Positions 1-64,000 of a DNA stretch of 64,000 bases are shown in pieces. The stretch is from Apteryx mantelli (taxonomy: Eukaryota; Chordata; Aves; Apterygiformes; Apterygidae), in assembly GCF_036417845.1 (NCBI RefSeq), contig NC_089980.1, positions 62,804,501 through 62,868,500 of the forward strand, written 5' to 3'. Position 1 is the stretch's first letter. The number at the start of each line of letters is the position of its first letter. Both the position numbers and the translations under genes were made by a program. Under the pieces are notes generated by a model that saw only the letters and a list, made by a program, of their open reading frames with translations, made no database searches and had not been told where the DNA came from.

Positions 1-3000
1 TGTTTTATCACAAATATGACCATGAATGGTCAGCCACCTTGATGTTCTCCATTGGTATGACTCACTGCCCCCCCCCACCCACTTCCACTCTCAGGCACTT
101 ATGGAGATATATTTAATGATGGTTTAGGCTCAGAATTTTCTGGTACAGTCATAGTCCATTTATTCTTGTATTTAATCCCCATGGGAGCAGCCCAATAATT
201 CAGAAGTCATTGGGATCCTCTTGCATTGAGTGAATGGCTTGCTCAATAGGAGAATCAAGACATACATTTTATGGGGTCACTCAGTCCAAAATACTTCACT
301 ATAGAATACCCAGTGCGCTATAATGTTATCTGTGCCACCAGCTCTGCAGCTCCAGTCTCAGGAAACCACAGTGGGTTCAAAGGGTCTTGATGTTGCCACC
401 ACTACGACAACTGGCCAAGCAGGTTATGGGGCAACTGTCTGTTCGTCAACTGCTCAGTAACACATGATCCACCTTACACACCGTTCCCACGTACACACAC
501 ACACTCAGAGTGACCCACTACTGTTTCCATACTTGAATTTGTGGCTTCTTTTGTGAATGGTTCCTGCACTTTGTCCTTGTTTTTATCTTTATTTGACTTA
601 GAAGCTAAGCTCCCACAGTCACTTAATTATCATATTTGACTTGGTGCCTTAGTTTCAGTCCACTGTGGACTGTTCTTCCACAGGGGAGCTCCCCTGGCTT
701 CAGTTACCCAGTTACTCTTCACTTGAGAGCAGGCCTGGCTCCAGCCCTACAGTGTCCCTGCTCTGGATTTATGGCTCATCAGCATAAAGTGCAAAGTCCA
801 AATGATTTCATTTCGCCTACTGTTTTTTTCAGATATAAAACACCTAGACTTTCCTATGGGTATTTCACTTCAAAAGCTCATGTGCTTCAAAAACTGCTAG
901 TTCAAAGAGGCGACCAGCCCTACAGATGTTCAATAGTGACAGTATGTTCCTACTCGAGTGCTCATGCAACTTCCCACCCTGAACTGCCCCAAACAGTATG
1001 CCTAATGGTGACCATCACTGTCTCATCACTTCTCCCACTGGCAGTATCCACCGATTGCTTCTTTCCTTATGCTAAAGGCAGTTGTAAAGGCACCTATTAC
1101 AGTGGGCAAGTGAGCACCTAAGCCTGCTGGGCAGCATGGCTCAATCAGAAAACATAGGTCCCTGTTTCCCAAGTCTTATTCCACACAGTATGTGTTTGGC
1201 TTCAGTGCTGTCTGCTAGCGAGTTTCCTTGCCCTTGGATCTGGACCTTAGTCTCTGACCAGCCCCTTTGGTCTAGTTAGTCCTACTGAAAATGCAGAAGT
1301 CCCAGGGATAAAATGAGGCAGGGCTGCCTCCATTCACCATGGATCTGTAGCATCCAGCCCTGATTTACCAGTGCTTAAAAGTTAAAAGCCCATCCATTCA
1401 TCCACAAAAGTTAGGCTTCTATGACCTGTTCAAAGTTATTTATCCCTTTTACTACTGTTCCATGGCAGCTTTCTTTACCCCTGTAGGCCCTTGCATCTCC
1501 ATTACCTCATTCTGTTTGCAGTTGTGGCATCAGCATGTTTTATTACCTCTCAGAGGTGCAGGCAGGTGCCCAAATGTCCATGAAACCAAATTACAAGATA
1601 TCAAAAAACAAAAATTTACAGCACAGGTTAAGATATGGAAATGAAATTAAAGACCATGGGGCTCTCAGTTTCTCCAGAAGAGAAGATTTAAGAGCACCTA
1701 CACAACAGGTAGTGTTGGATGCTCCATCCTTTATCATCTGGTTGCACCTTTACAGTGTCGGAGGTGGCAGACTTGAGCACAGGAAAGCTTCAGAGTCCTT
1801 AGCCAGACAAGCATGCCTATTCTCAGCTACAAGAGAGCTGAGTTTACAGGCAATTTGAACAGATGCACTAGCTTCATCCCGTCCTGTGCAGAGAGACTTT
1901 TTAGAAGAACAAATATAATAATATTTGTGCTAATAACAATCGTGTTTGTAAACAAACACTGAGAGCTGTGATACTTACTTGCCCAAAGATTCAAGCTAGG
2001 AGAATATGTTTGAATTCCTGTTGCATCCAGAAAAGTTATATTCAAATTCAGAGACAAAATGTCTTCTACTAAATCTGTTACACCGATTGCTCTCCCACTA
2101 CCATTTTTCTAGGCCAATTTTAACTGCTTCACTGTTCTTTTTGTAATAAGTGCTGTGCATTTGATTCTAGGCTAATTGCATTCTGCCATGTGAAAAGAAA
2201 TTTGTGATTTATAACAACATCAGATTAGATGGGTGTGTGTTCTCTTTTTACAGAAGTGCTAAAATGGTGCTTTAACTGATGATCTTGCAGGAAATATAAG
2301 AATAATCCACATAATGACATTTAAGTTGAAGTCTTCTGGTATGACGTAGGTGGGGAATTCTGTAAACTTTTCTCTTTCATTAGCCTGCATTCATTCTAGC
2401 AATATTAACAATTGCACTGTGATACCCAAGGAGCAGGATTGTCATAAATACAAAAAATCAGGTCTCATAAAGTTACATCACATCTTATCTGATAAAGGTT
2501 GTCTTGAGACAACCCAGAACACTAGGTAACAGTGTATTTTGCTGCCTCAGGGATCTAATAGGATTTCAGCAGTATCACGCCAAGGACAAGAAGTGCAGGT
2601 GGGGTCAGTGGGGTCTCAACGGAGGTTGAGGCAGGGCAGAGAGGTCGGTTTGGGGATCTCTGAGAAGCATCAGTGAGTCTTGAAGGACAACAGCAGACTC
2701 TGCACATGCCCTCCTGTTCCTTACCATCTTCCTGGGATCAGGACATTTTGCCCCAGTGCAGTCTTGCCTGGTGAGTCACAGACTCACCTTCCCCTCCACA
2801 CAGCCACCTATCCCTCAGAGAAATAGCCCTTTCTCACCCTCCCAGTAGGACCCTGTGGGATAGGTGCGAAGAGGTGGAGGAAGAGAAAGGTCGGGGCCAG
2901 GGAAGAGCTCCAGAAAGCAGCAATTTCTGCCCCTTGCCATTGGGAATAGGGCTGAGGGCAGAGCTTCTGGTGGGATGTGCTGCTGCCTTGTCACCTTCCC

Positions 3001-6000
3001 CTTGTCCCAGCCTGCTGTGGCAGCAGCCGGGGGAGTGGAGCACCACTACCGTGCGGTAGGGCATTCCCCAGCCAGACCCCCACAGACAGCATGGGCTTGC
3101 CCCCCACTACCCCTTTTGCCCCGCCTTGTGTTAGGGGTGAGGTGCCTGGGGGGACTCCACTCCTGACATCCCACCATGCAGCCACGATACCCTGGCTGAG
3201 CAGAGCATGTAAGTACATGATTAATATGCACAGTCAAGGAATTAATTAAGCATTCACTCCCCAAGACCTTACAGCAAAATTAAATGCTTGCAATTAAGTA
3301 TGCATTTAAAAGACTTGCTGAATGGGGCTGGTTCTAAGACCTTGTAGAAATGACAGTGTTTTTTTGACTTTCCTGTCAGCAAACCCAATTGCTCCACTGC
3401 TGCTGCTGCTTGCTTTCTCCTGTTTTTTTCCTCCTTTTCAAATTCACATGCTTCCTTTGAGCTGCTCTTCACCTGAAACCTGCTTAACCAGCCTCGACTC
3501 TCTTATTTGAGGCACTAAACAACTCTCAGTCCTGCAGGGCTGCCTGGTCAAAAGGAGCATATAACCGTAGGAGAGAAGGAATCAATATGTTTAAACTACC
3601 CAGGAGTAACTATGCCTGGACTAAAAACTGTGGAATAAGTACAATCTCATTCCTTGTTGTATAACTAAGGGTGCAACTACCCAGTAGGCTGTCTTTGATA
3701 GCACAGCTGGCGCAAGCTACCTTTGCTGCCAGCAAAAACATATGTTATACTATAGCTTCCATCCCCAGGCTCACTCCATCCTCCCTTGTTTATCAAGTCC
3801 CTCAGGCAGGATCTAGTTTTGTAACTACTTGTACTGCTTGAACCGCTTGTCTTATGTCAGGTCCTGCTGCCCTTAGAGCAGGTATCAGCAGTTCACCTAT
3901 GGAAAGAAACATCAAACCTAGGACTTAGACTGCAAGTCCTTTGGGGATGGGGCCTGTTCATAAATGACTGTTCACAAGCAAGCTGAAGCACTGTGACCTG
4001 TGTGCTCCCCAGTCACATTGCTGGATGGGACTGCTGGCTGGGCTGAAATACAAGAATAACTGTTCATGGCCTGTGCTGTACCACCCCAGGGCTGGGAAGG
4101 CCCTATATATCTAGGTCCGGCCTCAGCTCAGAGGCTGGACATATTCACCCCCTCCAGACAGCTCTGCAAAGAGTTTTGTGAACCGTGTGGATGGGTGGGC
4201 AGACCTGGGCTGGAGAAAAAGCTCTGACAGATGTTAACATAACCCGTGTGTTTTCCCTGAAGTGCCTAGAACACCCTCCAGGCTGTGCAGCAGTAATAAC
4301 AGCACTGTCTGAACGCCTTTGCTCCCCTTGGTAATTTGCTGTCACCACCCTCCGTGATAAGAGTGGCTGTGCAAACCCCAGGTGCACTGCTGGGTGATCT
4401 TGACATCTCCTTGGTGAGACAGAGCAAAGGAGCAGGACACAGGGAACCGTGGCACAGGTTAGCAGCGAGCCAAGTGGCCATGGCACCATTCCGGGGCTCC
4501 TCGCTCCCCCCAGCACCCCCCAGGGCCTCTTCACTTCCACCCCCCAGGAGCGGGATCATCCCCCTCCCCAGCCCCCAGCCCAAGCAGCCCCCTTGCGCAG
4601 AGCACGGCAGCAGGTGAACACCAAGCTGGGGGGCACAAGGGCTCAGCGGGGCTCCTGCCCCTCTCAAAAGCCGTGCTGCCCAGTGACTGTGGAAAGGACA
4701 CGCTCAGAGAGCAAACTCTAGGAACACATCGCAGTCTGTGCCAAGGCAGAAGCCAAAGAGCGAGGACTGTGTACTGAGCCGTCTTTGACATCGAGGGAGC
4801 TACTCCTAGGTTGCACAATACTAAGTGGTAATTAATGTTTAATGAGAAAATGAACTCAAGCTGCAAATTCTGGATCTAGAAGCAAATAACCCCAAACTAG
4901 AGGGCTTTTGCCAAGTATAGTGTGATTATCATCTAAGAAAAATGTATTAGTCATGTGTAAGCCAACCATAAGATAAATTTTGTTTCCCTGCTATAAAATA
5001 CGTTCTTGTGGTGTAAATAAAAACCATGTTCAAACATGCGTTCTTTCAACTAACTTAAGCAGGCTAAAAACAAGGTGTGTAGGCTCCCTCTATAGTCAGC
5101 TCTTAGCTCTTAGCTACCCAGCTCTCAGTGCTGGACCTAGAAAGCTCTGATCCCATGACACAAAGCGCTGATGCACTCCAGACTCATTTTGGCTGTTCAA
5201 ATTTGCTTAAGCATTTTTTGACAGGCACCTTTCTTTCAGCAGAATTTGAACCAGATCATGTGTTGCTTGCCCACCCACAGTTGGCATAACAGCATAGCCC
5301 CGCCATGAGCTCAACTTTTTACACCCTAGTTAATTTGTCAGAAATGTCCTTAAGTGTCAACACCTAATCCAGATTAAATGTGTACTACTGGGTGCTCCAA
5401 CTGCTAGTAACAGATCTGGGCACACTGTTGGCAGAGCACAACTATCCCACCCCTTATCTCGGGCCCCAGCTGACCACAAATAGCTGACAGCGCCCAGTGC
5501 TGACCAGGAGGAACTAGGTGATAGTGGTTGCAACTGGTGAGGCCAGAAACAGGCATGAGATAAGCAAAAAGGTATCTTTTCCCCAACATGGCATAAGAAC
5601 AACAAAAAAAGGTATATCTCCACACCAAATACTGTATGACCATAAGTCAAACTCCATGCCCATAAATAGTGCTGCAGCCTAGAGCCCGTTGAGCTCTCCT
5701 GCATGGCAGTGGGCTGCACGGCAGTGAATCTCCCCTTGAGTTGGGACGCCTCTCAAGGTTACTTGCTGGGAGTTAAGAGAACCTCTGACAAGAAACCGTT
5801 GGAGAGGTAGGAAACTGAGACTCAGGCAATAAAAAATGTGCAGTAAGATTCGTTTGCTATGACTACACTGTATCGCCATCTTCAATAAACATGTTTGCAA
5901 TAAACCCAGAGTCAATACCCTATCCCCACCCCACGATTGCACATATCTGCTTTTAATCACCATTATAGAATCCTGCTATATATCTGCATATATCTGGAGA

Positions 6001-9000
6001 CACTTATCCTTCTCTATTGACTGCTGAGCAGGCCTGGACAAAAAACTCTAGCTAGATGCTCAGCTATTACACGGCTGAAATTAGCCAGGATGAATCCCTG
6101 CCAAAAGCTGCAGTTACACAAGACAGCCAGACTCCCCATCAGCACAGGGAAGATATCCTGCTGCTTCTCTCTCCTTTCCAGCTTCCAACTCCCAGCAGCT
6201 TCCAGCCTGTGGTCCTGTCCCTTCCCTTGTGTTGATTCTGCTCTTCCTGTGGCCCTGCACTGAGCCTGTACAACCTATTACTGCAGGATAAAACTACCTA
6301 GATATTTGCTAGGTTCAGCTTCTGCCTGCTTAGTGAGTTGACTCAAAACACGGAGTGTGGGACCAATGAGTGCCAGAAATGGCCTCAGCAAAGGGGATGG
6401 GGAATGGGACCTTCACACCGAGAAGCTGGACTGGCTTATCCTGTTTCATGTACCTGCACCCTAAATGCGCAGGCAGCAAATCCCAGCGGAAGTATAACTC
6501 ACTATGTGTTTTGAGGTTTCCAGTGTTTCCCTATTGCATTTCTATGAACACAGTACATTCCTCTTCAGGTAGCATGTGGTTCTGACAGGTGGTGTCATGC
6601 CCAAAGCTCTCTCTTAACACCTAGCTGCTGTTATACCCACAGGTCTATAAGGTCTATACATACGCAAAAGCACCTAACCGAAATCATTACTAAATGACAT
6701 GGATGAAAGAATTACTCACTAGAAGGAATTCAGTGCAGTAACAGTTATTCATGCAAGACAGCTGGTCAGAGAACACCTTAGGAGATCTCAATGGAAATTT
6801 CCATCTAAGGCACCTCAAGTAAATCGCTTTAGTGTAAGCCCTCAAAGACCTGAAAACTAATATCTCTGAAGAGTTAGTCTTACATTGCTCTGTCTCAGTT
6901 CTCTGTCTTCAAGAGCAATCTCACTAGAAGATGCCTTCAGATCTTTGGATGTCAGGGCTATTGTTTGACAGCAAAGAGTTATATATTATAATTGTTATTA
7001 GGTATTATTCTTATTAATGGATTAGATCTGTACTGTATCTTAATCTGTAATTTTTTAGAGCAGCATTTAAGGCTTCACTTCATTCACAGGTCACCCAGCC
7101 TTGCAAGCACACATTTAAACTCAGGAGGATTCAGACTACAGGAGCGCATAACAGCTGTTAGAACGCTGACGTGTTTTAAAGTACGCAGGATGAGCCTTTA
7201 CTACTATAAACTGAAGAGATTACTGATTATGCACAGTAGATATGTCACAACTGACACTTTTTTTCATTAGCTTGTCACTGTAGGGCAATATGGTTCTTCT
7301 ATCAGAAGTACAGTGACCCTTTTCTGGAGGCTACCAGGCCGAGCCGTGTCCTACACCAGGAAACAGAGCCAGACCAAAGGACCATTCTTTCAGAAGCTCC
7401 TTGCAAAAGTGGTTGCTGAGGAACAAGAATACAAGGAAGTTAACACAAAGTCCACTTTGGGAAAATTCCTAGTTCCCCTAAGATGACTGTTGCTGTACAC
7501 AGGAGGGATTCTTGTCATGGTATTTTAGGACAGAGAAGATGTCAATAACAAAAACCTCTGGATGTCATGCAATGTCTGAAGCTACTCAGTGTTTGCTCCC
7601 TCATACCTCTGTACTACAATATTTTGCTACTGGCCATACAAGAGAATATCTAAGTGATGCTGGAGGGTTTCCAAGAAAAGGAACATCAAGCTGCCTTAGA
7701 AGCTGAGATACAACCTTCTGCCAGCATAACTGGGATATGAACAGAATAACTGTATATCATTTTTCTTGAGACTACGCTGGGGCAGAAGCAGGAAAAGAAG
7801 TAAAGTGCATTACCTGGAAGGTTTATGCCCCTATTGTTACATGCAACTTGGTTTGGCTAACACAGGCTTTAGCTGAGAACAAGTGCACCAAGTATCTGCA
7901 GTGCACTAGTATGTGTGCAGAGTGGATATAAGGTTTAAAGACTGTTAGTGCAGTGAGGTCTTTCCACTCTAACCCTGAGAGTCGCCCATATTCTGTTTCT
8001 GATATAAAACAGACATGAAGAGAGATAGGTAGGCAGTTTAGTTTTAAATGCATAAAGGTCTGGTTTTTTCTTTGTTGTAAAAGATGTTCATTGCAAAATA
8101 GCAGTCCCATTTCTGGTCCATCAAAATTTCTAGGTAGACAGTCATTGTAATACAATAGGACTTGTCATTAATAGCGCTTTAAAATATCACATTACCTATC
8201 ACCTCTGCTTTCCTCCAAAGTTCATCATTTAGTTTTCTGCTTCATAAAACTCAGAGGTCACTGAGTGCTCCTCAGGGACAAGTTGACTCAGTGACACCAA
8301 CATGCTCGGGGAGTCCCTTCAGAAGCATTAAACTAGCTACAAAGTTGTTTCAATTTGGTTAAGAAAATGGAATAATAAGACTTGTCTTCAGAAGATTTGC
8401 AGGCAGAAACATTCTTTAAAAGCCAAATTCTTTGCCCATAGATGTTTTTGTTCAAATCCACATTTTTGATGCTGAGCTACACTATACTGAATCTCTTCCA
8501 GTTCTCCATCATTACTTATATCAATTGACCCAAGCTAATTTTTTGCAGGGGAGATATAAGTTGGGAGGCAAATGGGGAACAATATGAAAGGATCTTGTGT
8601 AACCACAGTATGGGCACACACATAAGTCATTTCACTATGTAAAAGAGACTGAAGATTTCTTCATTGTTTACACATGCATTTATACATTAGCATTGTCTAA
8701 TAAACAGACATGAAATAACTGTGAAGTAGTCCTGAGAGCGGGGCGTAGTTCAGTGACAGATGCTGTCTGCTGTCTCCCCATGGTGCAGGGCAGGAGCACA
8801 GATCAGGGAGAGGCAGCATGAGGCCCTGTGTTCACTTCCAGGGCTGCTCACAGACCCCACAGTGATCTCCCAGCTCCATGGGTGAGTGGCAGCCGTGCGT
8901 GAACCACAGCAGTTTGGTCTGGGCATCTCTGACTCAGAAGAGCCAGTTCATACTGCCATGGCTTGCCTGTATCCTTCTTCCTATTTGGGGCACAACACTA

Positions 9001-9373
9001 TTCTTTAGCTACTAATTACCCCAAAAAATCCTGTCCTGTTGTGTCTTCTTTGTGTTGTCTTCTTGTATGCCATCAAAGCAGCATACAAAGTGTCATCTAT
9101 ATTCAGTGCAATTTTGAATGTAAAGATCTTCAGTCATACATATACAGGGGAGAGGAGAACATTGCTTTCATAATATTTATGGCCTCTGTTAACTGGAAAA
9201 TCACGGACAAAGGAATTTTTGCCTACCTTACAAGGTGCACTGACCAGCTGAAATGGCTGTAACCTAAGAGCCCACCTCTGGTATTTCAAGTGTATCATAT
9301 ACAAAACAAAATAAAAACTGAAGGCCAAAACTATCCCATATGAGAGCCAAAGTCTGTTTATAAATGGCATTAA
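1..9373. other. Left flank with no recognised gene
   Basis: No coding exon, RNA gene or mobile-element family can be supported. GC-rich patches lie near 2860-3180 and 4480-4640. A C-run occurs at about 68-76. A sequence resembling a tRNA A-box lies near 8742 but lacks a partner B-box. The 5' half of the transporter relic is not found here. Confidence 0.5.
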
Positions 9374-9547
9374 GGAAATGAAGGTTTCTCTAGTTGCTGC
9401 AGGAGATACAACATGGCCTGGAACACGACAGGGCTCAGCTACACCGTCCCCATAGCCAGCTTCATTGGCAACCGGAGCACCATCCTCCTCAGCCCCTGCC
9501 AGCACGGTGGGGTCTGTGGATCTCCAGGGACATCCGTTGTGGCTGAG
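9374..9547 (+). pseudogene. SLC22A relic, exon 1 3' part
   Basis: Reads CCRRYNMAWNTTGLSYTVPI, then ASFIGNRSTILLSPCQHGG and ending TSVVAE. This parallels [19 protein letters not shown]...LVTE of the intact gene. The expected GT donor is GC here. The 5' half of exon 1 (start codon, TM1, first loop cysteines) could not be found upstream. Confidence 0.85.
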
Positions 9548-12500
9548 GCACAGCTTGCTCCAGCAAAATCACTATTGCCTGTGCACCTTGAAGCTGGAAG
9601 CTGCTGGATTAGTAAAGGTTTGCTTTCAGTGTGCAACCTGAGCCTGACTTCTAATATAGTCAATCCTACAACTGGCTAGGGACTTACAACAAAGATTTAT
9701 ATGGATAAAAACAGGGAAATTATTTTTCTTCCTGACAGGATCATACTGCAAGTTTGTCATCAGTCAGACAACAGCTATTCTCTTGATTCAATAAGTCAGT
9801 CATCAAAATGAGGCTAACACCCCCTAGCCCAAATTGAGGAATTGCACTTTTGGATAATAATCCAAACGGATAATAGTTCAAGTATGTATTCACTTATAAT
9901 GAACCAGAAGCAGAGGAGAGGACTAAATTGTTAGATAATGAATTAACAATGGGAATGGTCTTTTCTTCTAAGGAAGCAATTGTCCTGAGCAGTTTGGAAA
10001 GTGAAAAATTGTACAAACTGGTACTAACAGTCTAACAGCCATTGTGAAACCTGAGGTGTAGTGTGACAGCTGTGAGCTGAACTATTTCCTCTGGTTATTT
10101 GATGTCTCATGATGATGATCATAGAACAACATTCATAATTGAAAGAGGAAATGAATGCTTTTAAAACTCGATTCAAAGCATTCATGAGTCACTTTTAATG
10201 GGGTGGACTGTGGTTCCTAAGCCCTAGTATTCAAAAGTTGTTGTAACCCAGGAATCCAGGGAAATGTCGTGGCTTTCTCCACATTTACAATCTCTCAATA
10301 GCTTCATATAAAATTTGTTCATTTACAAATGAAGAGATTTTTTTTTCTTTTATAGTGACAAACTGTAATCAGAGCTCAGAGTTTGAGATAAAATTTTAGC
10401 TCACGCACCAAGAATAATTTGTCTGTCTTTGGGATAAATTTGTTTCACATTAATTTTAACACTATTCAGATAGCCATAAATCAATTTCAAAATAGGAGTG
10501 TTTTTCCCAGATGCAGAAATAGAAAAAGTTGTTTTTTTCCTAAATTTTCTTTGGTCTCCATTTTTTCTCAGCTGGCTCTGTATATAGCTAGGTCTAGATT
10601 TTATTGTCCTTCAGCTCTTTTTTTCCAATAACAAATGTCATTGTGCCATATATCTGCCCACACTTTTTTTAGTTAGACTCTACGCAAATTTTATGCTTTG
10701 TAACTGACCTTCCTGCGCATGTTTTCCAAATTTCATTCAGTAAAATGGTAAGAGAGGCTGAGACTGGAATTTGGATCAGTGAAGGTAACAAGGGGTGAAC
10801 AAAGCTTCCTTCTATATGAAGGTTTTCTTCTGTGGAGTCAGTCTGTCTTGGAGAAATGTTTTTTTTTTTTCTTCTAGTTTCAGAAGATATGAGAGCACCA
10901 ATGGCCTATAGCCTTCTCCTCCCATGCTGAGCCAGGACCAAGAATCAGCTCTTTTGGATAGTTATTGCTATGGGTTCTCTTCTCTTTGCTGTCCTTTCCC
11001 CTCCAAGCAAAGGTGGAAAAACTATGGGAAGGAGGACAGCCTCATCCCATATTCCATCTGCAAAGCATCACACAATCAAAGATGGGAAGGCGTTCGTCCT
11101 GCTGTTCACTGCTTCCATGTTTTGTTGCTTGCAAACACATAGTCAGTTAGGTCATGCATGCCACTTTTGTGGAGAAAGCGGCTACCACAGTCCTAGCTAA
11201 CCCCAACTTTTCCATGGACATGGACAAATCTGCTCATGGAGAAATTCATCTACACATGTATTGGATGGACCACCTTCCTATCCATCATAAACCATTAGCT
11301 TACTGACAGTGAATCAGAATATGTTGGAAGCTTCCTGCTTAAATGTCTTTTTCATCAGAAGATACCGATTTATCAAAGCAAGGCTTTCTGGCCACCTGCT
11401 GGGTGCAGCTAAACCTTTGGCAGAAAACTCTGATAGGTAAAAGATGAGCACGACTGAAATGTCCGAATGGCTACAGCTAGTACCACAAATGTCCAACATC
11501 CAGTCTCCAGTCCTGGCACTGATTTGAAGGAAGAAGGTTAACACCATCAAGCCATTTTTTTGCTTTTCTTCACATACATTTTGAAAGATCTTGATATCTT
11601 TTTGTGTTAGAAACATATGTCAAACCCCCATCCACACCTTCTTTTAAAACAGAATTCTTGTTTTCTGACCAGTCTTCCAGTGAATCTGAAAGTATTCCAT
11701 CCCTTTTCCCAGAACTGATACTTGGATAATGACGCACAGCTTATGGGAGCAAAGGAGGGCATATGCAGCAGCTACTCACCCAGACATGATAGGATATGAA
11801 ACAGCAGTGAGCAGATCCCACAGCCATCAGAGTAGTCACTCCTCATATTATCTTTCAGCACAGAGCCAAATTAAACAATAATGTGAACTAGCAATGGCAT
11901 TTCTTGGGAGAGGATGGCTAAGTGAGCCAACAGAAACCAGTACTCCCAATCACATAGCCAATTATATCTGAAATGCTCTCTCTCTGTCAGAACGCTGAAG
12001 AAATTTTTACTACATCTTATCACCCAAAAGTATGAAAAGACATGAGAGAATAGGGTATTGTTGCTGTTAGGCTAATGCACACACACACAAAAATGTTAAG
12101 GGTTTTTCAATTGCTCTACTCACTGGCACTCTGCCTCAGTTCACTATGGTCTTGCAAGCACCCAAGCGCAAAACTGCAAGCACCCAAGAGAGAAACAGAA
12201 TCTCGTACCTAAAGAGAGTTGTGCTCAGGGCAAGAACAATCCCAGAAGCCTCAAATTTAGAAGTTGAAATGGGAAAAAGTCCCATGAATAATGTGTTTCC
12301 TGGATTTGAGATACCCATCCTCCACTCATCAGAAACAGGAGTGAAGGAGTGCTAGTTTTTGCATGTTTTAGATTGCTACACTTCACTGTACTTGGGACAA
12401 CTCCTGAGAATGTTTTAGATGCTTCAGGGGAGGTTTCATAAACCCTTTCCAAACACATTACTCTTCTGAGGGATTAGACCTACTCTTTTACTTGACTTGA

Positions 12501-13960
12501 CTCTCAGCACATTTCCAGGTGCTGACTTTGACATTCAGAGTCATAGGTGTTTTGGAAATCGGCACTGCCTGTTTCCTTAGACATCTCCTGAGGTCTCTGC
12601 TAACATGAAGAACTTGCCCCTCTGCAATTCAAAGCTGGGGCACTGAGAAGGGGCATTCCCAGGAAAGGGGTCCTCTGTTGGTCTGACAAGGCTCTCTTGG
12701 GCTGGCCTTTAGGACAGAGTCAAAAAATGTCTGTCTATTCAGGGTAATGACAGAAGGAAAGTTTGAGTGAGCTAATCTGGTGATGTTATTGTGGAGATCA
12801 GAGACATTTATTTTGGCTGGCATTTATTAACACGCTGTTTTTGTTAGTGGATATTGACTAATTTAAGGGTTATTATAAATCATACTACTAACTTAATATA
12901 TATTTCTGTCAGCCAGAAAACAAATGCCTTTCCAGCATTCCAGTAAGCTTATTTCTTTGGAAACAATTTATTTCTGACTATCAGTGAGTCACAGTAATGC
13001 AGGGAATGACAAATAACAGGGATGCACAAGACCCACTTTGAGAAGAGCTCCATAGACAGCAAATGTTGATGAGTAAATAGGTAAAGATGACAGTTATTGA
13101 AAAAGATCCAAGTAGAAAGCTATTGTAGCTTTGAAAGATGGGTTGAAGAGCAACATCACAATGTTTCTTGAACTCATTAGCTAAGTCAATGACCAAAAGT
13201 GAGGGATGATCTGAAAACACAGGGCGAGGGAGTCCCCTGAGCCTGCGCTGAGATCAAAAATGCTCTGAAGGGAGGAGCAGATACAGACTTCTATTCAAAA
13301 AAACAGAGAAAAGAGGGACAGGGTCAGTCTCCAGCTTCTTCAAACTCTGACAGGCACAGGAGGAGTTACTGGAGCTCAGAAATGGTGCTGAAGCTCTCTC
13401 AAGGTGTTACCTCCTTTTTGACCACATCTCAGAAGAAAGCTGTCCTGTCTGTTGACTCTTGCTTCTGGGGCCTGGCAGCTGATTCCTAGCCACTGCAGAC
13501 ACCAGCAGTTGGTATCATACTGTAAGCAATGCCACAGAAACAGCATTTCTAACAAAACATTGTGGCAGCTTGGATGTCTCCTGCTTGGCCTGTCTCCACT
13601 GGTCTGTGCCCCAGAGAAGGGCCACACTGGGTGGAAAGGCAGTCCAAAAGAGAGTGAATGAGACAGAAAAAAAGCCAAAGAAGTGCCTTGGGAGGGGGAG
13701 GGTGGTTCCTTAAAAACATCACTGGGTATCAGTAATTCACTCTTCAGATCACTCTTCAGTTGCTAATAAAGCTTTAACCTCCATGCACCTGAGAAACCAC
13801 TTGGGATCAAATCTGAAAGAAAACAACCATTTTTTTATCCCAGGTAACTCATAAGGAATAGCAGCCAGCACAAGCCTCTGTCGCAGAGTCTGATGTTCAG
13901 CTATGGTTTTGCACAGTTATCCCCTAAGGCTTTTTCCTTTTTTTTTCTTCCCCTTTGCAT
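9548..13960. other. Relic intron region where exon 2 is expected
   Basis: About 4.4 kb between relic exons 1 and 3. I searched for the 104-nt exon 2 motif ([15 protein letters not shown]...) by eye on the plus strand and found none, so it is deleted or decayed. Otherwise only single-copy AT-rich sequence and a 14-bp direct repeat near 12151-12190. Confidence 0.5.
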
Positions 13961-14115
13961 GTTTGGCTGTAAATTCAGCCTGCTAATTACTGTTCTCGTC
14001 AGCTCAGTCTCTGGGATTCTCACGGCCTTTGCACTGATCTACACATGGATGGTGATCTCTCCCCTGGTACAAGGATTGGTCAGCAAGGGAGGCTGTCCGA
14101 CAGATTACATCCTGA
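13961..14115 (+). pseudogene. SLC22A relic, exon 3
   Basis: 155 nt, identical in length to the living exon. Reads FGCKFSLLITVLVSSVSGIL, then YTWMVISPLVQGLVSKGG and ending TDYIL. The frame is open, but the acceptor reads TTTGCATG instead of an AG. FGRK of the MFS signature has become FGCK (CGT to TGT). Confidence 0.9.
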
Positions 14116-15187
14116 GTTAAGGTTGCTTGCAATTACATTTTCTGGTCAGAAACCCATTGGTTTAGAAGTGGGCTGACCCCAGCTGGTCCCATTCAGTCTT
14201 TAAGAAACTGTGTGCAACAAGAGCAGGCAGTGATTGCCAAACTGCACCTTTATGCTTAAAAGACAATATTTGTGACCCAGACTGTGTTTTCTTTTCTGAG
14301 CTGTCTGTCTGAGGGATTACAGGCCTACAGACTTTGGTATAAAGCCTAAATCTTATTCTCGGAGAGCTCTCATCAGCTTGGACACATAACTGGAACAATT
14401 AGGAGGCAGCTCTAAAAATTAGGGAGTGTTCATAGTTGAAGGGTCACATGTTAAAATTAAGGAGAAAGTCCAGAGACAAGAACTGAAAACACTGAAAAAG
14501 CATATGAAACTTTTCCAGGAAAAGTAGCAAGTCATTCTGTAAAAGGTGACACTTGTGTTTCACAGACTTTGTGCCAAAGTGTTTTTTGCTGTTTTGTTTC
14601 ACGTCACTGGGGGGGGAGGAAAGCTCTATTCCCAAACCTTATAGGAGGAGGGTGATGGAGGTAAACTACTGCCCGTAGTCTATTTTCTTTTTCAATTCAG
14701 TTCTTAGGTAGAAGGAGTGAGAGGAAGAAAGCAATCTTTGCCCTGTGTTAATGAGTGAGGGCCTGATACCTTTGACAGCAGGGGTGAAGTCCCCAGCTGA
14801 CCTCTGGAGGATGAAAAGTCAGGATTTTTCCTATTATTTACATCATAGCATGTTACATCAACAGCCCCTCACCTCAGCTCCGCCACATGGCCGTGACTGC
14901 GTTGCTCTTGATTCACATCCAAGCAGAACAAGCTGCATTTCCTAGAAGTACAATGCAGGCTGGCACGTAAGGATGATACCGATCAGCTCCTACGCAAGTC
15001 CTCAGCCCATGCTTCAGCCATGTCCCGCTTTACAGCACAAATCCCCACATGTACACCATGCTGCAAGAGCCTGGCTAAACCCAGGGGCTCCACATAGTTT
15101 TAGCTGGTGGGAGCTAAGTTTTCCCCACTCACCAAGCTAATATAGCTTTTTCATCATGCCTCATAAGACTTCTCTTTGCAATTGCAG

Positions 15188-15350
15188 AATTCATTGGCTT
15201 AAACTATTGAAGGACCATGGGAATTGTTTACCAGCTTGCCTTTAGTGTGGGACTCCTCGTCCTCGCTGCTGTAGCTTATGTGCTTCCACACTGCAGGGGG
15301 CTTCAATTTGCTGTCACTCTGCCCAATTTCTTCTTCCTGCTCTGCTACTG
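15188..15350 (+). pseudogene. SLC22A relic, exon 4
   Basis: 163 nt, identical in length to the living exon, with acceptor ATTGCAG kept. Reads EFIGLNY, then an in-frame TGA where the living copy has Arg, then [20 protein letters not shown], and later [19 protein letters not shown] has become PHCRGLQF. The donor GT is AT. Confidence 0.9.
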
Positions 15351-15586
15351 ATAAGCACGCCTGGGTTACAGATCCCAGCAGAGCAAAGCCCAACAGATAC
15401 AGTCAGGGGACTGTAATTGGGTGTGGAAGCTTCTTTACAGAGATTGGACTTAGTGCTACGCATAGGGTTTCAAAGATGATATCTCATCAGATCTGGCATT
15501 TTTCTGTTGTTTCATTCCCACTGCCCAGGGTTTTAGTGTGAATCACCTAAGAGCAAGGAACTAGCTGCAATATGCAGTACCACATA

Positions 15587-15667
15587 CTTTATAGGACTGC
15601 AGTGCTTTTGGTCACCAAGCTGAGTACGGGGCAGCTTGGTGACCAAAAGCACTGCAATCTTATATAG
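15587..15667. repeat. Long hairpin: perfect 25-bp inverted repeat with 9-nt loop
   Basis: Arms 15598-15622 and 15632-15656 are exact reverse complements, with loop AGTACGGGG. The outer 11 bases on each side (15587-15597 and 15657-15667) still pair at 8 of 11 positions, giving about 36-bp arms. It lies between relic exon 4 and relic exon 7. It could be a small foldback element or an unstable hairpin. I see no terminal motif that names a transposon family. Confidence 0.92.
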
Positions 15668-15696
15668 CAAAGGCAAGTAGGTTTTCTTCTCTTTAG

Positions 15697-15807
15697 CTGC
15701 TTAGGACCCTAACAGATTATATTTGGGAAAAAGGGCTTGCAAAACTATCCAGCAGACAGGATAAATTCTTCCTTTAAGGAGTATCAGTAAACCCACCAAA
15801 CCTCATT
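15697..15807 (+). pseudogene. Possible SLC22A relic, exon 5
   Basis: After a good pyrimidine tract and AG (TTCTTCTCTTTAG) the sequence starts CTGCTTAGG and later has ATTATATTTGGGAAAAA and GCAAAACTAT. This weakly parallels exon 5 of the living gene (GTGCCTCCC, CTGATATCTCAAGGGAAAAA, ACAAAGCTAT). Gaps are needed and the 3' end is not defined. It may be chance. Confidence 0.25.
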
Positions 15808-16365
15808 ACTGAAAATTCCAAGGCTTCTTTATTTATTGTTTGTTAAGATGTTGCTTCATGTCATGGAACAACCTCACACACATCTGCACAGACATGAGGA
15901 CTGCTTAAATAAGTCCTCGTGTTTCCTCTTCCAAAAACTCTTTGGAGAAGTTATTTTCTCATCAGTTTCTTAACTGGCAAATGAAAACCTGATCCTCTCA
16001 TTAATCCATAGGAAAATATTCACTGCAGAGCTCACCACACTCTCCCTCAGCCACTCCAATCTCCTGTCCCTCCGTCGCTTTTGCTCCTAGAGTCTGAACT
16101 CTGAAGATTAAAAACAGAGAAAAGCTCAGACCTTCATTTCTAGATCTGTTCAGGACACCTCAGATAAGAAAACACACATTCATTCTGATGTACACTTGGT
16201 AAGGGAAGGTTATTGCAACCCAAACAGAGGATGTTTCATTCAGTGCCCTAAATCGTCATCACTGATTTAAGCCTAGTTTGCTCCTGACCAGCTGCAAATT
16301 TCCGTTCTTTGCAGAAACTCTCTCCCAAAAAGTCTGGCTTAATTTGCACTCTGTTCTCTGCCTAG

Positions 16366-16580
16366 GTTCACCAGCTCTGTCTTGTACCAGGCGCTCATCA
16401 TACACATGGGAATAGCTGTTGGGAACATTTATCCAGATTTCTTCTATTCTGTTCTTGTTGAGTTCCCAGCCTCCTACATCCTCATATTAACAGTGGGTTG
16501 CATTGGCTGTCACTACCTGTGGGCTGTGGCAAACGTAATGGCAGGTGGTGTTTGCCTTGTTACAGCATTATTCCCAGACA
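16366..16580 (+). pseudogene. SLC22A relic, exon 7
   Basis: 215 nt, exactly the family length, with intact acceptor (CTGCCTAG) and donor (GTGAGTCATT). Reads [20 protein letters not shown], then DFFYSVLVEFPASYILILTV, with no stop. The second MFS signature [10 protein letters not shown] is changed to GCIGCHYLWA. Roughly 60-65% of residues match the living exon by eye. Confidence 0.93.
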
Positions 16581-18105
16581 GTGAGTCATTCAGATCTCCT
16601 GGTGAATGAACTGACCCGCCACCACCATCATTTATATCATTTAATGAGAGGTGTCTGAGAAAGGTGGGTGAACTAAATTTTCAAAATGGCATCAAATCAG
16701 ATGGCAAGGCGGCAGGTGCTAGATCACAAGGCATGCCATGAAAAGGCTGCAATTTTTGTCTGGCTTACAATTTGGATTTGAATGCACGTCAGGATTTGCA
16801 CCCAAAAATCCTCATGTTTTCTGATTCTAAAAAGAAAAAAATTATGGACACACACTCAAACGCCATCTTGGTAAGTGCTTTCTGCCTGTACACATCAACA
16901 GTGCTACTGCCATAAATGTGAGATGTTTGGCAACTACAGCAATAGACAGTTGGCTTTTATTAAGCTGAGTATGCTCCCCATGGCCATGGTCTCCAAGAAA
17001 TGTGTCCCTTAAGGGCCAATGAGTAAAACATCTTTCCCAACCTTTTTCTTTATGGAATACAATAACACTGAAACCACAGAAATAATAATGCCAAACAACT
17101 GTCAGTTCATGGCAGGGGGCAAGGACAGAGCCACAAAATATAAGGGACAAATGCCACAGGCAAAGAAAGGGATAGAGTTCATTTTGTCCAAACAACTGGG
17201 AATTGCAGGTGTTATACAAGGGCCTGTTGTGCTTTGCGGGGGGAGCACTCAGGTGGGAATCCTGGGCTCTGGGGCCCTGTATCCAGCAGTGCTGCTACAT
17301 GCATAGGGGCACAGGGAGGGACAGCACGGGGGTGAACGTCTGGCACCACGGACGGGCACTGTCAGTGAAGGTGCTGCTGCCTGCCCAGGATTGAATGTCA
17401 GCCATCAGTCAGCAAGGCACTGTCAGGGGCTTGATGCATTCCATGTTAGCTAAATGTTGGAGAAGCTCAATGCTCTGTGTACACTAGTAGCTGAAATAGC
17501 TGAAGCCACCATGCAAGGTCAGTTTGGGATTAACAACCCCTGTGGTCCCCCAGGGTTTCCAGGAGACTGACTGTAAGTGCAGTGCTGAGATAGTCATTTA
17601 TTTGCAAAGTTATCTGAGTCTGCAGGTGTGAAAGCACACGCTGCAAGAGAGAGGGACAACACAAACTTGTTCCAGCCTGGAGGCCATCAGAGGCTACTGG
17701 CTACTGTACAAAAGTACAGAGTATCTTGCAAAAAAGCAGCTTTCAATTACCAAAAAAAGCAGCTGTCTTCTGTTTACTTTTATTGCAAGCAGGAAATGGC
17801 ATATTGCATAAGATTTTGGTTAATGCCCTGGACTACCCCAAGAAATAATTACTATGGATCATTGATTTCTCCTTTCTGTGACGGGAACCTAGCAAAGTCT
17901 CAAGTCTTTGTTATTTGCTTGATTCACAGGACAATTATAAATTGCTTATTGAGTGAAACAAGAACATGCTGATATGCTGTCCTCACAATAGTACCTGAAC
18001 GTAAAATTAATCTTTCCTTAATTTAATCTTTAATGCTGTTTTATGTCAAGAGCTGAAAAAAAGCAGATTTGTATTCCAGCCTTGATGGGTGCAATGTCTT
18101 TCCAG

Positions 18106-18218
18106 CTCTTTATTGGCTAAAAATGATCGCAGCTTACTTGGGCAGGATGGGAATTACCATTACCATGCTACAAAATTGTTTGCCTTGTAAATCCTGAGCT
18201 GTATCCCACATTTCTTAG
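18106..18218 (+). pseudogene. SLC22A relic, exon 8
   Basis: 113 nt against 109 in the living gene; acceptor CTTTCCAG and donor GTAAGTGC are intact. The first part reads LYWLKMIAAYLGRMGIT in frame. A net gain of four bases follows, and the remainder (AATCCTGAGCTGTATCCCAC, matching NTELYP) is out of frame. Confidence 0.9.
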
Positions 18219-21200
18219 GTAAGTGCATAATCTTCTATTAATAATGCTTTCAGCCAAAAGCTCTAGATGTTTCTATTTACTCATTTGAGGCTATCATATA
18301 TAGCAGAGCCCCTGTTTGCATCTCAGAAATGCTTGCAACAGAAAAAGATCACTTGTCAAACAGCAGAAATGTAGTTTAAAATTAATTAGCAGTTAGAGAG
18401 ACAGCTCACATACAAAGTGAGCACAAAACAGGTGGTTTTTAAACGGAGCCAAGACAGGGGAAAGCTGCAGAGCCGGAGAGCACGGCTACGCTGGCAGAAA
18501 CAGGGCAACTTGACGTGGGAGGCGACGGAAAGGCATCAGCACTGGGGTGAAAAGAGAGCAAAAGGGAGAGACCTCAAGAGGGTAACTGAAGGCTATGAAT
18601 GAGGGGAAGGAGCCTGTGGCTCATGCACTGCCCTGACAGAGGAATCCTGTGTGTATAAAATGCACATTTTGAGGGTGGAGAGCAGCTGCTCGGGCAACCT
18701 GCCAAGAGCACTGCAGGTATTGCAGGAGGCAGTGGGCGTCCGCCTGAGCCTGGCCCCTCTGCCCCTCAGCACTGGGCACTAAGGCAGCAAGTTCCCTGGG
18801 GGTATTTGACAAACTTTTCCAGACTTTCTCCCCTTTAAAAGCCCTTTATTGTGTATCTGTTAGAATCTATTGTTGGTTTTTGTTGTAGTCATGTAAATAT
18901 AGGAGATTGCTGGTTATTAACTCATCCTTGGGTAGCTTTATCAGGCTCTGAACTGGACTGCACAGTCTAATGAAGATCCACAAATATGTTGGAGCCAAAA
19001 ATAACAGAGAGGGAAGGAGCGGAGGTCTGTTTCACATGCAATTTGAAAAGCGTTGATCCAGCTATGGGCTGTTCAGTACAGCAGCATGTACCCTGAGAGA
19101 CTGCTTTCATATCTAACTGAGTCTTCCCAGTCACAGCTGGACCAGTTGCCACAGACAGGGCAATACCAGCAATGTGAAGGTGACTTCTGCACTCCTAATC
19201 TCATGCAACGCAGAGCCTTTCTGCAGGAAAGCACTCCAGCAGAAAGCACGCAACCTGTTAGGGCACCACGGGGCTGAGGGAAGCAGCCCCACAGCACCCG
19301 AGCCAGATGGGCAGGGTGACAGCCACCAGAGCTGACCACTCCCAGCAATCGCTGGCAAGTCCCCGGGGACAGGGCAGGAGGAGGTTGAGACAGGAAGGCA
19401 TTTTGGCGAGCTGGGATCGGGGTCCAGATCAGCGAAGTGCCTGGCCAGGCACGGGCACCACTGCTACCCTGCTGCCACTCTTGAGCTGGCTATCATAACT
19501 GTGCAAAGTAAAGCTGGGGAACAGACCAGTCAGTCATGACTCCCTACCTAAAATTTACCTGTCCCAGCCTAACTGTGAATGGTGCCAGTTGAGTTATGCA
19601 CGTGTCTGAGAGTGCTTACAGGCTAATCCTCCTGTCTCTTATTTGTCTATGCAAGTAAAAAGACCGTTGATGTGTTCAAAGACACTCACATCCAATAGAG
19701 ACAAAGTCGGCTGAGGCACATTTTTAAATTTTGAAAAACGATGCAGAAAAGTGGTCTGTGGTTTCAGTGCTTTCTCTTTTTGACACAATTTACATACTCT
19801 GGAGCAATTCCCACAGTTAGGGAATAATTTCATTGGCACCAAGGGATCTGCTCCCATTTGTAGGAGCTGATGTGTAGCCAAAAGACATTTGGCCTAGTAA
19901 AAAATTGGGTGTGAGGGAAAAGGGTTGGACAAAAGAGAATGAGGAGAAAGAATAAGAAAGCAGGCAGCCAATCTCATCCCTCCAGAAGCTATCCAGATGC
20001 CCCTGTGATCAGCTTGTTGTCCATCTGGTCCCTGAAACATTCTACATGTAGCTGGTAACACAACCTAGCCTTACCTTTGCTCTGGGTGATGATACTAGCT
20101 GCTTCTTGCTAGCACTCTGCTCTCCCATGCTTTGGACTGGAGTATGACTTTCAGTAGCGTTTGCCCTAGGAGGTGACATGGCTGCTCCCATAAAAAGCTA
20201 CTCAAGTAGAGGCATAACACAATCTCCTGAAAATTTGCAGCATCCATTTGTTCAGGGACGAGCTGTATTGTGGGAGCTGAGTTTCTTTAGGGCCACATGC
20301 ATGAGGCACACAGCAGCACTGAGGAGATCATTTGTGCCAGGCATCACCCTCAGTTGCTCCAGGCTGTGCTGGCTCCAAGCATCAAAATAGAAAGCAGGAC
20401 ATGCATCCCTCCAGAGTGCTGAATGGCCACCAGGCTGGCATGGAAGAAAGACGGCCCACCGAGAGATGTCAAGAGCTGATTTTGAGTGGGAGAAACAGCC
20501 TGAGACAGTGAACCAGAAGATAGCAAGAAGGAGGAAGGTTGTGCTGAGATCAAGGAAAGGGATTTGGAGAAAAAAGGGGGAGGCAGCCTCAGAGTGCCAG
20601 AGCAAGGAACATGTCAGAAGAAGAAGGCAGGAGAGGAGCTCATTAAGAGGGATGGCAGTGGCAGGAACAGGGGAGGAGGCTAAGGTCGGGGGCTTTCACC
20701 TGCCTCCCTGGCCTCCAGGACAGTCACAGGAGCCCTATGGGGGGCAGGCAGTAACAGTGGGTTCAAGAAAGGATTTGGCAAATTCATGGATAATGGATCC
20801 ATAAACAGATACTAAAGGGAATAGGCAGGACTCTGCCCACTGGCATGCCTAATCCAATCCTTGTGATTACAAGGGAGGTGGTTCAGGGCAGGTGGCTGGT
20901 CCCAGCGCTGCCTCTAAGGGCCGCTGCCAGACAGACGGTTGCAGCTAGGAGAGCCCTGGCACTGAGCCTGTAGGGCATTTCACATGTTCCTGCTGCTTGG
21001 CGGGAACAGAAAGCATGAGTACAGGGGGATGCTTGAAGGGCTCCGGACAATGAACTGGAGGCGAGGTGGGTGTGCTACCCAACTAAGAAGGCTGTGGTAG
21101 GTAATTCAGAAGCAGGAGTCAAAAAGCTATTAGATTAGAAGACTGGAAGCGGGGAGGGGAGCAGAACAGGATGGAAATAGGATTAGGAGAAAAAGTTGGA

Positions 21201-21745
21201 GCAGGAATGGGAGAGGAACAAGTTGGAAATGGACCAGTTAAAAGAGGTCCCTCTAAGTCCAAATGGGCAGTGGAGACACTAAATCCCCTACAGGGCTGGC
21301 ATGGGTCCATAGAACCCTGAGCCCCATCATTCTTTTGCTCCTGTGCAGTCTGGGGCTCTGCAGGAAGGGTCTGGCCAGAAGGGATGCTAATGTGGTGCAG
21401 GGCTGAACATGAGGAGGTTGTTTCTAGGAAAAGTTCAGAAGTCCATACATGCAAATACACACCCAGATGTTACTTTGGAAACCACTTAGCGTAACAGGTT
21501 TCTACATTAGGAAATCACTGGTATGATTTTCAGATGGGGGTGTAGCTGCAACAAGGCCACAGAAATTCTCCAGATTCCTTCTTTTTCTGCTGTTCTTTAA
21601 AATAACCTGGTGTCATTTGAAAAATTGCCAGTGATAAGATATCCATTAAACCAAATTTTTTATTATTTAATCACATGGATTATTTAGTGGGTCATGCTAT
21701 TAGCCATTGGGCGCATCATCCATCTTTTCCTTATTCCTTCCTCAG
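18219..21745. other. Relic intron region where exons 9 and 10 are expected
   Basis: About 3.5 kb. No match to exon 9 (CDVGGI...) or exon 10 (LLLPETKG) was seen on the plus strand. GC-rich, purine-rich stretches near 18430-18620 and 20460-20760 give long but featureless ORFs. Confidence 0.5.
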
Positions 21746-21800
21746 GCAAGAAAGAAGCAAAGAAAAAACGATTTATTTCCATGTTCTGACTTCAGAAGTT
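21746..21800 (+). pseudogene. SLC22A relic, exon 11 (C-terminus)
   Basis: Acceptor TTCCTTCCTCAG is intact. Reads QERSKEKTIYFHVLTSEV, closely like [18 protein letters not shown] of the living gene. The terminal stop is not at the expected place, and the frame runs on to 22068-22070. This is the best-preserved C-terminal trace and fixes the 3' end of the relic. Confidence 0.88.
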
Positions 21801-24800
21801 TACCCAAATAAGGACCAGTTTTCCCCTGAATCTTCCTTTATTGGTGTAGTGAGACATAAAGAGACCCACAAAACAGCCTTAGCAAGCCCAGCCCACACCC
21901 CACCTAGCCCCAAAGCAGTGCTTAGGGAGAGAATACAAGAGCAAGACAAATTTACAGTGATCTTTTCCCCAGTTTACTCTCCAGCTGCCAGCAGCTTAGA
22001 CAGTTTCTGTAGCAAAGGTCATCATTTTGTATTTCTGTTTCACAGTCCCTCATGGACTGTCCTTCCATGAATTTTTCTGTTTTCTTCTACTTTCTTTCTC
22101 CTGAACACATTCATACTTCTGGTGCCCCAGAGTATCTGGCAGCAACGACTGTTACAGCATGAGCACGAACTTCATGGAAAAACACTTTCTTCATCTTGTC
22201 ATAAACCTAAAAATCTCTGTGAGCTGCTCACTCACTTTTCTGTAGTGAGCAGGAGTGCATTTGGGTTCCCAAGTCACCCCCTCCATGCTACACATGATTT
22301 TGCATGAAAGCAAGCATGTAGATAGTAATGGATTTACTGTCACAATTCCCCCTACTCTCCTTAAAATCTTTGCCCCCATCAGTGTATTGCCAGGTGTCTA
22401 TGGACCTCTGGGACTTCACAGGGCAGTGTCTGTCTTCAAGCAGTGAGCATTGCTGCTGCCAGTCACCCACTTTGGGAGCCTTGGGCATCCAGAAGCCTCT
22501 CTTTATTTCTCCTACTTTAATTCTTTCTCTTTCAGAGAACTAAGCACAAAAAATAAACACTTCCAAGCCCAGACTGGCTTTTAAGCTTTGGCATCCTTTA
22601 ATTTTACTGCAAGTAAACATGTGGATATTAGAAAAGCTGGAAAATGGAAAGGAAGGCAAAGAGGAGTTGAAGGCAGCAGAATCTCGAGCTGTGGGGGGGT
22701 TGTTTGCAGCTATGACAGAGTTAGGGATCAGTGACCTGGGGGGGAGCCCCATCCCGGACACCAACTGACAGCAGCATGAACAATAACAGGACACAGTACC
22801 CTTTTCATCAAAGAAAATTCATGCTTGTGTTTGTGCCCAACTGTTTTCCTAATGCCGTGTTTTTGGCTTTTTGTATGGCCAAACTCCAAAATAGCTGTAA
22901 AGGGTAAGGGCTGAAGGGGAAGATGAGCCACAAAAGGATCTGGCTTTCTAAGCAGTTCTCCATCAATGACGTGTTGGAAAATCGCTGCTGTAGGGCTTTT
23001 GGAGCTTCAAGGGTCCTCTCCATAACCCCTGGCAACCACTTATATGATTCACATTATATTCATCAGCTTGTGCATGCACAGTACAATCTGTGGCTTTGAG
23101 TGTGTCTCCTGACCAGTCCCAGTTCTGGGAAAAGGTCTGATTTATTTATATTAAAAAGATTTCCTGAATGCAGGGTCATGCAGTGCCATACAGTAGGAAT
23201 AGGACTTGAACAAGTTGCAAGTAAAATCTTGTACATAAACATTTTGATCACACAATAAAAGGGGAGTTGGAAACCATAGAAGCTTTGTAGGATGCGATTT
23301 TCTGCCAATACCCTGCCACAGGCACATACACACAAGAGCACCTTGACAAAATGATCATGTTAAGATCATACTTTGCAGACACTAAACTTTGATGAGTCTC
23401 TGATACTCTGTCAAGTCTGTGGTCTTATTTAACAGGATAAAACTAGGAACAGAGTCGCCAAATAATAGCTATGCTGGCATGTTGGTGCTGACAGCAACAA
23501 CCAAGGACAGAAACAGCACTTAGAAATTGTTGCCCTGGACGACATCTGCAGCTGGGCTGGGGGGAGACGCTAGGGAGAAGACAAGAACCTTTACATCTGA
23601 CAATTACAAAACAAAGAGCAAACTTTTCCAAAACCCAGTTACTGGAGGCTAGAAGGTACCCTGAAACATGGAGATTTTCGTATTTTTTTTCAGGCACAAT
23701 CCTTACACCGTGATTTTAATTGGCTGGGCTAGAGGCAGGGTCTTCTTAAAAGGATGAGTCTTCATAAAAAGCCAGTCTGCTATTCATTAACCTGGACACA
23801 GCCCTGTTCAGGTGCTTCCCAGCTTGCCCAGACCAGTCCCTGACCCACAGCACCAGGGCTGCCAGCACCAGTCTGTCACACCACTGAGCTGGTCAAGCCC
23901 CAGTGCTATTGTTGCAGCCGCAGGAGGAGATGAGCTTCAGCTGTTATTGAGGAGAAGGGAAGCTGGCAAATCACCATTTTATCTAAGGCAGGATGTCAGG
24001 CAGCTCATTGCATAGCCCAGATGAGTGGAGATCCACAGCCTCCCTTCCTCCTCCCCTGCTCCCAGGCCACAAAGGCTGCTTTGGCGTTTGAAGAGCAACC
24101 ACGTGCAGCCAGACCAGATTTGATAAGCTCTGTTGACTTTCCTAACTCCAAGAAGAAATACATGAATTAATGAGGTGGCCAGCAAGGAAATCAAGGAAAC
24201 ACAGTTGCCTTCATGTTCAGCAAGGGTGCCAGCAGGAGCAAATGACATTATAACCAAGAGGTGACCGCAGAAGCTAAGATACACCTGAGCCTGCTGCCTC
24301 TGTCATTCCAGCTGCAGCAGTAGTGGTGCTTATGGAAAGAAACTTGCATGACACTAAAGGGTTTTGAAGCAAGTACTAGTTCTGTAACTACCCAGGCCAA
24401 AGTTATCTCACTGGAGACACGCACAGCTGGTACTGGATACATACATCCCCGGCAGACCAGACTTTAACCCTAACGCTCCCTGGGGAGGGGGACTCGGCCC
24501 AATCCCAGCTGAGAAGTCCTGCAGGGCCCCAGCCCAATACCAGCCGCCCCGATGGGAGAGCAGAAGTGTCCCCTCCAAACACACACTGAAACACTGCCCT
24601 GCCCTGCACCAGCCCTATCCTAGCCCTCCAGCAGAGCAGGATCTGGCAGGCCTCAGCTCCCTACCTACCTATAAACCCTGACAGCTCCCATACTTTTTAG
24701 CTGATAGGAATCTCAAACTATTCTTCCAGCAAATTCTGTGTGCTTCTGTGTGCGCACATGGTTATAATGCTATGGAAATTTAAGCAAACAGTACCATGCA

Positions 24801-25408
24801 CAATAACAGTGTAGGTTATTCACCATGAAGATGACACTAACAAGACAAGAATATTTGGTGGTTACACACTAGAAAGAGAATGGTCATTACCTTATGAAGG
24901 ACCATGCATCTTTCTCCTATGCATCCCTTCTCATGCTCTGGGTTGCCATATGCTCATCCCTGTGAGCCAGCTAAATGCCCCATGTGGGCTCCTCCAGAGG
25001 CACAAGAACACGTGAACTCCATGACACTTAAGCGCTAGTAAAAAATCTGTGAGAATTTGTTGCATGTTGTAACAAGTTTGTAGGTGGGTTGTAGTCATCT
25101 CTGTTCCACAACTGAGGTAAATCTCTGTTACATTATGCTACTCTTGCGGAAGACTGAACAAAAAAAGACTTCATGGAGGCTTATAAAGTTCTGGTGGGAC
25201 AGACCCCACTATCCCAAAGTTAAGAGCAGCTCCTGTGTTCAGGCCCACACAGCTGGTATAAAAAAGGTTTCCAGCTCTAAGTTATATTTATATTATAATG
25301 TGCAGAGAGGGACAAAACTATGCAGCAATAGGGACAACCTCATCAGAAAAACCCAAGCATTGTAAATAAAGGATAGATGGACAAAAAAGGAAGATAGAAG
25401 AGAGTGTA
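21801..25408. other. Spacer between the two tail-to-tail transporter copies
   Basis: About 3.6 kb with no exon-like block, RNA gene or repeat family that I can recognise. A GC-rich stretch at about 24460-24640 has long ORFs in several frames, which is a base-composition effect. Confidence 0.55.
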
Positions 25409-25414
25409 TTTATT
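25409..25414 (-). promoter_or_regulatory. Candidate polyadenylation signal of the SLC22A2-like gene
   Basis: AATAAA on the minus strand, about 62 nt after the TGA, followed downstream by a T-rich stretch. If used, the 3' untranslated region is under 100 nt. Other signals further down cannot be excluded. Confidence 0.45.
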
Positions 25415-25475
25415 TAAATTTGTTTTTCAATGCTAGTGCTCTAAAGCATATTGCCCAGAAAGAGGTCTGCATTCT

Positions 25476-25542
25476 TCAGTCATGTGCTACTTCTGATGTT
25501 TGGACATGGAGATAGATCTGTTTCTCCTTTGGAGCTCCTTGC
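25476..25542 (-). CDS. SLC22A2: SLC22A2-like exon 11: C-terminus and stop
   Basis: 67 nt, acceptor ttcttgcag. Encodes [21 protein letters not shown] and TGA at 25476-25478. Matches the mammalian C-termini of the type KEK-IYLQVQ. Intron 10 (25543-27441) separates it from exon 10. Confidence 0.9.
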
Positions 25543-28500
25543 CTGCAAGAACAACATGACATGAACAGTAAATTGGGAATGAATGTATTCAGTGAGCACC
25601 TAAATGCAAATTCATCACTTGTCCTGGCCTCTTCTCCAAAGAAAATGAGCAGTTAATCCTCAAAGCCTCTAGGTTTGCTCTGGCTCCTCAGTAGATATTG
25701 GTGATTTACCTCATTACAAGAGTAGCTGGTATCAAGACTGCCCTTTTTCTGTTCCACAAAATCAATTTTGTTTTTTGTTTTAAAGCACAAATTATAGTTA
25801 TAATAGAGTTGCAGCAGGTTTGAGAGGCTAGTGCAGTTATTCACAGGTCAGTACAGGCCTAGGCTGCTTGTTTTCAGATGCTTAGGGAGAAGACTAGGAA
25901 AAACTGCATCCAAAATTCCTTAAAGTAGAGTCTGGGAGCTAACAAGCAATTTTGTGGAAGCACAGGAGGTGGCTAAGCAAGCCCCTTGGGGCTACCCCGA
26001 GCAGCTTTGGGCATGAGTTTTGCTAAATGTCAAGTGAAAGCTATTAAGACGACATATGCACCATGTAATGGAGAGCAGAACTGAGATTATAAAAGGAGTG
26101 GAGATCCAGCAACTGAATTAAACGTCGCCACTCTGCATGAACGTGTCCATCTGGTGCAGCAGTGGGCACTGTGTTTGCAGTACTCGCTTCTGTGCCTGGC
26201 TGAATGACTGTAGCCCTGCAGGCAGCCCGCCTGTGCCTGCACCACGGCTCTGCAGGGTTTGTGGCACACAGATGCGCCACAGGCACATCTGAGTCACAGA
26301 GCACCTCTCCTGCCTGTCACGGGTGAGGCTGAAAAGACGACACCTTTTCTGAAGCTTTCACCAAGGCTGCACTATGCCTGCCTGCATTTTGGGGCTGGGA
26401 CAGTGTCCAACAGCCTTTCCCACCACTTACCCCACCACCAGTGCCAGGGAAAGAGGAGTGGATGGCAGGTGTAAACCAGCACAACACAGCAGCCATCAGA
26501 AGGTGCTTCTGCATCTCTCTATACAGAATGCTTCCCACCAGCATTTCTGGGTATGAAGCAGGTGGTGCCTGGTCACCATGCGCTGCTGCACATCATGCGT
26601 GCCTCTTGGCAGCTGCCTGCACCCCAGGGCAGGCAAAACCCAGGGGGTGAGACAGCACCATCTCCCCAAGCACTGAGCGGGGTCAGTGAGTGTGCAGGGA
26701 GGGAGAGCAGGGACACGGCAAGCACAGGTGGGGCAGCTCTGGGAAGGAGCAGGCAGCCAGGGGTGAGGGAAGACAAGGCTTCCCCAGGGCAGCCCACAGC
26801 GCTCACTGCAGCCTGGCAGCCCACAGGGAGCTGATGAATCAATAATAGGAGACACCTTCAAAGATACTGCGAGTGGGAGAGATTTCCTCACCAGCCTCTT
26901 CAGTTTACAGTTCCTTTGTGTCATAGGTTACCATCTTCTAGCTTATGCTCTAATAAAACCTAGGGCTTTTTTTTTTTTTAAATACATGTTTCAAGTCCTG
27001 CTGGTGTTTGAGGCAACATCTTGCATCTCAGCATTAACAAGAGGAGGTATTCAAAGTAGCACATTGGCATTTGCAGAATAAAATGGCCACCTCTGTTCCC
27101 CTTTAAGTATTATGAAGGAAAAGCACCTGAAATTAGAGATGGATGCACTCAAGATATCAAGAATTTGGCATAGCTATAGTCTGAATATTTGTTAGAACTG
27201 AAATGCAAGGGCAAAGGGCCATCATTGTATCCTATCACTTACAGCATGGCTTGGTCACAAGTCATTTTGCTTTAAGTGCCTGAAAAGTAGACTGCAGGAA
27301 ACATCACAAAGTACAGGGCAATTTTATTAGCAAGCACTTGGGGGGGGTTGCTTGGCTGGGTTACCCCCCTTTATCATTCTTTATGTATGGCATAATATAA
27401 GCATAATAGCAGGCCAGTGAGAGCTCATCACCCTGACCCACCTGTGCAAGTTTTCAACATCTTCAACTGTCTCGGGCAAAACTCTTCCTTTAGTTTCAGG
27501 CAGAAGCAACACCAATCCACCAGCAATTAAACCAAGAACAGCTTCAAATCAAACAGATGCACAGACTTTGTTAGCATATACCACTTTGCAGCATATACAC
27601 CATCTTTCTGCTGCCTTGCACAAAGCACTCATAAGTGGGATTTTATTTTGTTCTTCAGACAACACGGGCACATCAAGACTTTATATGCAAGACTTCCAGG
27701 CCATCTCCAGAGGATGTGACAGTCGTGTGGAGACAGCAACAAGCAAAGTACAATTGTGAGGTATGCACTGAACTAGGGTCTCTCAGACTAGAAAGACAGG
27801 AGTAAAAAGAATCCTTTTTAGCCTGAATGTATGCCAGAAAATGGATTTGAATTTTCTGTTATGTAACAATATCTAGAAAATACATTCAGTGTGTTAACTC
27901 CTATACAATGTAATTAACTCTCCACTGACAATTTTGTCACCCACTTTGCACACGCTTTTCTGGTTTCTATATGTTTTAAGTCTACTATGCACCCTCATAA
28001 ATGTGCCCTCAGTTAAAAATTGCATATTGCCATTCAAGACATTTTTCTATAAATAGTGTACTGTGTGCTTATCTGAAGATTTAGAGAAGTTTTGCAGACC
28101 CTGACCTAAAAGTTCAGGCAGCTAGACAAACACTTACCTTGCATTTATTTACCAGTCTCATTCCAAACAGGTGGAGAATAGCCAGTTAACACATAGACTG
28201 TTGGAAAAGCTAAAGTATAGCAGCCAGACTTGTGGCTTAACGTATCATTAAATAAGAAAGGAATTATGTGAAACTAGTTTTTTTGTTCCAGGACTGAGAC
28301 AATGTAATTCACAGAAGAGCAGTAATTCATCAGACTTAAATCCATCACAAATATTAATCTGATCAAAATGTCAGAATGTTTCTCAGCTCTTTGCCATTTG
28401 TCAAATCCATATTCATCTCTAGCTTTCTTTAAAAATACAAGGAACAATATTAACAGCAAAGGAGATATGAATGCATAAACAAGTTCCAAGTTACTATAAA

Positions 28501-31500
28501 CTGAAGGTTATGGCTTCTATAAAGGGGAATATGCTCCTACTGAATTTGGAGCAACTGTCTCAGCAGTTTTCCTCCCTTTATAACTTGGGCCCATTGCTGT
28601 ACCCCAGGAGCAGCCTGCAAGGAGGCAAGGCGGCACTTACTGAAGACTAGCAGTGGCAGCTCCTGCCACACTTCCACCAGTCTGTAGACAACGAAGGGGG
28701 CGACAATTCCACCAACATCACACAAGGCAGAGCAGACCATTACCCCAAGGTTCCTGGTTCAACAGCAAAGGGATTACGTTAGTGTGAAAGAGTACTGCAG
28801 ATGGAAAGGAACCAGCTCTGACCTTGTACAGAGCACAGCCTATAGCTCTGCAGAAAAGCCCTAATTTTCCCAGCTGGTAGGCGGATTCAGAAATTCAGAC
28901 CTACGTAGTGCAAGAATAAAAGTCTTAGCAAAGAGGAACAGTAGAGTTTACCTGTATTTTCACATGAAAAGGTGTGAGCAGATTCCCAAGGTTAAAGATA
29001 GAGAATCAGTCCCAGAGAGTCTAAGTAGAATCTCCAAACAGATTTAGTAAAAATGTAAAAACTTCAGCTTCAGTACACCTTGTTAGTGCAAGGGGTGTCC
29101 AAAGATCCTCCTGTTGCTATACACAGTACTGGAACCATAAATAAAACTTCAAACTGTCTTGTACTGCATTCATTTTGGATAAAGAAACGAGTTTGAGAGC
29201 CTCGTAACTTCATATTTTGTGCAACTTCACATATAATCAGTTCCTTTCTAGTGAAGAAAGGAGGTAAGAGATTCATCTGGTCAGCACAGACACCTATCCT
29301 GCAAACAATAGCATATGATCTAGTTGTCTTTCACTACGATCACACTACAATCACTGGGAAAAATTAGGAAATTTTGAAGAGTTAACATCTCTAAAGCTTT
29401 GGATAGCTGCAGTGCACATATCTACTTCTGAACTGGTCACCCTGCAGCCCACTTACAGTCAGTGGAGAAAACCAGACCTCAGGTCAAGGGCTTGGGTTTT
29501 GCTAATGCACATTCTCCATAGCAGCACTGATACTGGATAGATCCATTTAAAGGTTACTTTGGTTCAAATGAGACTCAAATCCAAATACGTGGGACCTGAG
29601 ATCCCTCATCCAGTTGGTTGTCTCCACTTTTCTCTTTAATTGTCACATCAGTTTTCACCTGCCTTAAAATATATTTGATTTCTTCATTAACCTGCATTTT
29701 AAAGCATTTTCCTCATGCTCCACCCACATGTTCAGCAATACCTGTGTAGTTCTGAAGCACTTGAGGATTTAATTAGTTATAATTTAGCATAAAATATACC
29801 ATATAGATTGGCTGAAACAATTTGTTTCCAGGCCAAATGGCTGGCTGGGAGAAGGTGCACCTACCTGATATATGTTGGATACAGTTCAGTGTTCACAAAG
29901 CAAACCATTTCAAAAGCCATCGTGATTCCCATTCGCCCAACGCAAGCAGCGATCACTTTTAGCCAATGTATGTCTGCAAAGAAAGCACATTCAAAATATT
30001 TACATATATCCCAATGATTTAGCAGGAATCAGTTAATGAACCAATCCCATATTTCTTGATTCTTTTTAAAAGGCTATATTTTGCTTGTATGAACCAGGAA
30101 ATGCAAACAGTTGGCACCACATGAGCTGCGGGTAGGGGAAGTTCCCAAAGCAGCATAGAGGACCTAAATGCTTTCAGATTTTTTATTAGAAGCGCTACAA
30201 ATTGACCTCGTTTCACTTCGGCAGTGTGAGGAGATAGACTAGCATTGCTCCCAAGAAGCAACATTAGGGTGGGGAAACTACAGCGGCCTACGATGACTCA
30301 CCCTCTGGGATCAGAGCAGTAACAAGACAGGCTGCTCCAGCCACCAGATTCGACGCAGCCCACGGGTAGCGTCGCCCAATGCGGTCAATGGTGATGATGA
30401 TGATGAAGGCCGCTGGGAACTCAAAAAGAGCAGAATAGAGAAAATCCAGATGCATGTTCCCACCGGCTATTCCCATGTGCATGATGAGCCCCTGGTAGAG
30501 GACGGAGCTCGTGAACCTAGGCAGAGGAGACTGTTACAGCTTTGTTACTCAGGGAACCGAGGCCTGCTTCCTGCTGGAGAGTGCATAACCAGAGCAAAAA
30601 AACCCCCCCAAAAACAAAAAACAAAAACCCACCAGCAGAGCCAACTTCTGCCATAACAGTGTTTGTACATGAAACCTGGGAGCCTGTAGAACAGGATGGG
30701 CAGTCAAGATCTGCAGTGGGAATCATGATGCTGCAGGCAGAGGCTGATGTAACTGAGCCTGCACTAGTACAAGCTACGTTAGAGCCCACCGCATTCATTC
30801 CTGGAGTAATTTACAGACTGGCACCTCTTACACCACCAAAATATTTCTGTGCTTCTGGAGTGCCCCCTGCTTGCTGGGTGGGGGACAGCACTTTTCTAGG
30901 CACAGCATGATCACTGTGCATCTGCAGTGCCTAACTTACTTTGATTTGGAAACTGCTCTGAAATGCAGAAAGTCTCTTCAGTGAGGAAGAAAAAGTTAGT
31001 ACTTTTCATGCTTTTTTTCCAGATTAAACTCTTTTTTGGTTCAGAACAGACATCTCTGTTGGTTTCACACATTTCAATAAAAGCAAAGCTATTGAAATTA
31101 ATGCAAGCTTCCCAGCCAGGAGGATGCCACACTCCAGTGTAATGGGTCAGCAGTTCCTTGAGACAAGATTAAATCCCTCCTCTACCAGAGGCCTTCTGCA
31201 TATTCAGCTCTTGAAACAAAATCTAAAACAAGGCTGGAGATTTAAACTTTTTTTTTAAACCAAAAAGAAATCTGAACATTGTCTTTTTACCAATTGTACA
31301 TCAAAATGAATGTATTTTTCCTCATCTGTGGTGTCCTAACAAGGTCAATGAGTGAAGGGGTCTGCTTTCCACCATCTTCCTCTTCGAATTTAATATCCTG
31401 CAGAAAAGCCAGAACAACATTCACTGGAGCTGAGAGACTTCCACTCTCCTTGGAAAAGCAGCTGGTGACAAGTTTGCATGCTACAGCTCTTCAGTGCATA

Positions 31501-34500
31501 TGATGGCCCCTGAAGACACTGATCTGCTCTTACCCACACAATAGGGGCGGCAGGCCAGGACTGCAGCAGAATTCCCTCACTAAGGCTTTTTGCTGTTCCC
31601 TACTTTCAAACAGATATGTTCTAACTTATTTCTGCAGGGGAAAACAAAACTAGTTTTTTTGCTTAGCCAGTCTTAAGACGGTCGTTCTTTCTCACCATCC
31701 TTGTCGCTGTGATAGAGATTACGACCTCTCTGACTAGGAGGCAGAAACAGTAAGCTTCTGCTGGAAGGAATTAAAAAAAGGGATTATTGTAATGCTTGCT
31801 TACATCTATAAGCAAACTCCAAGCTCACCTCAAGATGGGAAGGCATCTTCTGATTTTTTTTGGCCATATCACTAACAATTTTCATAGCTTTGTCATTTTT
31901 CCCTTGAGATATCAGCCACCTGGGAGACTCCGGGAGGCACCTACAATGCAAGCAAGGGGATGCTATTATACCAAAAGCTAATGCCCATGCAGTGCTCCTG
32001 TGTTTGGAGACTGCGAGGACAGTACTTTTGTTGAATAGACACAGTTTTTTCCTCTCTCCTCCCCCCCACCCTGAGCTTATTCCACTGTTGCAGTGGAAAA
32101 AAGGAGCAATTATCGTAGTGGCTTTAGTCAAAGAGGAGCTTATTAAAGATATATCCGGAAGGTCTTTGAGTGAGAGCAATGTTATAATTTATTTAGCCTG
32201 TCCACCACAAACTGGCTCCGCTTAAGGAACCATTTTCCAGATGCACTATCACAGGTCAAGAAAAAGTATTCACAAAAATTAAAAAAGGAAGAGAACAAAT
32301 CCCCTTCTATTATTCCTATCCTCTTGGTTCAGCTAAACCATGTCTCATACCCAAAGCATTCAAAAGCTGAAAAATATTAATCAAAAAGATAAGCGAGAAC
32401 CCAAAATAAAGGTGAGCCCATGCACCTTCTTTTGGTTGGACCAAAGACCTGCAGGTTTTTCTTGAAAGGATGTATAAATAACCTGTCACAATTATGTAAG
32501 TATTCAGCAATGTTTCAATAACCATCTTTTCAACACAGGATCCACTAAATTATGTCAGACATTTCTTTTCCTTTATAAAACGTTTAGTGAAGATAATAAA
32601 TTAAGCCATTCTTCAGCGATTTTAAAACTAGTCTTTCCTTTAAAGCAGAAGTTGGATGTGGCATACAGGCTCAGATGCAACAGTGTCATTTGTTGAGGGG
32701 CCCTATTTTCCTCTCCTTATTACTGTTTTTCGCCTCTTTGCATTAACAGGCATAAGTGTCTAAAAAGCAGTGCAAAATTTCCCTCAATTTCTTGAGTCTC
32801 AGGGACCAAAAGAGGTTGCTTTTTTGGTCTTGCATGGAGACACAACAAAAGCATGTTTACCAGTAGTAGAGCAAGAAGAAGCAGCTTGGCAGAGTAACAG
32901 TGAGCTGCAGCCATCTCCAGTGAGGAATTGCATAAGCAATGGCATCAAACACAAGGAGTCCAACCGAGAAGGCTGCCTGATAGAGAATCCCCACTGTTCT
33001 CCTATATCTTGGACCAACAACTTCTGTGACTAAAAATGCATAGAGACAGATGAATGATACTTCAGCGATGACAGCTCAGTGCAGGAGTAAGTTTCTCTGT
33101 GGGGACTCTGGAAAACAAATGTTACATTAATACCCTGAAGAAAGCTTCTTAGAAATTCTGGACTTCCCGGCATAAAATCTCAGAAAAGGGGAGGGGGGGG
33201 AGGGGGAAAGAAATCCCCCAATGCTTGTACAGGAAGGTGGTTTGCTTTTCTATCACCAAAACTTAGTAAGAGAGAAGAGCACTTTAGTTCTAAGCTGATC
33301 TAAAGCATTCAGTTGTTATCTTCTACCATGGAAAACACTGAATAAATCAAACACTTCCTCAAAATGCACAGATGGATTTTATTGTAAAAATCTAACACTA
33401 CCCTACATAACGCCTCCAACCTGATAACAAAGCAGAATTTTTTTTAAGTGTACCTTTTCAGTCTGCATCTCACTCCCAACACACAAGAAATGTTTGTATC
33501 GCAAAATGGGACTTACAGCTTCCCAGACAGGATGGTTTCATGACTAATTTGCCGTTTGCAAACATCACATCATGGGATAGGCCTCACAGGTTAAGTGTTA
33601 TTGACACAGAACTAAGAGATAGTAATTATTCTGTAACATGAGCATAACACGTGAAATTTTGCATCCAGTTGTGTCTCATTTCAAAAAAGCAAAGAGTAGA
33701 AAAAGAACAAAATGCAATTATTTAGCAATAATTATTTCCTTATTCAAGGAACTGCTTCGTGTAGAATTACAGATTAGCTAATATTGTTTTGGCAAATGAC
33801 TAGTAGAAACAAAAGACATCTCTGGCTCAGAAAGACTCTGAGCCAAAAACAGTTGAAAATCAGATAAGTGTCCCAAGAGAGTATGATAATAAGGTTGCTC
33901 TGTCCTTATATCCTTCCCTAGGCATTCAGTATTGACCACCTTTAGGGAAAGGATACAAGTTTAAACTGGCTTTGGGTCTGATTCCATGCGACTTTTCTCA
34001 TAAGCAAGTTTCAAGGAGAACCCAGAAGTAATAAAGTGCATTCGAGGAAAATACGGTAGGACAAATCATTGTCCTGAAATGAATTTTATACTATAAAAAT
34101 GGCATGAAGTCCTCCAGAAGTGGCGATGAAAGTTTCATCAGTGCCAAAAAAAGATCTAAGAGGCTAAATAAGCATCTAGAGCATGCACAGGAAGGAACAA
34201 TCCCATCTTGGCAGAGAATGGCCTGGCTGTGGGCTAGATGTTTTTATTTAACTTTTTATCTCAAACATCTGGATAACTGCATTAGCAAGAATTAACAGTA
34301 GTTTAATTAACAGTAGTTTAAAGTGTTCCTATTTACATTTTTGCCACCATCACAGTTAACTGAATGGAGTAGGGTGGGCCACCTCACTCAGAGCTATTCC
34401 GTAGAGCCACCTACCTTGCTAACCCAGGTAACACTGAATTGAGCAGCATTTGAAATACTTTATTCACTGCTCTGTTGATTACTTGTTCATTTATTGCTAG

Positions 34501-37500
34501 AAGGCTGAAGTCCGCAAGAGAGAAGCCCCCGGTGGCTCTGCCAAACCCCAGAATTGGGGCCTAAGTTCCAAGCTGGCCCCCAACTCTGCCTTGGCACAGC
34601 AGAGCACTGCTCATTAGCTACAAAATTAATCTTAGCTTGAGATTGTACTGGTGCAATACTGCCCTCGGGATGGGCACGTGGTAGTGGCATGCCAGCTCAG
34701 GTTGGCTCCGGTGGTGACTAGCGCAGGCATCCCTGCCTCGTGGGCTGTTGCTCCTGCTGACGTGCCTGTGCCTTGCTGCCATGCAGTTGTGCTTTGCAGC
34801 CAGATGTGATCAGCGCAGCACTGGGAGAAACACCACAACAGCCAGCCTCTTCCCATTGCTTTGAAAACCCTGGGTTTGGCCTTTACTCAAACAAGTGCAC
34901 AACACCAGTATACTCAAACAGCTTGTCTTTTTCTCAGCAAGAACATACTGTTCTTCAGTTATTTTTAGCTTGTAAAGCCTCTGTTTGCCCTTTATTGCTC
35001 TTTATAGCATAAAAATGCCTTCAATTTTCCCTATTCTCTGCATGTTTCTTTAATGGCCTCCTTTGTCCTCATCATCTCAGCTGTAACTTGTTTAGAAAGT
35101 CGGCACCAGGCAGCTGCAGGCTGCACTAGGGTCTGCCTCCTTCCCCAGCCAGCACCCCAATGGGTGGGAGAGGGGCTCAGGTCTGGCAAGGGGAGAGCTG
35201 CACCGCAGGGGACAGCCTACCCTTAGGTAGCAGCCTTAATTTACCATCACTTGTTTGATCTTTGAAGGCTACTATGGTTTGGGAAAAACAAGTGTTTAAA
35301 AAAAAATACCAGTAAGCCAAAGAGGGAGAATATTCCTCAAGATCAGCTTGTATAAATGATTTCAAAAAGCTATGAGGCTTTTTTTTTTAAAAAATAGCTT
35401 TTTCCTTGTCTTCTGTAGCCAATACAGGGAAAAGGTCTGAACTCACCCAGGATGTAGCCTGTGGTCCAGCAGCCCTTGCTGACCAGTCCTTGCAGGAAAC
35501 GGAAGATCAATATCCACAGGTAGGTGGGCACAAAGACCAGAAGAATTCCACAAATAGCATTTGCAAGTATTGTAGTTAAGAGGCAAAATTTACGCCCAAA
35601 CCTGGGTTGGAAGATAATACATGTAAGACAAAACACCAATAAGGAAGACACAGATGTTTTAAATCAGAGAGCTGTGCATCATCAAAAAAAAAAATCCAAA
35701 AATTTTGTAATGCAAGGCACAGACACATGCCAACTTCTATTGCTAGCCCATTACTCGCTGACTTTTCAATTCCTTGAAAAATTACTGTGGCAACTGCTCT
35801 GCAATTCCGTAAAGGCTTTCAAGGCTGCTTGAAGGAAGAAAATTTTCCCCAGCAGCAGCTGAACAATAGGCCCATATTTACATATGCTTGTGGCTGTTAT
35901 CTCCAAATTCCAGAACAGGCAGCTTATTAATTTTTTTAACACAGAGTGAAAAATATGTACAGATTAATATTATGGCTCTGATATACCTGTGGGGACCAGG
36001 GACAACAAATTTATATACAAGAAACTTAATCCTGAAAAATATGTATGGATCCTGCCCTGAGTGGGCTGTACTTCACAACTGGAGAACAGAACCTGCAGTA
36101 CTAACAGTCTCTAGATAGGAGAGAAGCAAGGGAGAAAAGGGTCTTCAAATATTGGTATTTGTTTATTTTTAAACCAAACTGCCTGGACAAGTTTGAGTGT
36201 TTTCTCACTGCCCACGCACTTGCCATGTGGCAAGCCAGAAGTATAGCATGTGTCCCACTGCAGATCCTCCAAGGGAGGACTTTATCTGCTGGTTCTGAAC
36301 TAGGTGCTAAGATGCCAGGGCACACAGTGATTTCCAAACCAGCACTGCTGTTGTATCTATTTGGCAATCTATGTGTGTATTACTTCTTAACAAGTAAAAG
36401 TTTCTCAAAGGGAAGCCAAATGTTTCCAAGACATAGCAGAATAGAGCACGACTGTTTGAGTGAAAGCTACAAATCAGAATTTCCTGGCTTCTATCAACTA
36501 CCCCAATATTTTCATATGGGACTGTTGAGTTTTGCATATATGGTCCTGAAACACCTTGCAGAAAATGTGAGTTTTGCAGGACTTGCAGAGCAGGAAAGAT
36601 TGACACCTATGTAAACTATCAGGTATGATTTGTTCACTCAAGAATGACAGTTAGAGTGCTCATTTCTAATACTATGAGTTAATATCTAGGTGATTTGCCT
36701 TATTTTGAAAAGAACAGAGATATCAATTGCACAACTTTTCTCTGCCTTTACTTAAGCTTAGCTGCTGAACACTGATAAAGGAGGTCAGGTGGTTTTACTG
36801 TCATCCCACACATACCTGTCTGCTATGTAGCCAATGTTTACAGAGCCAATAAAAAACCCAGCATTCACAGACGACTGAAAGAGATCCAGCTTCCAGGAGT
36901 CCTCGCACACCAGGTTAAACTAAAGAAGCAACCACAGTTAGAAGCAAAACAGTGAAATCAGGAACTAGTTCACACTTGCAAGTCTCCTTAGCTTCAGTTA
37001 GGGACTTAAACATGTTTCTGGGTTGACACTCATTTTAATCAACATCCAGGACCCCTATTGATTTAATTAAGTGTCCAACATTAAAAATAGGATCAAGCCT
37101 TTGAGCAATTCCCTGCTATTTCCATTCACGTTTCATCTTTATTACTGGAAAGAACATAACTGTTATTTGCTTGCCAAAATTAGGACCATAATGCACATTA
37201 TGCTTTGTTCAAACTCAGTTAATCATCCTAGGCTTTCTAAACATTTTTTTGGAGGGGGGCTGGTGGTTAATGTTTCTAAGCAGTTCTAGTTGCCTCATCT
37301 CCTTGTACGCCACAGTAGCTCCTGCAAATTGCTTTGGATTCAGGATGGTATATTCCCAAAAGGTATTCCAGATATGCCTGATTTGTCATGCTTTCTGTGA
37401 AGCACCGGTAATGCCTCACTGAAGGAGTATGGGATGAGTTACTGTGCATCTTCTGCTGAGCTGAATGGGCTCAGGAGGGGTTTGGAAGCAGAGAAAAATC

Positions 37501-39653
37501 CTACAGCTTAACTTGTCTGGAGACGGGGCATTTCACAGCCACGGCCAAGCTTTGCTACAGATATTTGCCATCCGACCTTAGTCCTCATTCCTTACTTGAG
37601 AAAATAAGTAAAAGAGTTACTGGAGGATAAGTTACTTTAAAAAGCCATCCTCAAGTGACTGAGAATCCCTTTCTGTCCCACTGATAAGCTGGGTTTATTT
37701 AAAACTATGTGTCTTTGATCCATGTAAAAACAGCATCAGCCCTGTGAGGATATTATTTCATGTGCAAATTTTTCCTTGGAGCAAAACCACATGCTTTATT
37801 CTGTGCTATCCTTTGCCCTGCTTCCTTGCCAAAGCAAGGGACAATACACAAGAGCCTGACAGCCTTAATGGAAACAGTCACAGCCCAACACAAAACACAC
37901 TGGAAAAACTTCCAGCTTGTGTAGATTCCCGCAGTTGTAGTCTAACAAAGCCTTTGCTCCTTTATAGCCAGCATGGTGTAATGCCAGATCCTCAGATCGT
38001 TTACTTCACAGGATCACTGACAGAAGCAGCACTGCACACTTCTGTGCACATTTTTGGCTATTTCAGACAATCCCAAGAGATCCAGTCAAGCCCTCTGGAG
38101 CCACAGCATTTGCTCAAGTCTTTTTGAGTGAAAGGTGTCTGTTGCAGTGGTGGCTTGTAGCAGCCTTGTGTCACCCTCCGTTTGTGAGGTGTTCATTAAG
38201 GACTGCCTAACACAATTTGGTGGTTTATTTCCTCACCTTAATATCACATAGTCCATACTTTATGGGAAGAAATACACATACAGTACACCTGTTTTCATTG
38301 ACTTCCCTCCCTCATTTCCTTAAATAACCCTCTATTAAGTCTCAAACTTACAAAACTACAAACACTGAAATCACTAGAACCTTGAATTTAACTGCTTTTA
38401 CATTTATTTTAGCAAGTTCTATTAAATTTTTTTTAGAGGTGCCTGAAGTCAGTTTTTCTTTGCACTAAGTTTATGATGAAATCATTCATCATCCAATATA
38501 CTGATTTCTTTAGATAGCTAAAGGTACTTAAAATCCTGAAGTACTTCAAATAGCTTATATACCATTTGCAAATATTGGTGTGTGATCTTAGAACAAAAAC
38601 AGGCATTGGCTTTTCTGCAATTTATTCCTAAAATAAGCTGCTTAACTGTGGGAGGTGATTACTTCTCCCTCACCCCTAATCATTTAATCATATTTGAATC
38701 AAACTTTAAAACTTAAACCCACAGAAGCAGAAGTTCAGGCCCAGGTCCCAGAGAGATTGCGTGGTTCTGGAATCCACCTGCACACAAGTCAGCTGGTTTT
38801 GTTTGGAGTGTTACAAGTTCTTGATATCGAGCACACACTGAGGGATGTTTACACACTTCCACCAATAGGATTTCGCATGTGACTAGAGCTTTATTCAAAA
38901 CTAGGCTTTATCTACATAGTGATTTATTTGCTGAAATACTTTTTGCTTCACAGCCGAAGGTAAAAGCTTCTGTGCACAGCAAGATGACAGTGGAAATATT
39001 TTACATGGCTTTCTGCATAATTTGACAGCAGGAGATGATCCCCGCCTCTAGGTAAGCATATGTGTATATTATATACATTTAAAATTAACACATCTATATT
39101 TTACATAGATATAAAATATCTAAAATATAAAACATATATAAAAATAAAAATATATAAAAGGCTATTTCAGATGTCTTCCACATCCTTCAACTCTTCAGTG
39201 ATAAAGGGAAAAGGGAAGGCAGGCATTTGTTTTTACCTCCGTCACAAGAGACGACCCTGAAGACTCGTAGACCCAGCCATCCCGGCAGCTGGTGAGGGGG
39301 ACAGCACTGCTGTTACCATGCCCCAGGAAGGCAGCGATGGGGTCAGTGCAGCTGAGGCCGGTCGTGTTCCAGTCAACGTCATAGCGCCTGCAGTGGCTAG
39401 CAAAAGAGGTGCTGTGTTGCCCCCACTCAGGAACGGTGTAGCGCAGCTCCTCTTCCAGGCCCCAGCCACATCTATGGCTCAGCTCAGCCACGCCAGGACT
39501 GAAGCAGCGATGTTCAGGGATGAACCCCAAAAAGACAACACCCACATAAACAGGGGTGAAGGCAGCAGAGAGCAAGCACAGGACAAAAAAGGTTTGCTTT
39601 TGGAACCTGTCAAATTCTCCAACGCTCTCTAAGACTTCATCAAGGGTTGGCAT
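25476..39653 (-). CDS. SLC22A2: SLC22A organic cation transporter (OCT2-like), complete, 11 coding exons
   Basis: Major-facilitator carrier of small organic cations across the plasma membrane. Eleven exons (417, 104, 155, 163, 112, 107, 215, 109, 113, 100, 67 nt) have consistent splice sites and phases and give 553 codons plus stop, the usual OCT length. ATG at 39651-39653 has A at -3. The N-terminus [15 protein letters not shown] is a family hallmark. Residues 43-149 form the large extracellular loop with cysteines 50, 62, 88, 102, 123 and 144 and sequons at N96 and N114. The MFS signature GYIADRFGRK is at 169-178. Asp473 in CDVGGI matches the cation-binding Asp475 of mammalian OCTs. [19 protein letters not shown] and KEK-IYL favour OCT2 over OCT1 or OCT3. 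By position next to IGF2R it could instead be called SLC22A1. The symbol is therefore provisional, but the family is certain. Confidence 0.93.
27442..27541 (-). CDS. SLC22A2: SLC22A2-like exon 10: TM12
   Basis: 100 nt, donor gtgggtca. The acceptor (ttgatttgaag) has a weak pyrimidine tract. Encodes [20 protein letters not shown], then [20 protein letters not shown] and LPET-E are conserved C-terminal motifs. Confidence 0.92.
28641..28753 (-). CDS. SLC22A2: SLC22A2-like exon 9: TM11 with substrate-binding Asp
   Basis: 113 nt, acceptor gttgaaccag, donor gtaagtgc. Encodes [20 protein letters not shown], then [17 protein letters not shown]. The Asp in CDVGG is the residue known to set cation selectivity in mammalian OCTs. 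Confidence 0.95.
29865..29973 (-). CDS. SLC22A2: SLC22A2-like exon 8: TM10
   Basis: 109 nt, acceptor tctttgcag, donor gtaggtgc. Encodes [20 protein letters not shown], then [21 protein letters not shown] and ELYPT-IR are family invariants. Confidence 0.95.
30302..30516 (-). CDS. SLC22A2: SLC22A2-like exon 7: TM7-TM9
   Basis: 215 nt, the family's standard exon length, acceptor ctgcctag, donor gtgagtca. Encodes [33 protein letters not shown] and [26 protein letters not shown] is the second MFS signature. RRYPWAASN is identical to human OCT2 as I recall it. Confidence 0.97.
31291..31397 (-). CDS. SLC22A2: SLC22A2-like exon 6: cytosolic loop to TM7
   Basis: 107 nt, acceptor ttttctgcag, donor gtaaaaag. 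Encodes [20 protein letters not shown], then [16 protein letters not shown]. The acidic opening is variable in the family, while [11 protein letters not shown] is conserved. Confidence 0.94.
31829..31940 (-). CDS. SLC22A2: SLC22A2-like exon 5: start of large cytosolic loop
   Basis: 112 nt, acceptor gcattgtag, donor gtgagctt. Encodes [20 protein letters not shown], then [20 protein letters not shown] is the conserved sugar/organic-cation transporter motif after TM6. Confidence 0.95.
32861..33023 (-). CDS. SLC22A2: SLC22A2-like exon 4: TM5-TM6
   Basis: 163 nt, acceptor agtcacag, donor gtaaacat. Encodes [20 protein letters not shown], then [19 protein letters not shown] and FFLLYYW. The YRRTVGI and PHWRWLQL motifs are invariant in OCTs. 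Confidence 0.95.
33188..33206 (+). repeat. G-tract, quadruplex-capable, in SLC22A2-like intron 3
   Basis: Runs of 4, 8 and 5 G separated by single A on the plus strand. The sense transcript would carry the complementary C-rich version. Confidence 0.5.
34291..34320. repeat. 15-bp direct tandem duplication in SLC22A2-like intron 3
   Basis: The unit ATTAACAGTAGTTTA occurs twice back to back, identical. A simple recent duplication with no sign of function. Confidence 0.8.
35447..35601 (-). CDS. SLC22A2: SLC22A2-like exon 3: TM3-TM4
   Basis: 155 nt, acceptor ccaacccag, donor gtgagttc. Encodes [20 protein letters not shown], then [23 protein letters not shown] completes the MFS signature begun in exon 2. 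Confidence 0.96.
36816..36919 (-). CDS. SLC22A2: SLC22A2-like exon 2: TM2 and MFS signature start
   Basis: 104 nt, the standard length for this exon, with donor gtatgtg. Acceptor cttctttag. Encodes [20 protein letters not shown] and GYIADR. It holds the sixth loop cysteine and TM2. Confidence 0.95.
39056..39165. repeat. AT-rich low-complexity block in SLC22A2-like intron 1
   Basis: About 110 bases made almost wholly of A and T with repeated ATATAAAA-like words, starting about 70 bp inside intron 1 from the exon 1 donor. It reads as simple low-complexity DNA. Confidence 0.6.
39237..39653 (-). CDS. SLC22A2: SLC22A2-like exon 1: N-terminus, TM1, extracellular loop
   Basis: 417 nt, codons 1-139, donor gtaaaaac. 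TM1 is [19 protein letters not shown] (about residues 23-41). The loop contains [28 protein letters not shown] and [17 protein letters not shown], all diagnostic of OCTs. Ends in phase 0, as in the mammalian genes. Confidence 0.96.
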
Positions 39654-42137
39654 TTTTGCATTAAAACCCCCTCAAAAACTTATCTAGGTCCTCTCTACAG
39701 CACTGATATATTTATTTGGCAGCAAAGCTATTTAAGTAACAAAGACATTTGACCAAAAGTCAAGACTAACTCCATAAATTATTAAACTACATGTTGCAAG
39801 CTTTATTTTTTAGGTTTCACTTAAAGTCAAACCTTGATTCACCCAAGGAGAATTTGCATTTAACCCCTAATCAGAAAGCATATGTTCCTTTTCTTCAGAA
39901 AAGCAGCTAAAAGCCAGAACACTATGTTTCTTATTAGCCAAGTCAGCTCTTTGAAGACAAGCAGCATTTCGACAAGTGTAGACAGGAAATTCTATCAACA
40001 AGCAAGTGAAAAATTTAGTGTAGCAATTGCTGGGCATAATGTATGAACAAGGTTTATTAACTAAACTTTAAACTCTAAAGGATTTTTAAATACACTGGGA
40101 AATAGAAGTTTTCCTACATTGAACCTTATTACAGTAGAGGAACATCTGTCCTGCAGCTCATATGCTGACCATGTTACGCCCAGCAGCCACCTTTAATTTC
40201 CGCACATCCCCATTTCCAAAGAAACTCCCCCCCATCTATAGCAGGAAGCATGTTTTATCTGACCATACTTTCGTTCAAAAGTTTCAGTGATACAAAAAGA
40301 TTTAAAAGCATTCAGTATAGGATTATGCACTAGAAATAGCTTTGGGAAGCCATGATATACAGTAATTAAGACTGAGAATTACTTCTTACTACAGACCTGT
40401 AAGACTTTAGGCAGACTTGTGGTGCACAAAAAGAAAGAATGCAGAGTTGTATCAGGCTTCAGTGGTATTTCATACTGTCTATGGATGGATACCAGCTACT
40501 CCAATACCTTTTGCTGACATCAGTTTTCATCAGAAGGAAAAGCATGAATGAAGACTACATTTTAGAGACAGAAAACAAAAAAGAAAATGGTCTGGAAAGT
40601 GACTTGCCCAGATTAAGCAACTATGCACAGATTGAAGAACTACTCCCAATGTACTCCAAAAACCAAAATAAGCTTACAAGACAGTTCTGAAGCAAAAAGA
40701 GAGACCAGAACCAGTTCTTCACCCAGTCTAATACGTCTAATACACTGCTGAAAACTCTGTTAATCTTCAGAGTAATTACAACCCAACCAGCTGTAAAAAC
40801 TGCTTTGTGAACCAGTACTCCAAGAGCATTCTTCACATCACACAGACCTATCACCTCCTCAAACAAACAACCCCTCCTCCCCCCCCCACACACACTACTG
40901 AAGTAGAGTAACAAGAACTCTGCTTATGCAACTATTTAAAGCAGCATTACCATGCACTAAGCACACAACCTCTCTGGAGCCACCACCGTAATTCCCTGGA
41001 CTTTCATCTCCTCAGCTGCAGGAGGTCCATGTGGAGCAGGAGGGACAAGTGCACAGCACCAGCCACACTCAGTCTGCCCTGGCTTCCTCCCCAGGCAGGA
41101 GGCATGTTTGCAATCAGCTGAAGCCAAGAAGACTGAAAAATAAGTCAGTTAAAGCCTGCCTGGAAAGTGAATGTTGAAAGCCATTGGACTGTTCAAAGCA
41201 AAAAAACCCCACACACCCTTGCACCAACTTCTTTGCTAGAAGTTTTGTTTAAACAGTTTGCAATCATATGCACTAGTTCAAAGTTAATTAAAAAGAAGTG
41301 TTACACTGGGCTTTATTTTCCCGATTTCCCACTACTCTCTCCCTATGCCAGGCAGGAGATAGGTGACACTGTTTCCCACAGGAGCAGTACTGAGCACTGT
41401 GTTGTGCAGGTGTCATACAGGCTCCCACCTCTAAGGGAGCTGCCTGGCCGACTGGCAGCTTCAGCACCCAGCCCAGAATCCACCATCAAGTAGCTGCTGA
41501 AGTCTTCCTGTGCAGTCATGGGTTCCTTTAACTTGTATGTACTGATCCCCACCATTCTCATAACATTTTCCTCCCTGTATTTAACAAAGTATTCCACTGG
41601 GAAGAGTCTCCTGAAGCAAGTTATGCATCCAGCCCTCTACAAGATAAGATTTAGTCAACCTATCTACACATGCTTAGATGAAAAATGGGCAGCAGTTCCA
41701 AGACTAGACATTTAAGTCACTCGTCAGCTGCATGTTCTTAGAAATATCTCCTTGATATTGCTCAGATAAGTATTCCCAGGTAGAATGCATTTGTTCTATC
41801 TAAACCTCATTACACACAGTCACAACGAACAGACCATTTGGTATTAAATCTTTGTATATAGGAGGTCATTTAATTTCATGCCACACTTTGATCCATAAAC
41901 AACTCCAAGATGCAAGCCTTTAAGGCTTGGGGAGTGGAAGCAGTGTTCTTCAGCATCCACTTAGGAAACTGTTTCAACAAGAACTGAGAGTAATTAAAAA
42001 CCTACTGTCAGGCCTCTCATTCCCCCAAATTAACCTAATGCTAACTATGAAAAGGCTACTCATTTAAATATGACTTTAAGTATGACAAGATGCAGCTTTG
42101 GCCAAACTGTTTTAAGGCTTCACTTGTAACAGTGAAA

Positions 42138-42160
42138 GGGGGTGGGGGGGGAGGGAGGGG
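42138..42160 (+). repeat. G-tract block, quadruplex-capable
   Basis: Four runs of three or more G in 23 bases on the plus strand, with single-base spacers. It lies within about 1.5 kb downstream of the IGF2R stop codon, so an IGF2R transcript would carry it as a C-rich stretch. It may be simple low-complexity drift. Confidence 0.5.
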
Positions 42161-42736
42161 AGAGAAATCAAGTCTGAAAAAAATGCACTACTGGATCTTA
42201 TGTATATAGTCTGATCTTTGTGATCAAATGGTTCTCATTTTGAGCAATGTGATTAGGATATTAGCTATGGCAGCAGCAGAGGAGATTACCAAGTTGATGA
42301 ACAGTTCTAAATACTAGTATAAGAAAGATTCCAGACTTGAGATGTGGGATTTGGAATACCCACTTCATATCTTTTATTGAAATTGCTGAATACTTTATAT
42401 TACACTATTTTGATTCAAAATGGAGTTTTTATACAAAGAAACCATTGTTGAAACTGAATAAGCCAACCAAAAGGAACAATGAAGTTTCAAAAAATTCTGA
42501 CCAATGTACGTACTTGTACAATTCTTTGAAATCATATCATTGCCCATAAGGTGATTCCAGAAAGACCTGGAGAGAAGCAAGATTGCCAGAGGAAAATTGA
42601 CTTCCATTCATCACTAGTAACATTTCAAGTCAATGACCATGGTCAGGGCTTCAGCATACGCACTAGAACTTACATTTAATCAAAAAACACGGGCCCAAAA
42701 TTTTTCTTGCAATTTGTACCAGAGATGTTGTGTAGA

Positions 42737-42862
42737 TTAAGGCTCCTCTAGTTGTGGGGTTTTCTTGGTGATGACAAACTGGGCAGTGTAGGTTGCATGC
42801 CAGGAATTCTGCCTCTGGCCTTGAAACTCTGGTTCTTTGTGCAGAAAGTCTAGTCCAGCCAT
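42737..42862 (-). other. Candidate orphan exon / 41-codon ORF downstream of IGF2R
   Basis: A strong splice acceptor (a run of T, then cctag) ends at 42866 on the minus strand. The next bases are ATC ATG G, a good Kozak context, with ATG at 42860-42862. An open frame of 41 codons follows to TAA at 42737-42739. The peptide starts MAGLDFLHKEPEFQ, contains WHATYTAQFVITKK, and ends in QLEEP. Its composition looks coding. I do not recognise the family. It lies about 0.74 kb past the IGF2R stop on the same strand. It could be an alternative IGF2R terminal exon, the last exon of an unplaced small gene, or a chance ORF inside the 3' UTR. Confidence 0.3.
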
Positions 42863-43603
42863 GATCTAGGAAAAAAAAATCTTTGGGTGCTTGTCAGCTG
42901 CTTAGGCAAATACTGAGAAGTCAGTCATAACCAGTACCAAAAGTATCATGCAAAGAACAGCAACCATTTCAGGCTAAAGCTATACAGAGTTGTACCTTTC
43001 AGTCAATACCTTTGAATCAATGATCTGTTTAAATTAGAATGGATACTCAAATTCACAGAATAAGTTAGACCAGTTCTAAAATTTACATCAAATCATCCCA
43101 AGACACAAGAGTTATATTTTTCCTTGTCACATGATGGGTGAACCCATAGAATAATACCCTGCCGGCAGGAAGAACATGTTGCTATTAAGCAAACCTGAGT
43201 AGTGAGGATCAATAAATATAAGGAGTTAAAATGCTAGTAGTCAGATAATTTGAATCTCAGGAGCCATGGGCTTCATTCAGCTTTAATCCTGTCCTTTGAA
43301 AGGTTCCTCTTTCAAACAAGCATTTAATGTCTATGCTGAGGCTTAAAAGAAAACAAACAAAAAAACCCCTGTCCTGGCTAGAGAGAGTCAATATAACTCA
43401 TGACTGGATTTCTAACATCCGGTTGGCTTACTGAACAGATCATTGTAAACCACCAAGACATCTTTCTTTTCTTCCCTTTTCAATGGTTTCTTGTTAAAGG
43501 CAAAATTCAGAAAAATCTTTCAGGCTGAAGTCCTCATATTTGGTTGGAAGTGTTGTCCCATTATATAATCTCTCTATATTTGATTAGGCACAAGAGGGGG
43601 TTA

Positions 43604-43987
43604 TTAAACATTCAACAGGTCCTCATCACTATCATCATGAAATGATACTGTATTTGTAGAGTTCTGTGCCTGCTGTTGGCCCGGCTTGGCTTTTGCTTTC
43701 CTATCCTTTCCCCCATTCAGTAAGTCAAGGCTTGGTGTCTTCTTTTGTGGGTGCTTGCTCTTGTGTAGTCCTCTTCCTGATTGAATCTTTACATCTGGAA
43801 TTGTTAGCACTTCATCCTCACTGTCCAGGTCATCAACATGGAGAGATGTAAAGGCTTCAGATGTAACAGACTTGGTAGTAATGTGACCATTTTCCTGCCC
43901 TCCTTTTGCTATTCTCTGATTTGGTGCTGCAATTTCCTCCATAAGCCACTCTGTTTCATGCTCATTAGCTTCTTCTTCACTGTTTAT
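43604..43987 (-). CDS. IGF2R: IGF2R exon 48: sorting tail and stop
   Basis: Final coding exon, acceptor ctttttctttcag, TAA at 43604-43606. Begins [19 protein letters not shown], which contains the WLM element used for retromer/SNX-dependent recycling. It then carries [12 protein letters not shown], the acidic casein-kinase-type cluster [13 protein letters not shown], and the terminal acidic dileucine [10 protein letters not shown] recognised by GGA adaptors. The region between the acidic clusters is shorter and more diverged than in human, while all named sorting motifs are kept. Confidence 0.97.
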   Translation of the reverse strand: MNSEEEANEHETEWLMEEIAAPNQRIAKGGQENGHITTKSVTSEAFTSLHVDDLDSEDEVLTIPDVKIQSGRGLHKSKHPQKKTPSLDLLNGGKDRKAKAKPGQQQAQNSTNTVSFHDDSDEDLLNV

Positions 43988-46900
43988 CTGAAAGAAAAAG
44001 ATGCAAGAGAAGATTGCATATAGTGCTCTAGACTCTGCCTATTACTGATCTCTCCAATTAGCAGACCCATCCCATACAGGGGCTTGGATTTATTTGGTCA
44101 TGAGACCATAACAGCACATTCTTGCAGTATATTACTATTGCTTCCAGCCATTCTGTACTATGTCTGAACCACAGCTGCCTTCTCCTAAAGTTTTTACCTT
44201 ATTAGGCTACTCATGGACTGCTTTTCAGCATTTCTTCAATTGTATTTTCTTTTGCCTTTTCACTATGTAGTTAAGGCATCTCAACCAGCCACGTGGCTTT
44301 TCTGAAGCCAGTTTAATATCCACATACTGAAGAAACTGGGAAGTCTTATTAAAAAGTCATTAAGGCAACCTTACATAAAACAAAAACCTTCGATTTCACC
44401 ACTATATTACCTTTGTGTATTTGTAGGAAACACCTGATGTTCTTCTGCAGCAGTTTGTTATCTTGTTTATTACAGTTTCCCTAAAAAAAGAAAGGGAAAA
44501 AATACTGCATTAGGAAGATTGTATCCAACTTAACAGCCCTCACCATTCTTCACTGGAGTTTTGCCATCAAAGCAGCATACAGCTTGCTTGGTAAAATGCT
44601 ATCATATTTGATTCAGAATCACTCTAATAAGCAAAAGTTGGTCCATAATGCTGCACATCTTCCTGCTTACCACAACTTCAGCCTGACTGTTCTGATACAC
44701 CTTTGGCCTTAAAGCCTATGGGAAATAAAGCAACCTTGTCTGGAAAGCAGAGAAGCAGTATTATTTGCATGTGTTCTTTGTTGCTGTTGTATGGTTCCAG
44801 CCTGACACCATGAAAGAAGGTGGTGGGTAGCATTAAATATTAGTTGCCACATTGTTTTACTCCCCTTAGTATTCTACAGTAGAGATTAGTCCAAGTCAAT
44901 TCCTCTTTGCATGGGCCTTCAGATAGTAATGAAAATTTTGAAAACAAAACAGTAGCTGTTTGACAGTTGATGCTGTTAGCTGAAAAACAAGAACTTAAAC
45001 CTCCAAAATTCACTAATTCCCTTCTGTTGAGGAAACAAAGTTCTACAAAAATATCTTTAAAAGCTTCCCAGTTATTTCTTACCTCCTCTCTTTTTTGTAG
45101 AACAGCAAGATTACTAAGCATGCAGTGAGAACAACCAGAAGGACACTAAGCACAGCACCAACAGCTTGACTTCTCCCTGAAAGGCCTTTATGTATTTGGG
45201 CTTCTTGATCAGATTGGCCCTCATGGCTTCCTGGAACATTCGTTGACCTAATGGCGTAAGTTAGGAGAAAGGAAGAATAAGATCTATGGACCAGTTGCAT
45301 CAAACACGATTAGAAACAGTGGCTTCAAAGGAACTAACATGCCAGGCCATCCTGTCAGTCCCATCTAGCAACTGTAAAGAATAGAATTCAGTGGATTTTT
45401 GTTCTCAATAAGATCACTCAAAAAGTAAGATATGCATTGTGCTACATTCTGATGTGCTTTCAAGTAGTACATAAAAATCGAGATTCCAGTCAATATCCAA
45501 GTTATGATTAGACACTCTACAGCTTACACAGCAGCAGCTTTTCATACAAAGCTGTTTTAGAATGAAACCTGCACCTGAGCAAGTTGTAGAAGCTACAGTA
45601 ATTATTTACTTTCCAGCTGACTGTGGCAGCACACAGAACAAACTCCCTCAATAGCTAATCCCCTGTTTAACCAGAATGAACATACCCTCCCTGTGTTTTG
45701 AAACTAGCTAGCAACAAGAAAGTGAACAGTCCTAGGATTAATCATTTCTACATATGGACAACCCTTTGCAGTGGGGGTGCCCAGTGCCAAGACTGGGTTT
45801 AAGGACCTAGGTGCAGTGATTTTGCTTTTAAACCACTGTCTTTACCCCTTTTTAGATCTGTAGATTAGAACAATCAATTCATTGCAGAAATACCTCATGA
45901 TTTCTGTAATATCTGTATTGTTTTTCACTCTAAGGCGGTGAGGACAAAAAAAATTTGCCTGTATACTGGCTATTCCTTTCAGTAACATGAAACAGCATGT
46001 TTTCTCAGTTACAGTAGGTTGTACTTAATGGAGAGATGGATATTAAACTCTACCATGCCTTTCCACAGTTTCCAGCGCAAACAAAGTTTTAGGTCCAGAT
46101 CAGCTTGACTGCTAAATGTTTGGCACTTGGCAATCACTACATGCATGGACATCAATTCAATCTACCCATGCATTTACTCCTTTTGCCAAAGTCTGTTTGC
46201 CTTTTCCTCCTTTCACAACCACTGTGATGAATAAGGACAAAGACCTTTAGCTGACAAGAGCTGCTTTCAGAAAAAGATTAATTACTCACATTAATGAACA
46301 CACAGCAGATGTGTACCAGGTAAATAAATATTGACAGTCTGCTGTCTCATGAAGGAATTCAGGGATGCCTTCCTTTGCTTGTTGACTGCAGTGGAAGAAA
46401 ATGGTTGAAGAGACAAACTTTGACTTATCTTTACCACATCTAGAATCCGATGAAAATATCACATCCAAGTCATCATCTACAAAGAGAAGAAAAACTTACA
46501 GTTAAGTACTCCCCTGAGAACAGTCTATCAATACTAGGCTGGAAAGAAAGTTAACTACTAGTCTCTACATTCTTACATGTATTTATTGTGCAATAGCAAT
46601 TTACACACTATGAAGTTTCTGCAGGTGACCTTACCTGTATGATACCATGCCTTACATACCTCAGTATAACTGATGGGGATCAGTTACACTATAGAACAAC
46701 AGGGTATGCTCTTTACCAGAAAAACTAAAGAGGTAAAGGAGACCACTGCTTATGGAGCATAAGCACAGAGGGAAAATTGTTTTACATTATTCCTATTAAA
46801 GCCTTTTAAGAAGTATCAACCCAAATCTACTTCTAAAGCCGCTTCTGCAACTGAGCTAACACAACAGGAAAGAAACAAATCCTGGAAGACAGACTCTGCA

Positions 46901-49900
46901 TACTTTTGCAGAAATGGATTAGTGTAGATATTATGAAAAGAAAACCATGAAACCATGCATATGGAGGATCAAACAAATCCAGCTAGTAAGCACTTACCCT
47001 CAACATAATATTTAGCTTTTCTGGAAGAACCAATTTTGCGAAAGCGACGTTCATTAGTTTTAACCTGGCAGATGTTTGCTCCAGCACACTCCAGGAAACT
47101 TGAGTTTCTTATACCAGAAAGTTGAATTTCATATACATACTTGTCACCATTTGTTCGTATGTCTCCAGAAGCAGCGTACAACCTGAGGAGACAGAAGGCA
47201 GGCCTATCCTGAAGTTCAAACTCAAATTTAGGTTATTCCCAAGAAATAAGGCTGACAACAGTGGTAACAGCTAGCACTAGTTGATTCCAGAGCAAGTTGG
47301 AGTGAACGATTCAAGAGGCAGAAGAGCAGTAAGACAGACTTCCACCCTGAATACTTACAGGTGAGGATTATATTTAGTATAAAACCTTCCAAAAGCGCAC
47401 AAAAAGCAAACATTGCTAGCTATACTGCCCTCAGTAGGTGTATGCTTAAACACTTTCAGAGGATTAAGATAAACAACTGGGAACACAAGCATGATTCAGC
47501 AGCTTTCATACACATCGCATACTGACCATAAAATCCCTATTAAGCATGCCCTGGAGCTACGATAAATAGCATAGCATAGCTTTTGCTGACTGCCAACAAG
47601 CAGTCTTCTCTAGAAGGACAACTAGTTCTACTGCAAGGGTTTCCCAAATGCCATTTACAATTGTACCCTTCTGTGCTGCTGGTGAGAGCTAGACTGTTTT
47701 AAGATTAAGAACTACTTGTTCTAGCCTCCTGCTCAAAGGCTGAGCTTGCTCAAATATAACTTGTTTTTCCATCGAACATTACATCAAGCTTCTCATTTTC
47801 TCCTGACCTCATCTCCCCCATCCAGACCCATTTGATTCCTTTCCTTATTTATAGTATTAAAGGCACAGAGGAAAAACATGTTTGTCTAGCAGGTCTATTC
47901 ACAATACTTTTGCTTACTTATACTGATCCCACATCCTTCAGCGCACACTACTGGTTTGTGCCCTGCAGGCAGGGTTCATTCTTCCCACAACACTGGAGTG
48001 TGGGAGGTTTTCCCTCCATAAAACATAAGTTTTATTTTAAATACAGCAAGTTGCAAAACTGGCTGGAACAGAGTTATGTGCAACATGTTATACAGACAGT
48101 GTAACTCACTTTTGAGGCTTTTGAAGCACAAGCTCTTGCCTCCACATGGATCTGCTGAGCAGAAAGGAGCTACATAAAAGGCCAAAGAGTAGTGTAGGTA
48201 CAAATAAGGGTCTTTGGCACTGAACTGATGTCTACGCACTCCAGAAGAGAGCAATGACTCACTCAGCATCCACCATTAAGAGTTCTGCCATCAAGATAGT
48301 GTATGTGCAGGTTTAGACTGACCTTGAGTATGCCCAGACACGCTCAGAGCTTTTAAGTCCAGCAGCAAGCTGCAAGACCGCCACTATCAATCAGATCCCT
48401 AAGTCCGTCATTGGTACAAGTCTGACAGCAAATTTAGTGGGATTTCCATGGAACAGCTAGGAATGGTTAAGGCAACTTAGAATAGTCGCACCAAGGTCTC
48501 TTTTCTTACAGTAGAGTTCTACAGGACTAAGGTTCTTGTTTGTTTTACTTACTTGTAATAAACATTCCCCAAAGAGAAGTTTTTCCCAGTTACAGGATTA
48601 ATAACTGTTCCATTCACTACCTCCACCTCCTGCTGCTTAACAGCACAAGCTGCTCGTGTGTCCCAAGTGATGTAGTAAGCACAGTTTTCTTCATCAATCC
48701 TGCCAAGTAAATAGACATAGCACATCAGTCTGGGAAATAGGAATGAAATATCCTGCTTAAGCATCTTTCAGTAAGCAAGTTGAGTAGCTAACACACTAAG
48801 AGAGGCTACCTGCAGAAGAGCTGTACTGACCTTTTCTACAAGTCTAAGACTTAAAACCACCTTGGCCCCACTTAATCTTAAACACAAGCCAGGAACAAGC
48901 TCCCCGCTTAAAGTTTCAGAAGTCAGTTCAGAGGGTTTTACATAAATATTTTAGCTAACAAGTCAGAATGTTCTTGGCAGGTTAAAGCTTTGTACTTCAC
49001 TTAGCTAGGACAAGAAACATGACGTAGTTAGATTTTGCAGCTTAGTTCTTTGACACTTGCAGAGCCTCATGTACAGTTTTCCAATTCTACAAACAATATG
49101 CAGTTCACCAAAACAAGACTGAACAAAAAGTCATCAGCCTTTCTAAACACTTGTGATCATGCATATACACCTCACAGAATGGACACACTCTAGTTAAGTA
49201 ACCTGCACTGAGGCAACAAGAGAGCTTGAAATCATTAAGGAATGGAGCAAAACCATACTTTATTAGCTAAATGGCTTATCTATAGCAAGTTTGGGCAAAG
49301 TTGTTAAGAGTGGTTCACTATAACTGACATTGAAAACAAGATCCAAGACACTATCAGTTTTAACTTGGAAGTGAAATGCTTAGATTTTTTTCCAGGTCAT
49401 CTAAGATAAATACAGAATAAAACTGTTTATGGAAGTATACAGGTGCAAAAACTCCAAAAGATGCATATCTTACAAATACAGACCAAAAGATGAGTTCTTG
49501 AAAGTAACACTCAGATGCCTACATTTGTAAGGCTGCTTTCAAAAGCATTTCTTGTGGGGAAGGAGATGGGAAGCAATAGAGAAGATAGTAAAGAATCTGG
49601 ATGCTGTTTCTAGTCTAAAAATTTCCAAGACACAGGAGATGCAACGTAGACAGAGACCTATCTGAATTTAAGTCTTAACTGTAACTGAGTATTTGGCCCT
49701 TTGTACACCACTTCAGAGACAAGCTAATATCATCCCTTTTATGGAGCCGCTATAGAGGCCACTTCATTGCTGCCTTTGTTGTGGTACAAACCATTATGCT
49801 AGCATTAAAGTGGGAACACAGCAGCACAGCAGAAGGAGGACACAGTGCTATCCAGCAGACTCCTTTGGTTAGAAGTTGATATGTGTACATGCTCTCCTTC

Positions 49901-52900
49901 CTAATTTTGAAACGATCAAAAAGGTATATAAAAATCCATTTTTCCAGTCACAGTTTTTTGAAGTTGGGCATACAAGTCTGACTTTTTTCCAGGCACCTTG
50001 TTCACTGTCTTTCATTCAATAAAGTCAGAATCTTATGGTAGGGAAAAAGATTCAGAAGTGAGGAGCCATACAGTGAGTTACTGGCTGTAATGAGACAAAT
50101 GTCTTTTCCTAAACCAATCCACTTACCTGCTTATTCAGGTTAATCGTGACAATGTTTCCACATTCTTTTTGTAGGAGGTACAGGGGGGGAAAAAAATAAT
50201 CCACCCACCATGATCCTTTGTATTATTGCAGCATTTAAGTCACCAGCCAGAACCTGATAATTCTGGGGCTGTCCAGCATAAGACAGTCACTGTCCTGGAG
50301 ACTTACAGTTTAATGAAGAGGTACAAAGAAATAAGCCATAAAGATCAGGTAAACTAATTTGTTACTCACCTCTGTAGCATGGGCATGCCAACTGTTTTTG
50401 CACATTTCAATTCTATAACTGTCATTACTTTCTTGTTTTTCCTGCATTCCTGCCCACTGGAATAACTGATATACACTGTATCACCTAGAAGAAATGTATG
50501 GTGACACTCAAGGATTTTGTAAGCAGCTGTCACAAATTCCATTTGTTCATTCTCCAGAGCTCATTACTTAATACTAACTTCTAATATTTTTCATAAACCA
50601 TGCATCAGTTACAGCACTTTGATAAGTCTGAGGTTTTCACTGATGACCATGTAAAAATTTCTCCTCAAACATACCCTTTGCATTCACATAGTACTATGTT
50701 CAGGTCACCAGTATGGGAATAGACAACATTTAAATTTAAGAAGTTCTTTTGACATATTAAGAGTAAATAAATTCCATTTATAAACAAGTTTAGGCAGTGA
50801 ACACATTCACTACACCCCATTGTTTTTGAAGTTGGTTGCAAAACCTCCCTCATTTTTGCAAACTTAGCAGCAATTGTAAAAAGTGTCCTTAAACTGGAAA
50901 CTTAAATAAGATCAAGTTTTTTTGCTCCTTTTCTGAAGGGTGAAGCCAATTAATCATCTCCCTCACATATTGCTTTTTAATAGAAAAGCTCAGTGGACAC
51001 AGAACAGGTCTTTCAAAATTGGGTAAGCAAAATAACTCTCCTTCCCACAATTCACCTGTTTAACCAGCTTTAGTGTGTTCCCCTGACATAAACACCATAT
51101 AAGTAGTAGTGTGGTGTGGGTTTTTTGGGTGGTGGTTTTTTTTGCGTGCACTTTTCATTATGTTTGTTTTGGGGTTGTCCCCCCCCCACAAAAGGTTCAC
51201 TGGAAGAAATATTTCAGAATTTCAGTGAAGTTTTTATACAGCAATAACCACTATAGTTAGGTTGTGATATTTAACCATTTCATAGCTCTCTACAGGAACA
51301 AGTAACTATACCTGTCACATTCAGTTTCTGTGTATGAACAAGTCCGAGAACTTGAACATCTCCATTGCTGCTTTTTCTACAAATACTGGCTCTTTCAGGG
51401 CAGCCTGTGGGTCCTTCATGCACCCTCTGACAAAGATTCACATAGTACCTATAGAAAGAGAACATGATAGAGAAAATTTCTTTAAAGTCAATTTAGGCTA
51501 AACGGACAAGGCAAAATATAAACTATATAGCTTCCTAACTGAAAGCTAGTCAAGTTGAATGAAAATGAAATACTCAAGTTGCTGAACAAACAAAGCACAT
51601 GCTAAGGTTCAGAAGAATATTTTTAACCATCATTTTCAAGTAAAACTACCACACACCAGATTGGTTCCAATTTCCAGCTGCCCTAGATCAGAACCAACCA
51701 GTGAACTGAGTCTAAAGATGCCCAGAAGTTTGTTTTGCCCAGCTATAAAGCTTGCAGCTCTATCTTAAATAAGTGTCCTTTTTTAGTTCTATACCAGATA
51801 AGTATTATTGGAACAGAGAACTGCTAGTGAGGTGGTGAACAACAGTTCTGTCACCCCACAGCTTATCAAAATTATGGAATTAGCTGCTCTCATCCTTGCT
51901 AGTTCATTTCTATTCATTTACTGGAGGAGGTGATGACTGCCTGCCATTTATGTTTTCCTTCAAGTTCATACTGGCATGTTTTTCTGCCCAAAAATGTGTT
52001 TCAGCCTTCACAGTAGAAGAAACAAGATCCAATTAAGGGCATAATATTTTGTCTAAAGTTTGAGTCAATCTGAAAAGGGAGTCAAGATTTATGTTCAACC
52101 TGATTACAAATCAAAAGTCGCATTTATACTGTAAAGTAACTTCAGTAAGATAGTTTAAAGAGAAAGCCTTCAAGAAGCTTTTAAGTTAAATTTATTTACC
52201 CTTTAAAGAGTTACCAATAGAGGGAGAGGGTGAGGATTAAAACGGTAAATATCCACCCTCTTCAGATAAAGCAGGTTTTTTTATAAATACATGCAGTATT
52301 AAACATTGACAATTTTCACACACTAGAAGCAACTTAAACTGAAAAGTTTAAATAGACCCTGAACAGGGACCAAAACAGAAGCACTATGCCATCTTACAGC
52401 TTCAACTATATTGATTAGCAAGCTGGGAGTTACTCACGAGTTTCCATTGTGGAAAAAGATCCATGATCCTGTCAGGGAAGAGAGCATTCTCAAGTCATAA
52501 GTTCTGTGTTTTTGGACAAACTTGCACTCCATCTTCTTAGGAGGACAAACAGCCTGTGTCCTCCATTCAAATGTCACAGCACAGCCAAGCGTCTCGCTCA
52601 GAAGGCGTGGACTCCCATTGCCAGCATTCTCATCACACATGAAGATAATGGTAGATTCCTTTTTTCCAGTTGCTAAGGAAGAGAGGTGGAAGAAGAACAA
52701 CACCTTGCAAGAAGTTTTCAGGCATGCAAAGTTTTTAGCGTTGTAATTCTAAGATATGAGCAGAAGTTTTAACCGGGTATTGTTTAACATAGTTGAGACC
52801 TAAATGGGTATGACATGGCAGTCATCTTCCCTAGGTTAACTTTCATGACTTTTAGAAAGTTGTGCAACTCTTTCTTCCAAGATGGATGACCTCCATCGAG

Positions 52901-55900
52901 GCAGAGTATTCACCACTTATGACTTAAAACCTCAATTTCTAAAGGCTTCAGTTTCTCCTTTTACTTTGCTCACCCACTTGGATAAAGTGAAGTTTGTGCC
53001 ATACATTCCCTTGCCCACCCCATCCTTTCCTCCCACCACATTACACCAGTGGTCTTCTGTCCCAGACAAATAAAGGCTAACTCTGCCTTAACTCAGATCA
53101 TTACACATTAAATATAGGAAATTTTTACCATTGCCACAAAATCCCCACTTTCCATCTCCCTGGTAGTTTTCAGTTGTAGCACACCACGGTCTATTCTTTT
53201 CTTCCGTAATACATTCCTCATAGCTCTTCCCTTTGTACTTGAAGGGGAACACACAAAGCTCCCCTTTTTCAGTCACTGAGAAAGAAGGGTACATTCACTT
53301 AGTAACATGCAGTGGAAGAGCAGGCATATCCAGAGCCAGCACCACATCTGAAGCCTGCACTTCTATACTATTTAAGAACAGTCATGAGGCAGAGAAACAC
53401 TGAAACATAGAATTTAATATTAGGATGTAGTATACAGTTAGTTATGATCACCCCTACAGAAAAGCTGCACTCTGCACTCCCTTTTAGCCAATATTTGTTG
53501 AGGCTGCAGATTAATACAATGCATTTGATTTAGCAGGACTACATGTTTTTATTTAGGCATGCAAAACCCACATTGCTTCCCTCCTGTTGTCACAAAACTC
53601 TGATTCAAGGGTAAGAAAGCTGACAAGTCTTTACTGTAAAGAGTGGATCTGCTGGATCTCACCTGGAGGGCACCGATCACCGCCTGTATACTGCAAGATG
53701 ACCGTTTCATCCTGGTGGCTATAGTCCATTTTCATTTCTTTTACATTTCCAAAGGATGACGCACCATTTTCCGAGATCAGACACACAGCCCCATCCTTGC
53801 ATTTCCCCTGGGGCATGTCTGCTGCCTTACTGCACACACCAACATGGTAACTACTGGATCCAGAAAGCACCTGTGCAGACACCCAGAAGCATCATCAACA
53901 AGACAGCCTTTTACAGCCTGCGGTCAATACTTGCAAAGTATTACCTAAGAGCTTTGAGCCAAGTCTCATACAATATTTGCAAAATGCAGGTGGAGAAATT
54001 GGAACTAATTTTGCAAGGCTGACCTTCATTTAATGGCAAAGTTGCAGACCAAGTATACCCACAGGGCCAAGGATATAACCTGTTCAGTAGAACTTTTTCC
54101 ACATTCAAGACCAAGTCAAAATTCTGCCTCACGTGAAGAGTTCCACCCTCCTTCCCCATCAGGGGACTCATGAATTTACCTCTCAAAAATAAAAAAGACA
54201 GCATTCTAATGTCTTTTTCCTCTGCTAGACAGCAAACAAATATGAACACTGACCAAAGCTGCAGCATGCTCTTCAGTCTCCTTTCACACCCTAGAGAAGA
54301 TGTCAAACCCTCTGCTTCAGCTTCAAAATGTTGATAGTGATGAGCAATATGATCATGCCACTAGAATGCATTACCTTATATGATCTTCCAGAAAGGCTGG
54401 TCAAGTTAAAAGTATAGTGTAATTGTTCATCAGTCACAGAGCAACCTGAAGTTTTCACTTGATCAGGACACACAACTGGAGTTTCCCATTCAAACACAAA
54501 ATTGCAGTCAAGTTTCCTTATCATCTTCGGCTTGCCCTGTTACCAAATAACATAGCAAGAGACATTAGGTTTTCTGGGTTTTTTTGTTTGTTTTTTGTTT
54601 TAAACAAAAAAGTTAACCTCAGTTATTACTGAGGTTAGATTTCACTAATGGTAGGGCTAATTTGTCATCTCAGTATTACAACTAGTACTAAAAAAAAAAA
54701 GCTGCAGGTAAAGTACTTTCTACCTAGCTTCAGAAAACACTCGAATTGAAGCAGGCAAATTCTTATTAATTAGGGTTAAGATTTTGATGTTCAGCTTAGT
54801 TGAAAGCAGGAACAAAAATGAAATGCTGTGTTGGTCCATGGTAGGGAACATTTTGAAGAGTTCACCAAGTTCAGGTCAGGACAGAATGTTGTTTCCTTTA
54901 TCACCATATTTTAAACAAAAATACAGATGCAGGCTGTGTTATTTTCAGAGCTGCCCAGATTTCAGCTCATTTCCCATGTTGATGGACAATGGTTCTACTG
55001 AGCATCTCCAACAAGCTCTAGTTTGTCAGTCATCATAAAGTGCTTCCTCTGAATGCTTTAACAAAAGCAGTAAAAAAATTCAGGACATGTCAGGTTTATA
55101 TAGTCATAGTGTTCAGATATCAGCCCTGAACAAAAAACTAAGTCTCTAAAAGCAGATTTTTAAAGCTGTGTAATTATGGAAAGAGTTACAATATAGGGCA
55201 AATATTTCATAGATAAAAACACGTATAACTGTGTAAAGTTATTGTGTTAGCTTACAGAAAAAGGTCAAGCTTTTGGATCAAGGCACAGTACAAGACAGCA
55301 TTAAGTTTAATGTCAACAATAAGTAACCAGTACATTCCTTCAGTGGAATCTGATCCCCAAAACCATCATAATCAGATACTCCCAAACCTAAAGATCATGT
55401 AACTCTGAAATTTTGCTCAGTTAAGTCTATAAATACCAAGCATATTCCTTGCTCAAGTATGAGACAAGCTTGTTAATCCATTCTTACATGCTAGAAACAA
55501 ATTCTTGATTTAGTTATAAGCAAAGCTAACATTCTCACTGGTTACTACCCATTTTCCACTGCACTCCAGGATCAACATAAGTTTTTCATAGGTATCTTAC
55601 CAGACTAGTTCCTTGGCTGCAGTGAAATACAATGAGAGAAGTATAGTTCAACTTGTTTATCTGGCAAGGAGTAGTGCTGTTGTAAGTGATGTAAACTTCA
55701 TTCACTGCCTCATTTATCTTAGGAGGTTCAGTAACACGACCAATATCCTACACAAGCAAAAATAGGCATTAAAAAAACAGATGAACTACTAGATTTCAGA
55801 TCAGTTCAGAACCCAGAGTTTCAGACCAATTCAGAGATTTATCTGTTAAGCTTACAAAGGAGCACAAATACTATGCACTTTTGAAAAATGCATCCTATAT

Positions 55901-58900
55901 ATCCAAAGAACAGTTATATTTCAATTCTATCAAAACAGAAGTTGGACAGCTCAAAACACCCCTCAATTGAGCTTGACACAAGCCAGGGAGGTTCTGCATC
56001 TTATGGGCAGTATTTTTTAATCATCAGGCCAGAACAGCTACATACCACTTAAAAATAACATTATATTAACGATGGAGTGGGTTTTGTAGATTAATGTGGA
56101 AGTTCATAGAAAACTAAATCCACTTTTTAATGTGCATCTTCTAAAGCCTGCAAAGACTACTTCAAAAGGTAAGAGCCTCCAGCATCTCTCAATGTAACAT
56201 CGCGGAATACTACAAGCTATCGCGGAATACTACAAGCTATCGCGGAATACTACAAGCTATCGCGGAATACTACAAGCTATCGCGGAATACTACAAGCTAT
56301 CGCGGAATACTACAAGCTATCGCGGAATACTACAAGCTATCGCGGAATACTACAAGCTATCGCGGAATACTACAAGCTATCGCGGAATACTACAAGCTAT
56401 CGCGGAATACTACAAGCTATCGCGGAATACTACAAGCTATCGCGGAATACTACAAGCTATCGCGGAATACTACAAGCTATCGCGGAATACAAGCGTATTA
56501 TTTCTGCACATCAGAATGGCACTAAGAGGCTTTTTGCTTCCCAGGCTCAGTATTTGGCATGCAGCCCTAAGTGAAAATTTTCTATAGTGGTTTTTCATAT
56601 TTGTCATTGTATGCATTGAAAACAAATCTGCAATATTATGGAATCTTCTACCTCCCAAAAACCACTGGGGTTCAGGATGTGTAAATACTTCTTACTAGGG
56701 AAAAGTGATGAAAGGGAATTTTGCAGAGTATATTTTAATTTAGTATTCCATTTATTTCTCCCATTGCCAAGCCTCCAGCTCAAATCAGGTCTCTGGACAG
56801 GGATATTGTTTTAAACTAGCAGAGAAGTTTACGTTCCAATGTTTCCAGGCATACTACTTACTATTGGTGGTCCATTAACAGGAACCATGCAAACAGCTGC
56901 TCCAGGTGGGCAATTGACATCTTTGATAGGATTGAGAGGCTCACAAATATTGATGTAGAAGTCTGGAGAAGCATCCATTGCAGCTTCGTCCACAAATGCC
57001 TCATAATATCCAGAGCGATGGATCAGAGGAGACAGGTCAATAACAGAACTCCCATTCAACACTGAGCACTTCACCTATAAAAAGGTATGTTTTATTGCTA
57101 TCCACTTTAGAGACAAACATGCTCTCCTTCACAGGGAGAGAAGTGTAGTTGCACTTAAGTCTCAAATTTTACTCAAGTAAAGCAGCATTTGTTACGATTT
57201 TTGTTTGGCTACAGATACTAAGCACCCACAAGCTGCACATGAAAGAGTCCAGTTCTTAAAAACATGCTTATGGAATGCAGTCTATATCAGAACATCAAGA
57301 GTTAAAGCTTTAGCATGCCCATCCCCCCTACATCATGGGACCATTTCTCATAAACAAACTTGGTTATAACAGTGTAAAGCTACTGCATTGTAAGCTGATG
57401 GCTTGAGTACTGCATTTCCTCAGAAGCTATTTCAAACACATTCTCAAAGTATATAAGCTTACTGACAACATACTAGAGATTTTATTCTTGTTTAAGTGTT
57501 AGATAAGGAGAAACTGCAGCAAAATTATTATTGTTTCAGGACAAGTGATCATCACTACCTAGCCATTACTATTCATGAAATATCTAGAGTCACTGTGGAT
57601 ACACTGAAAAAAAGGTCAGAAAGGCATAAACAATCACTGAATAAAGTTAAGAGGCTGGAGAACGCAATGTCTTTATGCAGTAGGGATTTATAGGCACACT
57701 GTGGTGCATACGGCTGTAGCCTTCTCTCCAGTAGTATGCAACAGAATCTTACAAGAGGCTGAAGGAGGGAACATACAACATAGGTCCTTTCAGGGAAAAG
57801 AAAGCTGGAAAATGTTTTTCTGATGGGAAGTGAGAACTATAATAGTACTGAGACTGTGACTAGGGAAAAAATAACCTGCTGTGACAGTCACTCTCTGCAA
57901 AAGTATTTGAAGTAGCAAGAAAATTTTTGACAAAAGTAGCTAACAAAGCTTTCTTCATGTGACCTTTTCACTTAAGGAAGCCCAAAGCATGACTGGGTTC
58001 AAAGCAAGACTGGGCTGATTCGCAAAAGGTACTGTTCAGGTGCTATTAAGAACTGACCTGAACTCACCCTATAGCTCAGGGAACACAAACTTAAGCCATT
58101 TAACCTTAGACTCTGACCCTTTCCTGGCTTTTACGCTGTATATCCACCACTGGTAACAGCCTAACTAGCTAAAATAAGACCAGCTCAAAGTTTTGTCTGG
58201 AACACCAGTTGGTCTAGAGTTTACTAAATAAGGATATTACAGCATGCATTATAGGCCAAAGGCAGATCTGAAATTCATGCTATCAAGGTTGATCAAATCA
58301 GGTACTGTACTGAGCAAGCCTGATCATATTTGCCTGACCTCTAGATACTTGCTGAGAAACAAAGTAGACTTAGGCACAGATCTCCATCCTCAGCTCAACC
58401 TAAACCATTGCTTGCCTGTTCTGTTGGAGAATCTTAACCATGAATTCCCAAAAATCAGCCTAAGGCTTCCATTTGAGCTGTATAGCAGCTAAGTAGATTC
58501 ACAGAAAGGTTGATCTGGAGTTAATGCTTTAACTTGTTCACCATGTTCACCAGAAATTTGATCAGTATTGTCTCTGCTGTAGAAGTCCCGTTAAAGAAAA
58601 AAGAAATGAGAACTTCTGTATTAATTTGGGTCCTCTGCTACAGAAAGTGTCCTGTCTCTCAAAGGTTTTAAAACATACATTGCTACTATGCCTAAACCAC
58701 TGGAAACTTAGTCCCACAGAAAATTGTCTTCTAGAGGTAATTCTCACCTCTTCCTCACAAGCCAAGGAAGTATGCCAAGAGAAGTAGTTAGTGCATGTCT
58801 GCTCATCAAGGGACAGAAAAACAGGCCAGCTATCATCTCCTGCATCAGACTTGCAAACAAAGCTAAAATAGCTTTTATGCTTCAGTTCAGGGTCTGCAGG

Positions 58901-61900
58901 GCAAGGATCTCCATCTTCATAAACAAGCTTTAACACTTGATCTTCGTAAGTTAAAATTTTACTTAGCTTTCCAGCGTTAATCGGTTTTGAACCACCAGTG
59001 ATGCAGACACCTGAAGTGTAAACAAAAAAACCAAAGCATATCAACCACCCTTCCAAATTATATTAAACAACTACCTTGCAACATGATCTTTGCATGAAAC
59101 AGGATGTCTGAAGGGCAAAAACAAGTTTTTTCCAAATAGAGTACTTATTTTGCTTTTTCTTAACTCGTACAGTAATACAATTGTAAATATTTCTGCTACA
59201 AGTGACCAAACTTTTCTACAACATTCCTTTACATAGTACAAAGTAACCTGTGTGAATTGTAGGAGTTTCTTCCCTATCTTCCTCCTAACCATCCCCTCAA
59301 GGAAAGAAAGTTAAGATTTAATCTCCATTTATTTTCCTAGGAAAGGCTAGTTCACACTGTCTGCTATAACTATTAAACTGAGCTGCACTAAAACACAGTC
59401 CAAATACTGTCTTTGACACTTGTTAACCAGTGGAATGTATGCTATACATGCTATAAACTATACACATTTAGACAACCACAAAGCATAGCTTTGTTACTTC
59501 TCTGAAAACTAGGGGATTAATGCTAGATCTCAACCAAGATTACACATAATTTTAAGTTGCTTCTAAAAACCAAATCAATACAGTATTTTCTTGTAAATAT
59601 GCAAAAAGTAATCTTGTAAATTCATGTGATAGTCTTATAGCACTTAAAAATGCTCAAATATTGTCTCATGTTCATTTGAGAGAAGGACCATCCAACCTGC
59701 CATGACCAGCAAGAAGTTTTAGTAAAGTTTCAAAAGCGGCTAAAACAGAGTCAAAAGCTACAAGAGTTGGCAGTGGGTTTAAATTGAGAACACAAGCCTG
59801 AACACGGATGTGTTACAGCAATAGATCACCATGCAATGTTTGTGCCCTCAGCCCACTCCAGCTAGAAGCTTATACCCTACTCCCCTTTCGATAGCAGCCA
59901 AGAGGTGTAGCAGCAGCGTCTACAGTCTTGTCTTTGTGGTCCACATGAATACCCACCCATTCAGACCATAGAAAGTGGACAGGAAGCAAGGCCACTTAAG
60001 GCTAGGAATGGAATATGATATGAATAATTGTTCCATTTCTTAGAATAGTTTTAGATTTTTTCTTAGTTGATTCAGCCATACAACTGTTTTCTTCACTCTT
60101 TCCATGTCTTCAGTAAAACCTGCCTCTCATTTTACTGTAGACTTGAGCACAAATAGTTCCTCGGGTACCCTATAGCCTGTGATTACTGTACCGGAGAGAG
60201 CGAGATGCTTACCAGCTCCATTAGCACATGAACTTTTAGTTTCAGCACACACATTCAATTCAATTTTTCTGTTGTGAGAATCATAGATTGTGTAGCCAGA
60301 CTCTCGCTTCAGTGACGTCAAATCAAAAAGATGGCCTGCAGGCAGATCAGGGAATAAGTCAATCTTTTTGCAGATTCAAAGTCAAGATTTCTGTTTCAAA
60401 AGCTCTCAGTAACTTCGTTTAGTAGGAGAGTCAACCAGCCTCTCTTGTCTGCTAACTTATGAATTCTCAACTCTTTGGCCTTCTATTAGAGGCAAAAATC
60501 TAGTTTCAGGACAGCTATATAGCAAACTCCCTACAGACCATTTATTTCCCAAAGGACAACACAGTAGTACCTTACAAGATATTTCTACCCACCAGCTTGT
60601 TAGTCACTATCCAGAGAAGATCTGCCACATTGTCCTTCTCTAATAAAGTCCCTCAAGAAGGCAAATGCAGTAGTGCTGCTCCCAGCAGCCTCCTCTGCAC
60701 ATAAAATTCTCATGCCCTCTCCTTACCTGTTGCAGGATTGGTTACCCAGCAGTCATTTTGCACATTGCTTTTAAGAGGACACGCAGCAGCCGTGAACCAT
60801 AAGAAGGTATATTCACAATCTTCAATGGCCGTTATAAGTTCTGGCTTTGATTCCTAAATATGAATCAATGGAGAGCTACATCTCTACAAAGTGATACTGT
60901 AAGATTTCATGCCACAGGGTTATCCCTGAGCTTTTAGTTCAGTTGAATTCAAATGCCAATCCTTGGACTCCATATCCCACCCTGCTCCAGTGAATTAACT
61001 CAAGTCTACAGTAATTAACTGAGGCTATTTCATACACACAAGACAGCACAGAATCATTATCAGGAACAATAAAACTGTTAAGACAGTCTACTCAGGCAAC
61101 GAAAGACCCAAAAGGTGAGGGTAAGACACCTTGCCAAACAGATTATTTAATATCAAGGCACACAGATGTGTAACCAAGAGTTAAAACTACATGGCCAATA
61201 GTATTATTTATTGCTCTAAACACTTCCTAGCCTGCAATACATTCATTTTTAAAAGACAGACAAATTGAAGCTATTACAAATGTACAGTCTACTATCACAG
61301 ATTTTATCCAAATGATCTCTTAAAAACTGCTCAGCAGCTGAAGTTCAGGTTCTCTACCCCATACTCTGCTCATAAGCCTCCCTCCCATCCACTTACAGAA
61401 GACTAGGTTTGGGAATGCATATGAACTGTCCACCATTCTCCCCATATACACAAAAGTGTATACAACTCATGAAAAGGCAAAACCCTGCCAGCAGGGCCTC
61501 ACTTACGAGTCTGTTTTCATCACACTTGAGGCGCAATATTGTTGTTTTCTTGCGAATTTTATCTGGGCACTGCTCTCCATTAACATATTTCAGAATAGAA
61601 ATGCCGTTTTCCCACCGGGGACCATCAGCCACTTCTCCAAGACTTATACATTTTGCACCATCCATAACAGAGACAGCAGCATCAGAAGGACAGGAACCTA
61701 TGCAGATGAACAAATAAACCGTAACTCTAGGTGTTAAGCCTTTCTTGCTTGGAATAAGATTCCATTACTATACTTTCAGGTATGTCATGACTGACCTGTC
61801 TTCAAGCAATCCCCGAAATCATACCCACAGTGCTTTTCTCAAACACACAAGTACCAGCAGCCACTTTGCCACCACTTTGCGCATGACCTTGAGTGAAGTA

Positions 61901-64000
61901 ACTACTACTAGGGTGCTCAGTCTTCCACTGCACAAAAATGGGGTCAGTCTCTGAAGATGCCATGGAGAAGATTCAAGACACCTTGCTCCAAAAAATGATT
62001 TTTATCTCTAGGAGCTACAGCAGACTTTGAATCAGGAAAGAAGAGCTAGAGCGCTGAAGTTGTCACAGGAGACATTCTAGCCTTTCCTTGGTACCCAGGT
62101 GACAACTGTCTCCACATACTTTGCTTCGTAATCTTTTACTCTGAACAACAAGCAACAGCACTGTTCTACCATTCAGCTCCTCTAACCACAGCTAGAACGT
62201 ATTTTTATTTTGCTCTTACGTGCAGCACCATATGGCACTAAGGATGCGCAGACATTAATATAGTATTTTTGTGTAGAAGCAGATAGAGCAATAGCCTCCC
62301 AATTCTCTCTATGCCGTGTCAGAGATGAAAGATCATAGAAGTTTCCGTCATTGTCCCTGTAAGAAGGACAGTAAAAAATTTAAATGAAAAGACATTTAAA
62401 AGTCTCTTAAATCTAGTAGCTTAAGCATTGTAACTCACAATAAAGTTAAATGTAATAACTCTACAAGCAAAGTACCATGCTGGATAAGAAGCCTACACCA
62501 GGCTCACTGCTTTCCACAAAGCTCAAACTCTCTACAGAGATAAATCACTGCATCAGCCAACCCACAGTAACTGTCCATGCACACACAGCCCACAGCCAAC
62601 GCGAGAGGAATTTCAGCTTGTCATTGAAGCATGCAGTCTTTCAGTGCTTGCCAAGCACAAATGCACAGTTATAGTAGATTTTCTACCCTAAGGTAAAACA
62701 CTTATCACCATGCCACATTCTCCCAGCGAGTTATTAGCTGCATTTGACCCTGCCTATTTAAGCCTTAATGAGCTAATACTTGGTCTTGACAATAGTAGAT
62801 AACCTTTTCCCCAGCATAACCTTGCTTGATGAAAGTTCCAGGCAGACAGCAATAGTTACTATTTAACTAATTCAAACAAGAATGCTAGACACTTGTAACA
62901 AACATTCAAAGTTCAACCACCAATAACCCCACACCCAGTTCACTTTGACACTGTCTTTGAGTATCTTCTAGGGATTAGTGTTTTTCTTCGGTGAAACATT
63001 AGATTTACATTATAAGAGATACTTAAAATATATTAGCATTAACTACTGGGTTAGTGGTAACTGGCTATGTCAAAACAATAGCCAAAGTGGCAGCTTTGCA
63101 CTGAATTGCAATAAGGCTATATTCGTTTCTGTCAACACACAGTCCCAATTTAAATAATAGAAACATGACTTACTTGTAGGAACATTCAGTAGATTTGACA
63201 GGCGGGCAGGCATATTGTGTATGCCATTCAAACATGTATGTGCAGTCTGGAGTTTCTTTCAAAAACACTGGCTGAAAGAAAAAAAAAGTTAAGAAGTTTA
63301 CTTCTTCTCACTTAGACATATGGAAACTACCAAGAAGTCTCAGTCTTGCCCCTAGAAGATCCAGGAACTTGTATACACATATTCTGAGAGATGTACTATG
63401 TCTGACCAACTGAAAGCATGGCTTCTTCCAAAGCTGGGTTTAGTCACATGCACACTTCAAGTAACAGAGCAACCATTAGGAACCACTGCCTCCTCCATGA
63501 AGTCAGGAAGGGAAAGAGCAAAAGTAACCCTACGCATCACTAAAAACAGAAAGAAAAGCACAGGAACAGAGAAAAAGCTATTAAAAATGACAAGTAACTA
63601 GCTTATTTTGTTCTGGCCATGTAATACCTGCTTTCCTGCAGATTCATCCTCCCACCTTGTTTTTACAAGGGGACTGCTCTTATTTCTGTGAGAACATCCC
63701 TTCCCAACATCTAAAATAGCTTTACTAATTGTAGTCATCCCTTAAAGGAATAGCATACCATGGCTTTCCCAGGGCACGGGGAAGGTACCTTCCATAAATA
63801 GGAAATTCAAACTACCATTTGGCGATGATTCTGTTATCTCACAGGAACTTTCCATCTACAGCCTAATCTGTAAATGATTAGGCAGTCCCTGGAGAAAGCT
63901 AGTTCATGTTCTTCATCTCACCCTCCCAAACATTAAAGAAAGGGTGACCCTGGAAGACAGTATGTACAGGAAGTGTGTTCTGAAACTAACCTCTGATGCA
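43604..64000 (-). CDS. IGF2R: IGF2R, cation-independent mannose-6-phosphate receptor, 3' part (exons 28-48)
   Basis: Type I membrane receptor that carries mannose-6-phosphate-tagged hydrolases from the trans-Golgi and cell surface to endosomes. Twenty complete exons plus the last 10 nt of another lie on the minus strand. Their lengths (98, 137, 191, 127, 123, 263, 213, 147, 162, 208, 147, 235, 137, 115, 147, 185, 187, 165, 70, 384 nt) keep one open frame through every junction to a TAA at 43604-43606, about 1,149 codons. In order they encode the end of lumenal repeat 9, repeats 10 to 15 (each ending in a F-x-W-x-T...C motif), a fibronectin type II module in repeat 13, one transmembrane span and a cytosolic tail ending [10 protein letters not shown]. 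The human protein is about 2,490 residues, so the N-terminal half lies beyond 64000. Exon numbers assume 48 exons. I see no break. Introns are 0.4-1.7 kb, short for this gene and bird-like. Confidence 0.97.
44411..44480 (-). CDS. IGF2R: IGF2R exon 47: juxtamembrane tail
   Basis: 70 nt, acceptor ctttttttag, donor gtaatata. Encodes [20 protein letters not shown] followed by YTK. The CC pair is the palmitoylation region known in the human tail. Tyr-Thr-Lys plus the first residue of exon 48 (Ile) makes the YxxΦ adaptor-binding motif (YSKV in human). Confidence 0.94.
45083..45247 (-). CDS. IGF2R: IGF2R exon 46: stalk, transmembrane span, start of tail
   Basis: 165 nt, acceptor cgccattag, donor gtaagaaa. 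After a polar stalk ([17 protein letters not shown]) comes one hydrophobic span, about 20 residues, from [10 protein letters not shown] to LVILLFY, followed by the stop-transfer KKERR. Family position and composition make this the single membrane anchor. Confidence 0.96.
46290..46476 (-). CDS. IGF2R: IGF2R exon 45: end of repeat 15
   Basis: 187 nt, acceptor tctctttgtag, donor gtgagtaa. Encodes [17 protein letters not shown], then [19 protein letters not shown] and the final AVCSL. Glu (HET) and Tyr (CQY) keep the spacing of the mannose-6-phosphate pocket. The Arg position cannot be assigned with certainty by eye. Confidence 0.95.
46998..47182 (-). CDS. IGF2R: IGF2R exon 44: repeat 15
   Basis: 185 nt, acceptor gtctcctcag, donor gtaagtgc. 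Encodes [20 protein letters not shown], then [19 protein letters not shown]. The Gln in ICQVK sits where the M6P-contacting Gln of repeat 3 lies, consistent with the lectin activity reported for repeat 15. Confidence 0.95.
48553..48699 (-). CDS. IGF2R: IGF2R exon 43: end of repeat 14, start of repeat 15
   Basis: 147 nt, acceptor tacttggcag, donor gtaagtaa. Encodes [18 protein letters not shown] closing repeat 14, then [20 protein letters not shown] opening repeat 15. NGT and NFS are sequons. Ends in phase 2. Confidence 0.95.
50370..50484 (-). CDS. IGF2R: IGF2R exon 42: repeat 14
   Basis: 115 nt, acceptor catttcttctag, donor gtgagtaac. Encodes [20 protein letters not shown] and then [19 protein letters not shown]. 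Too short to be obvious as an isolated ORF, but the flanking splice sites and phases (1 in, 2 out) fit exactly. Confidence 0.92.
51312..51448 (-). CDS. IGF2R: IGF2R exon 41: repeat 14
   Basis: 137 nt, acceptor tttctatag, donor gtatagtt. Encodes [20 protein letters not shown], then [20 protein letters not shown] and KLNVT. NVT is a sequon. Phase 2 at the 5' end and phase 1 at the 3' end match the neighbouring exons. Confidence 0.94.
52438..52672 (-). CDS. IGF2R: IGF2R exon 40: end of repeat 13, start of repeat 14
   Basis: 235 nt, acceptor cttccttag, donor gtgagta. Encodes [20 protein letters not shown], then [17 protein letters not shown] closing repeat 13, then the start of repeat 14 ([13 protein letters not shown]). 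Ends in phase 2. Confidence 0.95.
53129..53275 (-). CDS. IGF2R: IGF2R exon 39: fibronectin type II module in repeat 13
   Basis: 147 nt, acceptor ttctttctcag, donor gtaaaaat. Encodes a complete FN2 fold: [17 protein letters not shown], then RPWCATT, ending GKWGFCGN. All four FN2 cysteines and the aromatic core are present. A single FN2 module nested in repeat 13 is diagnostic of this receptor. Phase 1 at both ends makes it a symmetrical, insertable module. Confidence 0.96.
53663..53870 (-). CDS. IGF2R: IGF2R exon 38: repeat 13
   Basis: 208 nt, acceptor gtctgcacag, donor gtgagatc. Encodes [20 protein letters not shown] and on to YTGGDRCPP. The repeat is then interrupted by the fibronectin type II exon. 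The closing G is shared with the next exon's Val codon. Confidence 0.95.
54375..54536 (-). CDS. IGF2R: IGF2R exon 37: end of repeat 12, start of repeat 13
   Basis: 162 nt, acceptor ggtaacag, donor gtaatgc. Encodes [16 protein letters not shown] closing repeat 12, then [20 protein letters not shown] opening repeat 13. N-L-T is a sequon. Both ends are phase 0. Confidence 0.95.
54614..54637. repeat. Small inverted repeat in IGF2R intron 36
   Basis: Perfect 10-bp arms (TAACCTCAGT and ACTGAGGTTA) around the loop TATT. It sits just after a T-rich, near-palindromic stretch. A short hairpin in an intron with no visible function. Confidence 0.6.
55601..55747 (-). CDS. IGF2R: IGF2R exon 36: repeat 12
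   Basis: 147 nt, acceptor gcttgtgtag, donor gtaagata. Encodes [20 protein letters not shown] followed by TYNSTTPC, with an N-S-T glycosylation sequon and a second one at N-Y-T. Ends [12 protein letters not shown] in phase 0. Confidence 0.95.
56199..56490. repeat. Perfect 20-bp tandem repeat (14.5 copies) in IGF2R intron 35
   Basis: The unit CGCGGAATACTACAAGCTAT is repeated 14 times without a single mismatch from 56201 to 56480. A half unit (56481-56490) follows, and the two bases before 56201 also fit the period. Each unit carries one CGCG, so about 30 CpG sites cluster in 290 bp. No copy of the unit is seen elsewhere in the window. The plus strand has no stop codon in any frame across the array. 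Confidence 0.98.
56862..57074 (-). CDS. IGF2R: IGF2R exon 35: repeat 12
   Basis: 213 nt, acceptor ttttatag, donor gtaagtag. Encodes [20 protein letters not shown] and on to [21 protein letters not shown]. It starts and ends in phase 0. Carries the canonical VIDLSPL strand and the CPPGAAVC turn of the repeat family. Confidence 0.96.
58748..59010 (-). CDS. IGF2R: IGF2R exon 34: repeat 11, CD and FG loops
   Basis: 263 nt, acceptor ttacacttcag, donor gtgagaat. Begins [14 protein letters not shown] (CD loop), continues through [12 protein letters not shown] (FG loop), and closes with [16 protein letters not shown]. Compared with human repeat 11 (CFGQTRISVGK), the CD loop is two residues longer and lacks the Phe1567, Gly1568 and Ile1572 contacts. 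The FG loop has Asp where human has Ser1596 and Lys1601. This pattern fits a receptor that does not bind IGF2 strongly, as is established for chicken. Confidence 0.95.
60213..60335 (-). CDS. IGF2R: IGF2R exon 33: repeat 11, AB-loop region
   Basis: 123 nt, acceptor tgcctgcag, donor gtaagcat. Encodes [20 protein letters not shown] and on to [15 protein letters not shown]. Repeat 11 binds IGF2 in therian mammals. The AB loop reads YDSHNRK here where human has AYSEKGL. Loop length is the same, but the Tyr1542 and Gly1546 positions are Asp and Arg. An effect on IGF2 binding is inferred, not shown. Confidence 0.94.
60727..60853 (-). CDS. IGF2R: IGF2R exon 32: end of repeat 10, start of repeat 11
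   Basis: 127 nt, donor gtaagga, acceptor catatttag. Encodes the closing [17 protein letters not shown] of repeat 10, then [14 protein letters not shown]. The latter aligns with the human repeat-11 start (DCQVTNPSTGHLFDL). The single trailing G is completed by exon 33. Confidence 0.94.
61507..61697 (-). CDS. IGF2R: IGF2R exon 31: repeat 10
   Basis: 191 nt, acceptor tctgcatag, donor gtaagtg. Encodes [20 protein letters not shown] and onward through [10 protein letters not shown] to [10 protein letters not shown]. This is the middle of the repeat-10 barrel with its paired cysteines. Ends in phase 0. Confidence 0.95.
62220..62356 (-). CDS. IGF2R: IGF2R exon 30: repeat 10
   Basis: 137 nt, acceptor ttcttacag, donor gtaagagc. 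Encodes [20 protein letters not shown] and onward to [12 protein letters not shown]. The YDLSSL motif is the conserved early strand of these repeats. The last nucleotide C joins GT of the next exon to make an Arg codon. Confidence 0.94.
63174..63271 (-). CDS. IGF2R: IGF2R exon 29: end of repeat 9, start of repeat 10
   Basis: 98 nt between a ctttcag acceptor and a gtaagtc donor. It encodes [18 protein letters not shown] and the closing Cys of repeat 9, then the start of repeat 10. The Glu of KET and the Tyr of CTY have the E-x5-Y spacing of the mannose-6-phosphate pocket (human Glu1354 and Tyr1360 by family knowledge). This suggests the high-affinity lectin site of repeat 9 is kept. The Gln and Arg partners lie outside the window. 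Confidence 0.93.
63991..64000 (-). CDS. IGF2R: IGF2R exon 28, last 10 nt
   Basis: Only the end of the exon is inside the window. It reads ...GCA TCA GAG followed by a gttagt donor and ends in phase 0, which fits the next exon starting with a whole codon (Ala-Ser-Glu, then Pro-Val-Phe). The rest of the gene continues past the window edge. Confidence 0.8.

Follow-up and report, generated by a model that had tools for sequence, protein, structure and literature searches.

Minisatellites, or VNTRs, are head-to-tail arrays with units of about 10-100 bp, and a live one is marked by a copy number that differs from one individual to another. CpG islands are defined by a length of at least 200 bp, a CpG observed/expected ratio of at least 0.6 and a GC content of at least 50%; they are unmethylated and carry H3K4me3. 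In mammals, intron 2 of IGF2R contains a CpG-dense imprint control region. The tandem array described here, from an IGF2R intron of Apteryx mantelli, shares features with all three; it was studied within a stretch of 64,000 nucleotides, the whole of which we call the window. Our chief finding is its presence in the genome assembly, where a second copy was not found. We think it very likely to be a young, single-locus, CpG-bearing minisatellite in its intron, probably neutral and probably methylated.

Sequence of the array

56199..56490, plus strand: perfect 20-bp tandem array, 14.6 copies of ATCGCGGAATACTACAAGCT, with 30 CpGs

A script found the 20-bp periodicity to be exact across these 292 bp and to end at their limits. 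TRF scores the array at 584 (14.6 copies, 100% matches, 0% indels), against 53-69 for the five other rows that it reports in the window. A search of the window for the unit, allowing up to 3 mismatches, gave 14 matches, every one of them exact, and gave 0 in 100 shuffles. The perfect homogeneity noted in a preliminary description of this DNA is therefore borne out, as is the CpG density: the observed/expected ratio is 2.03 in the array (30 CpGs/292 bp) versus 0.167 for the window outside it. GC content of the array is 45.2%. The motif CGCG occurs a single time elsewhere in the window, at 62600, and the window contains 0 N.

Two further points of the preliminary description fared less well. Because the unit, read cyclically, lacks any stop trinucleotide on the plus strand, three plus-strand frames (126, 133 and 129 aa, stop to stop) are open through the array; the minus strand, which is the IGF2R sense, has two TAG per unit. 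The description of the plus strand as stop-free is thus true, but it is uninformative, since 33% of 20,000 20-mers sampled from the window, made cyclic and scored on one strand, are stop-free as well. It had also been proposed that proteins bound to the unit would be displayed on one DNA face, which holds at 10.0 bp per turn only. At 10.5 bp per turn each copy is computed to shift the phase by 34 degrees, which would keep bound proteins from sharing a face.

Genomic context

55748..56861, minus strand: IGF2R intron with the array, 1114 bp, GTAAGT...GTGTAG (splice sites read by eye)
56862..57074, minus strand: IGF2R exon upstream of this intron, 213 bp (joined-exon match to the receptor)
55601..55747, minus strand: IGF2R exon downstream of this intron, 147 bp (joined-exon match to the receptor)
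43607..44038, minus strand: frame with the IGF2R C-terminal tail (PDB match, no Pfam match)

The array lies inside an IGF2R intron, as first described; 371 bp separate it from the splice site on the donor side, and 451 bp from that on the acceptor side. The placement rests on the splice sites and on the flanking exons, which match solved receptor chains. Joining the two exons yields a continuous 120-aa open frame with matches to nine distinct PDB sequences at E≤0.001, all of them cation-independent mannose-6-phosphate receptor (IGF2R), and presumably bovine and human. The best match (E=1e-80) covers residues 1660-1781 of 2499, which we take to be the 12th repeat domain of the receptor. The 43607-44038 frame marks the end of the IGF2R coding part: its residues 15-144 align with residues 2362-2499 of a receptor chain that is 2499 residues long (E=9.9e-25).

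Eight further frames were scanned with Pfam: two contain a CIMR repeat (58565-59062 and 61396-61764), two a weak transporter match, and four nothing, the 43607-44038 frame being one of these four. The transporter frames are on the minus strand downstream of IGF2R, at 31787-32188 and 35373-35663, with Sugar_tr just above its cut-off and MFS_1 below its own; we assume that the neighbours of IGF2R are organic ion transporters of the SLC22A type. The assembly, divided into 408 contigs, totals 1.504 Gb; the contig that carries the window measures 141 Mb.

Uniqueness and rarity

The preliminary description had considered that the unit might prove to be a widespread satellite, and exact, near-match and flank searches of the assembly found nothing of the kind. 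Exact matches to the unit found in the 1.5-Gb assembly numbered 14, and all fell within this array. Allowing up to 3 mismatches added 15 sites (one with 2 mismatches, fourteen with 3), versus 3 sites for a control in which the unit was written backwards. This excess might have marked a faint repeat family, a reading that we rejected on finding that the flanks resemble neither one another (no mutual similarity among the 15 regions at E≤1e-5) nor the window (none at E≤1e-3). The array with its flanks, 901 bp, matched only itself in the assembly, in a search that skipped simple repeats and very common words. A dispersed satellite or transposon-borne repeat is not supported, since no related copies were found elsewhere in the assembly, and the searches gave no sign of an insertion either. 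A text search of 5.39 million papers for the unit, in three rotations and on both strands, gave no hit.

Within the window, no piece of the unit of 10 to 14 bases occurs outside the array. Pieces of nine bases occur there three times, one of them inverted and in the same intron as the array (56741-56749, minus strand); given that number of occurrences, the inverted piece is probably due to chance.

Rarity was surveyed in 230,300 bases outside the window, consisting of 20 stretches of 10 kb from one contig (C1) and of 2,020 bases around each of the 15 near matches; the latter regions are not a random sample. TRF returned 47 rows for this sample and the window together; 37 have a period of at least 7, and 31 of those are outside the window. 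Among these 31 rows the highest copy number is 7.0 (10 bp, 77% matches) and the top score 118 (19 bp, 3.1 copies). The top-scoring row is itself a perfect array, at L036:3868-3926. Nothing comparable to 56199-56490 was found in the sampled bases, which come mostly from one contig and are too few to estimate how often such arrays occur across the genome (95% upper bound ~13 per Mb).

Origin of the array

A recent expansion was named as a possible cause in the preliminary description, and our reasoning supports it as the likeliest one. Some 20 bp of local sequence would first have been duplicated in tandem, and the duplicated unit would then have expanded by replication slippage or unequal exchange. 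The time since the expansion, or since the last homogenisation, would have been too short for substitutions to build up. The array would be removed by splicing with its intron, and is probably selectively neutral and probably methylated. If substitutions are assumed to arise at 2e-9 per site per year, and ten times faster at CpGs, the absence of any change over 292 bp gives a 95% upper age of ~1.8 Myr; other assumed rates move this bound between 0.9 and 5.1 Myr.

Several observations count against a young minisatellite. Outside the array, two or more CpGs are present in 1.1% of the window's 20-mers, which makes a seed with two of them uncommon in this DNA; and the excess of near matches, 15 versus 3, is explained no further than by the unrelated flanks.

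The failure to demonstrate a founder copy, or a degenerate copy at either edge of the array, also counts against this account. The 5′ flank does not resemble a further unit. At the 3′ edge a degenerate copy with one TAC missing was seen by eye and was rejected: 1500 stretches were drawn from the window, those starting with the next base of the array were dropped, and 127 of the remaining 1097 score at least as well. Expansion driven by folding was likewise rejected, because the stretches tested fold no better than their shuffles. For three plus-strand units folded as DNA, z was 0.40 and 128 of 200 shuffles folded equally well or better; for the whole array folded as IGF2R-sense RNA, z was 3.35 and all 200 shuffles were at least as good. 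An Rfam search of the window at gathering thresholds gave 0 matches. A scan of the intron for bacterial-type promoters, which does not apply to this organism, gave 1 versus 3.4 in shuffles.

Possible assembly artefact

Perfect homogeneity could also be the product of polishing over a repeat. The array might then be older and variable in the animal, flattened or given a wrong length in the consensus, or even absent from the animal. We consider this unlikely, since 292 bp is shorter than ordinary long reads and the array sits in a window without N on a contig of 141 Mb. The array had no match in plasmids, and collections of bacterial and viral contigs held no exact match. The exact unit was found nowhere else in the assembly, so the array has not been misplaced here from another locus.

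Possible function and methylation

Alternatively, the array could have a function, with selection or gene conversion preserving its uniformity. It would then be a CpG-dense group of binding sites that works from within the intron as an enhancer or silencer of IGF2R or modulates its splicing. Its CpG ratio, so far above that of the background, and its regular spacing would suit such a role, and an intronic VNTR is reported to be linked to TERT splicing (PMC11830802). We nevertheless find the proposal improbable. With 10.5 bp per turn successive units drift out of helical register, the splice sites are hundreds of bases away on either side, and two published results, taken up below, also speak against it.

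The first of these is a study of synthetic inserts in mouse ES cells, and bears on methylation. It is reportedly the work of Wachter and colleagues. It describes inserts rich in CpG but also in A+T as becoming densely methylated, and places the transition at 50-60% GC (PMC4204011); the array, at 45% GC, lies below that range. Since the published inserts were ~1,000 bp long and in another animal, methylation of the array is only a prediction, though a probable one, and 'isolated methylation target', the phrase of the preliminary description, is a fair prediction too.

The second is that IGF2R expression in chicken is reported to be biallelic, in a review which adds that such studies are not exhaustive and are too few to rule imprinting out in birds (PMC3693910). 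An imprinting role of the array is unlikely for this reason.

A bolder proposal is that a length-variable and very recent CpG array serves as a methylation-dependent switch inside IGF2R. Each copy would add two CpGs, so that allele length would set intronic methylation and thereby tune transcription or splicing of the surrounding exons. We give this very little credence, and regard the array, which has so far given no hint of a function, as a probably neutral minisatellite.

Possible insertion of foreign or mobile DNA

That foreign or mobile DNA already carrying the repeat was inserted here would account for a unit whose CpG content is unlike that of the surrounding intron, but it is highly improbable, given that a second copy was not found in the assembly and that the flanking bases, inspected by eye, have no common target-site duplication. 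A bacterial, plasmid or viral source was rejected: the array had no blastn match in plasmids at E up to 10, a 25-base piece of it had no exact match in genome_contigs and the unit had none in viral_contigs, while the hits in the phage collection, to three Vibrio phage records over 28 bases, had E=5 and are noise.

Comparison with known systems

Like CpG islands, the array exceeds the minimum length (292 bp) and the minimum observed/expected ratio (2.03). It differs from them in its GC content, which at 45.2% is below 50%, in being built from one repeated unit and in lying in the middle of a gene.

With the imprint control region of mammalian IGF2R it shares a CpG-dense sequence in an intron of the same gene. 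However, its intron interrupts the region of residues ~1660-1781 of 2499, far downstream of intron 2, and chicken IGF2R is reported as biallelic in the review cited above (PMC3693910).

Compared with other minisatellites, the array is unusual in its perfect homogeneity and in having two CpGs per unit at 45% GC. In other respects it resembles them: its 20-bp units are arranged head to tail in 14.6 copies, it is intronic, and it was found at one locus rather than as a megabase satellite. It thus probably belongs to a well-known kind, the perfect and apparently single-locus minisatellite, young and neutral. One locus of this sort is of little consequence, and the array requires no special explanation. 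It might be used as a natural test of whether a CpG-dense, low-GC repeat acquires methylation and then decays; perhaps it could also provide a polymorphic marker.
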